Assembly: GCF_900176885.1 (NCBI RefSeq)
Contig: NZ_LT839648.1
Span: 1,689,758 to 1,753,757, forward strand
From: Oceanobacillus senegalensis
Lineage (GTDB): Bacteria > Bacillota > Bacilli > Bacillales > Amphibacillaceae
DNA: 64,000 nt
Direction: 5' to 3'
Shown here: positions 1 to 64,000 of the stretch, in pieces
How positions within the stretch are numbered: position 1 is the stretch's first letter
How the letters are laid out: each line of letters starts with the position of its first letter
Notes under the pieces: generated by a model
The model's database searches: none
Seen by the model: only the letters and a program-made list of their open reading frames with translations
Told to the model about the DNA's origin: nothing
Program-made: the position numbers and the translations under genes

Positions 1-711
1 ATGAGAGGCAACGGCAATACCTTTTCCGATTGCAATATTTGCCACTTCTTTTATTTTTTCAATAGTTAGCGATTCCCTGCTTTTTCGTTCGGCAATAACG
101 ACATTAACCTCGTCATCCGTTAAATCCCGATAACCCTGAAGTGTATCACGAAATACTTCAAGATCACGGTATTGGCCCTGTCCTGGTGTATGATCCATAA
201 ATGATAAAAAATGGACCTTATCTTTTTCGATATTATCAATTAGATTTTCTACCTCATCAATGTTGTCAAGTTCAAACCTGGCATGCAACCGATGCCGAAT
301 CAAATGCAATCTATGATGGGTCGCATCAATAGCATCAACCAATTTCTGCACATTTTTCGGAAATCGTATCGGTTTATGTGTTAAGACATCCTCCCGGTAA
401 AAAGAAAGTGAATGGAAAATGGTAGTTATACCGTGGCTAATTAATATTTTCTCCGCTTCCCTTAAACTGATATCAAAGTCCATCATGCTGGTTGGCCTTG
501 GGGAAACAATCGACTCGATATAATCTGAATGAATATCGATAAATCCCGGTGAAATATACCCACCACCCGCATCAATCAATTGAACACTTTCATCATCAAT
601 AACCATATTTTTTGGGATAATATCCTTAATCACTTCCCCCTCTACCACGACTGCATAGCCATCTAAAATTTTTTCTTCCGTTACAATTTTTCCATTATGA
701 ATGATATACAA
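1..711 (-). CDS. phnM: PhnM, phosphonate metabolism amidohydrolase (3' part cut by window edge)
   Basis: Partial gene: the first 237 codons are present and the frame runs open off the left edge. PhnM is the metal-dependent alpha-D-ribose 1-methylphosphonate 5-triphosphate diphosphatase of the C-P lyase pathway. Visible signs are the amidohydrolase start (YIIHNGKIVTEE), the metal-site motif GFIDIHSDYIE near residues 60-70, and GIAVASH at the edge, where the family continues with a second metal ligand region. The start is read as TTG at 709-711 because a strong AGGAGG lies 9 bases upstream and no ATG or GTG is available in frame. It follows phnK by 13 bases and is the last phn gene visible. Confidence 0.9.
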   Translation of the reverse strand, partial: MYIIHNGKIVTEEKILDGYAVVVEGEVIKDIIPKNMVIDDESVQLIDAGGGYISPGFIDIHSDYIESIVSPRPTSMMDFDISLREAEKILISHGITTIFHSLSFYREDVLTHKPIRFPKNVQKLVDAIDATHHRLHLIRHRLHARFELDNIDEVENLIDNIEKDKVHFLSFMDHTPGQGQYRDLEVFRDTLQGYRDLTDDEVNVVIAERKSRESLTIEKIKEVANIAIGKGIAVASH

Positions 712-724
712 CGAAACGAGCCTC

Positions 725-1570
725 CTATAACAATGAATAAACTAGTTGCTGGGTATAAGCATGGATTGGGTCTTCTAATATTTGATCCGTTAATCCTTCT
801 TCAATCACCTCGCCATTTAACATCACCAATGTCCGATCGGCCAACATTCGGATTACCGCTAAATCATGAGATACCACAATCATGCTAATGTGGAGCTCTC
901 TTTGAATTTTTTTAATCAAATCAATCACGGCTGCTTGTACAGAAAGGTCAAGTCCTGTCGTTACTTCATCCAAAAATAATACTGGCGGGTTATTGGATAA
1001 TGCCTTAGCAATTTGCACACGCTGCTGCATTCCCCCAGAAAAATTCTTTGGTTCTTCCTTCATGCGAAAAAGGGGAATATGTACCGTACCAAGCAGCCGC
1101 TTTCCGACAGTTTCCATCTCACCAACATTTCTGTTTCCAGCTGCTATTAATTTTTCCGCGATATTGCCAATCGACGAAAAGTTCATTTTCAGTCCATTTA
1201 CTGGATTTTGATATACCATTCCATATTTATGGTTACGAATATAACGCTTTTTCTGGGATGATAAAGTAAATAAATTCTGATTCCTTAACTCCATGTCATT
1301 GAAATACACTTCACCCGATGTTACCTCTGTGTCAAAATATAAACATTGCATCAACGTGGATTTTCCACTCCCACTCTCTCCAACAATTCCTAAAATTTCA
1401 CCAGGATATACTTCAAAAGAGACATTGCGACATGCATACACTGTCCCACAATGGGCGCAGTAGTTTTTGGTTAACATCCTGGTTTCGCTATCTTTACAGC
1501 TTTCACATCCTGAACCAAACTTTTTCTGAAGGTTTTGGACATATAGTAATGGCTGTTCATGCTTCAACAT
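725..1570 (-). CDS. phnK: PhnK, C-P lyase system ABC-type ATPase with Cys-rich insertion
   Basis: ABC ATPase that joins the PhnGHIJ core complex in phosphonate breakdown. Seen: Walker A GESGSGKST (about residues 64-72), signature SGGMQQR, Walker B VLFLDEVTTGLD and switch His in VVSHDL. The Q-loop reads YQNPVNGLKMNFS, as in PhnK. Between the first strand and Walker A there is an insertion of roughly 25 residues with Cys at about 22, 25, 38, 41 and 47 (CxxC...CxxC), which the E. coli protein lacks; it may bind zinc. The start is the ATG at 1568-1570 behind GAGGTGGAG, giving a 14-base overlap with phnJ. An in-frame start at 1597 is possible but less well supported. PhnL is absent between this gene and phnM. 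Confidence 0.88.
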   Translation of the reverse strand: MLKHEQPLLYVQNLQKKFGSGCESCKDSETRMLTKNYCAHCGTVYACRNVSFEVYPGEILGIVGESGSGKSTLMQCLYFDTEVTSGEVYFNDMELRNQNLFTLSSQKKRYIRNHKYGMVYQNPVNGLKMNFSSIGNIAEKLIAAGNRNVGEMETVGKRLLGTVHIPLFRMKEEPKNFSGGMQQRVQIAKALSNNPPVLFLDEVTTGLDLSVQAAVIDLIKKIQRELHISMIVVSHDLAVIRMLADRTLVMLNGEVIEEGLTDQILEDPIHAYTQQLVYSLL

Positions 1571-2423
1571 GCTCCACCTCTTTTCGTTCAACCGCATTTA
1601 AACGTTCGATACAGTAGCTTGTATCATTACACTGATAAAAGCTTTCACCTGTATGAGAGTCGATTAATTCATCGAGAAAAACATCTGTTGCTCCACATAA
1701 ATGACAATGCTTGCCAGAAAAGTCTTCTATTACGAATGGATAATCGTCAAAAGCAAGAGACTTTACGTCTGTATATGGTGGTACCGCGTAAATCTTTTTT
1801 TCTCTTCCGGCTCCCAATAGAATTAATGCATCGGATTGGTGCATTTTATGGTTGTCAAACCTTGGAATGGGACTAGGTGCCATGACATAACGATCATTCA
1901 CATAAACAGGATGATCTGCGTCAGTAGCTGTTTTTCCGTATTTCATAATCTGTTCAAACAGCATCATCCAAGCACCACTATATTCATTTTCTGCATGGAG
2001 GATTTTTGTCAGGTACTCCTTTTCCTCATACACTCTTAGCGGTTCAGGCATTGGTACCTGCAATACAAGAATCTGTTCTTCGGTTAACGGAACTTCAGGG
2101 ATACGATGTCGAGACTGAATAACCGTTGCTTCCTCTGTGCGTTCTGTTACCCTTACTCCTGTTGTGGAATGTACCAATTTTTTTATACTAACCGCATTTA
2201 CTGACTCGTCCGCCCCTTGATCAATCACTTTTAATACATCCTGTTTACCAATAAGGGATAATGTTAGCTGTAAGCCACCCGTTCCCCATCCCCTAGCAAT
2301 CGGCATTTCCCGGGATGCAAATGGAACCTGATATCCAGGGATAGCAACTGCTTTTAAGGTTGCACGGCGGATTTCCTTTTTGGAGCTTTCATCTAGAAAT
2401 GCAAAATGCAGCTTATTTTCCAT
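1557..2423 (-). CDS. phnJ: PhnJ, radical SAM carbon-phosphorus lyase
   Basis: Catalytic C-P bond-cleaving subunit, acting on ribose 1-methylphosphonate 5-phosphate with S-adenosylmethionine and a [4Fe-4S] cluster. The whole family core is present (KAVAIPGYQVPF, GWGTGGLQLT, DQGADESVNAVSI, RHRIPEVPLTEEQI). Near the C-terminus the cysteines follow the family pattern C-x2-C-x21-C-x5-C (CHLCG ... CNDTSYC). The start at 2421-2423 is chosen because GGGGGAGAG lies just upstream and the protein then has 288 residues, close to E. coli PhnJ. It overlaps the end of phnI by 11 bases, which suggests translational coupling. A longer frame to 2483 is open but not needed. Confidence 0.95.
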   Translation of the reverse strand: MENKLHFAFLDESSKKEIRRATLKAVAIPGYQVPFASREMPIARGWGTGGLQLTLSLIGKQDVLKVIDQGADESVNAVSIKKLVHSTTGVRVTERTEEATVIQSRHRIPEVPLTEEQILVLQVPMPEPLRVYEEKEYLTKILHAENEYSGAWMMLFEQIMKYGKTATDADHPVYVNDRYVMAPSPIPRFDNHKMHQSDALILLGAGREKKIYAVPPYTDVKSLAFDDYPFVIEDFSGKHCHLCGATDVFLDELIDSHTGESFYQCNDTSYCIERLNAVERKEVEHVEA

Positions 2424-3528
2424 CTTTCTCTCCCCCTTGTTTGACATTTCGTATACTGTCCAGTTTGGATTGGAATGTGACATAATGTGGCAGCTTTAAA
2501 TGAGAAATAAACCCTGTCGACTCCACCGAATCCACATGTAGCAGTACAAATTCCTCATCATGGGTCGGAAGTGGGGCCTCTGGATGCTCTAGACATTGGT
2601 CCAAAATGCTCATTGCAATCGCCTTTGTTTCGTTTTGTCCATAGCAAATACCATAGCCAATCTCAAATTCTAGTTCATTCTCATTCTTTTCATTTTTTTT
2701 CGTCACCGGAACAAAGGATTCCACTTCCGTCATTTTCACTTCCCCTATGTAATAGTCCTCCTCACTATCTGCTCCATCTTCGTTTAATGGTGCAATATAA
2801 ATTGGCAAGGAACCAACACGAACTTCACCGACCGTGGGATGAACTTGGCCATACCCTCTTAATGAAGCATATCCAAGGGATGTTACAGCACCGGTTTGCC
2901 CTCTTGACAGTACTTGTAATCTCTCACTTCTGGAAGCCGGGAATTGTAAACTTCTTTTGGTTATATCATCTGGAGGCGTATGGTCTAATTCATAAGTTTC
3001 AAAAAGGCCTTCTTCCCGTAAATATTCTACTACTTTTGGAAAATAAGTAATGTCGTCTGGTGGGTTAGTAGATTGTAATTTCTGCTGGTAATCCCTTAAC
3101 CATTCATCTATTTCTGCTTTTGTTTCTTCTATTAAATTAAAATCCAATAGTCGATGGGTGTAATCATAGGTGGCTCCAAGAATTTGTCCTCCTGGTATGT
3201 CTTTAAAACTTGCTGAAATCCGGCGCTCCACAAACATAGACTCCGATTCAACGGTTTGACTATAATAAATTCTGGGTAATGTGGAACGGTAAGCGCGCAA
3301 AAGGAAGACCGCTTCCTCCATACTCCCCTCTGCTTGCTTAATAGCAAGCGCAGCCAAATATGGTGAATAGAGACTAGCCTCTGACATCACTTGATCAATA
3401 TGTAGTCTCATGGTGGATAAAATGGTTTCCACATTGATGGTACCCCGTTCCTTCAAACGTTCGTATTTCAAACGCCGAATGGAAGCATCAATGGCTTTGG
3501 TTCCACCCTTTACTGCAACATATCCCAT
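2413..3528 (-). CDS. phnI: PhnI, C-P lyase core subunit
   Basis: PhnI (371 residues) forms the C-P lyase core with PhnG, PhnH and PhnJ, and with them makes the ribose-phosphonate intermediate from ATP and phosphonate. Recognised from its conserved N-terminus MGYVAVKGGTKAIDAS and the blocks ASFKDIPGGQILGATYDYTHRLLDFNLI, of which the part around residues 108-135 is most typical, plus LGYASLRGYGQVHPTVGEVR and the C-terminal HVDSVESTGFISHLKLPHYV. It starts 3 bases after the phnH stop and overlaps phnJ, so the genes are one transcript. Length and motifs show no sign of damage. Confidence 0.95.
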   Translation of the reverse strand: MGYVAVKGGTKAIDASIRRLKYERLKERGTINVETILSTMRLHIDQVMSEASLYSPYLAALAIKQAEGSMEEAVFLLRAYRSTLPRIYYSQTVESESMFVERRISASFKDIPGGQILGATYDYTHRLLDFNLIEETKAEIDEWLRDYQQKLQSTNPPDDITYFPKVVEYLREEGLFETYELDHTPPDDITKRSLQFPASRSERLQVLSRGQTGAVTSLGYASLRGYGQVHPTVGEVRVGSLPIYIAPLNEDGADSEEDYYIGEVKMTEVESFVPVTKKNEKNENELEFEIGYGICYGQNETKAIAMSILDQCLEHPEAPLPTHDEEFVLLHVDSVESTGFISHLKLPHYVTFQSKLDSIRNVKQGGEKDGK

Positions 3529-3531
3529 AAT

Positions 3532-4125
3532 TTACTCCGCCTCTCCTTTTACTAAAGTGGTACGCGGTATACAGACCACTTGAGCTTGGTCATCTGTAAA
3601 AATAATATCGATACCTAATGGAAATTCCTTCGTTCTTTCCTTCCTTGCTCTCCATAATTGTTCCGAAACGTCCACATGAAGTTGAACTTGTTCTTTAATC
3701 CCTGGCCCTCGAAGGTTCCATTTCCTTCCTTCTTCTATTTGTTTTCTTTCCATTAGCCATGTTGCCGACTCCTGTGGGTCTTGGAGGCTTCCAATTTTAC
3801 AGTGTTTCATCTTACTAGTTATTTCATCTTCTTCTGCACTCTGTAACACAATGACATAATCCGCTTCTGTCATTGATGTATGTCGAGCGAATGTATATTC
3901 CGAGATTTTTTTTGCTACATCCGACTGATTTTCTGGCAGAACATGAAAGGTAACCTCCGCATCGAATAACGTTAATGCCAACAGAAAAGTTGCTCTATTA
4001 CATGGAAGGCGGTGATTTAACCTTTCTACATTAGTCTCAAGTGATGAAATGGTGCCTGGTCGTGACATACTATGTAGCAACTTACGATAAACCACTTGCA
4101 TATCGTGTACAGAATCAATTTGCAT
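3532..4125 (-). CDS. phnH: PhnH, C-P lyase core subunit
   Basis: PhnH (197 residues) is a non-catalytic core protein of the C-P lyase complex. The N-terminal block RKLLHSMSRPGTISSLE, the segment ATFLLALTLFDAEVTFH and the C-terminal FPLGIDIIFTDDQAQVVCIPRTT match the family (E. coli PhnH has the corresponding F-P-x-G-x-D-x-x-F run). It lies 15 bases downstream of phnG and 3 bases upstream of phnI. Nothing unusual is seen in length or composition. Confidence 0.93.
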   Translation of the reverse strand: MQIDSVHDMQVVYRKLLHSMSRPGTISSLETNVERLNHRLPCNRATFLLALTLFDAEVTFHVLPENQSDVAKKISEYTFARHTSMTEADYVIVLQSAEEDEITSKMKHCKIGSLQDPQESATWLMERKQIEEGRKWNLRGPGIKEQVQLHVDVSEQLWRARKERTKEFPLGIDIIFTDDQAQVVCIPRTTLVKGEAE

Positions 4126-4140
4126 TTTCTTACCTCCCTT

Positions 4141-4563
4141 TTAAACATCCATCGTTTCAAAGTTAACCTTTGTTTCAAATAACTCCGCCTGTTTCTGCGC
4201 TTTTTCTTGAATGATGGATTGTTCAGCATCCAGGAGTCGCCCTTCCCATTTCTTCGTCTCTGGCAAATTCGCCTGATATGCTGCATCAATAATGGCTAAC
4301 TGTTTCGCAAGTGTCTCGTTCATTCCAACCACAATTCCTGTCCCGATTTGCTCATGAATTTCTACTTTGGCCTCCGTGATAAGAACCTCACCAACATAAA
4401 ACAGGGAATTTTTAGCTGTTTCCCGCATCTTTATCATTGTTAAGCCATATCTAGGTGCAACTAATTCCTGGCAGGGGTAATATCGTATAATTTCATCAGC
4501 AAAATCCTTTGCTAAATCGGGATTACCTTGAATGAGAATTTCTGTTCGTTTTCTTCTTTTCAT
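4141..4563 (-). CDS. phnG: PhnG, C-P lyase core subunit
   Basis: PhnG (140 residues) is the small core subunit and the first gene of the phn operon here. Family features are the N-terminal helix, the block VGEVLITEAKVEIHEQIGTG (a PhnG hallmark) and the C-terminal run ending in NFETMDV, in the position of the conserved T-x-V-x-F-x-T-M end. A ribosome site (GGGAGGTTAC) lies upstream of the ATG. The leader of about 90 bases between this gene and the regulator's terminator contains a palindrome that could be the operon's operator. Confidence 0.93.
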   Translation of the reverse strand: MKRRKRTEILIQGNPDLAKDFADEIIRYYPCQELVAPRYGLTMIKMRETAKNSLFYVGEVLITEAKVEIHEQIGTGIVVGMNETLAKQLAIIDAAYQANLPETKKWEGRLLDAEQSIIQEKAQKQAELFETKVNFETMDV

Positions 4564-4596
4564 TTTTTACTGTAACCTCCCTTACAAATTCATCGT

Positions 4597-4612
4597 AACT
4601 TGTCGCCAAGTT
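4597..4612. promoter_or_regulatory. Candidate operator of the phn operon
   Basis: Perfect inverted repeat AACTTG-N4-CAAGTT in the 142-base gap between phnG and the upstream GntR-family gene, about 34 bases before the phnG start. HutC/PhnF-type GntR proteins bind short palindromes of this size upstream of the genes they control. That this one is bound by the adjacent regulator is an inference; no second copy is obvious in front of the regulator itself. Confidence 0.4.
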
Positions 4613-4655
4613 GCCGTGTGTTAAGAGTCTATAAAATAATTGTAAATCTTGCCTT

Positions 4656-4704
4656 AAAAAAACAAGTACAAAACTCCTATTCGGAATTTTGTACTTGTTT
4701 TTTT
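4656..4704 (-). terminator. Rho-independent terminator of the GntR gene
   Basis: A 13-bp stem (arms 4661-4673 and 4687-4699, AACAAGTACAAAA paired with its complement) followed on the minus strand by a T run (A run 4656-4660 on plus). It begins just downstream of the GntR stop codon, so phnG is likely transcribed from its own promoter. Confidence 0.8.
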
Positions 4705-4705
4705 A

Positions 4706-5440
4706 TTAAGCATCCATTGTTATATCATATTTAAATCTATCACTACGGTATACTATTTTAGTATGTTCCAGGACATTTCCCGTTTCCGCATCAATACAGT
4801 CACTCTCAACTACAATTAATGGTACCATACTTTTAGAGGAAAGCATTTCTTGCTCCTCAGAGGTTGGAAAAGTTACACTAAGTAACGTTTTGTTGCTTGC
4901 AAACTGATTTATTCCATACTCTCGATAATAGGAAAACATAGAAAGAATGTTAGGGCCATCAACTACAATATTCGGAAATTTACTCCGACTGACAAACGAA
5001 TAGTGAATGGCAATTGGTTCTTCATCAATATAGCGTAACCTGCCAATCTGAAACACTTCTTCTTTTTCATCAACATTTAAAATACGAAAGATAGTTGGGT
5101 CATAAGTTATTCTTTCACAGCAAATATTTTCTGTTTTTAGCTCATAACCCATGTTCTCCATTTTTTCAGTGAAACTAACTTTTCCCGTTAATGATAACTG
5201 TATTTGGATGGATTCATTGTTTAAAAAGCGTCCTTTCCCTTGCTTGGAGTAAATATATCCCCTCTCCTCCAATTTATTTAATGCATTTCTTGCAGTAAAC
5301 CTGGGAACATGGTATTTATCAGCAAGTTCATTTTCAGAAGGAAGCTTTGAACCAGGACTCCTTTTTTTCATCAAAATTTCCTGCATCAAATCATCAACTA
5401 TTAACGTTTCCTTATTTACAGAAATGGCAATCACCCCCAC
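4706..5440 (-). CDS. GntR/HutC-family transcriptional regulator with UTRA domain (likely phn regulator)
   Basis: Up to 244 residues: a winged helix-turn-helix (about residues 10-75, with GSKLPSENELADKYHVPRFT) and a UTRA ligand domain (about 95-240, with REYGINQFASNKTLLSV and the closing KIVYRSDRFKYDI). This is the HutC/PhnF subfamily. Its position directly upstream of, and co-oriented with, the phn genes suggests it controls phosphonate use, perhaps by sensing a pathway compound; that is inference. The start is uncertain: GTG at 5438-5440 has little ribosome site, while GGGGGTGAT sits just inside the frame, so translation could begin a few codons later. A terminator separates it from phnG. 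Confidence 0.85.
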   Translation of the reverse strand: MGVIAISVNKETLIVDDLMQEILMKKRSPGSKLPSENELADKYHVPRFTARNALNKLEERGYIYSKQGKGRFLNNESIQIQLSLTGKVSFTEKMENMGYELKTENICCERITYDPTIFRILNVDEKEEVFQIGRLRYIDEEPIAIHYSFVSRSKFPNIVVDGPNILSMFSYYREYGINQFASNKTLLSVTFPTSEEQEMLSSKSMVPLIVVESDCIDAETGNVLEHTKIVYRSDRFKYDITMDA

Positions 5441-5603
5441 TTTAAACCAATATTACCACATCGCCACATTAGGGACATCACGTTCCTTATCCAAAAAGTA
5501 TTTCATTAATCTCATTTTTACATAAACTCCATACTGTCTCAAAATTCATTTGTTACATTGACATTAGGATAGCAAAAGTGGATATAAAGAGAGGAGTGTA
5601 TGA

Positions 5604-6749
5604 ATGCGAATTGCTATCTTTTCTGACACTTATGTACCGGAAATCAATGGAGTCGCTCTAACGTTGAATCATTATACCAATTATCTTGAAAAAAAAGGAA
5701 TGGAATATCGATTATTTGTTCCATCTTCAAATGAAGTTGTTCGAAGTGTTTCTACAGTTCAACGACTAACTAGTATTCCCTTTTTGTTTTATCCAGAATG
5801 CCGATTCACCCTCCCCAATCCTACTCATATTAAACAAGTACTCGACGAATTTAAACCTACTTTAATTCATATTGCTACACCATTTAACCTCGGATTATAC
5901 GGACTTCACTATGGAAAAAAACATGACATTCCAATGATAGCCTCTTACCATACTCATTTTGACAACTACCTCGAATATTATTATTTAACGTTCCTCAAAA
6001 AATGGATATGGAGGTATATGAATTGGTTTCATCGCTCTTTCGAAAAAGTTTATGTTCCTTCTTTAAGTACAAAAGAAAAGTTACTATCTTTGAACATCCA
6101 TCCTGAAATTGAAGTATGGGGACGTGGGGTTAACCACCAACTTTTCTCACCTACTAAACAAAAGAAAGACTTATTCAAAAATCATTACCATATCCATGAT
6201 CAAAAGATTATCCTTTACGTTGGACGGATTGCACCTGAAAAAGATATTCATATTGTTTTAGAAACATTCTATTCTTTACCAGATCATGTCAAAAAAGATA
6301 CACACTTAGTAATGGTTGGGGATGGTCCCCTGTATCGTACCTTGTCTGAACAACATCAAACAAATATTACTTGGACGGGATTTATGGAAGGAGAAGCTTT
6401 AGCACAGTTATACGCATCAAGTGACCTTTTCTTATTTCCATCACCAACAGAAACGTTTGGTAATGTCGTCTTAGAAGCTCTATCATCAGGATTACCTGTC
6501 ATTGGTTCAAACGCAGGTGGTGTGCAAAATTTAGTAGAAGATGGGGTAACTGGTTTCTTATGTGAGCCAAAGAATGTTGAAGAGTTTGCACAACGAACAG
6601 CTGCTTTATTAGAGAATGGTTCATTACAAGCTTCCTTTTCAACTGTGGCTCGAACGTTTGCAAAAACCAAGTCATGGGATGAAATCTTTGGTCAGCTTAT
6701 TGAAAGTTTTGATGAGGTATTAGAAAGAAAGAAAAGAATTTCCGCCTAG
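5604..6749 (+). CDS. GT4-family glycosyltransferase
   Basis: Glycosyltransferase of the GT-B fold, family 4 (381 residues). Seen: N-terminal MRIAIFSDTYVPEINGVA with the glycine-rich acceptor loop, YVGRIAPEKDI at the start of the C-terminal nucleotide-sugar domain, and the E-x7-E region SPTETFGNVVLEALSSGLPV followed by NAGG. Such proteins with this N-terminus often transfer mannose or glucose to lipid acceptors, but substrate cannot be read from sequence. No signal peptide or membrane segment. It stands alone, divergent from the GntR gene, with ribosome site GAGAGGAG and a terminator shared with the convergent TPR gene. Confidence 0.85.
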   Translation: MRIAIFSDTYVPEINGVALTLNHYTNYLEKKGMEYRLFVPSSNEVVRSVSTVQRLTSIPFLFYPECRFTLPNPTHIKQVLDEFKPTLIHIATPFNLGLYGLHYGKKHDIPMIASYHTHFDNYLEYYYLTFLKKWIWRYMNWFHRSFEKVYVPSLSTKEKLLSLNIHPEIEVWGRGVNHQLFSPTKQKKDLFKNHYHIHDQKIILYVGRIAPEKDIHIVLETFYSLPDHVKKDTHLVMVGDGPLYRTLSEQHQTNITWTGFMEGEALAQLYASSDLFLFPSPTETFGNVVLEALSSGLPVIGSNAGGVQNLVEDGVTGFLCEPKNVEEFAQRTAALLENGSLQASFSTVARTFAKTKSWDEIFGQLIESFDEVLERKKRISA

Positions 6750-6785
6750 AAAAGAGAGGATACTTGGTTTTAAATGCTTAAAATT

Positions 6786-6826
6786 AAAAACCCAAGGAAC
6801 TTCGGATGAAGGTCCTTGGGTTTTCG
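6786..6826. terminator. Bidirectional terminator between convergent genes
   Basis: Stem CCCAAGGAAC / GGTCCTTGGG (6791-6800 and 6811-6820) flanked by an A run on the left and TTTT on the right, so it can end both the plus-strand glycosyltransferase and the minus-strand TPR gene. Confidence 0.8.
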
Positions 6827-6887
6827 TTAACAACTGATTAAGTGTGGGAGATCTAACCCCTTCCCTTAACACTGTGATATCACTTCT

Positions 6888-8027
6888 TTATTGAGTATGA
6901 GCTTTTTCATTCGTTAGCTTTACAAATTTATTTTCATAGAAACGTTTTTTCTTAGCATTACCTGTACTTTCAAAAAATGCAATAATATCTGCAAGAGCGC
7001 TTTCCAATACATCGGCATCATTTGATTTTTCCAACTGTTCCAATGCATTTTCATAATTTCTTCCTGCAATCACTTTGTCGGGTTGCTCCTTATGCTCCAT
7101 ACAATAAGCATATTGCATATAAATCATTCCAAGCTCTCTTGCAGAATATGGAGGAAGCTTTCGATGAATGGCAATTGCCTTTTCATAGTATGGAATGGCT
7201 TCATCAAGTCGGGATTGTTCAAAATAATTATACGCCATCTCTGTATAAGCCTCTGCATGGACCAATTTATTAGCAAGTGTTGAATTTTCTAGCATTGGAA
7301 TTGCTTCTTCTAAATAAATAAAAGCTTTTTCATATTCATTTTTGCTGCCATACATCTTTGCAATACTTACTAAGCTATTAATTTTTATTTCTGAATGACT
7401 TTCGCCTGCAAGTTCAATCGTTTTTTGCAAATCCTCAATTGCTTCATCTGTTTCATTAATCAAGGAATGCAGTGCACCGAGTTTAAAATGTAAAAAGAGT
7501 ATCATTTGATTGTCTGGTTCATTTTCTTTCTGGAAATAGGTCAAGCCCTGCTTATAATACTTTATTGCCCGAACATACTTTTCTAAGTTTTCTTCCGCCT
7601 CTCCTAGTACTAGATAAGCTTGAGCTGCTTGCATAGGGTTGGGGGCTTCCTCCTTTTCAATTTGTTTCACAGCATCCGACATTATTTTTCGAGCAAGTTT
7701 ATAGTCACACATGAAAGCCAAGTTACCATATAAAATTAAATCATCTATCGACTTTTCACCTGAATTCTGATACATGTTCTTGATAATATCTGCCGCCCGC
7801 TTATTTTCCCCTATTTGTGAATGACAAGTGGCATCAAGTATTGATAAAATTCTTTCTAAACTTACATCTGTTTCATGTTTTTCCCAAAATACCTTTGTTT
7901 TAGACAAGACATTTGTAAAGTGGCTCCGTTTAAATTCTTCTACGATTACATCTAAGTCCTCTTTGTTAGCCTCATTTCTATGTTCTTTGATATTTTCATC
8001 TAAATTAAAAACATCCATCGTTGACAT
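6888..8027 (-). CDS. Tetratricopeptide-repeat protein
   Basis: A 379-residue, helix-rich protein without signal peptide or membrane segments. TPR-like helical pairs run from about residue 90 to 345; the clearest is the unit with EAYTEMAYNYFEQSRLDEAI followed by PYYEKAI, and another has YLVLGEAEENLEKYVRAIKY. The layout resembles the all-TPR body of Bacillus Rap-like or spore/metabolic regulators, but there is no N-terminal helix-turn-helix, and I cannot assign a partner. It is a single gene, divergent from the sensor kinase to its right. Confidence 0.7.
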   Translation of the reverse strand: MSTMDVFNLDENIKEHRNEANKEDLDVIVEEFKRSHFTNVLSKTKVFWEKHETDVSLERILSILDATCHSQIGENKRAADIIKNMYQNSGEKSIDDLILYGNLAFMCDYKLARKIMSDAVKQIEKEEAPNPMQAAQAYLVLGEAEENLEKYVRAIKYYKQGLTYFQKENEPDNQMILFLHFKLGALHSLINETDEAIEDLQKTIELAGESHSEIKINSLVSIAKMYGSKNEYEKAFIYLEEAIPMLENSTLANKLVHAEAYTEMAYNYFEQSRLDEAIPYYEKAIAIHRKLPPYSARELGMIYMQYAYCMEHKEQPDKVIAGRNYENALEQLEKSNDADVLESALADIIAFFESTGNAKKKRFYENKFVKLTNEKAHTQ

Positions 8028-8093
8028 ACGATTACCCCAATCTTATCCCTTTGGTCCCATTGTAACCATTTTTTAGAAAATATAAAAATAATT

Positions 8094-8133
8094 AGAGGTT
8101 CCCTAAAGTAGGAAATATTCCTTTTGGGCCTCT
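8094..8133. other. Imperfect hairpin in the 300-base divergent intergenic region
   Basis: In the gap 8028-8327 between the TPR gene and the sensor kinase gene, AGAGG..CCC pairs with GGG..CCTCT, and an inner AGGAA pairs with TTCCT. There is no T run, so it is not a normal terminator. It could be an operator or an RNA structure in a leader. The rest of the gap holds only AT-rich sequence and the promoter at 8269-8296. Confidence 0.35.
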
Positions 8134-8268
8134 ATTTCATATTTAAGAATCTATTTTATTCTACAGTTAAAAGAATGCCTCATATTTTTAAATAGTTCAA
8201 AACACTTGGATTTTTATACTGCCAAGCTTTTTTGTATTCATATTTCTCTCTTAAACTAATATGTTTCC

Positions 8269-8296
8269 GTGACAGGAAGAGAAGCAATGTTATAAT
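8269..8296 (+). promoter_or_regulatory. Sigma-A-type promoter of the citrate two-component genes
   Basis: GTGACA (8269-8274), 16-base spacer, perfect TATAAT (8291-8296), located 32 bases before the sensor kinase start codon. Also argues against using the longer frame that opens at 8232, because that start would lie upstream of the promoter. Confidence 0.6.
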
Positions 8297-8327
8297 ATAT
8301 TTAGTAATTTTTGAGGAGTCACATCTA

Positions 8328-9944
8328 ATGGAAAAAACGTTAGGAACTAAGTCGAAATTAGGATTATATCCAAAAGTGAAATTTAATTTAAAACTAAAAA
8401 TGATTACACTTATTAGTCTATTAATCGTAGCCATTCTTGTTATATTTGCATTGTTCCTCAATCAATTCATTTCAAAAACGATTGAAGAGCAAGTAGGAAA
8501 ACGGGCGTTAAATTTAGCGCAAGGGGTTGCGCATATACCAGAAATAAAGGAGGCTTTTGAATTAAGTAATCCGTCATCCGTTATTCAAAGGATTGTTACG
8601 CCGATTCAAGAAAAAACCGGAGCTGAATTTATTGTTATCGGGAATAGAGATGGAATAAGGTATTCCCATCCAATTTCAAGTCGAATTGGTGAAAAAATGG
8701 TAGGAGGAGATAATAAAAGGGCCTTACTCCATGGACAGTCCTATGTTTCGAAAAAAGAAGGTACGCTTGGTTTATCCATACAGGGAAAGGTGCCAATATA
8801 CTCAGCTGGGGAAATCATCGGTGTCGTGTCTGTTGGATTTCTGAATGAAAATATACAGGAAATCATCAACAACCAAAGTAAATCAATCTGGTATACACTT
8901 GTTCTAATTGTCCTGCTAGGAATAATTGGTGCTATTTTTATTTCCTACTATATTAAAAAGTTACTTTTTCATATGGAGCCAGAAGAGATATCTTCCTTGT
9001 ATTTACAGAACGAAGCTATTTTACAATCCACACATGAAGGGATTATAGCCATTGATCATAAAGGAAAAATTACAACATTAAATGTAGCCGCAAAACGGAT
9101 TATTACAAGGGAAGATGGACAGAAGGATTATATTGGTACTTCCATTAAAGAGCTCCTTCCAGCTTTCCATAATTTTAGGGAAAGGTTTCATGGCAGAGAA
9201 ATGATTCTTGGAGACAATATTGTCCTTATCAATCAAACCCCAATGCATAAGGAAGGTAACATAACTGGAGTGGTATTTACCTTTCGCAAAAAAAGCGAGC
9301 TTCAGGAAATGACTGAAGAATTATTACGAATTAAACAATACGCGAACGCACAACGTGCCCAAACACATGAGCATTCAAATAAGCTTCATATTATACTCGG
9401 TTTATTGCTAAATAACAAATTAAGAGAAGCAATTGATTTTATAAAAAAAGAAAATAATTTTCAAAGTAATACATTAAAGATTTTAACAGAAAAAGTATCT
9501 GACCCTTTAATAAATGCGTTATTACAAGGGAAATTCAATCAAGCACAAGAGCTTGGGATATCATTATCTATCCATCTAGATAGTCATCTTGTGTATCAGT
9601 TGAATGAGGCTCAGAGAGATGCCCTCTTAACTGCGTTGGGAAATGTGATTGAAAACGCCTTCGATGAAATTAAAAAATATAAAAACAGAAAAAAAGCTGT
9701 TTCTATTTTCTTTTCAGATATCGGTGATGATATTATTTTCGAAATAGAAGATTCCGGTAATGGCATCAAAGCACAGAATGAGATAAATATATTTGAACAA
9801 GGATTTTCCACAAAAAACGGGGCACACCAGGGTACAGGTTTGGCATTGTCTAGGAAAGTACTACATGATATTGGTGGAGAAATCTTTTCAGAAGAAGGAG
9901 ATTTAGGAGGCGCTTGTTTCATCATAAGTGTTCCAAAGGACTAG
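8328..9944 (+). CDS. CitA/DcuS-family sensor histidine kinase
   Basis: Membrane sensor kinase of 538 residues. Order: membrane segment about 26-48 (LISLLIVAILVIFALFL), extracytoplasmic Cache/PAS sensor domain about 50-180, second membrane segment about 190-215, cytoplasmic PAS about 230-330, then a SPOB-type dimerisation helix with the phosphorylated His in HEHSNKLHIILG, and an HATPase domain (N box NVIENAFDE, G box DSGNGI, GTGLAL). This class senses citrate, malate or other C4/C6 carboxylates. The start ATG at 8328 has GAGGAG nine bases upstream and lies after the promoter. The downstream response regulator and citrate transporter make citrate the likely signal. Confidence 0.88.
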   Translation: MEKTLGTKSKLGLYPKVKFNLKLKMITLISLLIVAILVIFALFLNQFISKTIEEQVGKRALNLAQGVAHIPEIKEAFELSNPSSVIQRIVTPIQEKTGAEFIVIGNRDGIRYSHPISSRIGEKMVGGDNKRALLHGQSYVSKKEGTLGLSIQGKVPIYSAGEIIGVVSVGFLNENIQEIINNQSKSIWYTLVLIVLLGIIGAIFISYYIKKLLFHMEPEEISSLYLQNEAILQSTHEGIIAIDHKGKITTLNVAAKRIITREDGQKDYIGTSIKELLPAFHNFRERFHGREMILGDNIVLINQTPMHKEGNITGVVFTFRKKSELQEMTEELLRIKQYANAQRAQTHEHSNKLHIILGLLLNNKLREAIDFIKKENNFQSNTLKILTEKVSDPLINALLQGKFNQAQELGISLSIHLDSHLVYQLNEAQRDALLTALGNVIENAFDEIKKYKNRKKAVSIFFSDIGDDIIFEIEDSGNGIKAQNEINIFEQGFSTKNGAHQGTGLALSRKVLHDIGGEIFSEEGDLGGACFIISVPKD

Positions 9945-9955
9945 AGGTGATAAAA

Positions 9956-10684
9956 ATGAATAATGATTTTTCTGTACTCATCATAGAAGATGATTTTAGG
10001 GTTGCGGATGTTAATCGACAATATGTTGAAGATGTTAAAGGTTTTACTGTACAAAAAGTCGTTAATAGCGGAAAAGAAGCATTAACATATCTCGAAGAAA
10101 TGAAATATACCCCCGATTTAATTTTATTAGATATTTACATACCAGATGTAGAAGGTTTAGATCTCTTTTGGCAAATCCGTAATGCTTATCATGAGGTTGA
10201 TATTATCATTGTCACAGCTGCGAAAGAAGTAACGACGATACAAGGAGCGCTTCGTGGAGGTATATTTGATTTTATTGTCAAACCATTCGATAATGTACGT
10301 TTTGAGCAAACATTGAAAAGGTATAAGGATTTCCGATTCCATTTAGATACGAACATAGAATTAAATCAGAAAGAGATTGATTCTCTTAAGGACTTTAAGA
10401 AAATCCCAAGTTCAAGTTCTCATTCTAATAAAAACACAAATCACCCAAAAGGGATAGATTCTATTACGTTAAATAAGATTACTCGTTTATTTGAAGAGAA
10501 GAAAATGGAAGGAACCACTGCAGCAGAACTAAGCAAACAAATTGGAACTAGTCGCTCAACAGCACGGCGTTATTTAGAATATTTGGTGTCGATTAAAAAA
10601 ATTGAAACAAAATTAATATATGGAACTGTTGGAAGACCAGAACGTAAATACATTCTTCGTGAAACTTATGAACAAAATGAATAA
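9956..10684 (+). CDS. CitB/DcuR-family response regulator
   Basis: 242 residues: receiver domain about 1-125 with acidic pair EDD, phosphorylated Asp in LLDIYIPD and Lys in IVKPF; linker rich in Ser/Asn about 140-165; C-terminal winged helix-turn-helix about 170-235 (AAELSKQIGTSRSTARRYLEYL). It is the partner of the preceding sensor kinase, whose stop lies 11 bases upstream. ATG at 9956 follows the ribosome site AGAGGTGAT. By analogy with CitST of B. subtilis it should activate the following citrate transporter gene. Confidence 0.88.
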   Translation: MNNDFSVLIIEDDFRVADVNRQYVEDVKGFTVQKVVNSGKEALTYLEEMKYTPDLILLDIYIPDVEGLDLFWQIRNAYHEVDIIIVTAAKEVTTIQGALRGGIFDFIVKPFDNVRFEQTLKRYKDFRFHLDTNIELNQKEIDSLKDFKKIPSSSSHSNKNTNHPKGIDSITLNKITRLFEEKKMEGTTAAELSKQIGTSRSTARRYLEYLVSIKKIETKLIYGTVGRPERKYILRETYEQNE

Positions 10685-10691
10685 TATACTG

Positions 10692-10713
10692 ATTATTATA
10701 CTTATGTAATAAT
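10692..10713. promoter_or_regulatory. Inverted repeat after the response regulator gene
   Basis: Perfect ATTATTA-N8-TAATAAT just past the response regulator stop. There is no T run after it, so it may be a weak terminator or a binding site at the upstream end of the transporter promoter region. Confidence 0.3.
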
Positions 10714-10751
10714 TATTCCCCCCTTCCTATCTTCATGTTACTATCTCAGTA

Positions 10752-10767
10752 ATCTAAAAATTTAGAT
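10752..10767. promoter_or_regulatory. Candidate binding site for the response regulator upstream of the citrate transporter
   Basis: Perfect palindrome ATCTAAA-AA-TTTAGAT about 95 bases before the transporter start, in a 176-base gap. Position fits an activator site; which protein binds is not shown by the sequence. Confidence 0.35.
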
Positions 10768-10860
10768 ATGTATTTCTACTCTACTAGAATGTGATACAAC
10801 AAATAAATCAAATGCTAGTTGGTAGATAAAAACTTTAATTAATTAGGAAGGGGACAAAAT

Positions 10861-12201
10861 ATGAGTCTAAGTTTAATTGGTTTTATTATTATTTTCATTA
10901 TCGTAGCATTGCTTATTAGTGGAAAGGTAACGCCGATAGTTGCAATGGTTTTACCCCCGATAATTGGTGCGCTATTAGCAGGATTTACGTTTTCAGAAAT
11001 TGGTAGTTTTTTTGAACAAGGTGTTGGATCGGTCATTTCCGTAGCCGTTATGTTTATTTTTGCAATCCTCTTCTTTGGGATTTTGCAAGATACCGGTCTA
11101 TTTGATCCTATGATCAACAAAATGGTAGCCCTTACAAAAGGGAATGTCATCACTGTTAGTGTCGTTACAGTTCTAATTGCAATAGTTGCTCAATTGGATG
11201 GGTCAGGTGCTTCTACATTTTTAATAACAATACCAGCACTACTACCAGTATATAATCGATTGAAAATGAATCCGTATTTGCTCCTTTTATTAATAGCTGG
11301 AAGTGCGAGTATTATGAATATGCTCCCATGGGCTGGCCCCTTAGGACGAACCGCTTCCGTTCTGGAAATGGATGTAACAGAATTATGGCAACCTCTTATT
11401 CCAATTCAACTGATAGGTATTGTCATTATGCTATTACTAGCCGTTTTCCTAGGAATGCGGGAAAAGCGTCGGATCATTAAAAAGTATGGTTCTTTAGAAA
11501 TCGCTGCAACAACCGAATATGCATTAACGGAGAACGTCACCAATGATACTATAGAGCCAGCTAAGGATGAAATTAGTTTAAATCGTCCAAAATTACTATG
11601 GGTAAATGCTATTATTGCTATAGCAGTGATTGGTGTTCTTGTTTCCGGCATCATTCCCTCAGGTTTAGCTTTTATAATTGGTGTTAGTATTTTGCTACCA
11701 ATCAATTATCCGAGTGTTAAGGCACAGATGGCAAGAATTCGAGCTCACGCACCTAATGCATTAACCATGGCATCGATTATTATAGCTGCAGGCCTGTTTC
11801 TAGGCATCCTTAATGGATCAGGAATGTTGATAGCAATTTCCAATGATATAGTAGGTATCCTTCCAACAATGATTGCTCCTTATTTACATTTAATTGTGGG
11901 AATTTTAGGAGTACCATTTGATTTATTATTAAGTACAGATGCTTACTATTTTGCGTTATTTCCTATCGTAGAACAAATAGCAACGGGATTTGGTATCGAT
12001 TCTCTATCAACAGCTTATTCCATGATCATAGGAAATATTGTAGGTACATTTATCAGTCCTTTAGCGCCAGCAGTATGGCTAGCCTTAGGTTTATCAAATT
12101 TAGAAATGGGTCGCCACTTGCGCTATTCCCTATTTTGGATGTGGGGAATAAGTCTAGTTTTACTAGCCATCGCTGTATTTATTGGAATTATCCAAATTTA
12201 G
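10861..12201 (+). CDS. citM: CitMHS-family citrate/Mg2+ (or Ca2+) symporter
   Basis: Integral membrane transporter of 446 residues with about 11-12 hydrophobic segments (first MSLSLIGFIIIFIIVALL). Family marks are AQLDGSGASTFLITIPALLP around residue 120, MLPWAGPLGRTASVLEMD around 155-170, and SPLAPAVWLALGL near the C-terminus, as in CitM/CitH of B. subtilis, which import divalent metal-citrate complexes with protons. The two-component genes just upstream support citrate. The metal preference cannot be read from sequence. Ribosome site AGGAAGGGG precedes the ATG; a large hairpin terminator follows. Confidence 0.87.
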   Translation: MSLSLIGFIIIFIIVALLISGKVTPIVAMVLPPIIGALLAGFTFSEIGSFFEQGVGSVISVAVMFIFAILFFGILQDTGLFDPMINKMVALTKGNVITVSVVTVLIAIVAQLDGSGASTFLITIPALLPVYNRLKMNPYLLLLLIAGSASIMNMLPWAGPLGRTASVLEMDVTELWQPLIPIQLIGIVIMLLLAVFLGMREKRRIIKKYGSLEIAATTEYALTENVTNDTIEPAKDEISLNRPKLLWVNAIIAIAVIGVLVSGIIPSGLAFIIGVSILLPINYPSVKAQMARIRAHAPNALTMASIIIAAGLFLGILNGSGMLIAISNDIVGILPTMIAPYLHLIVGILGVPFDLLLSTDAYYFALFPIVEQIATGFGIDSLSTAYSMIIGNIVGTFISPLAPAVWLALGLSNLEMGRHLRYSLFWMWGISLVLLAIAVFIGIIQI

Positions 12202-12216
12202 TCTATATATTGTAAG

Positions 12217-12290
12217 AAAATAGGTATCAGTCCACCACCGCTTTATCACTGCAGTGGTGGGCTGAGAGCCTATACTTATTTTGTTTTTAT
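12217..12290 (+). terminator. Terminator after the citrate transporter
   Basis: Long stem: AATAGGT at the base pairs with GCCTATA-side sequence, the upper part pairs CCACCACCGC with GCAGTGGTGG, and the hairpin ends in TTATTTTGTTTTT. Confidence 0.7.
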
Positions 12291-12347
12291 AGCTTCTTCA
12301 ACTTGTTCTATTACATTATTCAACCACTAAATAGGGAGGTTGACCGA

Positions 12348-12580
12348 TTGCAGGAAAGTAAATTTCAGCCCTAAAGTTATCCTTTTCTTGATCAGGTATC
12401 TACCTTTATAAGAGATCATTACAATACTTTAATATAAGAAGTAAAGATTCGCATATGAATTTACCCAAGGCTGTTCCAGAAGAATTGGTATCCTGGTGAA
12501 AAGTTAAAGTTCCTTATAAAATTCATCCATATCATTCTCCCCTTTCCCCTCAATATAGGAGGTTAAGCCAAAGACAACTT
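12348..12580 (+). pseudogene. Possible decayed small gene
   Basis: Inside the 470-base gap between the citrate transporter and ptsI. A TTG behind GGGAGG opens LQESKFQP, then a stop, then the same frame reads SYPFLDQVSTFIRDHYNTLI, then another stop. A second frame takes over with SKDSHMNLPKAVPEELVSW, a stop, and KVKVPYKIHPYHSPL. The run of protein-like segments that dovetail in order suggests one gene of about 75 codons broken by stops and a frameshift. I do not recognise the family. Confidence 0.3.
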
Positions 12581-12616
12581 TCATAGGATACAGAACTCCC
12601 CTATCCCGAATATACA

Positions 12617-12665
12617 AAACAGGAACGTTCTTTCTTTTCACGCAAGAAAGAAAATGTCCCTGTTC
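12617..12665 (-). terminator. Terminator of the pts operon
   Basis: Stem AACAGG..TTCTTTCTT / AAGAAAGAA..CCTGTT with a seven-base loop, followed on the minus strand by TTTTG. It lies just downstream of the ptsI stop. Confidence 0.75.
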
Positions 12666-12672
12666 ATTAACA

Positions 12673-14391
12673 TTAAATATTGATTTTTTCTTTAATAAAC
12701 GCTACAACTTCTTCGACGGTACCCATTGCTAATAATTGATTCTTATAAGCATGAAGTTCCTTCTTAGAAAGATTTCTAATCTGTGTCCTTGCTGGTAGGA
12801 TGGAAGTTGCACTCATACTGAATTCATCTAATCCTAGACCAAGTAAAATAGGGATAGCAATCGGATTTCCTGCCATCTCTCCACACATTCCTACCCATTT
12901 TCCTTCTCCATGCGCAGCTTCAATTACCTGATTAACTAGGGAGAGAATTGCAGGATGGTATGGTTGATAAAGATAAGAAACCTTTTCATTCATACGATCC
13001 GCGGCCATTGTATACTGAATTAAATCATTTGTTCCAATGCTAAAAAAATCTACTTCCTTAGCAAATTGTTTTGCGGCTACAGCAGTTGATGGTATTTCAA
13101 CCATCATCCCAATTTCAATATCCTCTGAAACTGGGATGTCATCTGCTTTTAACAATTCTTTTTCATCTAACAAGATTGCTTTCGCTTGGCGAAATTCTTC
13201 TAATGTTGCAATCATCGGAAACATGATTTTCAAATTCCCATATACACTAGCACGTAGTAATGCTCGTAATTGTGGACGGAATACGTCTTCATTTTCTAAA
13301 CAGAATCGAATTGCACGAAAACCTAGAAATGGATTTAATTCTTCAGGTAAATCCAAATAGCTTAACTCTTTATCTCCGCCAATATCTAACGTACGAACAA
13401 CTACCGGCTTGTCTTCCATTCCTTCGAGCACCTTTTTATACGCTTCAAACTGCTCATCTTCTGAAGGGAGGTCACTTTTACCCATATATAGAAATTCAGT
13501 ACGGTATAATCCTACACCTTCTGCACCATTTTCTGACACGGAATCAATATCTTCAGGTGTACCAATATTTGCAGCAAGTTCTACATGGTAATCATCAGAA
13601 GAAACGGTAGGCTCATGAATTAGCTTAGCCCATTCTACCTTTTGAGCTTCATAGGCAGCTTTTTTCTCTTCATATTGTTGAACCATTTCTTCTGTTGGGT
13701 CGATGATCACATCTCCCTCGATTCCATCTATAATGATTATTGATCCGTGTTCCACTTTAGTTGTTACTGTTCTCGTTCCAACCACTGCAGGAATTTCCAA
13801 TGATCTTGCCATAATTGCTGAATGAGACGTACGTCCACCGATATCTGTCGCAAAACCTTTTACATATTTTTTATTTAATTGCGCCGTATCTGACGGTGTC
13901 AAATCCTCAGCAATAACAATGGCTTCTTCCGTAATCATACTTGGGGAAACAATTGTAACACCTAAAAGGTGACTTAGAATACGTTTGGTTACATCTCTTA
14001 TATCGGCAGCACGTTCTTTCATATACGCATTATCCATCGTTTCAAACATGCTAACGAACATCGTTGATACTTCCTTGAGAGCAAATTCCGCATTTACTTT
14101 TTCACCTTTAATCTTATCCTTGATGGAATTGACTAATTCTGGATCATTTAAAATCAGAAGATGGGCAGCAAAAATAGCTGCCTTATCTCCACCAAGTTCT
14201 TTTTCGGCGTGAACTTTTATTTTCTCGAGCTCTGATGCTGACTGCTCAATCGCTCCATCCAAACGTAGAATTTCTTCATCTACCATTTCTATCGAGTTCT
14301 TATCCACGTTTAATTCCGGTTCTTTTAATCGATATGCCCTTGAAATGACAATACCTGCTGAAGCACCAATACCTTTTAAAAATTGTGTCAT
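12673..14391 (-). CDS. ptsI: PTS enzyme I (phosphoenolpyruvate-protein phosphotransferase)
   Basis: Cytosolic first enzyme of the sugar phosphotransferase system (572 residues): takes phosphate from phosphoenolpyruvate and passes it to HPr. Seen: active-site His in [21 protein letters not shown] (about residue 190), [13 protein letters not shown], the PEP-binding region [17 protein letters not shown] and the catalytic Cys in GMCGEMAGN. Its ATG overlaps the ptsH stop by four bases. Length matches B. subtilis PtsI (570). Confidence 0.97.
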
Positions 14392-14654
14392 TCCGCTAAC
14401 CCCTGCTCTTTTAATGTTTGAGTAATTTTTTCCATTGTCTCCTTTTCATCTGATCCAGAGACAATGACCTTTACTTTTGCTCCTTGTGTCATTCCAAGAG
14501 ACATAACACCCATAATGGATTTTAGATTAACTTTCTTCTCGTTGTACTCCAGATTAACCTCTGATGATACATTTGTTACAGACTGTACTAGTGTCGTTGC
14601 TGGTCGTGCATGAATTCCTGCTTTATCTATAATTTTAAATTCTTTTTCTAACAT
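14388..14654 (-). CDS. ptsH: HPr, phosphocarrier protein
   Basis: 88 residues. Catalytic His15 lies in KAGIHARPA and the regulatory Ser46 in [12 protein letters not shown], the target of HPr kinase in Firmicutes. HPr therefore serves both phosphotransfer to EIIA domains and, when Ser46 is phosphorylated, co-repression with CcpA. Ribosome site AAGGAGAGG is eight bases upstream. Gene order ptsG-ptsH-ptsI is as in B. subtilis. Confidence 0.97.
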
Positions 14655-14731
14655 TTTTTAACCTCTCCTTAGTGGATGATTTATGTGAAAATAATTTGCC
14701 AGTATCTCTTCCTTAAAGTTGTTTCTTTTCT

Positions 14732-16750
14732 TTACATGATGATATCTCCCATATCAACTTGTCCTTTTTTCTTAAGTGATAGTGGTTGTCCACCTGTTAA
14801 ATTAGTAAAAACAATTGGAGTTATCGTTGATTTAGCGTTTTGCTCAATAAATGCTAAATCTGCTTTTAATAAAGGTTGGCCAGCCTTTATTGTATCGCCT
14901 TCATTAATAAGCATTTCAAACCCTTCCCCTTGTAAATTTACGGTGTCTAGTCCAACATGAATAAGAATTTCTTTTCCACCTTCTGATTGAATTCCAATAG
15001 CATGTTTCGTTGGAAAGACCGTCATGATTTTTCCATCTACAGGAGCTACCACTATTCCGTCAGATGGTTGAATAGCAAATCCATCTCCCATCATTTTACC
15101 GGCAAATACCTCGTCTGGTACGTCGGTAATGGAAATAATTTCTCCTTTCATTGGTGAAAGAATGCTATCATTAACTTTTATTGAAACTTGATTAGCTTCT
15201 TTTACTCCTTCTTGATCAGGAGCGTCTACAGGTCTAGGCTTCTTACCTGAAATAATATCCTGCATCTGGCTTTTAATGGTGTCGGAACGAGGTCCAAATA
15301 TCGCTTGAATATTATCCCCTACTTCAAGGACACCAGCAGCACCTAGTTCCTTTAATCCATCTTTATCCACGTTTCCAATATCGTTTACAGAAACACGAAG
15401 TCGAGTAATACATGCATCCAAATGCGCAATATTTTCTTGTCCACCCATTGCTTGAAGAACGTTATACGCTAGATTTCCGTGATCTTTCGTATTTTCAGAT
15501 CCTTGGTCTGTACTTTCTTCTCGTCCCGGTGTCATCAAGTTAAACTTCTTAATAAAGAATCGGAACAACACGTAATAAATGACAGCAAAAACAAGTCCTG
15601 CTAGGATGACTAACCACCATGGTTCCTGTCCTGGTAATAAACCAAATAAGGCAAAATCAATTGCTCCACCTGAGAATGTATATCCAATATTGACCCCTAA
15701 GAAAGTCATCAAGACAAACGATAATCCATCGAGTACCGCATGCAAGAAGAATAACAATGGTGAAACAAACATAAATGAAAACTCAAGTGGCTCCGTAATC
15801 CCTGTTAAAAATGAGGTTAAGGCACCTGAAGCAAGCAATCCTGCAACTAATTTCTTTCTCTCCGGTCTTGCTGCATGATACATGGCCAATGCCGCTGCTG
15901 GCAGACCAAACATCATGATTGGGTATTCCCCAGTCATAAAGTTACCAGCCGTAATTTCTACCCCATCTCTCAACTGTGCAAAGAAAATCGTCATATCCCC
16001 ACGCACAACCTCGCCAGCTGCTGTTGTATACGATCCAAATTCATACCAAAACGGGGCATGATAAATATGATGTAATCCAAACGGAATAAGCAGACGCTTA
16101 ACAAATCCAAATAAAAATACTGCTAAATATGTTCCTTCTTCAATTAGCCAATAAGAAGCAGTGTTCATCGCATCTTGTACAGTTGGCCAAATAAATAACA
16201 AAACTAGACCAGCAACAAAGGAAACTGCAGCAGTCATAATCGGTACAAATCGTTTTCCTGCGAAGAATCCTAAGAATGACGGCATTTCAATATCATGATA
16301 GCGGTTATAGCAGAACGCTGCGATTAAACCGACTATAATCCCTCCAAACACACCTGTCTGCAGTGTGGAAATACCTAAAACGTTTGCAAAACTAGGATCA
16401 TTTTCAACCATTTCTGTTGTTACCCCCAACCAGGATCCCATCACCTGATTTAATACGAGATAACCAACCAGTGCTGCCAATCCAGCTGCTCCATCACCAG
16501 CTAGACCTATCGCCACTCCAATGGCAAAGATTAATGCCAAATTACTGAATATAATATTACCCGCATCTTCCATTACCATCGCAATTAGCTGAACCCATTC
16601 AGCACTTAAAAATGGAAGATAGTTGAGCATCGTATCCTGCTGGACCGCATTACCCAACCCAAGCAAAAGACCTGCTGCAGGCAACAATGCTACCGGTAAC
16701 ATTAATGCCTTACCAATTTTTTGTAAGACACCAAATATCCGCTTAAACAT
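14732..16750 (-). CDS. ptsG: PTS glucose transporter EIICBA
   Basis: 672-residue glucose permease with all domains fused. EIIC membrane domain about 1-400 (first segment [19 protein letters not shown]; the [11 protein letters not shown] motif of the sugar site near residue 320), EIIB about 425-500 with phosphocysteine in [13 protein letters not shown], and EIIA about 535-672 with phospho-His in [11 protein letters not shown]. It imports and phosphorylates glucose. The start follows GAGGGGG. Expression is expected to need GlcT antitermination at the leader (16793-16896). Confidence 0.95.
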
Positions 16751-16792
16751 CTACATCCCCCTCAATTTATATGCAACAAGCATGAAACAATT

Positions 16793-16877
16793 AAAAAAGG
16801 CATGAGTAGAGAGCATTAAAAAGAATAATTAGGAACATCCTGAATTATCTTCTTAACGTTTTTCTCCACTCATGCCT
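16793..16877 (-). terminator. GlcT-controlled leader terminator of ptsG
   Basis: On the minus strand GGCATGAGTGGAG (16864-16876) pairs with CTCTACTCATGCC (16799-16811), followed by TTTTTT. A long inner near-palindrome lies in the loop. The 5' arm is shared with the antiterminator target, so the two structures exclude each other. Confidence 0.85.
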
Positions 16878-16896
16878 GATCGAATCAGTTACACGT
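16866..16896 (-). promoter_or_regulatory. RAT, RNA antiterminator target for GlcT
   Basis: The minus strand reads ACGTGTAACTGATTCGATCAG then GCATGAG, closely like the known ptsG RAT of Bacillus and Staphylococcus (small CTGATTCGATCAG hairpin flanked by GTGT and GCATGAG). It starts about 8 bases after the glcT stop and overlaps the 5' arm of the leader terminator by about 11 bases. Binding of GlcT here would prevent termination when glucose is present. Confidence 0.85.
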
Positions 16897-16903
16897 AGGT
16901 AAA

Positions 16904-17743
16904 TTATGATTCATATTTATTTGTTAGACGTTGTAAATGCATGGTTAAATAAACCGCTTCCGCATCATATACATCTTTTTTCATTGTTTGCTGCATAATT
17001 TTAATCAATTTCCAGGAAAGATTATAGCATACTGGATATTCTTCTTTCAAGAGATTTCTAATTTTTATTGGTTCCTCCACATATTCATCATTCAACACGC
17101 GTTCAATTGTATAGCGTAAATGTCGAATTAATCGAATATAATTAACACTGTCCTTTGTAATCTCTATTTGCAGCTGATTTTCAATAATCTTGATTAATTG
17201 CGTTATTAAATTGGAATATTTATTAATATCTGAGATGGTTCGATCGGAAATGGCACTGTGAATATGAAGTGCAATAAAACCAATTTCCCCTTTTGGCAAA
17301 TGTATAACTAACGAGTGGTTAATAAAATCAACTACCTCTTCAGCAATCTCATACTCGGCAGGATAAAGCGCTTTCGTTTCCACCAAGAAAGGATTTTTTA
17401 TCTCCATTCCTTTCATCAATCTATTTACCGCAAAAAGAATATGGTCTGTTAATGCAACATGTACTTTTTCATTTAAGATAGAATTTGATTTATTCCGTAT
17501 GATTGCGATGGAATCGATAATGGTTTTTAATAAATTTTCATCAATCTGCGGAAGTAATTTCATATAACTTTGACGTTCCTTTTGACTACGAAGAACAAAT
17601 AATTTTTCAACCATGTTACCAGGAATATATTCGTCTTTTTTACGGTTAAATCCGATTCCTTTTCCTATCAGGATAACCTCTTCGTCTCTATTATCCTCAG
17701 CAATTATCACATTGTTATTTAATACTTTTTTCACACAATACAT
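16904..17743 (-). CDS. glcT: GlcT, BglG/SacY-family transcription antiterminator
   Basis: RNA-binding antiterminator of 279 residues that controls ptsGHI. Domains: N-terminal co-antiterminator RNA-binding domain about 1-60 (VKKVLNNNVIIAEDNRDEEVILIGKGIGFN), PRD1 about 65-170 with conserved His in VALTDHILFAV and LPKGEIGFIALHIHSA, PRD2 about 175-279 with HLRYTIERV and YLTMHLQRL. The PRD histidines are phosphorylation sites that report PTS state. It ends beside the RAT it is expected to bind, and has its own promoter upstream. Confidence 0.95.
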   Translation of the reverse strand: MYCVKKVLNNNVIIAEDNRDEEVILIGKGIGFNRKKDEYIPGNMVEKLFVLRSQKERQSYMKLLPQIDENLLKTIIDSIAIIRNKSNSILNEKVHVALTDHILFAVNRLMKGMEIKNPFLVETKALYPAEYEIAEEVVDFINHSLVIHLPKGEIGFIALHIHSAISDRTISDINKYSNLITQLIKIIENQLQIEITKDSVNYIRLIRHLRYTIERVLNDEYVEEPIKIRNLLKEEYPVCYNLSWKLIKIMQQTMKKDVYDAEAVYLTMHLQRLTNKYES

Positions 17744-17800
17744 AAGTCTGTCCCCTCTTAAAAAGTACCGAGATTCTCAACTACATGAAAACCTAGCAGT

Positions 17801-17829
17801 ATTATATCACTACCATATTGGAAAGTGAA
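17801..17829 (-). promoter_or_regulatory. Promoter of glcT
   Basis: TTCACT (17824-17829), 17-base spacer, perfect TATAAT (17801-17806) on the minus strand, about 60 bases upstream of the glcT start. Confidence 0.6.
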
Positions 17830-17913
17830 AGCTTATAGGTTCAGGGAGAATTTAAATTTCCATAAAAATCTAGTATTCAATAAATTCCACTCTCGTTTTA
17901 TCCTTTTATAGCT

Positions 17914-17958
17914 CAAAAAAATAGACAGGGTTACTAGCTTATAGCTCCCTGTCTATTT
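17914..17958 (-). terminator. Terminator of the DUF4317 gene
   Basis: Stem AATAGACAGGG / CCCTGTCTATT (17920-17930 and 17947-17957) followed on the minus strand by TTTTTT. Confidence 0.8.
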
Positions 17959-17967
17959 ATACATGAG

Positions 17968-19164
17968 TTATTCTTCTTCCTCTTTGGCTTGATGAAATAA
18001 TACTTCTGGAATCATTTCAAATCCCTCAATTACTGTATTTTCATCCACTTCAATCATTAAACTAAGCTTTCCGTTAAATTGAATTTGACGTACATATCTC
18101 AAGTCTTGTGGACTAATGGAAATATCCGCTACTTTTGTCTTGATTTTAATGGATTTTGTCGTATATTTCGGAACGATGTTATTCGCTTTAAACTCATATG
18201 TTTCATCATCAATCACCGTCTTAAAAGCCTCTTCTACTTTTTCTTTATTAACATCCTCTACCCCGCTACTCTTTAATACTTTTTCTACATCCTTATAGTC
18301 TAATTTCGGTATTTCTTCCTCCTCTTCTTCATTCTCTTCTATTACTTGATGAATCTCTTCGTAAACGTTCGAAAGGGTGGACGTATTGATGCGGTCTCCA
18401 GTTACTTTTCTAACAATTTCCTCAAAAACAATTTTATCTTCTTGGGCAGTCATCATTTCTTCGGCATTTAACACTTCTTCTATGAAATGGTAATTCGGTT
18501 CATTCGCTTTTCCCGCCGAATAAAGGACATGATTAACATCTGCTGCATTATCTGTGAAGCAAGGAAATAAAAATCCGGAAATTGGTGACTTCAGATTAAT
18601 AATTGGATCTACGACAAAATTATACTTAAACTCCTTTTCCACATAGTCAAAAAGTAATTCCTTTTTCGGATCTTGCGTTTTATTCATACTACATAAAATA
18701 AAGGAATTTGAATAGACTGTATCTCTATCACTTTCTTCCGATTCCTCACTACGGCGTTTCATAGGTTTCATATATTCTCCCCGGATAAAAGTAATAACAA
18801 TGTCCATTTCATATTGCTTATCCTTCAACATTTTTTCTACAAGGAGAAGCATATGTGCTTTCCATTCTTCTGTATCATTACTTAATAGACCTTGGTGTAG
18901 AATGAGCTGACTATTATCTTCTACATCACGTTGAAATTTTAATTCAAATAATTTTTGGTCTAACTGGCCTGACAATACTTTCTTAAAATTCGCCAAAAAT
19001 AGTTCCTTTTGTTCCTCTTCTAACAAATCAAATGGTAGACTCTGATGATGATAAATCTCACTTGACTCTCTCATAATGTACACATTAAAAATTTCGTGGA
19101 TTTTTAATAAATCATTATTTACTTTGAATTGTTTACGAATATTTGCAATGTCTTTTTTATTCAA
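17968..19164 (-). CDS. DUF4317-family protein
   Basis: 398 residues, no signal peptide or membrane segment, acidic (runs of Glu near residue 290 and at the C-terminus). It starts MNKKDIANIRKQFKVNNDLL and has the CSMNKTQDPKKELLFDYVEK-type centre that I associate with the DUF4317 family found in Firmicutes; function unknown. It is transcribed alone, between glcT and a divergent small gene. I see no catalytic motif. Confidence 0.7.
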   Translation of the reverse strand: MNKKDIANIRKQFKVNNDLLKIHEIFNVYIMRESSEIYHHQSLPFDLLEEEQKELFLANFKKVLSGQLDQKLFELKFQRDVEDNSQLILHQGLLSNDTEEWKAHMLLLVEKMLKDKQYEMDIVITFIRGEYMKPMKRRSEESEESDRDTVYSNSFILCSMNKTQDPKKELLFDYVEKEFKYNFVVDPIINLKSPISGFLFPCFTDNAADVNHVLYSAGKANEPNYHFIEEVLNAEEMMTAQEDKIVFEEIVRKVTGDRINTSTLSNVYEEIHQVIEENEEEEEEIPKLDYKDVEKVLKSSGVEDVNKEKVEEAFKTVIDDETYEFKANNIVPKYTTKSIKIKTKVADISISPQDLRYVRQIQFNGKLSLMIEVDENTVIEGFEMIPEVLFHQAKEEEE

Positions 19165-19379
19165 CCTTATTCCACTCCTATATATCCTATCTCCATTCTC
19201 TCATTTTACCATAGTGAACATTTCATTAAAGGAATGAACAATCGAACCGTCATAAATCTAATAATCTTGTGCGCATCATTCAATAGAATCGCACATTTCA
19301 ATGATTGTAATTATACCTGTCTAGCCAAGTTTAGTATAGCAACATATGTTGTAGCAAACGAAAGAAAGGAGGGATTTTC

Positions 19380-19607
19380 ATGCGTGTTTATCATAGAAAT
19401 GGCAACGATAATGGTGGGAATAACCAAGATAATGTCTTTATTCGTGCTAACAGAGTGATTGTAGTTGAAGATGGTGGTAGAGGAAACAACGGTTGCAATC
19501 GTAATAACAATCGTCCAAGGGTAATTAATGCGGATACAGTATTTGTGAGCGCAGATGATGTAAGAGTTATTGAAGATGATGGAAAGGGTCACCACGGCGG
19601 CTGCTAG
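19380..19607 (+). CDS. Small Asn/Gly-rich two-repeat protein, function unknown
   Basis: 75 residues with a very strong ribosome site (GAAAGGAGG) and its own terminator, so it is likely real despite its size. It contains two diverged copies of one unit: residues 18-34 (NVFIRANRVIVVEDGGR) and 53-69 (TVFVSADDVRVIEDDGK), linked by an Asn/Arg-rich segment with a Cys at 39 and closed by HHGGC. No signal peptide or membrane segment. The composition is like that of small spore-surface or self-assembling proteins, but that is a guess. Located between the DUF4317 gene and the aromatic operon. Confidence 0.65.
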   Translation: MRVYHRNGNDNGGNNQDNVFIRANRVIVVEDGGRGNNGCNRNNNRPRVINADTVFVSADDVRVIEDDGKGHHGGC

Positions 19608-19621
19608 TTAGACAAGCCAAG

Positions 19622-19665
19622 GAATAAAGTAGAGACGTATGGTATGTCTCTACTTTATTCTTTTC
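19622..19665 (+). terminator. Terminator of the small two-repeat gene
   Basis: Perfect 15-bp stem GAATAAAGTAGAGAC / GTCTCTACTTTATTC with TTTTC after it, 15 bases downstream of the stop. Confidence 0.85.
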
Positions 19666-19709
19666 ACCGATGCTGAAATTCATATTAGCTAGAAGGCATC
19701 TTTACCTTT

Positions 19710-19742
19710 TCAAAAAACAACTCTCCTTTCTACTAAGGAGAA
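19710..19742 (-). terminator. Terminator of the aromatic degradation operon
   Basis: Stem CTCCTT / AAGGAG (with a six-base loop) just beyond the dehydrogenase stop, followed on the minus strand by TTGTTTTTTG. Confidence 0.6.
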
Positions 19743-19752
19743 TCGTCCATAC

Positions 19753-21225
19753 TTAGTTCAATGCCATACAAATATTTTTTACTTCCGTAAAGAACTCCAT
19801 ACTATGTTGACCACCTTCTCTACCAATACCACTCTTCTTAAATCCACCAAATGGGGCACGAAGATCACGGACGAACCAGCAGTTTACCCAGATTGTGCCT
19901 GCTCGAACATTATATGAAATTCGATGTGCTCGTTGAAGATTTTCTGTCCATACTACACCATTTAATCCATATTCTGTATCATTTGCTATTTGAAGCGCCT
20001 CCTCTTCTGTATCAAATGGAATAAGGGTTACCACCGGCCCAAAAATTTCCTCCTGACAAATACGTGATTTTGGATTATTGTGGACATATATGGTTGGTTC
20101 AAGGTAATAACCATTTTTCACATGGTCAGGTAGGACTGGTCGTTTCCCACCACAGACAAGTGTTGCACCTTCTTCCTTTGCAACATCAAGATAACTAGTA
20201 ACTTTATTATAATGTACTTTACTAACTAATGGTCCCATGTCAATGCCCTTTTCTTGCGGATCACCAACCTTTAAATCCATTGCAGCTTTTTTAAACTTTT
20301 CTAAAAAATTATCAAAAATGGAGCGCTGTACCAAAATTCTTGACCCCGCAAGACAAACTTGCCCAGAATTCATAAATGCAGCACGAATAGAACCTGGAAC
20401 TGCTTTTTCAAGATCAGCATCATCAAAAATAATATTTGCTGCCTTTCCACCTAACTCAAAAGAAACCTTTTTCAATGTATCTGCTCCGCTTTTTAAGATA
20501 CTTTTTCCAGTAGTTGTTGAACCTGTAAAGGAGATTAAATCAACCTCTGGATGTGTCGTCAATGTATTACCTACCGTAGCACCCTGTCCTTGCACAACAT
20601 TAACTACTCCATCAGGAATTCCTGCTTCTTTTGCAATTTCACCAAGTAAGGAAACAGATAAAGGTGTACTTTCTGCTGGCTTAATAACAGCCGTATTTCC
20701 TGCTGCAAGGCAAGGTCCAAGCTTCCATGTTGTCAGCATAAATGGGACATTCCATGGTGTAATTAATGCCGCAACACCTACTGGTTCATACCTTGTAAAG
20801 TTAATGTACGCTTCCCTCATTGGGTAGGTTTCTCCACCTTGTTCCTCCACAAAATCCGCAAAGAAACGTATATTATTTGCAGCACGAGCAACTTCATGTG
20901 CAACAGTAGATTCATAGGGTTTACCTACATCCATTGCATCATAGCGTGCAATATCTTCTTTTCTTTCTAAAATAATATCAGCCATTTTTCGAAGTTTTGC
21001 ACTACGTTCTTGCACTGTTATTTTTCTCCACGGCCCAATTTCAAACGCTTCTCTTGCTACTTGGCAGGCACGTTCTACATCCTCAACTGTCGCTTCACTA
21101 ACACGTGCAATTAATTCCTGTGTAGCTGGATTCGTCACATTGAATGTTTCATTATCACTGGAAGGTACGTACTCCCCGTTAATATATAGTCCGATTTCCT
21201 TCACTTCTGTTTTCATACTGGTCAC
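19753..21225 (-). CDS. 2-hydroxymuconic semialdehyde dehydrogenase (HpaE/DmpC-type)
   Basis: NAD-dependent aldehyde dehydrogenase of 490 residues, last gene of the aromatic operon. Catalytic Cys lies in FMNSGQVCLAGSR, general-base Glu in SFELGGKAAN, cofactor loop in SFTGSTTTGKSI and the oxyanion Asn in ITPWNVPFML. The C-terminal VNCWFVRDLRAPFGGFKKSG followed by GREGG and HSMEFFTEVKN is closer to 2-hydroxymuconic semialdehyde dehydrogenases of catechol meta-cleavage (HSLEFYTE-KN type) than to HpaE. It oxidises the ring-cleavage product to 2-hydroxymuconate. The start is read as GTG at 21225 behind GGGAAGG; an ATG three codons later is possible. Confidence 0.85.
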   Translation of the reverse strand: MTSMKTEVKEIGLYINGEYVPSSDNETFNVTNPATQELIARVSEATVEDVERACQVAREAFEIGPWRKITVQERSAKLRKMADIILERKEDIARYDAMDVGKPYESTVAHEVARAANNIRFFADFVEEQGGETYPMREAYINFTRYEPVGVAALITPWNVPFMLTTWKLGPCLAAGNTAVIKPAESTPLSVSLLGEIAKEAGIPDGVVNVVQGQGATVGNTLTTHPEVDLISFTGSTTTGKSILKSGADTLKKVSFELGGKAANIIFDDADLEKAVPGSIRAAFMNSGQVCLAGSRILVQRSIFDNFLEKFKKAAMDLKVGDPQEKGIDMGPLVSKVHYNKVTSYLDVAKEEGATLVCGGKRPVLPDHVKNGYYLEPTIYVHNNPKSRICQEEIFGPVVTLIPFDTEEEALQIANDTEYGLNGVVWTENLQRAHRISYNVRAGTIWVNCWFVRDLRAPFGGFKKSGIGREGGQHSMEFFTEVKNICMALN

Positions 21226-21226
21226 T

Positions 21227-21421
21227 TTAACCTTCCCTCCGCTTTTTTACCGATTCACCGGCAATTCCCCAATGTTCCGGTTTTAATTCGTTAATCATTA
21301 CACGAACACTCTGTTCAGGGGCCTCTAAGACTTCTGAAGCCACACTCGTCATTTCCCGAATAAGACGTTCCTTCTTTTCTGCCGATCTTCCTTCTAAAAT
21401 ATTGACCTGTATAAAAGGCAT
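21227..21421 (-). CDS. 4-oxalocrotonate (2-hydroxymuconate) tautomerase
   Basis: 64 residues, starting MPFIQVNILEGRS so that Pro is N-terminal after Met removal, as required for catalysis. The Arg at position 11 of the mature protein (EGRS) and Arg39 (SVRVMI) match 4-oxalocrotonate tautomerase; the usual Phe50 is Trp (EHWGIAGE). Too short to be the HpaF isomerase of the homoprotocatechuate route, so it supports the catechol pathway. Start at 21421 follows AAAGGAGG; the longer frame to 21472 is not used. The stop lies one base from the dehydrogenase start. Confidence 0.88.
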   Translation of the reverse strand: MPFIQVNILEGRSAEKKERLIREMTSVASEVLEAPEQSVRVMINELKPEHWGIAGESVKKRREG

Positions 21422-21434
21422 TTTTCTACCTCCT

Positions 21435-22224
21435 TTAATCTGTAAATTTAGTATGCACAGAGCCAATACCATCGAAACTAGCAGTAAATTGATCTCCAGA
21501 GGTTATTTTTATTGCCGCAGATAAAGAACCGCTTAAGACAACTTCTCCTGGTTTGATACACTTTCCTACTTTATATAATTTATTTGCTAACCAAGCTACT
21601 GCCTTAGCTGGGTGCCCCATTACAGCTGCTCTTGCACCTGTTGCAATAACTTCATCATTCCTGCTATATACCATTCCCATCAATTCTAAATCTAAATTTT
21701 CTGGACGATAGACTCGTTCTCCAATAATAAACCTGGAAGAAGAAGAATTATCACTTACAGCATCTGGGAGTGTAAACTGAAAACCATAAAAACGACTATC
21801 AATAATCTCGATGGCTGGTGCTACGTATCTAGTCGCATCCAAAACGTCTGCAACTGTCACGTGTGGCCCCTTCAACTCTTTGTTTAAAATAAATGCAATT
21901 TCCGGTTCTGCTTTAGCATGAATAAATGGAGAGATGGAAATTGCTTTTCCTTCGCACAATTTCATGCTTTCTAATAAGACACCATAAGAAGGTTCGTGAA
22001 CTCCCATCATTTCTTGTTTCGCTTTACTTGTTAAACCAAGTTTCCAACCTACTACCCTGGTATTCTCTTCCTTACTTTTTATCTCCATTAAATGGTTTTG
22101 TACTTGATATGCTAATCTCTCATCAAGTTCCGGAAATCTATCGACGAATTTATTAACGGGTTTTTTGTTTCTCGGCTTCAAATAGCTTCTTCGCGATCAA
22201 ATCTATAACTTCCGTTTTAATCAT
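21435..22224 (-). CDS. 4-oxalocrotonate decarboxylase / 2-keto-4-pentenoate hydratase family, frameshifted near N-terminus
   Basis: Fumarylacetoacetate-hydrolase-like hydratase/decarboxylase family: RVVGWKLGLTSKAKQEMMGV, the metal-site Glu in KAEPEIAF, and AIEIIDSRFYGF. The best ribosome site (AGGAGTG) serves an ATG at 22222-22224 that reads MIKTEVIDLIAKKLFEAEKQ, a normal family N-terminus, then hits a stop. Removing one A from the A6 run (T6 at 22161-22166 on plus) joins it to the 248-residue frame continuing PVNKFVDRFPELDERLAYQV. So there is a one-base insertion, a sequencing slip, or slippage. The internal ATG at 22181 would give a protein lacking about 21 residues and has no good ribosome site. 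Type chosen as CDS because the rest is intact. Confidence 0.75.
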
Positions 22225-22297
22225 GCGTTCACTCCTAGCTTCAATAAGGGTATTCCTATATATAGTTGTATCTACTAAAGAAGTCTACTTTTGCAGC

Positions 22298-23281
22298 TTA
22301 CTTGGATTTTGCTACTTCAGGAACGGTTACCGGTGTCCCTTGATTCCACCATGAATCAGGAAATGCAGTTCCAATCCAAGTATCTCCGTTTCCCGGAACA
22401 TCTTTCATCTCCCATGTAACCGTTTCCCAAGTTGGATCTAATATAAGATATCCTGCATCACCAAATAATTCCACACGGTTTCCACCTGGCTCATAAACAT
22501 ACATACAAAAGGCTTGACTAATTCCATGCTTATTTGGTGGCACTTCAATAAATACATCATTATCTTTTAATAAATCAGCGATATCATATAAATTTTGTGG
22601 TATCCCATACCAGTAGCATAAATGATGTAATTTTCCAGGAATCTGATTTGGTTCAGGCATAAATGCAATCTCATGAACAAGATTGGATACACTCATCCAA
22701 CTAGCTATCGTAGTCCCATTATCTACAATTTGTTCTCTTACACGGAATCCCAGTGCATCTGCCATAAATTTCATATTTTTACTCGTATTAGATGCCATAA
22801 GATTAATATGATCTAAACGTCTAACAGGTACACCACGTTCAGGACGTTTTGTGGAACGATTTAAAAGCTTGGTCTGTTCTCCCTCTTTAGACTTATAATA
22901 TTCCACATCAAAAAGCAATTCCATAGGATGACCATCCGGTGTTGTAAATTGATAAGCGGGCCCATGCCCAATATCCCCATCAATCCAACCACGACCTAAC
23001 CCGGTTGCCTTTACAGACTCCACACGTCGCTCTAGTGCTTGTGGAGAGATCGTACGCCAAGCAGCATGACCTAAGCCTGCCTCCTTAGATTCCGTAATTT
23101 TCAAGGTATTATGGTAAGTATCTTCATATGCTTTTAAATAAACAGACTGACCAGATTTTGCTGTTACATTCATTCCTAAAAATCTAGTAAAAAACTCAAC
23201 ACTTTCCTCTGGCTTAGGAGATAATATCTCCAGATGGGCTAATTGTGCTACATCTAAAATAGGTTCTTTAAAAATACTCAT
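22298..23281 (-). CDS. Type I extradiol ring-cleavage dioxygenase (catechol 2,3-dioxygenase, PheB-like)
   Basis: 327 residues, two vicinal-oxygen-chelate modules. The C-terminal module carries the metal ligands: His158 in RRLDHINLM, His219/220 in [11 protein letters not shown] and Glu271 in [13 protein letters not shown]. The ending [12 protein letters not shown] and the length fit the Geobacillus catechol 2,3-dioxygenase PheB, as I recall it, better than HpaD. It would open catechol to 2-hydroxymuconic semialdehyde; homoprotocatechuate remains an alternative substrate. Start is ATG at 23279-23281, nine bases after GGAGG; an upstream TTG lies too close to that site. Confidence 0.85.
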
Positions 23282-23386
23282 ATCCAAAATCCTCCCTATT
23301 TATTAACATCAATAATTTTTATTTTGATATCGTTAGGAGAAGATAACAAGTCGTTCTATACCCTAGCAAATTGCTATCTTAACCCA

Positions 23387-23866
23387 TTACATTACAACGC
23401 TGGAGTTTTCTATTGAAGAATATTTTCCTTTATAGAATAATAGCGGATCCGCGTCCCCTTGGAGGTTGATATCGATTACCTTTCCTATGAACAGAGCATG
23501 ATCTCCTTCTACATGTTCATTGACTACTTCACAGGAAATTTGTGTAGGAGCATCCTTGATTACTGGTAAATCTCCTAACCTATCAAATGAAACGTTCCTA
23601 TCCGCTTCCTTTTGACCAGCAAATATCATAGATAATTCCTTTTGACTCTGAGAGAGTATATTAACAGCATATCGATTGCTTTTTCTAATTTTTTCTAGCA
23701 TACTTGCATTCTCACCGATAGAAATCACTACTAATTTCGGGTCTAATGATACAGACATGAATGCATTTGCAGTCATTCCATGCACATCACCATCCACTTC
23801 TGTTGTAATGACATTTACTCCCGTTGCAAAGTTTCCCATAGCATTTCTAAATTGACGATCGTCCAT
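23387..23866 (-). CDS. hpaC: Flavin reductase component of the two-component hydroxylase
   Basis: 159-residue HpaC/PheA2-like FMN-binding split-barrel reductase that supplies reduced FAD to the monooxygenase. Seen: MDDRQFRNAMGNFATGVNVI, GMTANAFMSVSLDPKLVVIS (flavin contact region), NRYAVNILSQSQKELSMIFA and the late DHALFIGKVI. Located between oxygenase and ring-cleavage genes with ribosome site GAGGAGG. Size matches the B. thermoglucosidasius PheA2 and HpaC groups; sequence alone does not separate them. Confidence 0.85.
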   Translation of the reverse strand: MDDRQFRNAMGNFATGVNVITTEVDGDVHGMTANAFMSVSLDPKLVVISIGENASMLEKIRKSNRYAVNILSQSQKELSMIFAGQKEADRNVSFDRLGDLPVIKDAPTQISCEVVNEHVEGDHALFIGKVIDINLQGDADPLLFYKGKYSSIENSSVVM

Positions 23867-23935
23867 TCAAAAATCCTCCTCATAATTTCTAATAGATTAG
23901 CCATTTATGATAACCTCATAACTCAAATATCTTCT

Positions 23936-25450
23936 TTATTGTTTTACTAAATTGTCGATTTCAGAAGAGTTTATCCACGTATCATTTGTCCATCCGTACA
24001 AATCATAGTCACTCAAAGCTGAACCCGCAAATGCTCTGTACCTATCTGCAGCTCCTGAACCTTCCGCATGTTTTAATGCCTCTAATCGAATATTTTCCGT
24101 ATTTCCAGCATAATTAATTTCATATAGCTCATGACGACCGCCAAATTCAGACCCAATGGCATCCCAAATCATCTTCAATAATTTGATACGCTGCTCTGAA
24201 CTAGTATTTGTTCCACGATAGAATTTATCAATATATGGTCTCAAGTCTGAATTTAACAGGTCCTTTGAACTTGAAGGTAACTGAATCAACCCGCCTGCAA
24301 CCACTTGTTCAAAGATATTTTTTACCCTAACCCACGTGTTTGGAGCTAAAACCCGATATGCATTGGCATAATAACCATTGGGAACAGCTACACCATTCAT
24401 TCCCACGTCCGGTTCACTAGCCATTGCTGTTGTCAACCCCCATACCATATTACGAAGAGCTAATACTTCACCAATATTTACTTGTACGCCCCTAAATTGC
24501 TGTGTACCTGCAGCTTCTGTCGCTTTAAGCAATAACCCCGCCATAAAGTCAAGCTTAACAGCCAATCTTGTAGCTCCATGAAAAGAAAATCGATTAACAA
24601 ACTTAGTTTCTGTGAAAAATTTGTTTGAAACATCAACGTTCTTATATGCAAGAACATCTTCCCAAGGGATAAATACATTATCTAGTACGATAACTGCATC
24701 ATTCTCATCGAAACGGCTAGATAATGGATAGTCAAAAGGAGAGCCATTTGTTGCCGCTTGCAATTCATAAGATTGTCGACTAATCATCTTCACACCTGAT
24801 GCATTCATTGGCACAAAAAAAACAAGCGCGTGGCTTTGGTCACCGTCTCCGAGATCTTTTGGTCCATAATTTGCTACAAAATTGTAATGTGTTAATGGTG
24901 CAGCTGTTCCTACCATCTTGGCACCGCTTACAACAATACCATTATCCTTTTCATCTACAGCACGAACAAAGACATCCTTGTTTTCATGTAGTGGCTTTGA
25001 ACGATCTACCTGTGGATTAATAACAGTATGGTTAATAAAGGACACATCACGCGATGCTTTCCTATACCAAGATCTAGCATTATCCTCAAATCCTTTATAA
25101 AAATCAGCATAACTGTTTAAATGCCCCATAAAAGAAGCTTTATAATCAGGAGTACGTCCCATATACCCAAAGTTTAATTTAGACCACTCTGCTATGGCAT
25201 CTCTAGCTTCGATAAGGTCTTTTGAACACGTAGGTGTTTTAAAGAATTTATGAGTTTTATCTCCGTATTCATTTTCGGTGACTATCTTTTTGCTTTTTTC
25301 CGGATCGTGTAGACTATCATACATTCTTGCATAAGAACGAGCCGCATTACGAAACGCTGGATGTAATGTTACGTCATCTACTTTCTCACCATTTAGATAA
25401 ACTTCTCGACCATCTCTTAAACTTTCTAAATACTCTTTACCCGTTAACAT
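23936..25450 (-). CDS. hpaB: HpaB/PheA1-family flavin monooxygenase, oxygenase component
   Basis: 504-residue FADH2-using aromatic ortho-hydroxylase, first gene of the operon. Acyl-CoA-dehydrogenase-like fold with N-terminal MLTGKEYLESLRDGREVYLN, NHTVINPQVDRSKP (about residue 140-155), GAKMVGTAAPLTHYNFVA and the C-terminal LLKMIWDAIGSEFGGRHELYEI. The family hydroxylates 4-hydroxyphenylacetate (HpaB) or phenol (PheA1). Neighbours of the 2-hydroxymuconate type and the phenol-sensor-like regulator favour phenol as substrate, giving catechol; this is inference. Strong ribosome site GGAGGGTG. The promoter region holds a cre-like site. Confidence 0.88.
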   Translation of the reverse strand: MLTGKEYLESLRDGREVYLNGEKVDDVTLHPAFRNAARSYARMYDSLHDPEKSKKIVTENEYGDKTHKFFKTPTCSKDLIEARDAIAEWSKLNFGYMGRTPDYKASFMGHLNSYADFYKGFEDNARSWYRKASRDVSFINHTVINPQVDRSKPLHENKDVFVRAVDEKDNGIVVSGAKMVGTAAPLTHYNFVANYGPKDLGDGDQSHALVFFVPMNASGVKMISRQSYELQAATNGSPFDYPLSSRFDENDAVIVLDNVFIPWEDVLAYKNVDVSNKFFTETKFVNRFSFHGATRLAVKLDFMAGLLLKATEAAGTQQFRGVQVNIGEVLALRNMVWGLTTAMASEPDVGMNGVAVPNGYYANAYRVLAPNTWVRVKNIFEQVVAGGLIQLPSSSKDLLNSDLRPYIDKFYRGTNTSSEQRIKLLKMIWDAIGSEFGGRHELYEINYAGNTENIRLEALKHAEGSGAADRYRAFAGSALSDYDLYGWTNDTWINSSEIDNLVKQ

Positions 25451-25506
25451 ATTGTTTCACCCTCCATTACTTTTAATATTTCTATATTTCTTAATCTTAT
25501 TTTATT

Positions 25507-25520
25507 TTAAAACGCTTTCA
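25507..25520 (-). promoter_or_regulatory. cre site (CcpA) in the promoter region of the aromatic operon
   Basis: Minus strand TGAAAGCGTTTTAA matches the cre consensus TGNAANCGNNNNCA at all fixed positions but one. It lies about 57-70 bases upstream of the monooxygenase start, where CcpA bound with HPr-Ser-P would repress. Predicts glucose repression of aromatic degradation. Confidence 0.55.
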
Positions 25521-25523
25521 TAA

Positions 25524-25537
25524 ACAACGACAGTTGT
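25524..25537. promoter_or_regulatory. Candidate operator of the aromatic regulator
   Basis: Inverted repeat ACAAC-N4-GTTGT four bases from the cre site, in the 175-base gap between the monooxygenase and its regulator. A possible site for the PucR-type activator; not shown. Confidence 0.3.
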
Positions 25538-25583
25538 AGTCTGAATATAGTGAATTATTAAGCATTATATGTTAGTTGTATTC

Positions 25584-25617
25584 GATAAAAAAATGTCTTC
25601 ACTAATGAAGACATTTT
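25584..25617 (-). terminator. Terminator of the aromatic regulator gene
   Basis: Perfect stem AAATGTCTTC / GAAGACATTT with six-base loop, followed on the minus strand by a T run. It separates the regulator transcript from the monooxygenase operon. Confidence 0.85.
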
Positions 25618-25625
25618 CTATCACT

Positions 25626-27500
25626 TTAAAATTCCAATTTTCCTATTGAAATTAACGCTTGAATGGACAACAATAGGTTATACGTTACCTCAGGATTTCT
25701 TAAATCTTTCCCAAGTAAATCTTCTATTTTCGCTATACGATATCGAAGTCCACTCAATGACAAAGCCAAGCTTTCTGCTGTATTCTCTAAATTCCCACCA
25801 TTCCGTAGATATTCGTACAAAGTCCTAATCAATTCCATATTTTTGTGATCTAAATTACTAGATAATGGATGAAGGGTATACATTGCAATTTTTTCTATTT
25901 CTATTTTGTTATTGGTATTTACTAAGGGGCCCAAAATACCTAGCGAATAAAACGGAACAACTTTATTTGTATTCGTGGCTATCCTCATCGCAGTAAGGGC
26001 TTCTGAATAACTCTCGGAAGCCTTTTCAATTTGATCTGACTCCATGCTAAGGCCTGCCTGAAACGAAACAGTTGGATACAATTCAGATAGATGGTTCATG
26101 TAATGTTCGCAGGTTGAAAGAATTCCATCTTTCTTGTTTATTTCGCCATCTAGAAACAAAAAAGCAAGTTTATTTGATAGCTGTCCCATCAGAATGTTCA
26201 TTCCCTTTTTCTTAAAATAAGTAGATGACTGATTCATGACCTCTTCTAAAAATGACATTTCTTCCCGATAATCCTTTTGATATGTTTTATATTGAATAAC
26301 AACGATATGAAAAGGCTGAAAAAGGTTCAATCCGATAAAACCGCTACGTCTTATAATTTCTTCCTTTGAATATTCCTCACTTAATAATTGCTCTAAGAAT
26401 CTCCCCTTCATCCTTTCCTCCGCTTCTGCTTCTGTTTTCTTATTTAATAAATACAGAGCACAAACAGATGATATTCGCTCTATAATTGCTCGGAGGTTAT
26501 ACGTATCTTCTTTCTTCGAATTTTCATAAATAAATGAGCAATAACCAATAATTCTTCCTTGAAGATAAATTGGGGTAACTAATCGTGTATGATGATCTAT
26601 TTGAAGTGTTTGGGTATGATGGAAAGATGACTCTACCGATTGAACATAATCTTTAAATAATTGATTTACTTTAAATAACATTTCATCTGGAATACCAGAT
26701 GATGCCAATTGATGGAACTCTTGATCTTCTACTATAATAGCTGTCCCTGTATAATCATGGACAATATCCATCATAGCACTTAAATCCTTCCCCTTTAAAA
26801 TTTCTTCTGTCAATTTATTATATATAATTGATACATTCTTTAAATTATTTCTTTCTTCCAATAATTTCTCGTATGTTAATTCCAGTTCTTTTATCACTGG
26901 TTGTTCTTTGTAGTACTGAAGTTCATCACTCATTTCATCTGTCCAATAATCAATGGTTCTTCCAACCCATCTACATTCCTTATCACCTTTACCAACACAA
27001 GATATTTCGTTAAATAGGACCGTTTGATTGCAAATTTCACTAAGGTATCCGTTTCCATACCCAACAGACATATAACAAACAGGTTCCTCTGCCTTACCAA
27101 AATGGTGAATATGTTCTTCCGCTTCAAAGGAACTTTTCCATATCCCCTCTATATAAGTAGATATTTTATTTTCCTCTTCTATCACTTCAATTTTATTAAG
27201 CGTGGCGATAACATGTCCTTGTATTTGGTGAAAGATAGGTCCTTTTTTTATAATAGATTCAACCGATTCATTTTTAAATTTTTCTAACACCATTTTTGCA
27301 TCTCTACGACCTAGATCTGTGCCATAACGCATTAGAAAGCCCTTAACTCTTTCTTTACCGATATTTCGATACAGATCCTTTCTTAATATACCAAAGGATG
27401 ATGTGGGGGTTAACACTGATCTACTATTCCCTGAGTAAATCAATCCATCTTCCGTAAATCCTATGTTATCTAGAGGGCTAAGGCTTTTATTCACATGCAA
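25626..27500 (-). CDS. XylR_N-V4R-PucR aromatic-responsive transcriptional regulator
   Basis: 624 residues. XylR_N sensor about 20-125 (GFLMRYGTDLGRRDA is its typical run), V4R about 130-190, a GAF-like middle about 215-370, and a PucR C-terminal helix-turn-helix about 565-620 (NLENTAESLALSLSGLRYRI). Cys142, Glu165, Cys168 and Cys176 have the same spacing (23, 3, 8) as the zinc ligands I recall for the phenol sensor MopR (C155, E178, C181, C189), and Trp121 sits 21 before Cys142 as MopR Trp134 does. The NtrC-type AAA+ domain of MopR/DmpR is absent. Likely activates the adjacent operon in response to a phenol. The start is TTG at 27500 behind GGGAG; GTG at 27494 is possible. Confidence 0.82.
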   Translation of the reverse strand: MHVNKSLSPLDNIGFTEDGLIYSGNSRSVLTPTSSFGILRKDLYRNIGKERVKGFLMRYGTDLGRRDAKMVLEKFKNESVESIIKKGPIFHQIQGHVIATLNKIEVIEEENKISTYIEGIWKSSFEAEEHIHHFGKAEEPVCYMSVGYGNGYLSEICNQTVLFNEISCVGKGDKECRWVGRTIDYWTDEMSDELQYYKEQPVIKELELTYEKLLEERNNLKNVSIIYNKLTEEILKGKDLSAMMDIVHDYTGTAIIVEDQEFHQLASSGIPDEMLFKVNQLFKDYVQSVESSFHHTQTLQIDHHTRLVTPIYLQGRIIGYCSFIYENSKKEDTYNLRAIIERISSVCALYLLNKKTEAEAEERMKGRFLEQLLSEEYSKEEIIRRSGFIGLNLFQPFHIVVIQYKTYQKDYREEMSFLEEVMNQSSTYFKKKGMNILMGQLSNKLAFLFLDGEINKKDGILSTCEHYMNHLSELYPTVSFQAGLSMESDQIEKASESYSEALTAMRIATNTNKVVPFYSLGILGPLVNTNNKIEIEKIAMYTLHPLSSNLDHKNMELIRTLYEYLRNGGNLENTAESLALSLSGLRYRIAKIEDLLGKDLRNPEVTYNLLLSIQALISIGKLEF

Positions 27501-27798
27501 ATATAATCCACTCCCTTGCTATCATTACCTCTTTATTTTTTATTAATGAATATCAATGCGATATACTGTTACATTATAATGAATATTCTGTATTATATCA
27601 AAACTCCAAATTACCCATTTTCTATTAACACATGTAGGAATATAGAAATATTTTTCTTATATTTTATCTTCACATATTTCGTCCTGAAAGTTGAAAAATT
27701 CCACGTTCCCCCCCAGTAATTTGACCGTTTCTGTATTTGAAAAATATTCATAAAATGTATAAAACGAATCATAATCTCCATGAGAAAGGAGGAATACT

Positions 27799-28047
27799 GT
27801 GCCTTGCTTACCAGGTTATCGTTACTGTGGTCCCGGATGTAGTGGTCCGGGTGCACCAACCAATCAATTGGATTTCTATTGTATGCAGCATGACGCTTGT
27901 TATCGGAAAAACAAACTAAATAAACATAAACATTGTGATCAACTTTTTTTAAAACAACTTGAACCTTTTACCCGTCATCCAGGAAAAATAGGTAAAGATG
28001 CCAGGTTCATGTATCGAATAATGAAATTAAAACAGGGACTAATATAA
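27799..28047 (+). CDS. Small phospholipase A2-like protein
   Basis: 82 residues, GTG start after a strong GAAAGGAGG. It carries the PLA2 calcium loop (YRYCGPGCSGPG, residues 8-19), the catalytic pair His31-Asp32 in FYCMQHDACY and a second helix with Cys46-Asp47 (HKHCDQLF), where PLA2 keeps its catalytic Asp. This resembles the short PLA2 domain of parvovirus VP1 and related bacterial miniproteins. No signal peptide is visible. Cys residues at 28, 35 and 46 could pair. A terminator follows. Whether it is an active lipase, and in which compartment, is unknown. Confidence 0.7.
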   Translation: MPCLPGYRYCGPGCSGPGAPTNQLDFYCMQHDACYRKNKLNKHKHCDQLFLKQLEPFTRHPGKIGKDARFMYRIMKLKQGLI

Positions 28048-28069
28048 ATTCCTGATAAAAACCTGCATA

Positions 28070-28118
28070 CAAAAGGGGTAAGACAGAAAAATACCTCCTG
28101 TCATACCCTTTAATTTTC
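28070..28118 (+). terminator. Terminator of the PLA2-like gene
   Basis: Stem AAAGGGGTAAGACAG / CTGTCATACCCTTT (28072-28086 and 28098-28111) followed by TAATTTT. Confidence 0.7.
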
Positions 28119-28276
28119 ATATGCTCCATATTCGCCAACCTAAGATGTTTAAAAGGATAAATAATTCTACCATATAAATATGCAAATCCGAACTGTAAAC
28201 CAGATGCTAAATAAACAAAAAGATATTTTTATCCACATCCTATTTGTTGTAAATTCCAATCAAAAGGAAGTAACAA

Positions 28277-28318
28277 CAAAATAAAAGCCGGCCAAACCCA
28301 CTTTGAGTTTGCCCAGCT
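28277..28318 (-). terminator. Terminator of glnA
   Basis: On the minus strand GCTGGGCAAAC pairs with GGTTTGGCCGGC (one mismatch), followed by TTTTATTTTG. It lies 25 bases after the glnA stop. The remainder of the gap 28048-28342 shows nothing else. Confidence 0.8.
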
Positions 28319-28342
28319 AAACATTTTTTTCTTATAAAAACC

Positions 28343-29677
28343 TTAATAACTTGTAATATACTGCTCTCTTTCCCAAGGATGTACTTGAGTACGGAACATA
28401 TCCCACTCAATCTCTTTAGCTTCAATAAAGTGCTCAAATAAGTGTTCACCTAGAGAATTAGCAATGATTTCGTCCTTCTTCAGGCCTTCTAATGCATCGT
28501 ATAGGTTGGTAGGTAAATCCAGAATACCAGCCTCTTCGCGCTCTTCTTTCGACATCACGTAAATATTCCGATCTACTGGTGCTGGTGGAGTTTGCTTGTT
28601 TTCAATTCCATCTAAACCAGCTGCTAATAACGTTGCTAATGCTAGGTATGGATTAGCAGAAGGATCAACACTACGAGCTTCTACTCGTGTACTGATTCCA
28701 CGCGACTTCGGTATACGTAAAAGCGGACTTCTGTTCGAACCAGACCAGGCAACATAACTAGGTGCTTCATAACCAGGTACTAGACGTTTATATGAATTAA
28801 CCGTTGGGTTTGTAACTGCCGTAAATCCTAGTGAATGCTTCATAACCCCAGCTATGAATTGATAGGCAGTATCACTTAACTCCATATCACCCGTTTGATC
28901 ATAGAATGCATTTTCCCCATTTCGGAACAAGGACATATTTATATGCATTCCGGAACCACTAACACCGAATAATGGCTTAGGCATAAATGTTGCATGTAAA
29001 TTATGTTTTCTAGCGATTGTTTTTACAACTAGTTTAAAGGTTTGAATATCATCTGCATGTTTTACAGCATCCGAATATTTAAAATCAATTTCGTGCTGAC
29101 CTGGGGCTACCTCATGATGAGATGCTTCAATTTCAAATCCCATTTCTTCTAACTCTAATACAATATCACGTCGACAATTTTCCCCTAAATCTGTTGGGGC
29201 TAGATCAAAATACCCCCCCTGGTCATTTAATTCAAGGGATGGATAACCTTTTTCGTCCAATTTGAATAAGAAGAATTCTGGTTCTGCACCGATATTAAAT
29301 GCATCAAATCCAAGTTCTTCCATTTTCTTTAGATTACGTTTAAGGTTATATCTTGGATCTCCCTCAAATGGAGTTCCATCTGTATTATAAATATCGCAAA
29401 TAAAACGGGCTACTTTCCCCTTTTCAGATGTCCAAGGGAAAATGACAAATGTGTCGATATCAGGATATAAATGCATATCTGATTCTTCAATACGTACAAA
29501 TCCTTCAATGGAAGACCCATCAAACATCATTTTATTATCTAAAGCCTTCTCCAATTGACTTACCGGAATCTCCACATTTTTTATCGTACCTAGCATATCC
29601 GTAAATTGTAATCGAATAAATTTAACATTTTCTTCTTTAATCTGTTTTACAACGTCTTCCCTGGTGTATCTTCCCAA
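28343..29677 (-). CDS. glnA: Glutamine synthetase, type I-alpha
   Basis: 444 residues, ATP-dependent synthesis of glutamine from glutamate and ammonium in the cytosol. Seen: latch region [19 protein letters not shown], Mg-binding [19 protein letters not shown] loop [20 protein letters not shown] and [16 protein letters not shown]. The short length without an adenylylation insert is the Gram-positive I-alpha form, which in Bacillus also acts as a signal by binding GlnR and TnrA when feedback inhibited. It follows glnR by 84 bases with an AGGAGG ribosome site. Confidence 0.97.
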
Positions 29678-29761
29678 AGTATTTCCTCCTAGTAGAGATT
29701 TATTAAGTATAGGTTAAAAGAAAATATACCTAACAAGCATATATAAGTATGATTCCCTTTT

Positions 29762-30160
29762 TTAACGGTTTATAAAAAAGCGTGAAAGTTCTCCTTGCCT
29801 TAGGTTAGATTGACCTAGATTTCCGGGGTGTTTTAATTCATTCTTCAAAATTTCTCTTAATTCTTTATCAGTTAATGCCTCTTTCTTTTGGTTATCCCGT
29901 TGTTTCTCTTTTATCTCACTCGATTCATTCAGCACGAGTTTAATCCCTGCTAGGTTAAGTCCTTTATCTAAAAGGTTTTTAATTTCTAGCAATCTATCAA
30001 CATCATTGAATGAAAATAGTCGTTGGTTCCCAGACGTTCTTTCGGGAAAAACCAATTCATTTTCTTCATAGTATCTAATCTGTCTTGCACTTAATTCCGT
30101 CAACTTCATCACTATGCCGATTGAAAACAAGGGCATCGAACGACGCTGTATATCATTCAA
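29762..30160 (-). CDS. glnR: GlnR, MerR-family nitrogen regulator
   Basis: 132 residues. The sequence from [20 protein letters not shown] is that of B. subtilis GlnR; helix-turn-helix of MerR type about 15-75 ([17 protein letters not shown]), then a C-terminal tail ([10 protein letters not shown]) where the feedback-inhibited glutamine synthetase acts. It represses glnRA in nitrogen excess. The start is read as TTG at 30158-30160 because a GGGGGGG ribosome site lies just upstream and the -10 element sits at 30192; the frame runs open to 30247 but that would be inside the promoter. Confidence 0.93.
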
Positions 30161-30191
30161 ATCATTCCCCCCCTGCTTCTTTACTTGTATT

Positions 30192-30242
30192 AGTATAGTA
30201 TGTGTTAGGTTACATGTCAATATGATGTAAGGTTTCCTAACA
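30192..30242 (-). promoter_or_regulatory. glnRA promoter with two GlnR/TnrA boxes
   Basis: Minus strand TTGACA (30215-30220), 17-base spacer, TATACT (30192-30197). Box 1 at 30226-30242 is TGTTA-N7-TTACA, a perfect TGTNA-N7-TNACA. Box 2 at 30203-30219 is TGACA-N7-TAACA, one mismatch, and overlaps the -35 and spacer. The pair is arranged as the two operators of B. subtilis glnRA, so autorepression by GlnR is expected. Confidence 0.9.
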
Positions 30243-31490
30243 TACACTTTCGATAGTTAAGTATCCCTTATCAATAAGGTGTTTTACAGATTCAACTAAT
30301 GCAATTTTTACGTGGGCATAAGTAAGGCCACCTTGGACATAGGCGGTATATGGTTCACGAATTGGGCCATCTGCTGATAATTCAATACTTGACCCTTGGA
30401 TAAATGTCCCGGCAGCCATAATAACATCATCCTCGTATCCTGGCATTTCACTAGGATATGGTGTCACATAAGCATTTACTGGTGAATTTTTTTGTATAGC
30501 CTGACAGAAAGCTATCATCTGATCTGCCTTTTGGAAGGTAACGGATTGAATTAAATCGGTTCGCCTATCTAAATAATGTGGTGCCGTTTGAAAACCAACT
30601 AATTCTAAAAATCTGGATGTAAAAACGGCTCCTTTAAGTGCCTCTCCAACGACATGTGGTGCTAAGAAGAAACCTTGATACATTTCTTGAAGCATGTTAA
30701 ATGTAGCACCAGTTTCCTTTCCCAAACCTGGTGCAGTTAAACGATTAGCGCATTGTTCAATAAGATTAGATTTCCCTACAATATATCCGCCAGCTCTTAC
30801 AATTCCCCCACCAGGATTCTTTATTAAAGAACCAGCCATAATATCTGCACCAACATGTAGCGGTTCTTTCTCCTCTACAAACTCACCATAGCAGTTATCT
30901 ACAAAGATGATGATTTCCTCATTAATTTCCTTAATAAATTTAACCATTTCCTCTATTTCCTCTATAGTAAAGGATGGACGACTGTCATATCCTTTCGAGC
31001 GCTGTATCCCAATAACCTTTGTCTTATCCGAAATAGCTGCAGCAACTTCCTTATAATTAACGGCTCCTTCCCCTGTTAAAGCAACCTGATTAAATAAAAT
31101 CTGATAATCCATTAAGGAACCGGCATTATTCCCTCTAATACCTATCACTTCTTCTAACGTGTCATAAGGCTTACCAGTAATATAAATTAATTCCTCATTC
31201 GGTCGGAGTAACCCAAATAGCGTTGTAGAAATGGCATGGGTACCAGAAACGATTTGTGGTCTTACTAGCGCATCCTCCCCACCAAACACTTCCGCATAAA
31301 CATCCTCTAACCCTTCACGCCCAAGATCATCATAGCCATATCCACTTGTAGAATGGAAATGGCTATCACTAATTCGATGATGAACAAATGCATCTAAAAC
31401 ACGTTTCTGATTTTTTTCAACGATTTGATTAATCCCCTGTTGAATTGGAAGACAATCTGCTTCCGCTTTCTGTATAATTTTTTCAATCAT
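30237..31490 (-). CDS. ynbB: YnbB, PLP-dependent cystathionine/methionine gamma-lyase-like protein
   Basis: About 417 residues of the aluminium-resistance/methionine gamma-lyase-like family of fold-type I PLP enzymes. Seen: [38 protein letters not shown] and the PLP-Lys region [17 protein letters not shown]. Physiological substrate is not established. Conserved neighbour of hflX and glnR. Start at 31490 (ATG) is preferred over a TTG three codons upstream that abuts the AAGGAG. Its stop codon lies within GlnR box 1. Confidence 0.88.
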
Positions 31491-31506
31491 TCTTCTCAAA
31501 AACTCC

Positions 31507-32742
31507 TTAATTCTTAGTTATGTAGATTAATGGATCATTTATATTTTTATACCCTTGTATGATATACTTATTTTCATCCTCATCAAACTGTTTGTCTGTC
31601 ACAATTGTATTACGTTCCAACTTCACTAACGCATTACCATTTTCTGGCTCAATCTCAACAGAATATTCTTCCCAAAGCTCCCGTAATACCGATTCTATTT
31701 TATACAGAAGCTTCTCTAAGTCCTCTGACTCGTATGCACTAATAAAAATATACGGATGTTGTAATGGAATAACATCCTCCTCTGTGAGGTCCCTTTTATT
31801 ATAAACCGTAAGCATTGGAATGGACTTTGCATCTAGTTCCTCTAACAGTTTCATCACTGTTTTCTGCTGTTCTACCTGGTTTTCCTGTGATACGTCCACA
31901 ACATGAAGTAAAAAATCTGCCTCATTCACTTCTTCTAAAGTAGATCGGAATGATGCAATTAATGCTGTTGGAAGATCCTGAATAAAACCTACTGTATCCG
32001 TGAGGAGTGCCTGAAATCCAGATGGTAAATTAATTTTCCTTGTTAAAGGGTCTAATGTAGCAAATAATTGATTTTCTTCCAGAGAGTCACTGGATGTTAA
32101 ACGATTAAATATCGTGGATTTTCCAGCATTCGTATACCCTACAATTGCAATTTGAAACGCGGCATTCAATTTCCTCCGTTTCCGATATTGCTCGCGCTGC
32201 TTGACCACTAGCTTTAATCTCCGTTTTATTTCTGTAATCCGGTTCCTAATATGGCGTCTATCAGATTCTAGTTTCGTTTCCCCTGGGCCCCTTGTTCCAA
32301 TTCCTCCACCAAGTCGAGACAGCTCCACACCTTGTCCACCAAGTCTAGGTAACATATACTCCAACTGTGCTAATTCCACCTGAAGCTTCCCTTCCTTTGT
32401 CTTAGCGCGCCCAGCGAAAATATCCAAAATAAGCTGACTACGGTCAATGATGCGAACACCAAAATAGTTATTTAAATTTCTTAGCTGTCCAGGTGATAAT
32501 TCATCATTAGAAATGATCAAATCTATATCAAAATTCTTTACATCTCTTTTGATTTCTTCCATTTTGCCTTCACCAATATAGGTTGCTGGGTGAATCCTAG
32601 TCCGGTTTTGTGTAATCACTCTTTCTACAGTTCCGCCTGCCGTTTTACCTAAAGATATTAATTCCTCTAAAGATGACTGAAATCGTTCATCCTTTTGTTC
32701 TGGCTTTTTTACCGCAATAATAAGAATTCTTTCCTCCGACAT
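31507..32742 (-). CDS. hflX: HflX, ribosome-associated GTPase
   Basis: 411 residues. HflX N-terminal domain about 1-160 (TYIGEGKMEEI, SPGQLRNLNNYFGVRIIDRSQ) including the glycine-rich SRLGGGIGTRGPGE linker, a coiled coil, and a GTPase domain about 195-365 with G1 VGYTNAGKST, G3 DTVGFI and G4 YNKRDL. It splits or rescues stalled ribosomes. Lies 16 bases upstream of ynbB and is probably cotranscribed with it. Nothing is missing. Confidence 0.95.
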   Translation of the reverse strand: MSEERILIIAVKKPEQKDERFQSSLEELISLGKTAGGTVERVITQNRTRIHPATYIGEGKMEEIKRDVKNFDIDLIISNDELSPGQLRNLNNYFGVRIIDRSQLILDIFAGRAKTKEGKLQVELAQLEYMLPRLGGQGVELSRLGGGIGTRGPGETKLESDRRHIRNRITEIKRRLKLVVKQREQYRKRRKLNAAFQIAIVGYTNAGKSTIFNRLTSSDSLEENQLFATLDPLTRKINLPSGFQALLTDTVGFIQDLPTALIASFRSTLEEVNEADFLLHVVDVSQENQVEQQKTVMKLLEELDAKSIPMLTVYNKRDLTEEDVIPLQHPYIFISAYESEDLEKLLYKIESVLRELWEEYSVEIEPENGNALVKLERNTIVTDKQFDEDENKYIIQGYKNINDPLIYITKN

Positions 32743-32835
32743 AAACCTACCTCTTTCTCATTAATCATCTTATACCTATGTTTACCTAATAACACCGATT
32801 TCATCATACCAATTACACTTTAACTTTTAAAATAA

Positions 32836-32952
32836 GCTGTTTTTGTAGACTCCTGTGGGAGGAAGACCTCAGAGGGACTCTGGATAGCCCAAGAAGGATT
32901 GGCCAGCCGTCCACGGAAAGCGTATTGTATTTCCGTAGCGGTAATAACGCAC
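32836..32952 (+). repeat. Dispersed intergenic repeat, copy 1 (degenerate)
   Basis: In the 326-base gap between hflX and spoVK. It shares CTCCTGTGGGA at one end and GTATTTCCGTAGCGGTA at the other with the copy at 41797-41923, in the same orientation; the middle has diverged. Translating the opposite strand of both copies gives alignable nonsense peptides (TATEIQYA / TATEIHYA, then GRLANP / RRLLSP), confirming common origin. The rest of the gap holds no gene. Confidence 0.65.
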
Positions 32953-33026
32953 CATATTACGGACAAATACTGCACACATCCTTTAAATATAAAGTAAAAA
33001 AACAACAGAACATACGAAGTGAGTTT

Positions 33027-33067
33027 AAAATAATTCCCCCAATACATAGGACTGGAGGAATTATTTG
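33027..33067 (-). terminator. Terminator of spoVK
   Basis: Stem AAATAATTCC / GGAATTATTT directly after the spoVK stop, with a weak TTTTAAA tract after it on the minus strand. Confidence 0.5.
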
Positions 33068-33068
33068 T

Positions 33069-34004
33069 TTATGTGGATGCATGAGAGAAATGATTCAGTT
33101 GTAAATCCTTCGCTGTTAAATGTATTAAATCGTTTTCTGAGTACCGATTCTCTTCCAAAAGACGGACAGCATGCAAACGGATGGAATGTTCAATAACGTT
33201 ACGAATATATCGGGCATTGGCAAAGTTTCGAAGTTGTTCCTGTGTTTTTTTATATAAATGATTTCTCAGTTCCCATTCCGCTTCTTTGGTTAACTGATAT
33301 TCGCGTTGAGCTGCCATTTGCTTAGCTATTTGTAATAATTCATTTACCTCATAATCTTCAAAGTTAAGAATAAATGGAAACCTTGACTTTAGACCTGGAT
33401 TCAGCCGTAAAAAGCGATCCATCTCATATGGGTATCCAGCTAAAATAAGTACAAAATCGTTGTGATTATCCTCCATGTGTTTTACCAGCGTATCTATAGC
33501 TTCCTTCCCAAAGTCCTTCTCACCACCTCGGGCAAGTGAATACGCTTCATCTATAAATAATACACCACCCATGGCTTTCTGGATAATGGAACGAGTTTTT
33601 TGTGCGGTTTGACCAATATATTCACCAACTAAATCCGCTCGTTCCGCTTCAATGAAATGGCCTTTCGATAATAGATTCATATCGTAATATAACTTAGCAA
33701 GTTTCCTAGCTACTGTCGTTTTACCTGTTCCTGGGTTTCCTCTAAATAGCATATGCAAAACCTGTTTATTATTTTTTAGGCCTAACTCTCTTCGCTTTTC
33801 ATTAATTAATACCGTAGCATAAATCTCTTTTATCGTAGTTTTCAATTTATGCATACCGATAAAGGATGAAAATTCATCATCTATATTTTGAAATGGATTA
33901 TTTTTATGGTAGCGCATCTGATTTTCTTCTGCTTTTACCTTTTTATTTTCATGTAATATGATATTAATTTGACTATTTTTATATCGGTTCTTTTGCGATT
34001 CCAC
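33069..34004 (-). CDS. spoVK: SpoVK, AAA+ ATPase of sporulation
   Basis: 311 residues, CbxX/CfqX-type AAA+ protein. Walker A GNPGTGKTTVARKLAKLYYD, Walker B GVLFIDEAYSLARGG, and the second-region ALVLILAGYP-like FVLILAGYPYEMDRFL with an arginine finger region LKSRFPFILNF. Needed for late spore maturation in B. subtilis; mechanism is not well known. Position beside hflX is conserved. The gap upstream (34005-34303) contains only the hfq terminator and AT-rich sequence. Confidence 0.93.
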   Translation of the reverse strand: MESQKNRYKNSQINIILHENKKVKAEENQMRYHKNNPFQNIDDEFSSFIGMHKLKTTIKEIYATVLINEKRRELGLKNNKQVLHMLFRGNPGTGKTTVARKLAKLYYDMNLLSKGHFIEAERADLVGEYIGQTAQKTRSIIQKAMGGVLFIDEAYSLARGGEKDFGKEAIDTLVKHMEDNHNDFVLILAGYPYEMDRFLRLNPGLKSRFPFILNFEDYEVNELLQIAKQMAAQREYQLTKEAEWELRNHLYKKTQEQLRNFANARYIRNVIEHSIRLHAVRLLEENRYSENDLIHLTAKDLQLNHFSHAST

Positions 34005-34267
34005 AACATCACCCCTTTAGACAGTAGCATTATACGCAATTACAGAATAGTTGTGACAAATGCCTACAGAATCTAAAGTGGAAAGCACCTACTTTGTACG
34101 GGGAATCAGCAATGTCGCTTTCATTTCTTGTGTGATGAGTATGTAAACGAAAGATCATCTCAGATAATTTTTACTGTATATTATCTTGAGACCCCTTATG
34201 AAGACCATTTCCACATTACACCAAAATCCGGTCTATAGAGTCCTTATTAGTTCTGTTTCTTACTAAA

Positions 34268-34299
34268 TTAAAAAACGGGCGTTATCATCCGCCCGTTTA
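34268..34299 (-). terminator. Terminator after hfq
   Basis: Stem AAACGGGCG / CGCCCGTTT with a short loop, followed by a T run on the minus strand, 5 bases past the hfq stop. Likely ends the mutS-mutL-miaA-hfq run. Confidence 0.85.
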
Positions 34300-34303
34300 T
34301 AGC

Positions 34304-34528
34304 CTATTCTTTTTCAAGTGTAATGTTCTTAGCTGGCGCAAAAGTGGAAATCGCATGCTTAAAAATCAACTGCTGCTTTCCTTCTGTTTCCACTAGTACA
34401 GTGAAATTATCAAAAGCTTTCACGACACCCCTTAATTGATAACCATTAGTGAGAATGACGGTAACTGAGATATGATTTTTGCGCAACTGGTTTAAGTACT
34501 GATCTTGAATGTTTACAGTTTGTGCCAT
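34304..34528 (-). CDS. hfq: Hfq, RNA chaperone
   Basis: 74 residues. Sm1 with [30 protein letters not shown] (first 20 of which are the typical part) and Sm2 [10 protein letters not shown] with the KHAIS motif of Hfq. Forms hexamers that bind A- and U-rich RNA. It follows miaA by 37 bases, the usual arrangement. Confidence 0.97.
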
Positions 34529-34565
34529 CGTGCTTCCTCCTCTTTTCTATCTATAATTATAAATT

Positions 34566-35501
34566 CTATTTATTTTTTAAAATTCCTGCTAAATCATCTA
34601 AAATCTTATGAATCTTTTCTTCACCATTTGGAGGCGTCATATCATACCAGTTTATTTTCATCTTATTTTTAAACCATGTAAACTGACGTTTAGCAAACCT
34701 TCTTGAATTTCGTTTTAAAATAGTAATAGATTCTTCTAACGACTGCTCTCCCTTAAAATATGGTATAAATTCTTTATATCCTATGGCTTTCATGGATTGA
34801 CAATTCTCATACCCTTTTTCAAATAGTTCTTTGACCTCTTGAACTAACCCTTCTTCTATCATCAATTCTACTCGATGGTTAATTCGTTCATAGAGTTTTT
34901 CTCTTTCCATTTCTAGCCCAATAAGAACTAAATGATACGGTGAATCTAATGCTTGTTTTTGCTGATATTCTGTCATCGTCATTCCAGTTGATTCATAGAT
35001 TTCTAATGCACGAATCACTCGCCTATGATTATTGGGATGTACTTTTTCTGCTTGGTTCGGATCAATTTCTTTTAATTCATTATATAGAGAAAGAGAACCT
35101 TCTTCATTCAGTCTATTTTCTAATCTTTTCGTAATAGACTCATCTCTTTTTTGATTAGAAAAATTATAGTTATATAAACCGGCTTGTATGTATAGACCAC
35201 TGCCTCCAACAATAATGGGTAGTTTATTTCGATTGGAAACCTCATCAATATACATTTGAACATAGGATTGAAAATCAGCAACCGAAAATTCCTCGTTCGG
35301 TTGCTTCAAATCAATCATATGATGGCGGATACCTTGCATTTCCTCTTTCTTAATCTTAGCGGTACCGATATCCATTCCTTTATATATCTGCATCGAATCG
35401 CCACTTATAATTTCTCCTTGAAACCTTTTGGCAATCTCGATACTTAGAGCAGTTTTTCCTACAGCTGTAGGACCCATAATGGCGATTACGGTTTTTTTCA
35501 T
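34566..35501 (-). CDS. miaA: MiaA, tRNA dimethylallyltransferase
   Basis: 311 residues. P-loop GPTAVGKTALSIEIA, substrate region SGDSMQIYKGMDIGTAKI, VGGSGLYIQAGLYN, and the tRNA-contacting C-terminal RRFAKRQFTWFKN. It adds the isopentenyl group to A37 of tRNAs reading UNN codons; MiaB at 42.4 kb then methylthiolates the product. Ribosome site and start are clear. Confidence 0.96.
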   Translation of the reverse strand: MKKTVIAIMGPTAVGKTALSIEIAKRFQGEIISGDSMQIYKGMDIGTAKIKKEEMQGIRHHMIDLKQPNEEFSVADFQSYVQMYIDEVSNRNKLPIIVGGSGLYIQAGLYNYNFSNQKRDESITKRLENRLNEEGSLSLYNELKEIDPNQAEKVHPNNHRRVIRALEIYESTGMTMTEYQQKQALDSPYHLVLIGLEMEREKLYERINHRVELMIEEGLVQEVKELFEKGYENCQSMKAIGYKEFIPYFKGEQSLEESITILKRNSRRFAKRQFTWFKNKMKINWYDMTPPNGEEKIHKILDDLAGILKNK

Positions 35502-35525
35502 TAGTATTCCCCTAGTTACAATTAT

Positions 35526-35990
35526 TTATTCCTGTTCATCATAGGCCAGGTAACTATTAAGCATCCAAACATATTTTTCAAGTTTACCTTGAATAGAGAT
35601 TAACAAATCATTGGTTGGTTCATCATGATGCTTTTCAGCTAATGGTAGACCAGTTTCCTGAATTTCATCAATGATTTGCTTATAATCTTTCGTTAACTGT
35701 TGAATCATTTCATTTTCTTTATCATCTGCATTTGCTTCTGTTAATGTTGTTTCTTTTAAATACTTTTCCATTGTAGCAAGTGGTTTTCCATCAATAGCCA
35801 ATACTCGTTCTGCTATATCATCTAAATCACTTGCAACCATTTCGTACATCTCCTCAAATTTTTCGTGTAATGTGAAAAAATGTCTTCCCTGCACAAACCA
35901 GTGATATCGATGTAATTTCACATACAGCACAAAATAGTTTGATAACTGTTGATTTAAGAAATTGATTAATTCTTGATTCTTATTTTCCAT
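35526..35990 (-). CDS. Dps-family ferritin-like DNA protection protein
   Basis: 154 residues. Dps/Dpr signature: LHRYHWFVQGRHFFTLHEKF with ferroxidase His residues, then EMVASDLDDIAERVLAI with the acidic ligands. The family stores iron and removes peroxide, often under PerR or sigma-B control. Start at 35990 follows GAGGTG; the open frame to 36026 lacks a ribosome site of its own. Its place between mutL and miaA is not the B. subtilis arrangement. I saw no convincing PerR box in the 60 bases before it. Confidence 0.9.
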   Translation of the reverse strand: MENKNQELINFLNQQLSNYFVLYVKLHRYHWFVQGRHFFTLHEKFEEMYEMVASDLDDIAERVLAIDGKPLATMEKYLKETTLTEANADDKENEMIQQLTKDYKQIIDEIQETGLPLAEKHHDEPTNDLLISIQGKLEKYVWMLNSYLAYDEQE

Positions 35991-36048
35991 ATTAGCACAC
36001 CTCTTTTTTCTATAAAGTCTTCCCATGGTGAGGTGCTAATTATACTCA

Positions 36049-37917
36049 TTACATCACTCGTTTGAACATTTTTTCCAGTTCATAAGTTGAAAAGTGGACA
36101 ATAATTGGTCTGCCATGTGGACACGTAAATGGATCAGTCGTATTTCGAAGGTCCTCCAGTAAACGAAACATTTCTTCCTGATTTAAATAATGATTTGCCT
36201 TAATGGATCGTTTACAGGACATTAAGATGGCTGCATCTTCTCGTATAGCTTCAATATTAACCTTCTCATCATTCATGACTTGCTCAACCATCTCGCGTAT
36301 AACCTCTTCTTCAAATCCATTTGGAAACCAATTAGGGTGGGAGCGAATGACATAGGTTTGGTTACCAAACTGTTCAAAAAACAACCCAACCTTTTCTAGA
36401 TCTTCCTTATACTGTTCGATAAAAATGGATTCTTGCTTCGAAAATTCAAAGGTCATTGGTATAAGTAATTCCTGTGACTCGTTAGATGGATGCCCAAGCT
36501 TTTCTCTAAAAAATTCATATTTAATTCGTTCCTGTGCTGCATGTTGATCAATCATATATAATCCATTTTCATTTTGAGCAAGGATATACGTACCTTGTAA
36601 TTGACCAATCGGATACATGGTGGGTACCCTTTCTTGAGAAGCATTAGCATATTCTTTCTTCGTTTCTTCCAACTGTACTGGTTCCCGGACAATTTCATCC
36701 TGATTTTCTTGTTCCTCAACAAGTTCATTCCTGGTTATGGTTTCAGTAGATAATGGAGCCATTTCTGTATTAGATTGGTCCTTATTTTGCATAAATGCTT
36801 CTTTAGGAGCTTCTATAGGTGCCTCAACAGGATTTAAATTCTCCGCTACACCCTTATTACTTTCAAAATTCATGGTATGCTGATAGGATTTTTCTTTTGG
36901 CTTCGGTTTCTTATGCTCCAGTTCAGGAATTAACGTTATCTCTCTAAATTTGTCGCGAATCAATCCCTCAAGAAGAGTAAATAATTCTTTATCCTTACTA
37001 AAACGAACTTCCAGCTTGGTTGGGTGTACATTTACATCTACTAAAATAGGATCCATCTTAATAGAGAGTACGACAATTGGTGAACGTCCAATTGGAAGCA
37101 AGGTGTGATATCCACGTACGATAGCATGATGGAGTGGAATGCTTTTAATATACCTACCATTAATGATGGTGGAAATGTAGTTTCTGGATGCTCTCGTTAC
37201 TTCTGGTTTAGCAATATAACCCTCTATTTTAAAATCTAATGTTTCATGTTTAATAGGGAGCATATTCTTTGCTACGTTCATGCCATAAACTTGTGAAATA
37301 ACCTGCAGCATATCACCTGTACCCGCCGTTTTAAACAACCCTTTTCCATTATGGGTGGCTTCAAAGCGGATATCGGGATGGGAAAGGGATAACCTGTTTA
37401 ACAGGTCGGTAATATGCCCTAATTCTGTATGAAGGCTTTTCATGTACTTTAGACGTGCTGGAGTATTAAAGAAAAGATTATCAACCGTTATCTCTGTCCC
37501 TTTTCTGGCATCACTTTTCTTCTTCTCAATGGTCTTTCCACCTTCCAACCTTAAAATCGTTCCCGCTTCTGTGCCTTCCGATGTTTTAATCGTTAACTGA
37601 CTAACGGAAGCGATACTTGCAAGTGCTTCGCCACGGAATCCCAATGTCTTAATATGGAATAAGTCATTTTCATCCTTGATTTTGCTAGTGGCATGGGGAA
37701 GAAAAGCGCGCTCAGAATCTTCTTCACTCATTCCATCCCCATTATCCGTTATTTTTATTTGTTCTAGTCCCGCTTCTTTAATCTCTACCTTAATCCATGT
37801 ACTGTTCGCATCGATACTATTTTCGACTAGCTCTTTAACTACAGATGCGGGTCTCTCCACCACTTCCCCTGCAGCTATTTTATTAGCTAATGCATCTGAC
37901 ATTTGGTATATCTTCAT
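36049..37917 (-). CDS. mutL: MutL, mismatch repair endonuclease
   Basis: 622 residues. GHKL ATPase domain about 1-330 ([41 protein letters not shown]), an acidic linker about 345-435, and the C-terminal nicking domain with [22 protein letters not shown] and CPHGRPIIV, the metal-site motifs of MutL endonucleases. Start at 37917 is chosen from homology ([15 protein letters not shown]) with AAAGGA about ten bases before; the frame opens at 37953. Directly follows mutS. Confidence 0.95.
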
Positions 37918-37959
37918 GCAAACAACATCCTTTCTTTCTTTGAGGTTGTTCATCGCACG

Positions 37960-40566
37960 CTATTTTACATTACTATTTTTTGCTTCCTTTTGTAATCGGT
38001 ACAATTCATTCATTGCATCCATCGGTGTCATTTCAAATAAATCAACATCTAATAACTTTTTAATAACTTTTTCCGTAGGTTCCGATGTTTTTCCTGTATT
38101 CGGAATTTCTTGTTTTTTCTCTTTCGGTTCAACAAAGAAGGATAATTGATTTGTTTCAGATTGTTCATCCGATGAATCTAGTTCTTTGGTATTTCCTGAT
38201 TCTAAATCTTGCAAAATCGCACCTGCTCTTTCTATTAATGTTTCAGGTAAATTCGCAAGCTTGGCAACATGAATTCCGTAACTCTTATCTGCTGCTCCCT
38301 CATTAATTTGATGCAGAAATACTACATTTCCTTCATACTCCTCTGCTCGTACATGAATATTTTTTAAATGAGGTAATGTTTCCTCTAGTGTGGTTAATTC
38401 ATGATAGTGAGTAGAGAATAATGTCTTGGCATGTACATGATTGTGTATATATTCTACTATGGCTTGGGCTAATGCCATTCCATCATATGTGCTTGTTCCA
38501 CGACCAATTTCATCTAGCAAAATCAAACTCTTATCTGTTGCATTAGCAATAGCATGATTTGTTTCTAGCATTTCTACCATAAAGGTACTTTGACCTGATA
38601 CTAAATCATCTGCCGCTCCAATACGGGTAAAAATTTGATCGAAAATGATTAGCTCACCATCGTCACTTGGAATAAAACAGCCAATCTGTGCCATGATTAC
38701 CGTTAATGCGACCTGCCTCATGTACGTACTTTTACCAGACATATTGGGTCCTGTAATTAATAAAATGTGCTTGTCATCATCTAACGTAATATCATTCGGT
38801 ACATAAGCCCCATCCTTCATCACCTGTTCGACCACCGGATGACGGCCGTTTTTAATATGAAGCTGCTTTTCCCCAAATGTTGGGCGTTTATAATTATTTT
38901 TCTCACTCACCTCTGCAAATGCCTGTAGAACGTCAATCTGACTAACGACATCTGCTAGTTGCTGTAATGCAGGAATATGTTCTTTGATATGTTCACGAAT
39001 ATCTGTAAATAGTTCGTATTCCAAATCAACACTTTTTTCTTCCGCTTCAAGAATTAATTGCTCTTTTTCCTTTAATTCAGGTGTAATAAATCGCTCGGCA
39101 TTTGTTAATGTTTGCTTTCGTTCATATTTTCCCTCTGGCAACAGATGTAGGTTTGCTTTAGTGACTTCAATATAATAGCCAAATACTTTATTAAAACCAA
39201 TTTTCAATGATTTAATGTTGGTTTCCTGTTTTTCTTTCGATTCTAATTCTGCAATCCATCTTTTTCCATTTCGAGAGGCATCACGATACGTATCAAGTGT
39301 ATCATTATATCCGTCTTTTATAATTCCGCCTTCCTTAATGGATATTGGAGGGTCATCAATGATTGCATGATCTAATAACTCTACAATATGATCCGGATAA
39401 ATCAAATCCCGTGCAAGGTTCTTGATTTGTTCTTGTTCAAATTGGTTTAATGTTAACTTCAATTCCGGGATTTTTTGCAATGATTGCTTCAGTTGGATTA
39501 AGTCCCGTGCATTAACATTTCCAAAAGCAATCCTTCCGGATAAACGTTCTAAATCATATACTGACCTTAATGTCTCCCGAACAGCATCTCTTTCCATAAA
39601 TCCATGGTAAAAACCTTCGACTGTATCTAGCCGATTTTCAATGCGCTTTCTATCTAACAATGGACGTTCCAACCACTTTTTCAGCATTCTTGAACCCATA
39701 GCTGTAACCGTCTGATCAAGAACCCAAAGTAAGCTACCATGTTTTCCTTTTTTAATGATGGTCTCCGTTAACTCCAAATTTCGTTTGGAATACATATCAA
39801 GGGATAAATAATTCTTTAATTCTATTACTTCAGCTGGTTTTAAATGGTCCAATGATCGTTTTTGGGTATATTGAATATAATTTAACAAACGACTAAACCC
39901 TGTCATTAGCCGTTTATCATTAAGATTATCACTTAGCTCTCGATATTCCCCATTAAATGTAATCTCATCCTGGTAAGACAAGGTTACATTTAAACGTTCC
40001 TTTAATTGTGTTTGCAAACTTTCAGGAAGACTGGATGAAACAACGATTTCCTTAATAGGCTGGTTAAATAATTCATGAATAACCGCATCCCATCCATGGG
40101 TGATTAGAGTAATTCGGTTCTCACCCGTTGAGAGATCATTATATACAATGACATAGGAGCCGTCTTCAAAATGTGAGAGACTAGCAATATAGTTATTCTC
40201 TCCCTCACTAAGCATATTACTTTCCATTACCGTTCCTGGAGTTATAAGCTGAACGACTTCCCTTTTCACAACTCCCTTTGCTGTTTTAGGGTCCTCCACC
40301 TGCTCACAAATTGCCACTTTGTATCCTTTATCAATCAATGCTTTAATATAACTCTCTGCTGAATGGTATGGTACACCGCACATTGGTATCGGTTCATTCT
40401 TTCCATTGCCACGTTTCGTCAAGGTGATTTCTAGTTCTCTAGCAGCCTTGATTGCATCCTCAAAAAACATTTCATAAAAATCCCCAAGTCTGTAAAACAA
40501 AAAGGCATCTTTATAATCTGCTTTTATTTTCATATACTGTTCCATCATTGGTGTCAGCTTTGTCAT
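37960..40566 (-). CDS. mutS: MutS, DNA mismatch recognition protein
   Basis: 868 residues. Mismatch-binding domain with [13 protein letters not shown] (the Phe-x-Glu wedge), core and lever domains, and the ATPase with Walker [17 protein letters not shown], Walker [21 protein letters not shown] and the STHYHEL switch. Start at 40566: GGAGGA lies about ten bases upstream and inside the longer frame (to 40584), so the six extra codons are unlikely to be translated. Between cotE and mutL as in B. subtilis. Confidence 0.96.
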
Positions 40567-40691
40567 AATAATAAAATCCTCCAAAAACCGATATTTACTC
40601 TAGCCATTATAGCATAAATGGTCGAAAAAAAGAGTCTTGATTGTTTTACTTTTATTTCTAGTAGAGTGATTATTAAGGTATTTATTTAAAC

Positions 40692-40722
40692 AAAAATGCG
40701 AGGGAATCCCCCTCGCATTTTA
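40692..40722 (-). terminator. Terminator of cotE
   Basis: Stem AAAATGCGAGGG / CCCTCGCATTTT with a short loop, beginning within a few bases of the cotE stop; T-rich tract follows on the minus strand. Confidence 0.85.
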
Positions 40723-40723
40723 C

Positions 40724-41287
40724 TTAATCCTTTTTATTTAAGAAATCGGCTTTAACGTCTTCTAGTTCTTCATCTGTTACCTTGTAGTCCCATGCTTCAT
40801 CATCGTCATCATGATGATCGCCTACCGGATCTACTCTTACAAACACCTTAGTTTCTCCCATCACCTGTACCACAAACTCACGCTCAATCTCAACAACGAT
40901 TTTATGACCGTTACTAGCGATTTTGCATTCTAAGCAGTTTGGTTGCTGCATCACCTTTGCGAAAACATCATATTCATCACTGATTGTATTCTTATCCATG
41001 ATAGAAAGTGGAATAACGTCCGTATAATTTACCCGCTCTGTTACAACCTCTGTCTTGGTATTATCGTTGTAAGAATACCAAACGTTAATGTCATAGCTAC
41101 CTTTTATTTCCACCGTATCATCTGATTTCTTTTTAGCATTATATAAATGGTTAATAACCCAGCACCCTAGTATACTTGAAGGTCTATGTGATGGTGTGAT
41201 GGAATGGGAATCCTGTGCAAATTTTCGCCCCTTCCCACAAACAGCTTTTGTAATAATTTCTCTGTATTCTTTATCAAGAAAAGTCAT
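40724..41287 (-). CDS. cotE: CotE, outer spore coat morphogenetic protein
   Basis: 187 residues matching B. subtilis Cot[50 protein letters not shown] and QQPNCLE, with a highly acidic C-terminus. CotE directs assembly of the outer coat around the forespore. Start at 41287 follows GAGGAGGT; the frame opens at 41329 but lacks a site there. Upstream, CATAAAAT on the minus strand (about 41313-41320) looks like a sigma-E/K -10 element, but no clear -35 is seen. Confidence 0.95.
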
Positions 41288-41595
41288 AATTACCTTTACC
41301 TCCTCTTTTTTCATAGTCATTTTATGCAAGACAAATACCTAAAGTGCATAGCGATTTAATGAAAAGTGGAGTTTGGATTTTTCTTTTCGTTTTATTGAGT
41401 AGTATGGATTACTAAAACGAAAGAAATGGGTGATGTATTTGTTTCTATATCCTATGTAAGGAACCCAGATAATGTTTATAAATGTAGGCATTTTTCTTAA
41501 GGAAAGTTATTTGTGACGTGAAATAGATAGAATGCGCAGTAATTTTCTAGGAGATACTTGGTGTGATGCGTTTGTTGATTTTCACTACGGACAGT

Positions 41596-41626
41596 CGCTT
41601 TCGGGAACGGCTTCGGCCTTCGTAGA
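41596..41626 (-). repeat. Fragment of the dispersed repeat, inverted
   Basis: The minus strand reads CGAAAGCGACTGTCCGTAGTG, similar to the end of the repeat copies (GAAAGCGTATTGTATTTCCGTAGCGG type). Short and diverged, so only tentative. It lies in the 737-base gap 41288-42024 between cotE and ricA. Confidence 0.35.
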
Positions 41627-41796
41627 AAAAGATGTCTTCCTTTTTTAGAGTCGACTTCCCTCCCTCAATCAATCCGGTTAATAGTGAAAAACCTATTAAT
41701 TATTTCAGCTAAATTAAATGTTAAAAACCTCCACACCAGCGGAGGAAATATACGAAGACTCCTCGAAAATAAAGTTCAATTTGTCTGATTGCGATG

Positions 41797-41923
41797 CGTT
41801 GCTGCCATAGCGTTCCTTGTCCTGTGGGACGAGAGGCCTAGGTGAGACCCCGGAGTGCGTAGCACGAGGAGGGCTCAGCAGTCGCCTTTGGTGCGCGTAG
41901 TGTATTTCCGTAGCGGTATTATC
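41797..41923 (+). repeat. Dispersed intergenic repeat, copy 2
   Basis: GC-richer block in an AT-rich gap: CCTTGTCCTGTGGGACGAG, GTGAGACCCCGGAG, GCACGAGGAGGGCTCAGCA and GTGTATTTCCGTAGCGGTA. This is the style of the abundant intergenic repeats I know from Bacillus-related genomes. The 71-codon frame on the opposite strand is a by-product. Nearby CCTCC...GGAGG (41727-41746) forms a small hairpin. Nothing else is seen in the gap. Confidence 0.7.
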
Positions 41924-41969
41924 ATACAATCTTGATTTTTAGAGTTACTGCGCATTTTCGTTCAAATAC

Positions 41970-42012
41970 GACGAAAAAAAAACAGATAAAAGGATTGCTC
42001 CTCTTATCTGTC
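41970..42012 (-). terminator. Terminator of ricA
   Basis: Stem ACAGATAAAAGGA / TCCTCTTATCTGT around a short loop, with a run of nine A on plus (T on the transcript) after it. Confidence 0.85.
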
Positions 42013-42024
42013 TTTTATCATTTA

Positions 42025-42453
42025 TTAATGAGAACACTCAACTTTATTGGATGCTTTTGAACCTGTTTCACCCGCTAATACATCGCCACCAGTTGATTTG
42101 ATAACATTATTCGTTACTTCACGAGCAATGGTGCCAGATACTAGCTGCAAGACATCATTAACAACAACTTGAGTTTCTTTGAATTCTTGTACAATAGGAA
42201 TGGAGTCTATTTCATCCTGCAAACGATTAATTTCCTCATCAGCTTTCTTCAATGCTTCCGTCTTGCCATATGCCTGAAAGTTAACAGCTTGCTTTTGCAG
42301 TGTTTTAATTTTTTGAATAAGCTTTTGAACTTTTTGATTTTCATTCAGCTTTGCTTCTACCTGCTTAAAGCGATCTATTTCATCTGTACTTGAAAGCATC
42401 TCTGCTAATTTCTTCGCTTCATCTAGTACATCTTTTCTTGTGTATTTAGCCAT
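42025..42453 (-). CDS. ricA: RicA (YmcA), regulator of RNase Y
   Basis: 142-residue all-helical YlbF/YmcA family protein. N-terminal YTRKDVLDEAKKLAEML, central FQAYGKTEALKKADEEI; two Cys-free helices then a tail ending in Cys-Ser-His. In B. subtilis YmcA forms a complex with YlbF and YaaT that steers RNase Y cleavage and is needed for sporulation, competence and biofilm. The C-terminal Cys fits the reported iron-sulfur cluster role of the complex. It follows miaB by one base, suggesting a shared transcript. Confidence 0.88.
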   Translation of the reverse strand: MAKYTRKDVLDEAKKLAEMLSSTDEIDRFKQVEAKLNENQKVQKLIQKIKTLQKQAVNFQAYGKTEALKKADEEINRLQDEIDSIPIVQEFKETQVVVNDVLQLVSGTIAREVTNNVIKSTGGDVLAGETGSKASNKVECSH

Positions 42454-42454
42454 G

Positions 42455-44023
42455 TTAGTTCACCTCTATTGTGTTTTCCACCATTATACCATCTAATGAC
42501 CACGTTTTGGCTTCTGTAATTTTTACATCCACAATTTTACCAATTGCCGACTTAGGTCCCTTAAAATTGACTACTTTATTTTTTTCCGTATAGCCTGCAA
42601 GAACATCTGGGTCTTTCTTACTTTCGCCTTCCACTAGTACTTTAACTACTTTATCCTTGTATTTTTTCATCGATTCAGCAGATTGTTTATTTACTAACTC
42701 ATTTAATCGATATAAGCGTTGTTTTTTCACTTGTTCAGGTACATCATCTTTTTTACGAGCCGCTGGTGTTCCCTCACGAGGCGAATAGATAAAGGTATAA
42801 GCTGTTTCAAAGCCAACCTCTTCTACAAGAGACATTGTCTCCTCGAATTGCTCATCGGTTTCATTAGGAAATCCAACAATAATATCCGTAGTTAGCGTTA
42901 CATTAGGGATAGCCTTACGTATTTTACGAACCAATTCTAAATATTCCTCACGGGTATACTTACGATTCATTTTCTTCAATACTTCCGTACTACCCGATTG
43001 AACAGGAAGATGGATATGATCAAGGAGGTTACCACCCTTAGCCAATACCTCAATTAAATGGTCATCAAAATCCCTTGGATGTGATGTCGTAAAGCGAACT
43101 CTTGGAATATCGATTTTATGAATATCGTCCATTAAATCCCCAAAGGTGTAATCAATATCTTCAAAATCTTTACCATAGGCATTTACATTTTGCCCAAGCA
43201 GGGTAACTTCCTGGTAACCTTGTGCAACAAGATGTCTTACTTCTTGAATAATATCCTCAGGTCTCCGACTTCTTTCCTTCCCGCGAGTCATTGGTACGAT
43301 ACAATATGTACAGAATTTATCACAACCATACATGATATTAACCCATGCCTTAATTTTACCTTTTCTAGCCTTAGGAAGGTTCTCAATAATGTCTCCTTCT
43401 TTTGACCATACCTCTACAACCTTCTCTTTACCGAACATTGCGTCTTTCACCAATTGTGGCAGGCGATGGATATTATGTGTTCCGAAAATCAAATCAACAT
43501 GTGGGTGCTTTTTCATAATTCGATTGACGACGGATTCTTCTTGTGACATACAGCCACATACCCCAACAATTAGATCTGGATTTTCTAGTTTAAGTGGTTT
43601 TAAGTGTCCAATTTCACCGAACACTTTATTTTCCGCATTTTCGCGGATAGCACATGTATTCAATAGAATAATATCCGCTTCATTCGTATCAGAAGTAGAT
43701 TCGTATCCCATTTCATGTAAAATACCAGCCATTACCTCTGTGTCATGTTCATTCATTTGACATCCATATGTACGAATTAAAAATTTCTTCCCTTCCCCAA
43801 TTGATTGCATATCTTCTGGAATAGAGAAATCATAATGGAATTTTACTTCTTCTTTATAGCGTTTTCTAGCTTTTTTTATGTCAGGTGTTTGATTTGCTTG
43901 AAAATACTTTGCTATCAAATCATCACTAGAAGTATTTTTTAAGCGTTCCATATTATCTTTATTATCTATATTTATATCTACTTTCTTAATTTGATCCTGT
44001 TCTTTACGCTGCTTTTCGTTCAT
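42455..44023 (-). CDS. miaB: MiaB, tRNA-2-methylthio-N6-dimethylallyladenosine synthase
   Basis: 522 residues. N-terminal MTTase domain with Cys in [21 protein letters not shown] and VGVCGCM (first cluster), radical SAM domain with [11 protein letters not shown] (CxxxCxxC cluster), and C-terminal TRAM domain about 455-520. Methylthiolates the isopentenyl-A37 made by MiaA. The first 70 residues are a charged extension seen in Bacillus MiaB. The tdh-kbl pair that lies upstream in B. subtilis is absent. Confidence 0.95.
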
Positions 44024-44124
44024 GGATTAACTCCTTTCTTTAAGCCTAGAAATATATGTATAAGTTTACAATTTTACAGTATAACCCTTATTCTTAAATT
44101 TAACAATAAAAGAATAAATGGGCA

Positions 44125-44161
44125 AATAAAAACCTTCCCTATTAAAAAATCAGGAAGGCTA
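44125..44161 (-). terminator. Terminator of spoVS
   Basis: On the minus strand AGCCTTCC pairs with GGGAAGGT around a T-rich loop, followed by TTTTATTT. About 95 bases after the spoVS stop. Confidence 0.6.
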
Positions 44162-44253
44162 TAAGTATAACATATTGTTCAAAAAATCCGGTAAATGGCA
44201 ATACATTGGTGTGCTGGTTCATTTATCGGTTCATTTTGAATACGTTTTTAACG

Positions 44254-44514
44254 TTATCTAGGTTCGACAATCAGTTTAATTGCAGTTCGTTCTTCATTAT
44301 CAATCATAATATCTGTAAATGCTGGAATGCAAATTAAATCCACTCCACTTGGTGCTACAAATCCCCTAGCAATTGCAACAGCTTTTACGGCTTGATTTAA
44401 TGCACCTGCCCCAATCGCCTGAATCTCTGCTGTACCACGTTCTCGTAAAACATTCGCAAGTGCACCTGCTACTGAATTTGGACTTGATTTCGCTGAAACT
44501 TTCAATACTTCCAT
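44254..44514 (-). CDS. spoVS: SpoVS, stage V sporulation protein
   Basis: 86 residues, nearly identical in pattern to B. subtilis SpoVS: MEVLKVSAKSSPNSVAGALA, IGAGALNQAVKAVAIARGFV, DLICIPAFTDI and the end RTAIKLIVEPR. An Alba-like small protein that affects septation and spore coat stages. Start at 44514: AAGGAGGT sits inside the longer frame to 44532. Upstream, AGGGAATAA (44578-44586, minus) fits a sigma-H -10 (RnnGAATww), as expected for this gene, but the -35 is weak. Confidence 0.95.
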   Translation of the reverse strand: MEVLKVSAKSSPNSVAGALANVLRERGTAEIQAIGAGALNQAVKAVAIARGFVAPSGVDLICIPAFTDIMIDNEERTAIKLIVEPR

Positions 44515-44720
44515 GACTAGTACCTCCTTCATTTGCTATTGTAGTTCTATTGCTACTATATTCTTGGAGATGTTAGCTTATTCCCTATTATGCATCAATT
44601 TTTCATAAAATTCAATAAATCAAACCGTCAAAACCGCTAGAATTCAATGAGGATGCCAATTCAATATTTTTATTTTTTTACACTTTGTCCAACTACTACT
44701 TATGAATTTGAATAAAAGTA

Positions 44721-45518
44721 TTACCCAAAGAATGGGTGGTCATCATTAATTAATATTCTTTCTATATCCTTTGTTTTCCCGCTAGAAGGATCAATAGTAA
44801 CTAAAACTGCCCCCATTTGAGTCCTACCATTTTTCGGTACTTCAAAACGAACTGGCAAGGATGTTAAAAATCGCTTAATCACTGCTTCCTTTTCAACACC
44901 TAAAATTCCATCGTACGGACCAGTCATACCCACATCTGAGATATATGCAGTACCTTGTGGTAATATACGTTCATCTGAAGTTTGTGTATGGGTATGTGTT
45001 CCAACTAAAGCACTTACACGTCCATCTACGTACCAGCCAATCGCCTGCTTTTCACTCGTTGCTTCCGCATGAAAATCAATAAAAATAAGATTCGTACGTT
45101 TTTTTGCTTCCTCTATTAGCTCATCTGCCTTCTTGAATGGATCATCAATTGCGGGAAGAAAGGTTCTCCCTTGTAGATTGATTACAGCAACCTCCACCCC
45201 ATTTACATTAATATAAGTAATGCCCTTACCTGGAGTTCCTTCAGGAAAATTGGCAGGACGTATCATATATTTTGAATCATCAATAAATTCGAATATCTCT
45301 TTCTTATCCCATGTGTGGTTCCCCATTGTAACAACTTGGGCTCCCCATTCCATAAATTGCTTATAAATTTTTTCGGTAATACCTTTACCCGCTGCAGCAT
45401 TTTCTCCGTTGATTATCGTTAAACTAGGTCGGTATTTTTCCTTTAGTTTCGGTAAGTATTCCTTTACCATATCACGACCTGGTGATCCCACTACGTCACC
45501 AATAAATAATATTTTCAT
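44721..45518 (-). CDS. ymdB: YmdB, metallophosphodiesterase
   Basis: 265 residues, DUF1416/calcineurin-like: metal-site motifs GDVVGSPGRD, NGENAAAGKGI, MGNHTWD, FIDFHAEATSEKQ and VGTHTHTQTSDERI. In B. subtilis it hydrolyses 2',3'-cyclic nucleotides and is needed for normal expression of motility and biofilm genes. It lies downstream of rny but a terminator separates them. Ribosome site AGGATG. Confidence 0.94.
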   Translation of the reverse strand: MKILFIGDVVGSPGRDMVKEYLPKLKEKYRPSLTIINGENAAAGKGITEKIYKQFMEWGAQVVTMGNHTWDKKEIFEFIDDSKYMIRPANFPEGTPGKGITYINVNGVEVAVINLQGRTFLPAIDDPFKKADELIEEAKKRTNLIFIDFHAEATSEKQAIGWYVDGRVSALVGTHTHTQTSDERILPQGTAYISDVGMTGPYDGILGVEKEAVIKRFLTSLPVRFEVPKNGRTQMGAVLVTIDPSSGKTKDIERILINDDHPFFG

Positions 45519-45747
45519 CCAATCATCCTATCTATTATATTACTTCTAGTTTTCCATAATGCAGATTTATTGTCAAAATTTTTTGCTATGTAATCTAACC
45601 ATTTCATTAATAATGTTATCTTTTAATAGCTTGATTTAGACACATAATTTGTATTTTGTACATGAAGTTGACCCAATTTGGTGCATGTTGTATTCCGCTT
45701 CAGTGAAATCCAAAGTAACTAAACATACGAAATATAAGATAAATAAA

Positions 45748-45784
45748 AAAACAAAAGCAGTCGTAAAGACCACTTTTGTTTTAA
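45748..45784 (-). terminator. Terminator of rny
   Basis: Stem AAACAAAAG.AGTC / GACCACTTTTGTTT with a five-base loop and a T-rich tract on the minus strand. The stretch 45519-45747 upstream of ymdB shows no gene. Confidence 0.85.
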
Positions 45785-47347
45785 TTATTTCGCATATTCA
45801 ACTGATCTTGTTTCCCTAATCACGGTTACTTTTATGTGACCTGGATAATCTAGTTCCCCTTCAATTCGTTTACGAATTTCTCTAGCAACACGTACGGATT
45901 CTAAATCATCAATTTCGTCAGGTTTAACCATAATTCGAATTTCTCGACCCGCTTGAATTGCGAAGGATTTTTCAACGCCTTCAAATGACTCGGAGATTTC
46001 TTCTAACTTCTCAAGTCTCTTAATATAATTTTCAAGCGTTTCACTTCTAGCACCTGGTCTAGCTGCAGATAATGCATCAGCAGCGGCTACTAGTACGGCA
46101 ATAATAGATGTAGCCTCTTCATCACCATGGTGGGAAGCAATCGAATTAATAACAATTGGGTGTTCTTTATACTTGATTGCTAATTCTTTACCAATTTCCA
46201 CGTGGCTACCTTCTACTTCGTGATCAATTGCTTTACCAATGTCATGAAGCAAACCAGCCCTTTTTGCTAACGTTACATCTTCGCCTAATTCAGCAGCAAG
46301 TAAACCGGATAAGTACGCAACTTCTGTAGAGTGCTTCAACACATTCTGACCATAACTTGTACGATATTTTAGACGTCCAAGTATTTTCACTAAATCTGGA
46401 TGTAGACCATGTACACCTACTTCGAATGTTGTTTCTTCCCCAACTTCACGTATATATTCATCGACTTCACGTCTAGCCTTTTCCACCATCTCTTCAATTC
46501 TAGCAGGATGAATACGACCATCTTGTACCAATTTTTCTAAAGCTATACGAGCAATCTCTCTTCTAATTGGATCAAAACCAGATAAAACGACTGCTTCAGG
46601 CGTATCATCAATGATTAAATCAATACCAGTTAACGTTTCAAGGGTACGAATATTGCGGCCTTCACGCCCAATAATACGACCTTTCATTTCATCATTTGGA
46701 AGGTTAACAACAGATACTGTTGTTTCAGCAACGTGGTCTGCAGCACAGCGTTGTAAAGCAAGTGATAGAATACTTTTTGCTTTTTTATCCGCTTCTTCTT
46801 TCGCACGATTTTCCGCTTCTTTTATCATAATTGCTGAATCATGCTTCACTTCATTTTGAATTCGTTCTAAAATAATCTGTTTAGCTTGGTCTGTTGTATA
46901 TCCGGAAATGCGTTCAAGCTCCGTTTGCTGCTTCTCTTTCATAGCTTCCACTTTGCTTTTCATTTCTTCAATTTGTTGTTGCTTTTCTGCTAGTGATTGT
47001 TCCTTGTTCTCTAACAAAAGTTCACGCTTGTCTAAGGTTTCACCTTTTCTATCAAGACTTTCTTCTTTTTGCAACAGACGATTTTCTTGCTTTTGCACTT
47101 CCGTACGACGTTCGCGCAATTCTTCTTCTGTTTGCTGACGAAGTTTATGATTTTCATCCTTCGCTTCAAGAAGTGCCTCCTTTTTAGAGGCATCTGCATT
47201 TCGATGTGCTTCCTCTACAATCTGCTTTGCTAAGTTTTCCGCACTAGAAATTTTAGCTTCTGCAATAGATTTACGTATCAGATAACCAACAACAATACCG
47301 ACGATCAGAGTAAGCAAAATGGAGATGATTACAAAGATAATGTCCAT
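45785..47347 (-). CDS. rny: Ribonuclease Y
   Basis: 520 residues, the same length as the B. subtilis enzyme. N-terminal membrane anchor about 3-24 ([20 protein letters not shown]), long coiled coil about 30-190, KH domain with [15 protein letters not shown] and HD domain with [12 protein letters not shown]. Main endoribonuclease for mRNA decay, membrane-tethered. Start at 47347 follows AGGAGGTG, which is inside the longer frame to 47368. Preceded by a strong promoter. Confidence 0.97.
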
Positions 47348-47457
47348 ATTTTCACCTCCTATTGCCATAGGTTTTCATTCATATTGTCGGCATGTAACAT
47401 TTTTGGTGCATAATCTAACAATTAATGTTATAAAAATTATAAAATTATACATTCCCA

Positions 47458-47486
47458 ATTGTAATTGTCTGTCACGCAATTGTCAA
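47458..47486 (-). promoter_or_regulatory. Promoter of rny
   Basis: Minus strand TTGACA (47481-47486), 17-base spacer, TACAAT (47458-47463), about 110 bases upstream of the start, so the mRNA has a long AT-rich leader. In the 355-base gap 47348-47702 the only other item is the recA terminator. Confidence 0.75.
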
Positions 47487-47662
47487 GAATTCGCAACAGG
47501 AAATGATAAATGATGCAAAGCGTTTTCAGCCTTTCTGTGCTATGATTGACATCCAAAAGACTATGTTTTCGTGCGATTGATTTTCTTCCCAATTAAAAGC
47601 TTATCAATCGGATTTGCATTCCGTGCATAACCTGCGAACAATGAGTCTGCCAATACGAAAAA

Positions 47663-47698
47663 ACAATCCTAAACCTAAAAACGGTAAAGGATTGTTCG
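47663..47698 (-). terminator. Terminator of recA
   Basis: Stem AACAATCCT..ACC / GGT..AGGATTGTT, followed on the minus strand by TTTTTT; 5 bases past the recA stop. Confidence 0.85.
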
Positions 47699-47702
47699 TT
47701 TA

Positions 47703-48737
47703 TTATACATCTAAACTTTCTTGACCTAATTCTTCTGTTTCTTCAGGTTCATCATCTAGACCATAATGGTTACGTATTGCATAATGGATCTCATCCATCA
47801 TATCTGGATTCTCTTTTAGGAATTGCTTGGAATTCTCTCTTCCTTGTCCGAGTCTTTCTCCATTATAAGAATACCATGCACCACTTTTATCAACGATATC
47901 TAAATTAGACCCAATATCAAGAATTTCCCCTTCTTTAGAAATACCTTGTCCGTACATAACATCTACTTCTGCTTGTTTAAATGGTGGTGCTACTTTATTT
48001 TTAACAACTTTAATTCTAGCCTTACTTCCGACAACATCATTACCTTGTTTCAATTGTTCTGCACGACGAACTTCAAGTCTGACAGAGGAATAGAATTTAA
48101 GTGCACGCCCACCTGGTGTTGTTTCAGGGTTACCAAACATAACACCAACTTTTTCACGAATTTGGTTGATGAAAATAGCGGTTGTTTTAGATTTATTAAT
48201 AGCACCAGATAGCTTTCTAAGGGCTTGTGACATTAATCGTGCTTGTAAGCCGACATGGGAGTCCCCCATCTCTCCCTCAATTTCTGCTTTCGGAACAAGT
48301 GCTGCAACCGAGTCCACAACAATGATATCAACCGCTCCACTACGTACCAATGCCTCTGCGATTTCTAAAGCCTGTTCACCTGTATCTGGTTGAGATAATA
48401 ATAATTCATCAATATTTACACCTAATGCTCGTGCGTATATCGGATCGAGCGCATGCTCCGCATCAATGAAAGCCGCTTGTCCACCTTGTTTTTGTGCTTC
48501 AGCTATGGCATGTAATGCTACAGTTGTTTTACCAGAGGATTCTGGTCCATATATTTCTATAACTCTACCTCTTGGGTATCCACCAATTCCAAGGGCAACA
48601 TCTAATGCTAATGATCCACTAGGGATGGTAGCAATTTTTTGCATTTCTTGTTCTCCAAGTTTCATAACCGATCCTTTACCAAATTGCTTCTCTATTTGCC
48701 TTAAAGCCATATCTAAAGCTTGCTTTTTATCACTCAA
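47703..48737 (-). CDS. recA: RecA, recombinase
   Basis: 344 residues. Walker [16 protein letters not shown] (about 65-79), Walker [16 protein letters not shown]1/L2 loop region and [19 protein letters not shown]. Binds single-stranded DNA, exchanges strands and triggers LexA self-cleavage. There is no ATG; two TTG codons stand in tandem (48735-48740), and the second is preferred because it is seven rather than four bases from AGGAGGT. A LexA box lies at the promoter. The acidic tail is normal. Confidence 0.97.
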
Positions 48738-48767
48738 CAAGACTACCTCCTTAAATTAACTACATTC

Positions 48768-48818
48768 ATCATACAATGTTTTTCATATTTTAACAAGAAA
48801 AAATCGAATAAACGTTCT
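48768..48818 (-). promoter_or_regulatory. recA promoter with LexA (SOS) box
   Basis: Minus strand TTGTTA (48791-48796), 17-base spacer, TATGAT (48768-48773). Just upstream, at 48805-48818, CGAATAAACGTTCT matches the Gram-positive SOS box CGAACRNRYGTTCG at 12 of 14 positions. Confidence 0.8.
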
Positions 48819-48901
48819 TATATTTTAGATGGAAAAATAGAGCAAAAATTAAATTTCACTCTACTATTTCCCCCTCAAAATTTAAAAACTAGCTTTACTC
48901 T

Positions 48902-50161
48902 TTAACTATTATTTGATTTTAAATAGTTTAAGATTATTTCTAAGCCTTTTAAAGTTGCTCTTCTTCTTACCATCTGACGATCACCAATAAACTCAAATTT
49001 TTGAACTGATTTATGCCCATTATGAGCTACAAATCCAATATATACGGTACCAACTTTTTTTCCTTCTACAGGATTAGGTCCTGCTACGCCAGTAAAACTA
49101 ATACCTATATCTGAATCTAGTTTTTTAGTAACATTTTCTGCCATTTCAAGGGCACATTCCTCACTAACTGTGCCTTTTTCCGAAATTGTCACTTTCGACA
49201 CCTCAAGCAAATCCTGCTTTACATTTGTATCATAGCAGACAATTCCACCACGACACACTTCAGATGCCCCCGAAACAGATATAAGTTTATCGGTAAACAT
49301 TCCGCCTGTTAAACTTTCGGCTACTGAAATGCTCTTATTTTGTTCTTTTAATAGATTGATGACTCTTTCTTCAATCTTTTGATCATTTACCCCAAAAAAG
49401 TAATCACCAACTCTATCAAGAATAAGTTTTTTCGTATTTTCTAGTAAACCATCCGCTTCTCCATAGGATTCCGCCTTGGCTGTTAAGCGAATCACCACAC
49501 CGTCATCTTGAGCCAATGGAGCAATCGTTGGATTTTGCTGTCGTTGGATGAGGTCACTCAATTCATGTTCTAATGTTGATTCACCGATGCCAATAAATTT
49601 TAATACGAGTGATTTAATAACATCTTGATTTCCGGTTAACTCATGTAAATATGGTAACACTTCATTGGTTACTAGATCCTTCATTTCTCGAGGTACACCA
49701 GGTAGAAAAATCCATGTTTTGGAGTCATGAGTTACAATCATACCTGGAGCCATTCCTTGCTTATTAAATAGAACTTTACTACCTTTAAATACACGTGCCT
49801 GTTTTCGGTTATTCGGAGTCATTGCCTGACTTTTCCTTGTGAAGTAACTTTCTATTTTTTCCATAGATGCTGCATGCTCTTCCATTTCCAACCCACTGAT
49901 TAACTGAAAAGCCTCTCGTGTTAAATCATCTTCGGTTGGGCCAAGTCCACCGGTAACAAAAATAATATTGGCTCTTCTTTGTGCCTGCTCAAAAGTATCT
50001 TTTACACGATGGATATTATCTCCTACAACTGCATGATGATAAACATTAATACCCATGGATGCAAGCTTATCTGACATCCATTGTGCATTCGTATTAGCAA
50101 TTTGTCCTAAAAGCAATTCAGTTCCAACAGCAATAATTTCCGCATTAAATTCTTTTGTCAT
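48902..50161 (-). CDS. cinA: CinA, competence/damage-inducible protein
   Basis: 419 residues. N-terminal MoCF-like domain about 1-170 (IIAVGTELLLGQIANTNAQW, FVTGGLGPTEDDLTREA) and C-terminal nicotinamide-nucleotide amidase domain about 255-415 (SVAESLTGGMFTDKLISVSG, FTGVAGPNP). Recycles NMN and is co-expressed with recA in competence. Its ATG overlaps the pgsA stop by four bases. Confidence 0.94.
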   Translation of the reverse strand: MTKEFNAEIIAVGTELLLGQIANTNAQWMSDKLASMGINVYHHAVVGDNIHRVKDTFEQAQRRANIIFVTGGLGPTEDDLTREAFQLISGLEMEEHAASMEKIESYFTRKSQAMTPNNRKQARVFKGSKVLFNKQGMAPGMIVTHDSKTWIFLPGVPREMKDLVTNEVLPYLHELTGNQDVIKSLVLKFIGIGESTLEHELSDLIQRQQNPTIAPLAQDDGVVIRLTAKAESYGEADGLLENTKKLILDRVGDYFFGVNDQKIEERVINLLKEQNKSISVAESLTGGMFTDKLISVSGASEVCRGGIVCYDTNVKQDLLEVSKVTISEKGTVSEECALEMAENVTKKLDSDIGISFTGVAGPNPVEGKKVGTVYIGFVAHNGHKSVQKFEFIGDRQMVRRRATLKGLEIILNYLKSNNS

Positions 50162-50736
50162 TTAGAATCCCTCATTACATGCCAATTTTTTATAAAATAT
50201 TCAAGACCAGACCATATGGTAAAGAATAATGAAATATATAACATCATTATACCAAATGGGAAGTCAATATAGGAAAATGGAAAATTATGTAGTAACAACA
50301 CTGCAATTGCAACCATTTGTGTTGCTGTTTTGATTTTCCCCATACTTCCAGCGGCTAATACAATTCCTTCACCAGCAGCAACGAGCCTGAGCCCTGTCAC
50401 TGCAAATTCTCGACTTATAATAATAATCACAACCCATGCAGGTGCAACTCCCATTTCAACTAGTAATATTAATGCTGCTGATACAAGTAATTTATCAGCT
50501 AGTGGATCTAAAAACTTTCCAAGATTTGTGACAAGGTTATACTTTCTAGCATAATAACCATCGACCCAGTCTGTTCCTGAAGCAATAATAAAAATAAGTG
50601 CAGCTATAAAATGTGCTATCGGAAGCTCATTACTACCAATATTCCAAGTACCCCAATCAAATGGAACAGTTAATAAAAAAATAAAAATTGGAATAAGCAA
50701 TATTCTTGATATAGTAAGTTTATTAGGTAAATTCAT
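50158..50736 (-). CDS. pgsA: PgsA, CDP-diacylglycerol-glycerol-3-phosphate 3-phosphatidyltransferase
   Basis: 192 residues with about five membrane segments. CDP-alcohol phosphatidyltransferase motif DWVDGYYARKYNLVTNLGKFLDPLADK (its core is DG-x2-AR-x8-G-x3-D-x3-D) at about 58-80. Makes phosphatidylglycerophosphate in the membrane. Coupled to cinA by overlap. Clear ribosome site AGGAAGG. Confidence 0.95.
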   Translation of the reverse strand: MNLPNKLTISRILLIPIFIFLLTVPFDWGTWNIGSNELPIAHFIAALIFIIASGTDWVDGYYARKYNLVTNLGKFLDPLADKLLVSAALILLVEMGVAPAWVVIIIISREFAVTGLRLVAAGEGIVLAAGSMGKIKTATQMVAIAVLLLHNFPFSYIDFPFGIMMLYISLFFTIWSGLEYFIKNWHVMRDSK

Positions 50737-50796
50737 ATGTCATTTCCTTCCTATTTAAGATATGAAGCAATAAAACTTTACGTCCTAATAATATGA

Positions 50797-50830
50797 TAAA
50801 CCCTTCCAAAATCATAATAGGAAGGGTTTC
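50797..50830 (-). terminator. Terminator of rodZ
   Basis: Stem AAACCCTTCC / GGAAGGGTTT with an 11-base loop, past the rodZ stop; the T tract is weak. Confidence 0.65.
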
Positions 50831-50850
50831 TAAAAGGCAGGCATTTTTAC

Positions 50851-51804
50851 TTATTCTGTCTCCTTGATCATATTAATCCGTAATCTTTGGTGTACATAGT
50901 CATTTGGATTAACAGGATATTCCAGTTCCACACCATTAATGGTAATAGTTAAATCAGGAGCATTCCCAACGTTAAAGAAAATTTGATCTGTATCCGTTAT
51001 TTCTAACTCTAACGGAGAGTTATCACTGACAAAGTTTTCACTGACTAGTGTTTCATCACCAGTTTTTACATCGAGCCAGGTATTTCCAGTTGTTTCTAAT
51101 ACAACTGATACTTCCTCACTTACACCCCTTAATTCAAGTGTAGACTCCGGACTTTTTCCTGTACCTTCTTCTACAACCTCAATTTCTACTCGTGATGGCT
51201 CTTCTACCTCATCTTCTGTATTAGCTCCATTTCCTAGATTTTCTTCACCTGGAGATTCTTCCTTGTTCGAAGGCTCTTCCTCATTTTGTTCATTATCCTC
51301 TGTATCGTCAGCTACCGAACCTTCGTTATTATCTCCTCCATCTGGATTGTTAATGATTATTTCATTATCTTGTAGTTCATCTTCCCCAGAGGTATCATTA
51401 TTAGCACCTGACATACCATTCCAGAAATACCAAAACACAAACAAAATACCTATTACTAGTAATACGACAATAACAGTAGGAAAGACCGAGAATATCTTCG
51501 TGTTTTTTTCGACATTACTTTCCTTTCTAGTACGTTCCATACGACTGTATTGTACGACTGAATCATCTTCTGTTTTAGGTATTTCCTCTTTATGTTCCTC
51601 TAATAAATCACTTGGGTCTATACCGACTGCATTAGCATATTCCTTAATAAATGCCCTTGCGTAAAATTTTCCTGGAAGAATTTCTAGTTTTCCTTCTTCA
51701 ATTGCCGTTAAATATCTTTTTTGTATTTTGGTTATCTCTTGCAACTCATCTAATGATAATTCTTTTGAGACTCTAGCCTCTTTAAGCTTTGCCCCTATAT
51801 CCAT
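50851..51804 (-). CDS. rodZ: RodZ (YmfM), cell-shape and cytoskeleton protein
   Basis: 317 residues. Cytoplasmic Xre-like helix-turn-helix about 1-70 (IGAKLKEARVSKELSLDELQ, EEGKLEILPGKFYARAFIKEYA), membrane segment about 105-128 (IVVLLVIGILFVFWYFW), very acidic extracellular linker about 135-215 (many Asp/Glu/Asn), and an extracellular beta domain (DUF4115) about 215-317. Binds MreB and guides side-wall synthesis. The acidic linker fits a salt-tolerant habitat. Start at 51804 (ATG after GGAAGGTG); a GTG three codons earlier overlaps the ribosome site. Confidence 0.9.
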   Translation of the reverse strand: MDIGAKLKEARVSKELSLDELQEITKIQKRYLTAIEEGKLEILPGKFYARAFIKEYANAVGIDPSDLLEEHKEEIPKTEDDSVVQYSRMERTRKESNVEKNTKIFSVFPTVIVVLLVIGILFVFWYFWNGMSGANNDTSGEDELQDNEIIINNPDGGDNNEGSVADDTEDNEQNEEEPSNKEESPGEENLGNGANTEDEVEEPSRVEIEVVEEGTGKSPESTLELRGVSEEVSVVLETTGNTWLDVKTGDETLVSENFVSDNSPLELEITDTDQIFFNVGNAPDLTITINGVELEYPVNPNDYVHQRLRINMIKETE

Positions 51805-51822
51805 TAAAAACACCTTCCGTTT

Positions 51823-52614
51823 TTAGAAATCGAACATAGAAAAACCACTTTCTTCACTAAATTGCTGCTTTTCAAGTGTTTCATATGTAATTTCCTCTTC
51901 TTCATGACTTCGTAACTCTATAAAATAATCAAAATCATCCAGCGTATATTCCGTTGTTTGAACAAAAATATCTGGATGTTCAACGACTTTTACTGCAGGT
52001 AATTGCATGATTTCGCGAACTAATTGCCAATGCTTTTCATTCGCTCTTCTTGTGGAGACAATCCCATCCATGATGTAAATGGTGTCAACATTATATTCTC
52101 CCTCAATCAGTTTACTTCTAACCGTTTGTTTGAGCATCGTACTAGAAACAAATAGCCAACGTTTATTAGCACATACACTTGCAGCAACAACAGACTCCGT
52201 TTTTCCAACACGTGGCATTCCACGAATTCCGATTAATTTGTGATCATTTTGTTTAAAAAGTTCGGCCATAAAATCAACTAACAGACCTAATTCATCTCGA
52301 ACAAATCGAAATGTTTTCCGGTCATCTACATCGGTATGTATATACTTCCCGTGTCTGACTGCCATTTTATCTTTTAATTTTGGTTTGCGAACTTTTGTTA
52401 CCTTAATGGTTTCCATCATTTGTAAAATAGTTTTTAGACGAATAATATTTTCATCAAATTCGGAACGAAGAAGCATACCCCTTCTTGAATTCTCAACACC
52501 GTTAATGGTTGTTATATTAATGGAAAGCATCCCAAGTAGTGATGATATTTCCCCTAATAAACCGGGTCTGTCATTTTGAATTTCGTATTCAAGATACCAC
52601 TCTTTTGTTTCCAT
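51823..52614 (-). CDS. ymfK: YmfK, DUF3388 protein
   Basis: 263 residues. N-terminal ACT-like domain about 5-75 (YEIQNDRPGLLGEISSLLGM) and a P-loop-like element IGIRGMPRVGKTESVVAA about residues 125-142. Conserved neighbour of rodZ and ymfJ in Bacillus; function not established. Eighteen bases upstream of rodZ, so probably cotranscribed. In the 350-base gap to its right (52615-52964) I see an AT-rich promoter area, the ymfJ terminator and no gene. Confidence 0.85.
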   Translation of the reverse strand: METKEWYLEYEIQNDRPGLLGEISSLLGMLSINITTINGVENSRRGMLLRSEFDENIIRLKTILQMMETIKVTKVRKPKLKDKMAVRHGKYIHTDVDDRKTFRFVRDELGLLVDFMAELFKQNDHKLIGIRGMPRVGKTESVVAASVCANKRWLFVSSTMLKQTVRSKLIEGEYNVDTIYIMDGIVSTRRANEKHWQLVREIMQLPAVKVVEHPDIFVQTTEYTLDDFDYFIELRSHEEEEITYETLEKQQFSEESGFSMFDF

Positions 52615-52916
52615 GATAAACCCCTTTTCGTCTTAAAAAAGTTGTAATAAAATTAAAATACATACTTAGATTATGCTACCTAATCCTATATATAAATGCA
52701 ATATAAGGTTATACAAAAGTACGGGTGAAAATGACAATATGAGTGTGTGTCACTGACGGAGTGTTCCTTAACCTGTAGTAACGTAGAACTCAACACAACA
52801 CTTGCTAGCCCGCTCCTTATGTACCACACATGCTATATCTATCATAAATGATTTTTCTTATAGTGAAAAGATTTAACTTATACTTTTACCAATTTCTCCA
52901 AGGGTTAAAGAAAGAA

Positions 52917-52951
52917 AAAGAAGCTGTACCTCTTGGAGTATACAGCTTCTG
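52917..52951 (-). terminator. Terminator of ymfJ
   Basis: Stem AGAAGCTGTA / TACAGCTTCT with a short loop, followed on the minus strand by TTTTCTTTC. Confidence 0.85.
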
Positions 52952-52964
52952 ATAGGTTTATTGT

Positions 52965-53216
52965 TTATTTAGCGTTCTGAACAAGTTTTACCATGGTGCT
53001 AGCGATAGCTTGTTGTTCTTGTTCAGATGCAGCATTCCAAAGTTCTTTTAAAACTGATTCTTCTTTGTTTTTTGCATCCACATTTTGCGCTAAGTAATCG
53101 CCTACCTCAGCAGCGATACTCGTAATGGTTTGCTGATCCATACCTTGCTGTTGTGCCTGTTGTAAGCGGTTTGATAAAAAGCCTTTCCATGTGTCGAAAT
53201 TATCAAGAACTGACAT
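52965..53216 (-). CDS. ymfJ: YmfJ, DUF3243 protein
   Basis: 83 residues, predicted helical. Starts MSVLDNFDTWKGFLSNRLQQ and contains VGDYLAQNVDAKNKEES, the DUF3243 hallmark. Function unknown; always near ymfI/ymfK in Bacillaceae. Flanked by a good ribosome site (AAGGAGGCAG) and a terminator, so it may be a separate transcript. Confidence 0.9.
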   Translation of the reverse strand: MSVLDNFDTWKGFLSNRLQQAQQQGMDQQTITSIAAEVGDYLAQNVDAKNKEESVLKELWNAASEQEQQAIASTMVKLVQNAK

Positions 53217-53290
53217 ACATCTGCCTCCTTGGATTTATTACACGTATAGTATTTGAAAGTAATGTTTAAATATACATGGAAAATTTCTAA

Positions 53291-54007
53291 TTACCATCCA
53301 CCTGTAATGTTAAGAATCTCCCCTTGGATATAGCTCGAGCGTTGATCCAGCAAAAAACTTACGGTATGGGCAACCTCATCCGGAGAACCAGCACGATTCA
53401 TCGGTATTTCCATATATATAGATGACCTTTCCTCATCAGATAAATGACTGTTCATCTTTGTATCAATAAATCCAGGACTAATAGCATTAACGGAAATACC
53501 ATTCGGTGCAACTTCTTTAGCTAAAGCCTTCACAAAAGTATTTTGTGCACCCTTTACAGTAGAATAAACTACCTCCAAGCTTGCACCAATATCTCCCCAT
53601 ATCGAGGTAATAAAGATGATTTTACCGAAGCTTTGTTGAATCATATTTGATAAAACAGATTGCGTAATCCTCCAAGGAGCTTTCACATGAATATTAAGCA
53701 TTTGGTTCAGTACTTCTTCAGGTGTTTCCTGGAATAAACCATAATATGCTTTCCCACTTGCAAAAATAACTCCGTCAACATGAAAGGTAACATGTTTTAG
53801 GAATTCTTCTATTTCCACCACATTGCCTAAATCAGCTTGTATGACACTTAAAATTCCTTTATCATTTATCTCTCTTCTTAAATCACGAATGGCTTTTGAA
53901 TTACGATGATAGTGTAGAATTAACTGGTATCCTTCTTCAGACAATCTTTTCACTATCGCTTTTCCTATATCCCCACTTGCACCAATAATTAATATGTTTT
54001 TATCCAT
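53291..54007 (-). CDS. ymfI: YmfI, EF-P 5-aminopentanone reductase (SDR family)
   Basis: 238-residue short-chain dehydrogenase. Cofactor motif IIGASGDIGKAIV, active-site region with Ser in FITSIWGD and Tyr-x3-Lys in VVYSTVKGA, and SPGFIDTKM. In B. subtilis YmfI reduces the 5-aminopentanone group on elongation factor P, a step needed for swarming. It lies 8 bases past ymfH. Could act as a general ketoreductase, but context supports the EF-P role. Confidence 0.88.
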   Translation of the reverse strand: MDKNILIIGASGDIGKAIVKRLSEEGYQLILHYHRNSKAIRDLRREINDKGILSVIQADLGNVVEIEEFLKHVTFHVDGVIFASGKAYYGLFQETPEEVLNQMLNIHVKAPWRITQSVLSNMIQQSFGKIIFITSIWGDIGASLEVVYSTVKGAQNTFVKALAKEVAPNGISVNAISPGFIDTKMNSHLSDEERSSIYMEIPMNRAGSPDEVAHTVSFLLDQRSSYIQGEILNITGGW

Positions 54008-54015
54008 TTTTTCTC

Positions 54016-55299
54016 CTACTCAGCAGTAATTGTACAAACTGCTAATCGATCTTCTTCAATCCAATGTTGTAAAAAGTCATTCGCTTCATTCAATTCTAGG
54101 GACTGGATATTCGGTATAATATCAAATAAATCGATGTCAGAAGTATGGTAATGAATATATTTATTTGCCATAAATTCTAAGGAATTCATGGAACGCAATA
54201 ACCGTCCTATTTTCTTTTTCTTCATTCGTTCAAAATCTTCTTCAGATAATGTTTGATCCTTCGTGGACAATAATAAACTCTTTACCTTTTCAGCAAATTT
54301 TTCCGGATTTTCTGTATTACTGCCAATGAATGAATAGCCAAAGTTTTTATCTAATGTTGTTTCAAAATAAAAACTGCTATCAATTAATTTGTCTTGATAA
54401 AGTTCTTGATAGAAAGAGCCACCTTTTGAAAAATAAAAATCCATCAGCATATTTTGCAGTAAATCTTTTTTAAGAAACGCTTCTCCACTTAATTTATTAG
54501 ATGACTCTTTTATTCCAACGGTACACTTTGGTATGGATACTGGCATCGTAATTTTATAGTCCTTTTTCGCTACATTTTTCGGCTCTTCTGGAAAACTACG
54601 TTGTAATTCCTCCATCTTTTCAAATTCTTTATTCGCCTGATTATTTTTAATTAATTGCATCATTTTATCTGGATCAAAATGACCAGCTATAAATAATGTC
54701 ATGTTTTCAGGATGATAAAACGTATGATAACAAGTATACAAATCATCTTTCGTTATTTTACTAATGGATTCCACCGTACCTGCAATATCAATATTTACTG
54801 GATGATTCTGAAACAATGCCTTAATGGTTCCCATAAAAGATTGCCAATCTGGTTGGTCGTCATACATCTTAATTTCTTGTCCGATTATCCCTTTTTCTTT
54901 CTCCACAGACTGCTCTGAAAAATAAGGGTCCTGAACAAAATCAATTAATGTTTCTACATTTTTCTCAATATGATTAGTAGCTGAAAAAAGATATGCTGTT
55001 TTTGTGAAAGAAGTAAAGGCATTGGCTGAAGCACCTTGTTTTCCAAAATCGGCAAATACATCATGATCTTCTTTTTCAAAAAGTTTATGTTCTAGGAAAT
55101 GGGCTATCCCCTCAGGAACTGTTATCTCTTCCGTTTCACCAATTGGAACAAATGTCTGATCAATAGAACCATAATCCGTAGAAAAAATACCATATGTTTT
55201 AGACATCTCAGGCTTTGGTAATAAAAAAACCGTTAGACCATTATCCAGTTTCTCTGTATAAAGTGTTTCTGCTATGTGATCATACGATTGTTTATTCAT
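54016..55299 (-). CDS. ymfH: YmfH, M16-family zinc peptidase-like protein
   Basis: 427 residues. Contains the inverted zinc motif HFLEH (in IAHFLEHKLFE, about residue 66-70) and downstream Glu in EKEKGIIGQEIKMY, so it looks catalytically competent. M16 proteases cleave small unfolded peptides inside a clamshell. Its start overlaps the ymfF stop by one base. Together with ymfF, which lacks the motif, it likely forms a heterodimer of one active and one inactive half. Confidence 0.88.
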   Translation of the reverse strand: MNKQSYDHIAETLYTEKLDNGLTVFLLPKPEMSKTYGIFSTDYGSIDQTFVPIGETEEITVPEGIAHFLEHKLFEKEDHDVFADFGKQGASANAFTSFTKTAYLFSATNHIEKNVETLIDFVQDPYFSEQSVEKEKGIIGQEIKMYDDQPDWQSFMGTIKALFQNHPVNIDIAGTVESISKITKDDLYTCYHTFYHPENMTLFIAGHFDPDKMMQLIKNNQANKEFEKMEELQRSFPEEPKNVAKKDYKITMPVSIPKCTVGIKESSNKLSGEAFLKKDLLQNMLMDFYFSKGGSFYQELYQDKLIDSSFYFETTLDKNFGYSFIGSNTENPEKFAEKVKSLLLSTKDQTLSEEDFERMKKKKIGRLLRSMNSLEFMANKYIHYHTSDIDLFDIIPNIQSLELNEANDFLQHWIEEDRLAVCTITAE

Positions 55300-56579
55300 T
55301 ATGATTGGCCTCCTTCGCTCGTTAATAAATAAACCGTATCCTCTTGAATTTTCTGAGCTACCGCAATTACTTCCTCTTTTTTTACTTCCTTTATGCGGGT
55401 TAACAGCTCATTCGGAGAAATTTCTGTCCCGCCAATCACTTGTTGGTAAAGTAATTCAATTATTCCTTGAGGATGATCCATCGTTTCTAATAATTGGTTA
55501 ATAATTAACTCTTTGGTCTCATTTAACTGTTCCTCTGTAATATCACCATTTTTCATGGCAGTCATCTGTTCTCTAATAATATCCCTTGCTTTTTCAAAGT
55601 TTTCTGGTGCAATTCCACTGAAAACAAATAACAATCCTTTATGACTTTCCATTTTGGAAGATGCATAGTAAGCTAAGCTATTCTTTTCCCTGACATTGAT
55701 AAATAATTTGGAGCTAGGGAAACTTCCAAAAATCCCGTTAAATACTTGTAACGCTGGATAATCTTTATCTTTATAACGTATATTTGTTCGGTAGCCAATA
55801 TGAAGTTTCGCCTGTTGAACATTTTCAGTCTCTATTATCTCATTGGATTGAACATCTTCGGGTTCATCTAAAGCAACTGTTATTTGCTTTGAAGTTTCAT
55901 TTCTTTTTATGTTCGAAGTAATTAAATTCCGCATTTCTTCCTCATTAAAATCGCCAAGCACATAAATATCAAACTGATCTTCCTGAAGTAATTGTTGATA
56001 ATATTCATATAAACCTTCTGGTGTAAGGCTATTCAAATCATCTTCATAACCATGAACGTGGAGTTCGTATGGTTCCCCTTTACACATTTCATCAATTAAG
56101 CGCATGTTTGCGTACTGCATTTTATTATCCTTAATCGATGAAATTTTCTGTTTCAATGTTTCTACTTCCCGTTCAAAAGTTTGTTTATCAAAAGAATTAT
56201 CCTTCACGTTTGGATTTAATAAAATCTCACTGAATAACGCAATACCTTCTTCGGTGATAGAGGATGTTTCCGGAAGATATTTTGGATTTGCTAGTTCTAA
56301 ACGAAAAGTTAAAATATGGTTTTCCCCTTTTTTTCCACCGTCAACGGAAAGAACCGCACCATACAAATCGTCCAATTTTAACTGCAAATCTTTTCTTGTA
56401 GGATAAGATTTCGTTCCTTGTTTTAAAATGTATGGTAATAGAGCCCGTTTTGTAACCGTTTCTCTATCCAAATGACCTCTCAACTTTGCAATAATATTTA
56501 ATGTTTTATATTTTTTACTTTGAATAAAATGTATATGCATACCTTGTTCATCTAAACGTTTTTCCGTAATTTCCTGCAT
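55299..56579 (-). CDS. ymfF: YmfF, M16-family protein without zinc motif
   Basis: 426 residues, M16 fold (SKLFINVREKNSLAYYASS is the typical C-terminal R/Y site). In the place of HxxEH it reads ALLPYILKQGT, so zinc ligands are missing and it should be inactive alone. Paired with ymfH. In B. subtilis ymfC, ymfD and ymfE lie between spoIIIE and ymfF; here only a 265-base gap is found. Confidence 0.87.
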   Translation of the reverse strand: MQEITEKRLDEQGMHIHFIQSKKYKTLNIIAKLRGHLDRETVTKRALLPYILKQGTKSYPTRKDLQLKLDDLYGAVLSVDGGKKGENHILTFRLELANPKYLPETSSITEEGIALFSEILLNPNVKDNSFDKQTFEREVETLKQKISSIKDNKMQYANMRLIDEMCKGEPYELHVHGYEDDLNSLTPEGLYEYYQQLLQEDQFDIYVLGDFNEEEMRNLITSNIKRNETSKQITVALDEPEDVQSNEIIETENVQQAKLHIGYRTNIRYKDKDYPALQVFNGIFGSFPSSKLFINVREKNSLAYYASSKMESHKGLLFVFSGIAPENFEKARDIIREQMTAMKNGDITEEQLNETKELIINQLLETMDHPQGIIELLYQQVIGGTEISPNELLTRIKEVKKEEVIAVAQKIQEDTVYLLTSEGGQS

Positions 56580-56797
56580 GTATGATCCTCCCAGAAAAAA
56601 ATAGTTTTACTTATAGTATATTGCACAATTTTTCCATTTATCATCCATTATACGTGAAAAAATATGGAGTTGCTATGGTAACAAATTTGTTTTCCATTCA
56701 AAATATCATAAAGTGCGTCTTCAATCGGTGGGGGTTTTCCTTCATCCTCACATTTTTCCGCCATTTTTGAGGTGTAGTACTGCCCCTTAACCTGCGA

Positions 56798-56837
56798 TAA
56801 AAAGCGATATAGCTTAAGATTTGCTATACCGCTTTTA
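56798..56837 (-). terminator. Terminator of spoIIIE
   Basis: Stem AAAAGCGATATAGC / GCTATACCGCTTTT with a nine-base loop and a T tract on the minus strand. The rest of the gap 56580-56844 shows nothing. Confidence 0.85.
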
Positions 56838-56844
56838 ATTTTAT

Positions 56845-59148
56845 TTATGACGTCTTTTCTTCTTGTACTTGTGAAACGAGTACGGTTCTAGGCTTACTTC
56901 CTTCATAAGGCCCCACAATGCCTCTGTCTTCCATAGCATCGATTAGTCGGGCCGCTCGTGTATAACCTATACGGAATCTACGTTGTAGCATAGATACACT
57001 TGCACTTTGCATTTCTATAATCATCTGAACTGCATCATCATATAGTTCATCATCTACCTCTTCCATCACTTCATCATTTTCCTCTGGAATCATTTCTTCC
57101 TGATAGGAAGCTTTCTGTTGATCGATACAATGATCAACAATTCGTTCAACTTCCTCATCCGATAGAAAGGCACCCTGAACACGTTTTGGTTTCGAAGCGC
57201 CAACAGGGAAAAATAACATATCACCTTTCCCAAGTAGTTTCTCCGCACCACCTGAATCCAAGATAGTTCTAGAATCAGTTTGTGACGAAACACTAAAAGC
57301 AATTCGACTCGGAATATTAGCTTTAATGACACCTGTAATAACATCAACAGATGGTCTTTGTGTTGCAATGATAATATGGATTCCAGCAGCTCTTGCCATT
57401 TGAGCTAAACGAGTGATTGCATCCTCCACATCATTGGAAGCAACCATCATTAAATCTGCTAGCTCGTCGACAATGACAACAATATAAGGTAGATGGGCTT
57501 GCGACTCCTCGGAAGTTAAATTATATTTACGAATGTGCTCATTATAACCCTCGATATTTCTTGTTCCGGTTTCTGAAAATAGGTCGTATCGTCTCTCCAT
57601 TTCAGCAACTACTTTTTTCAATGCCCTAGAAGCCTTTTTCGGATCAGTGACTACCGGTGTAAGAAGATGTGGAATTCCATTATAAACATTTAATTCCACT
57701 TTTTTGGGGTCAATCATCATCATTTTAACTTCATGCGGCTTTGCTCGCATTAATATGGTAGTAATAATTCCATTAACACAAACACTTTTACCACTACCTG
57801 TTGCACCCGCAATCAATAGATGGGGCATTTTATTCAGTTCAGCAACTACTGCGTCTCCTGAAATATCCCTTCCTAATCCAACTAATAGTTTAGAATTTTT
57901 ATTATTCGAAGTGCTATCCATCACTTCTCTTAATGAAACCATTGCAACTTCTTGATTTGGAACTTCAATCCCAACAGCTGACTTACCAGGAATTGGTGCT
58001 TCAATCCGAAGATCTCTAGCAGCAAGGGCTAACGCCAGGTCATCATGTAAATTAACTATTTTACTGACTTTTACACCAGCCTCTGGTGAAATTTCATATT
58101 TTGTAACAGCTGGACCGACATTCACCTTCGTTACCCTTGCTCGTACACCAAAGCTTTTAAACGTTCTCTCTAATTTCCGAACAGTTGCCTGAATTTGTGA
58201 TTTTTCATGTTGTTGTGTATTATGTGCTGGTTCAGAAAGCAAATCAGGAGAAGGTAGAATATATTCATAATTTTCTACCTCTGTCGTCGATATTGGATAT
58301 TCCATATCATCCACTTCTGCATCATTGGCTTTTTTCGATTCATTGGCACTAGCAACTTTAACCGATTCTTTTTCTTGATGATTCATTTGGTCTTGTTGCT
58401 TTTCTCCTTGTAAATCCTGAATTGTATAAACATCTGTAAAATCATTTATTAATGGTTCTTCATTCGGTATATCATTTGTCATGATTTCAGGTTCTTTGTC
58501 TAATTCTTCCAAGGATTTTGATCGTTTGGTCTTCGCACCCTCTATACGTTCACGCAATTTTTGAGCCCTGCTAGTTAACCGATTATAAAGTTTTATAAAA
58601 ATGTCACCGAGTGATACTTCTGTAATAAATAGAAATCCAATTAGCATGGAAAAGATACTAATAATTTTTGCCCCTACTAAGGAAAATAAATAATTAGTAA
58701 AAGCTAACAAAACACCACCTAATATTCCTCCCCCAGTTTGTATGGAGGGACCTTGTCCATTCATAAATAAAAGAAAATGATTCCATGTTGAACGAAGGAT
58801 GGACATATCTTGAATTAATAATCGTTCAAATGTCTGAATATGTGTAAATAGTAATACACCCATAAATAAGATATAAAACCCAACTAACTTTCTATGAAAG
58901 AAATCTGGCAATCTTCTCTTAATCAATAAAAAGATTCCTGTTATAAAAAGGAAAACAGATGCAACAAAATACCAGATTCCTAGAAAGAAACGAAATAAAT
59001 ACTCTAAACCTCCTGGAATGGCTCCATCACTTATAGCACTTGCACCACTTCCAAATATTGCCAGTGCAATTAATAATAAACCAAGTAATTCATTTTTCAA
59101 TTGCATCGTTTGTTTTGATTTTTTACGTTTTTTTCTCTTTTTTGCCAT
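56845..59148 (-). CDS. spoIIIE: SpoIIIE/FtsK-family DNA translocase
   Basis: 767 residues. Basic N-terminus ([10 protein letters not shown]), four to five membrane segments about 20-180, a charged linker about 190-310, motor domain with [15 protein letters not shown] (Walker A) and [15 protein letters not shown] (Walker B), and a C-terminal winged helix gamma domain ([17 protein letters not shown]) that reads DNA polarity. Pumps the chromosome into the forespore. Place next to ylzJ and tepA identifies it as SpoIIIE rather than the second paralogue SftA. Confidence 0.94.
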
Positions 59149-59223
59149 TATCTCACCTCATTTCACTTACTAACAAAATTGACCGTCTATTTCCATGAAA
59201 TAAAATACATGCTAGACCACATG

Positions 59224-59256
59224 AAAAGAAAACCCTGCCAAAAATGGCAAGGGCTG
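59224..59256 (-). terminator. Terminator after ylzJ
   Basis: On the minus strand CCTTGCCA pairs with TGGCAGGG around a short loop, followed by TTTTCTTTT; separates tepA-ylzJ from spoIIIE. Confidence 0.8.
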
Positions 59257-59295
59257 TATCATTTTATATTCATTATATCATAAAGTAACCACTTA

Positions 59296-59502
59296 TTAAC
59301 CTAATATTGATCCAGGTAAAAATCTTTGATCAAGAAAATCTTCAGGATTGGATGAAAGTAATTGTACTACTTGGTATGTTCCATCCTGGTTTCTATCAGC
59401 TATCATCATTTTTCCATCACATGAAATACATTGTCTACTTGAAAATGCATCCTCTGTTGGTGGAAATATATCATTTTCTGATAAAGGTGTATAAAGTATC
59501 AT
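59296..59502 (-). CDS. ylzJ: YlzJ-like protein
   Basis: 68 residues, starts [20 protein letters not shown], ends in a typical RFLPGSILG. YlzJ family, function unknown, always after tepA. Its ATG overlaps the tepA stop by four bases. Confidence 0.85.
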
Positions 59503-60227
59503 TGAATCACCTGATCTTCCTGGCCTTTACTCTGATCAATGAATTCACTTAATTTTTTCATAGCTTCATTTACACCGCCAACTTCGTCAATTAACCCATA
59601 CTCCACTGCATCAGTACCTATTACATTGGTACCAATATCTCTTGTTAAGTTTCCTTTAGCGAACATAAGATCTTTAAATTTTTCTTCCTTAATGTCTGAA
59701 TGTCCGATAACGAATTGAATCACTCGTTCCTGCATTTTGTCTAGGTATTCAAAAGTCTGCGGCACACCGATTACTAGGCCAGTTAATCGTACAGGATGTA
59801 TGGTCATCGTTGCTGTAGGTACAATAAAACTATAATCGGTTGATACTGCGATAGGCACACCAATCGAATGCCCTCCACCTAATACAATGGAAACGGTAGG
59901 TTTAGACATAGATGCAATCATTTCAGACAATGCTAGTCCTGCTTCTACATCACCTCCGACTGTATTTAATAAAATAATAACACCTTCAATTTTTGGATTC
60001 TGTTCAATAGCAATTAATTGTGGAAGCAAGTGTTCATATTTGGTTGTTTTATTTTGTGGTGGCAATTGGACATGACCTTCGACCTGCCCGATAATGGAAA
60101 GAACATGAATATTCGAATCAGGTGCCTGTGGTAAATTGGTTTGACCAAGAGCCTGAATTTTTTGCACTAATTGAGAGGAATTTCCTTGTTCCTCTTTTTT
60201 CTCTCCTTGTTGATTTTCTTTAGCCAA
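59499..60227 (-). CDS. tepA: TepA, ClpP/SppA-clan peptidase
   Basis: 242 residues, ClpP-like fold. Gly-rich region [20 protein letters not shown], nucleophile Ser in [12 protein letters not shown] (about 122) and His in [10 protein letters not shown] cytosolic serine peptidase of the spore-former core; roles in protein translocation and in breakdown of small acid-soluble spore proteins have been proposed. The disordered Gln/Glu-rich N-terminus is normal. RNase J2 (rnjB), which separates it from dapA in B. subtilis, is missing: the 283-base gap 60228-60510 has no gene. Confidence 0.9.
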
Positions 60228-60491
60228 TACAGTTCACTCCTTTAATTTGTACTCACTCCTTACTTAGTATGAACGTAATTGTAATTACAATGCAGAACAG
60301 ATTAATATTAAGTGGTTTTCAGAATACCATTTTGACACCGCATTATATGTATTTTACAAAATGGCACAAATTTTAGGACCTATTTCCAAAATATATACCT
60401 TTACTATAAACAGTAATCAGCGTGAACCAAATTAGATTGTAATCTTTAACTACAAATAAAAAAAATATACGATACTTGAAAAAATCAATAT

Positions 60492-60526
60492 AAAAAATAT
60501 CGGCTAATTTCTAGCCGATATTTTTT
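60492..60526 (-). terminator. Terminator overlapping the dapA stop codon
   Basis: Perfect stem AAAAAATATCGGCTA / TAGCCGATATTTTTT with a short loop; the dapA TAG (60511-60513) falls at the loop and the last codons form the 5' arm on the transcript. Confidence 0.88.
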
Positions 60527-61392
60527 AATAAAGCTTTTATATTCTCTGTTTCGCTATCTGATAATGGTATAAGCGGTAATCGCACACTACCAACCTCTAC
60601 TCCCTTTAGATTTAAAGCTGTTTTAACAGGAGTAGGTGAAGGTACTGCAAATAATCCGTTCATAATTGGTAGTAATTTATGGTGAAGTTTTGCAGCATCT
60701 TCAACTTTACCAGCGAAAAAGAGTTTAATCATTTTTTTCATTTCATTCCCAATGACGTGGGAAGCTACAGATACTACTCCGGTTGCTCCAAGCGATAACA
60801 TTGGTAAGGTCATACTGTCATTACCGCTATAAACACTAAAGTCATTATTTGTACGTTCTACAATTTCTGATAGTTGATCCATATTCAATCCAGCTTCTTT
60901 GATGGATACAATATTATGAATCTTACTTAGTTTAATAACTGTTTCTGCATCCATATTAATGACAGAACGACCTGGAATATTATATAACATGATTGGTAAT
61001 TTTGTACTCTGAGCAACAGAACTAAAATGCTCGAACAGTCCTTCTTGATTTGGTTTGTTATAGTAAGGTGTTACAAGTAGAATGCCATCTACACCAGACG
61101 CTTCGGCTTCCTTTGTTAGGGCGATAGAATCTTTCGTATTGTTACTTCCCGTACCAGCAATAACAGGAACTCTATTATTTACCACCTTTACAACGTGCCT
61201 AAATAAATGAACCTTTTCTGCCGATGTTAAAGTAGGTGATTCACCGGTAGTACCCGCAACAATCAAACCATCTGTTCCATTTTTTAACAAATAGTCGATT
61301 AATGGATTTATTTTATAAAAATCGACTTCTCCACTTTCACTAAACGGTGTTACCATCGCAGTTAGCAGTTGGCCGAAATTCAATTCCGTCAC
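60511..61392 (-). CDS. dapA: DapA, 4-hydroxy-tetrahydrodipicolinate synthase
   Basis: 293 residues. Pyruvate-binding GTTGE at 47-51, Tyr137 in LYNIPGR and Schiff-base Lys165 in VSIKEAG. Condenses pyruvate with aspartate semialdehyde, first step toward diaminopimelate, lysine and, through SpoVF, spore dipicolinate. Last gene of the spoVF-asd-dapG-dapA run. Confidence 0.96.
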   Translation of the reverse strand: MTELNFGQLLTAMVTPFSESGEVDFYKINPLIDYLLKNGTDGLIVAGTTGESPTLTSAEKVHLFRHVVKVVNNRVPVIAGTGSNNTKDSIALTKEAEASGVDGILLVTPYYNKPNQEGLFEHFSSVAQSTKLPIMLYNIPGRSVINMDAETVIKLSKIHNIVSIKEAGLNMDQLSEIVERTNNDFSVYSGNDSMTLPMLSLGATGVVSVASHVIGNEMKKMIKLFFAGKVEDAAKLHHKLLPIMNGLFAVPSPTPVKTALNLKGVEVGSVRLPLIPLSDSETENIKALLKNIG

Positions 61393-61427
61393 CTTCTTAA
61401 AATAGTGAAGTTATACTAACTTGTGAT

Positions 61428-62645
61428 TTAAGCATTATTAAGAGCAAACACTTCATGCAAGGCATTTACAGCTACTTTTAAATCTTTTTCGTGTACAAGA
61501 ACCCATATTGTCGTATGACTATCAGCTGATTGTAATATCTGCACTCCTCTATCAGTTAATGCTTCTACAATTTTTGCTGCAACACCTGGCACCCCTGTCA
61601 TACCCGCTCCTACAGCAGAAACCTTTGCACATTTTTCAGTGACTTCTGGATAATACCCTAATGTTTCAAGAACATGGGTTGCTTTATTTGTCATTGTGTC
61701 AGGTACTGTGTATACAACACCAGCTGGTGAAATATTAATAAAATCTACCGAAATTCCAGCCTCTGCCATAGCTTTGAATATTTCGGACTGTATTCTATAT
61801 ACTTCTCCCTTTGTTTGAACTTTTATTTGAGATATCGATGACATATGGGCAATACCGGTTACTAATTGATCGGGAATATCTGTTACTTTTTCACGTTCTC
61901 TCGAAGAAGTAACAAGTGTTCCATTTTCTAGTGAATAGGTCGACCTAACACGCATCGGTATTTCTGCCTGCATTGCAATTTCTACCGCCCTTGGATGAAC
62001 TACTTTTGCTCCTTGATATGCTAAATTACAAATTTCTGAATATGTTGCAACATCAAGTGATTTTGCATTTTCAACAATTCTTGGATCGGCAGTCATAATT
62101 CCTTCAACATCGGTAAAAATTTCTACCATTTCAGCTTGTAATGCTGCTCCAAGAGCTGCTGCAGAGGTATCACTACCACCACGTCCGATTGTCGTGATTT
62201 CCCCAGATTCGGATTGACCTTGAAATCCTGCCACAACAACCACATCATTTTTCTCTAATTCCTTATAAACTCTATCTGGTTTCACTTTCTTAATTTTAGC
62301 TTTTGTGAAATCCTCTGTCGTAATGAATCCTGCTTGAGCTCCTGTTAGTGCAGTAGCCGTAATATGCTGTTTTTGAAGTTCATTAGCTAATACGACAGAG
62401 GAAATAACCTCCCCAACAGACATGAGTAAGTCAAGTTCACGATTAGAATTACTATTTGCTGGGAAGTTGACTAAATCCAATAGCGTATCTGTTGCATATG
62501 GATCTGGTTTCCTACCTAGTGCAGACACAACAACTACTAATTTATATTCTTTTACTAAAGCATTTTTTATATGCTTTATAACATGCTCTCTATTTTCTTC
62601 CGACTGCACAGAAGTACCACCAAATTTTTGAACTAAGATTTCCAT
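61428..62645 (-). CDS. dapG: Aspartokinase I (DapG type)
   Basis: 405 residues. Kinase domain about 1-250 (VQKFGGTSVQS, SVGEVISSVVLANEL, IGRGGSDTSAAALGAAL, FTDVEGIMTADPR) and two ACT domains about 260-405. Phosphorylates aspartate. Position between asd and dapA, and length close to B. subtilis DapG (404), point to the diaminopimelate-inhibited isoform. Confidence 0.94.
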   Translation of the reverse strand: MEILVQKFGGTSVQSEENREHVIKHIKNALVKEYKLVVVVSALGRKPDPYATDTLLDLVNFPANSNSNRELDLLMSVGEVISSVVLANELQKQHITATALTGAQAGFITTEDFTKAKIKKVKPDRVYKELEKNDVVVVAGFQGQSESGEITTIGRGGSDTSAAALGAALQAEMVEIFTDVEGIMTADPRIVENAKSLDVATYSEICNLAYQGAKVVHPRAVEIAMQAEIPMRVRSTYSLENGTLVTSSREREKVTDIPDQLVTGIAHMSSISQIKVQTKGEVYRIQSEIFKAMAEAGISVDFINISPAGVVYTVPDTMTNKATHVLETLGYYPEVTEKCAKVSAVGAGMTGVPGVAAKIVEALTDRGVQILQSADSHTTIWVLVHEKDLKVAVNALHEVFALNNA

Positions 62646-62670
62646 CTCAACACCTCTAAATCAAAACACC

Positions 62671-63717
62671 TTATAACCAATTATTTTTTACTAACGTTTG
62701 TGCAATTTGTACTGTATTCCATGCAGCACCTTTCAGAAGATTATCGGATACAATCCATAAATGGAATCCTTTATCATTGTCTAAATCTTTACGAACTCGA
62801 CCAACGAATACTTCCTCTTTATTTGCTGCACTTAATGGAGTTGGATAAGTTTGTGTTGATGGATCATCTTCTAAAACAATGCCATCTGCATTTCTTAGCA
62901 CATTCCATAAGTCCTCAACAGTAACTCCTTCCTTATCCACTTCAACATATACACTTTCTGCATGAGATGTGAAAAATGGAAGACGTACACAAGTTGCAAT
63001 AACAGATAATTCTGGTGCATGCATAATTTTCTTGGTTTCATTTATCATTTTCATTTCTTCAAATGTATATCCATTGTCCTGGAACTTATCAATTTGTGGC
63101 AGCGCATTGAATGCTATTGGATAATGCTTTTTATCCCCACCTACAGGTAATATATTTGCTTCCATTTCTTCGTCATTAAGATATTGCTGTGATTGTTCCA
63201 CTAATTCGTCTACAGCTTTCTTTCCTGCACCTGAAACAGCTTGATAAGTTGATACAATAATACGAGATAATCCGAATTGATCTTTAATAGGTTTTAGTCC
63301 TGCTACCATTTGAATAGTGGAGCAGTTAGGATTAGCAATGATTCCTTTATGTTTCTGGATATCCTCACTATTAACCTCTGGTACAACTAGTGGTACATTC
63401 TCATCCATTCGGTATGCACTTGTATTATCAACCACAACGGCCCCGCGCTTCACAGCCTCTGGAGCTAATTGTTTAGAAACAGATCCCCCTGCTGAAAATA
63501 GTGCTATATCTACTCCTTCAAAACTCTCTGGCTTAGCTTCCTCGACAACAATGGTTTTGCCATCAAATTCTAGTTCTTTCCCTGCTGAGTTTTTAGAAGA
63601 TAATAGTTTTAAATTATTAATAGGAAAGTTTTTCTCCTCTAATATTCTCATAATCTTTTGACCTACTGCTCCTGTTGCTCCTACCACTGCTATATTATAA
63701 ACTGTTTTTTCTGACAT
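62671..63717 (-). CDS. asd: Aspartate-semialdehyde dehydrogenase
   Basis: 348 residues. NADP motif VVGATGAVGQKIM, catalytic Cys in IANPNCSTIQMV, SAGGSVSKQLAPE, and the late TCVRLPFFTSHAESVYVEV with substrate-binding Arg and catalytic His. Reduces aspartyl phosphate. Start at 63717 follows GGGGAGA; the frame opens at 63735 but that part contains the ribosome site. Confidence 0.95.
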   Translation of the reverse strand: MSEKTVYNIAVVGATGAVGQKIMRILEEKNFPINNLKLLSSKNSAGKELEFDGKTIVVEEAKPESFEGVDIALFSAGGSVSKQLAPEAVKRGAVVVDNTSAYRMDENVPLVVPEVNSEDIQKHKGIIANPNCSTIQMVAGLKPIKDQFGLSRIIVSTYQAVSGAGKKAVDELVEQSQQYLNDEEMEANILPVGGDKKHYPIAFNALPQIDKFQDNGYTFEEMKMINETKKIMHAPELSVIATCVRLPFFTSHAESVYVEVDKEGVTVEDLWNVLRNADGIVLEDDPSTQTYPTPLSAANKEEVFVGRVRKDLDNDKGFHLWIVSDNLLKGAAWNTVQIAQTLVKNNWL

Positions 63718-63775
63718 ATTATTTTCTCCCCTCAAAATGATATATTAGTCCCTTGGTAGATTATTTTAACATACT

Positions 63776-64000
63776 TTACTGATTATGAGGAATAATTATG
63801 GGTTGAAGCTGTTCTCTATTTAGTGCAGACACGATACTTTCCTCTAATAAATCGAGATTAGCAACAAGAGAATTAGGTTTTTTCATCGGATTATCTTGCC
63901 CGAATGGAACAAAATAAATATGCTTACTATTGATTAAACGCATTAAATTAACCCCATTCATACCAAGGGCATCATTTGTTGTCACACTTAAGACTACAGG
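63776..64000 (-). CDS. spoVFB: Dipicolinate synthase subunit B, C-terminal part (5' end beyond window)
   Basis: The final 74 residues of SpoVFB; the frame is open to the right edge, so the gene starts outside. Seen: PVVLSVTTNDALGMNGVNLM and YFVPFGQDNPMKKPNSLV, both typical. A flavoprotein-like subunit that with SpoVFA makes dipicolinic acid in the mother cell. The apparent GTG start at 63985 is internal. It precedes asd by about 60 bases, the Bacillus order. Confidence 0.93.
   Translation of the reverse strand, partial: PVVLSVTTNDALGMNGVNLMRLINSKHIYFVPFGQDNPMKKPNSLVANLDLLEESIVSALNREQLQPIIIPHNQ

Follow-up and report, generated by a model that had tools for sequence, protein, structure and literature searches.

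A putative phenol-responsive regulator of Oceanobacillus senegalensis combines a MopR/DmpR-type sensor module with a PucR-type output domain

The window analysed in this work, a 64,000-nucleotide stretch of an Oceanobacillus senegalensis contig, contains a regulator gene with genes for a likely phenol hydroxylase and meta-cleavage enzymes downstream on the same strand (Table 1), an adjacency typical of PheR-type regulators. The encoded protein is likely a PheR-type, one-component activator that would respond to phenol at a sigma-A-type promoter for phenol degradation. Four domains were detected by Pfam above the curated cut-offs, namely XylR_N (residues 17-105, E 6e-17), V4R (125-179, E 1e-8), GGDEF_2 (378-507, E 3e-9) and HTH_30/PucR (557-614, E 2e-14), which together form the set carried by PheR-type regulators (about 600-660 aa); a C-terminal HTH_30 behind a GGDEF-like domain is also the layout of the PucR family. 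The AAA+ activation domain (sigma-54 ATPase) that defines enhancer-binding proteins of the DmpR class was absent from the Pfam matches of the protein, which has a PucR output instead, and the best Pfam match to residues 224-377 was no better than E 0.06. The initial annotation had placed the gene correctly and had read its product as XylR_N and V4R followed by a GAF-like middle and a PucR helix-turn-helix with no NtrC ATPase, an architecture borne out by Pfam and, for the middle domain, by the predicted fold (CodY, Z 14). Residues 10-216 also scored 139 bits against the NCBIfam model MobR, labelled as a named phenol-degradation regulator, for which the model cut-off is 999.

Table 1 Features of the regulator gene, the intergenic region and the operon (window coordinates).
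Feature	Position	Strand	Basis
PheR-type regulator ORF	25626..27500	-	624 aa, TTG start
Phenol-sensor module (XylR_N + V4R), residues 1-200	26901..27500	-	Pfam, phmmer, fold comparison
His91, aligned with phenol-anchoring MopR His106	27228..27230	-	invariant in 79/79 rows
Gly119, in place of MopR Phe132, paired with Trp178	27144-27146	-	alignment
Trp121, aligned with phenol-anchoring MopR Trp134	27138..27140	-	invariant in 79/79 rows
Stretch with zinc ligands	26973..27077	-	alignment
Zinc ligand Cys142	27075-27077	-	alignment
Zinc ligand Glu165	27006-27008	-	alignment
Zinc ligand Cys168	26997-26999	-	alignment
Zinc ligand Cys176	26973-26975	-	alignment
Trp178, in place of MopR Ile191	26967..26969	-	alignment
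Long helix after sensor, residues 202-235	26796..26897	-	predicted secondary structure
GAF-like middle domain, about residues 218-362	26415..26849	-	fold match to CodY 5lnh
GGDEF-like domain (GGDEF_2), residues 378-507	25980..26369	-	Pfam
PucR helix-turn-helix (HTH_30), residues 557-614	25659..25832	-	Pfam; 3onq, 9f80 by fold
Regulator promoter-like site, TTGATA-17-TATAAT	27573..27601	-	consensus scan, 11/12 matches
Hairpin with T-run directly after regulator gene, likely terminator between this gene and the operon	25584..25624	-	-17.1 kcal/mol, z -6.3
Candidate box 1, AACA-N5-TGCT	25561..25573	-	12-locus alignment
Candidate box 2, GACT-N5-TGTC, immediately before the -35, 32 bp from box 1	25529..25541	-	12-locus alignment
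Operon promoter, sigma-A type, 17-bp spacer	25499..25527	-	12-locus alignment
Operon -35, TTGTTT	25522-25527	-	
Operon -10, TAAAAT	25499-25504	-	
Possible CcpA (cre) site in promoter spacer, ATGAAAGCGTTTTAA	25507..25521	-	1 mismatch to consensus
HpaB-type flavin monooxygenase, likely phenol hydroxylase	23936..25450	-	Pfam, NCBIfam
Flavin reductase partner	23387..23866	-	Pfam, NCBIfam
Catechol 2,3-dioxygenase	22298..23287	-	TIGR03211, above equivalog cut-off
2-oxo-3-hexenedioate decarboxylase/hydratase family	21435..22181	-	Pfam, NCBIfam
4-oxalocrotonate tautomerase	21227..21472	-	Pfam, NCBIfam
2-hydroxymuconic-semialdehyde-type dehydrogenase	19753..21225	-	below equivalog cut-offs

The structure of the regulator was predicted from 79 aligned sequences with a mean pLDDT of 89.1 and a full-length pTM of 0.58, the latter making the relative placing of its domains uncertain. 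Foldseek ranked PoxR, MopR and DmpR at the top (best E 2e-15; TM 0.87-0.90 against PoxR, normalised by target), then two structures from the PucR family; CodY was among the other hits. Comparison of the model with the phenol-sensor crystal structures of PoxR, MopR and DmpR gave Z values of 25-28, including Z 28.3 for PoxR 5frx (rmsd 1.9, 193 residues aligned) and Z 26.2 for MopR 7vqf (rmsd 1.9, 189 aligned; both VIA-align), so that the fold is that of the MopR/DmpR sensor module. With the same program, residues 218-362 matched CodY 5lnh (Z 14.4, rmsd 3.3, 141 aligned) and residues 360-617 the PucR-type structure 9f80 (Z 14.1), the high rmsd of 9.7 in the latter model comparison probably reflecting domain placement. 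The superposition on MopR proposed in the initial annotation thus recovered the sensor fold, and the outcome set beforehand as speaking against it, absence of the zinc site or the phenol pocket, did not occur, the fold being given by the model and the ligands by alignment. The helix joining the sensor to the GAF-like domain is comparable to the coiled-coil B-linker that follows the DmpR sensor in the available text of PMC7264223.

Among PDB sequences searched with phmmer, the sensor matched MopR (E 2e-34), PoxR (2e-33) and DmpR/CapR (1e-29). According to the excerpted text of PMC10715001, His106 and Trp134 of MopR anchor the phenol hydroxyl, the ring is contacted by Phe99, Pro103, Val112, Val114, Phe132, Tyr161, Ala162, Tyr165, Tyr176 and Ile191, and Ser166 closes the pocket. 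The Cys-Glu-Cys-Cys ligands and the His-Trp anchor of the MopR/DmpR module could all be located by alignment. Cys142, Glu165, Cys168 and Cys176, previously put forward as the zinc site from their spacing (23, 3, 8), align with the MopR ligands, and Trp121, previously put forward as the phenol-contacting Trp, aligns with MopR Trp134. The other contact had been assigned to His96, a candidate now ruled out, since MopR His106 aligns directly with the invariant His91 and position 96 varies across the 79 rows (His in 29, Tyr in 19, Val in 10, Arg in 9, others in 12). This full-length alignment comprised the window regulator and 78 loci, leaving out L006 (which duplicates the window gene), L018, L025, L077, L092, L094 and six PucR-only loci, and contained 12 invariant sensor positions, namely His91, Trp121, the four zinc ligands, glycines 60, 64, 147, 151 and 172, and Glu126. 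With L018, L025, L077 and L092 added (83 rows), the His and the zinc ligands were kept in 83/83 and the Trp in 82/83, the exception being an alignment gap.

Across 151 distinct sensors the zinc ligands were kept without exception. In PucR-type sensors, His and Trp were each kept in 124 of 125, with one alignment gap each, and in the 26 sensors that are not PucR-type the His was replaced in 4 and the Trp in 5. The DmpR ligands are printed as Cys151, Glu172, Cys177 and Cys185 in the excerpted text of PMC7264223; the Cys spacings of 26 and 8 agree with those of the regulator, whereas the printed Glu number gives a spacing of 5 instead of 3, the DmpR chain itself having a Glu at the aligned place. 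The same excerpt gives Tyr for the anchor His in the toluene/xylene sensor XylR, and the conserved His therefore suggests that the ligand is phenolic. Two distant XylR_N/V4R proteins from a Proteobacterial class sample (L170 and L171) keep the zinc ligands, have GGDEF-like ends by the look of their sequences and seem to carry Phe in place of the His and His in place of the Trp, and for this reason they probably do not sense phenols.

The pocket wall differs from that of MopR. By alignment, Pro88, Val97, Tyr148 and Tyr152 are unchanged, and seven of the listed positions differ, with Ile84, Ala99, Gly119 and Gly149 at MopR 99, 114, 132 and 162 and Leu153, Phe163 and Trp178 at MopR 166, 176 and 191; the favoured ligand may therefore be a substituted phenol or catechol. 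A survey of the same 151 sensors (125 PucR-type, 16 of sigma-54 type as assigned by motif and not by profile, and 10 other or cut; L025 and the repeats L160, L162 and L164 left out) identified Gly132 together with Trp, Tyr or Phe 191 (MopR numbering) in 108 of the 125 PucR-type sensors, and neither Gly132 nor an aromatic 191 in any of the 16 sigma-54 sensors, counts that are not independent events because the sequences are related. The other 17 PucR-type sensors, one gap aside, have Ser, Val or Ala at 132 and Ala, Val, Cys, Ile, Thr or Ser at 191, and the 16 sigma-54 sensors have Phe, Ile, Leu, Tyr or Met at 132 and Ile, Ala, Leu or Val at 191. Two of the 10 remaining sensors have Tyr and Phe at this pair, both seemingly without the His and Trp, and another (L169), with GAFTGA, missed the sigma-54 motif, was counted as other and has Arg and Phe at the His/Trp positions. 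A single wall aromatic seems, from these residues, to have shifted from one pocket position to the other. A paralog regulator of the source genome (L004:7224-9098) has Val at both, a possible sign of a wider pocket for a bulkier phenol. Three Shewanella sigma-54 XylR_N proteins (L143, L144 and L145) keep the His and Trp and have Pro, Ile and Ala at MopR 99, 132 and 191.

The rebuilt wall leaves room for the reading that the chief ligand is a related compound, such as catechol, 4-hydroxyphenylacetate or a cresol, which we regard as somewhat unlikely and which overlaps with a phenol-responsive activator in all but the ligand. The frequency of the 132/191 exchange in PucR-type sensors, the HpaB family membership of the operon hydroxylase and the crystallisation of MopR also with catechol, o-cresol and 3-chlorophenol (structure titles) are in its favour. 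However, the exchange keeps one aromatic in the wall, so that pocket size may change little, and the operon dioxygenase scores above the cut-off of the catechol 2,3-dioxygenase model but below that of the 3,4-dihydroxyphenylacetate dioxygenase model, which makes a pathway via catechol likely.

An aromatic-ring or meta-cleavage gene match was found within 6 kb of the regulator in 43 of 44 loci (43 named and the window), L108 having no match and L107 a tautomerase only. A dioxygenase was present in 31, an HpaB-type enzyme in 28 and a flavin reductase in 21 of these loci, some matches being only 26-35% identical. None of seven PucR-only control loci, at one of which (L158) not even the regulator matched at the limit used, gave a match to the dioxygenase, the monooxygenases, the flavin reductase or the tautomerase, and four matched the aldehyde dehydrogenase. 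The aldolase and acetaldehyde dehydrogenase encoded close to the regulator in many relatives had no match in the operon (19753-25450); an aldolase, 55% identical, was located at G000:C4:690752. Between the regulator and a glutamine-synthetase-like gene, an ORF of 82 aa (27799-28047, plus strand) matched PF08398, Phospholipase A2-like, above the cut-off (4e-10).

The promoter-like site of the regulator gene was the best of 18 found, 12.3 being expected by chance, and the hairpin after the gene was not listed by a simple terminator scan; the regulator's own sigma-A-like site and this terminator-like hairpin make it likely that the operon has its own promoter. Alignment of 12 loci revealed a conserved intergenic block consisting of an ACTRACA-N5-TGYY box and a RRCA-N5-TGYY-like box running into TTGTT, with a spacing of 32 bp in the aligned loci and 31 in L100, and then a 17-bp spacer and a TANAAT-like -10, which in 10 of the 12 loci precedes the ATG by 33-55 nt. 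TTGTTT-17-TANAAT is found in eight loci and TTGTTG-17-TAGACT in two, L106 (in which the block is shifted) and L111 (a poor fit) deviating. Among 22 boxes in 11 loci, nine were perfect 4+4 palindromes, 12 had one mismatch and one had three, box 1 having been located by a pattern that preselected part of the left arm; both arms changed together in four of the nine perfect palindromes. Judged by their position and conservation, the two candidate boxes may be bound by the regulator. The spacer site, which may be a cre (CcpA) site, is conserved in the 12 loci, and one-mismatch matches of this kind are common (23 in the window, 12.6 expected). No sigma-54 promoter was found before the operon: with up to three mismatches allowed, none of the 200 matches listed, which extend over this region, fell in 25451-25625, although weak sigma-54-type matches are common (272 in the window against 213 expected). 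The output, described early on as sigma-A-compatible, pairs a PucR-type domain with an operon promoter that looks sigma-A type.

At up to three mismatches, the double box occurred once in the 4.3 Mb genome, at the site used to derive the pattern, and the reversed-pattern control gave none. A strict search of 33 loci, mostly outside the pattern set (L111 is in the 12-locus alignment but not in the consensus), returned one pair each at 23, 32 (L128) and 33 bp (L127) and none in reversed sequences. With a looser pattern, written after the strict search, 21 of 35 further loci reached the preset limit of 24, against 8 reversed controls, and 9 of 35 scored 27 or more, a limit chosen after the scores were seen, against no control (best 25). 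These 35 loci come from more distant regulators, and many of the stretches may stop short of the operon promoter. In the nine higher-scoring loci the boxes were always 32 or 33 bp apart, some 120 to 700 bp before catabolic gene matches. The double box was not found beside the paralogs L004 and L005 (best 23 of 33, below controls), and L004-type flanks align without it.

The same sensor and boxes could also serve a repressor that leaves the promoter upon phenol binding, an arrangement we consider improbable. A protein bound to box 2, which abuts the -35 hexamer, could obstruct the polymerase. EtpR, a sigma-54 relative sharing this type of sensor, is labelled a repressor in the excerpted text of PMC10715001, although the title of its own 2015 paper describes it as essential for expression. 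The operon promoter is weak by consensus, though, with its TTGTTT falling short of the 9-of-12 limit of the scan, which suits a need for activation; the boxes near -43 and -75, for an inferred start site, are at activator-like positions; and PoxR and DmpR are described as activators (structure titles; available text of PMC7264223). That the confidently predicted GAF-like domain between sensor and output is the true sensor, the phenol module merely holding the dimer together, is very improbable, given that His91 and Trp121 are invariant across the 79 rows and that residues 218-362 contain no invariant residue.

The arrangement was not peculiar to one genome. XylR_N was detected in 67 rows from 43 of the 397 genomes sampled in the order, and 57 of the 60 proteins fetched (the other seven rows being three own, two of G038, and G473 and G492, which were left out) had both the sensor and a PucR output; the domain order whose search across Bacillales had been suggested is therefore the rule among the fetched XylR_N proteins. 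The remaining three were two short frames without output (L077 and L092) and a below-cut-off match without detectable sensor (L094). All four Pfam domains were found at E <= 0.001 in 80 of 80 proteins scanned (the window regulator, 78 loci and a plasmid counterpart of PheR). In the family, 17 of 147 genomes matched the full-length regulator profile, PucR-only proteins included, at 32 listed places, of which G146:C17 and G030:C66 were given no locus. Across the phylum sample, 7 of 398 genomes had a match, two in the order and five outside it, and the seven rows fetched of the nine outside comprised five PucR-type proteins and two (L146 and L151) cut by contig ends. A scan of named genomes yielded 47 loci, with a PucR output in 41 of 43 from Bacillota (L140 split, L141 cut) and the sigma-54 GAFTGA motif in all four from Proteobacteria; XylR_N was present in 8 of 185 genomes of the class around one of the latter. 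In Anoxybacillus vitaminiphilus (L140:5956-7835) a break close to the middle divides the regulator into two frames.

In a tree of 94 rows, built with about every second PucR row and all other rows, the 68 PucR rows fell within one 78-row branch (support 100/99). The branch also holds seven cut or unclassified rows and, on a long branch inside it, the three Shewanella sigma-54 sensors, and a clean single origin of the PucR-type sensors is thus unsupported. The source genome has two further regulator paralogs, the XylR_N match of the third being above the cut-off in one scan and just below in another. Each adjoins an HsaA-like protein (acyl-CoA-dehydrogenase fold; the one beside L004 likely a flavin monooxygenase), a dioxygenase-superfamily protein and an alpha/beta hydrolase. 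The genome also encodes sigma-54 and gives eight strong PF00158 matches, so that the PucR output was not forced by lack of sigma-54.

Phenol binding by the sensor and activation of the operon, as deduced from sequence and model, would proceed as follows. Phenol or a small alkylphenol would enter the pocket, where His91 and Trp121 would hold its hydroxyl, and the change would pass down the helix as proposed for DmpR, with an outcome other than the ATP-driven opening of a sigma-54 polymerase. A dimer or tetramer would use its PucR ends to bind the two imperfect palindromes, whose 32 bp correspond to about three helical turns and whose centres would be near -75 and -43, given a start site 7 nt downstream of the -10. 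From the promoter-proximal box, against the weak -35 TTGTTT, the protein would help the sigma-A polymerase to start the hydroxylase and meta-cleavage operon, and CcpA at the cre-like spacer site could shut the operon when a better carbon source is present.

Whether Bacillota moved a MopR-type sensor, perhaps once, from sigma-54 control to a sigma-A-type promoter under PucR-type control, with the 132/191 aromatic exchange, a dedicated double-palindrome promoter and added CcpA control, is in our estimate evenly balanced. If so, the same sensor would drive two unrelated transcription starts, one ATP-driven and the other by recruitment, a natural comparison of one small-molecule sensor with two unrelated outputs. 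DmpR and MopR are well studied but act via sigma-54 and ATP-driven activation, and a sensor with the same anchor that acts through an ordinary promoter would offer Gram-positive hosts a simpler part. The contributions of this work are the correct anchor His91, the order-wide rule, the pocket exchange and the operator and promoter model; they name residues and a likely operator for mutation, so that how Gram-positive bacteria regulate phenol degradation, a question deferred in 2008, becomes directly testable.

The closest known system is PheR of Geobacillus stearothermophilus DSM 6285, a 642-aa protein of a phenol operon. The available text of Omokoko 2008 (PMC2590616) presents it as the first phenol-metabolism regulator known from Gram-positive bacteria, notes that its subdomains differ from those of DmpR and XylR, and leaves its mode for later work. 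The main text of that paper uses neither V4R nor PucR as a term, and its excerpts describe no functional test. A Parageobacillus thermoglucosidasius plasmid, from another strain, has the gene order of the PheR operon and a 642-aa regulator with the same four domains (36% identical to the window protein across 96% of the latter), likely the counterpart of PheR. The regulator studied here therefore belongs to a kind first sighted in 2008, and the architecture is not claimed as novel. Among the matches listed in the open-licence literature, a PucR-type phenol sensor appeared only in the excerpts of PMC2590616 and PMC8696081, the latter using 'pucR' as a label for genes in two Parageobacillus phenol loci; the excerpt of PMC8784404 held nothing on one, and no paper was found for the domain combination, an absence that is weak evidence in that literature. 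Both PheR and the present regulator accompany a phenol operon, and the plasmid counterpart shares the four domains and the length of PheR; however, the PheR gene lies inside its operon and is co-transcribed with it (PMC2590616, available text), whereas the gene described here precedes the operon, has a promoter-like site of its own and is followed by a terminator-like hairpin. With the PucR/CdaR family (3onq, 9f80) the regulator shares the GGDEF-like domain and the C-terminal helix-turn-helix, those structures matching only residues 360-617 of the model and not the sensor. With MopR, PoxR and DmpR (CapR) it shares the sensor fold, the zinc ligands and the His-Trp anchor, but pocket positions 132 and 191 are exchanged, and GAF-like, GGDEF-like and PucR domains stand where those proteins have an AAA+ sigma-54 ATPase.
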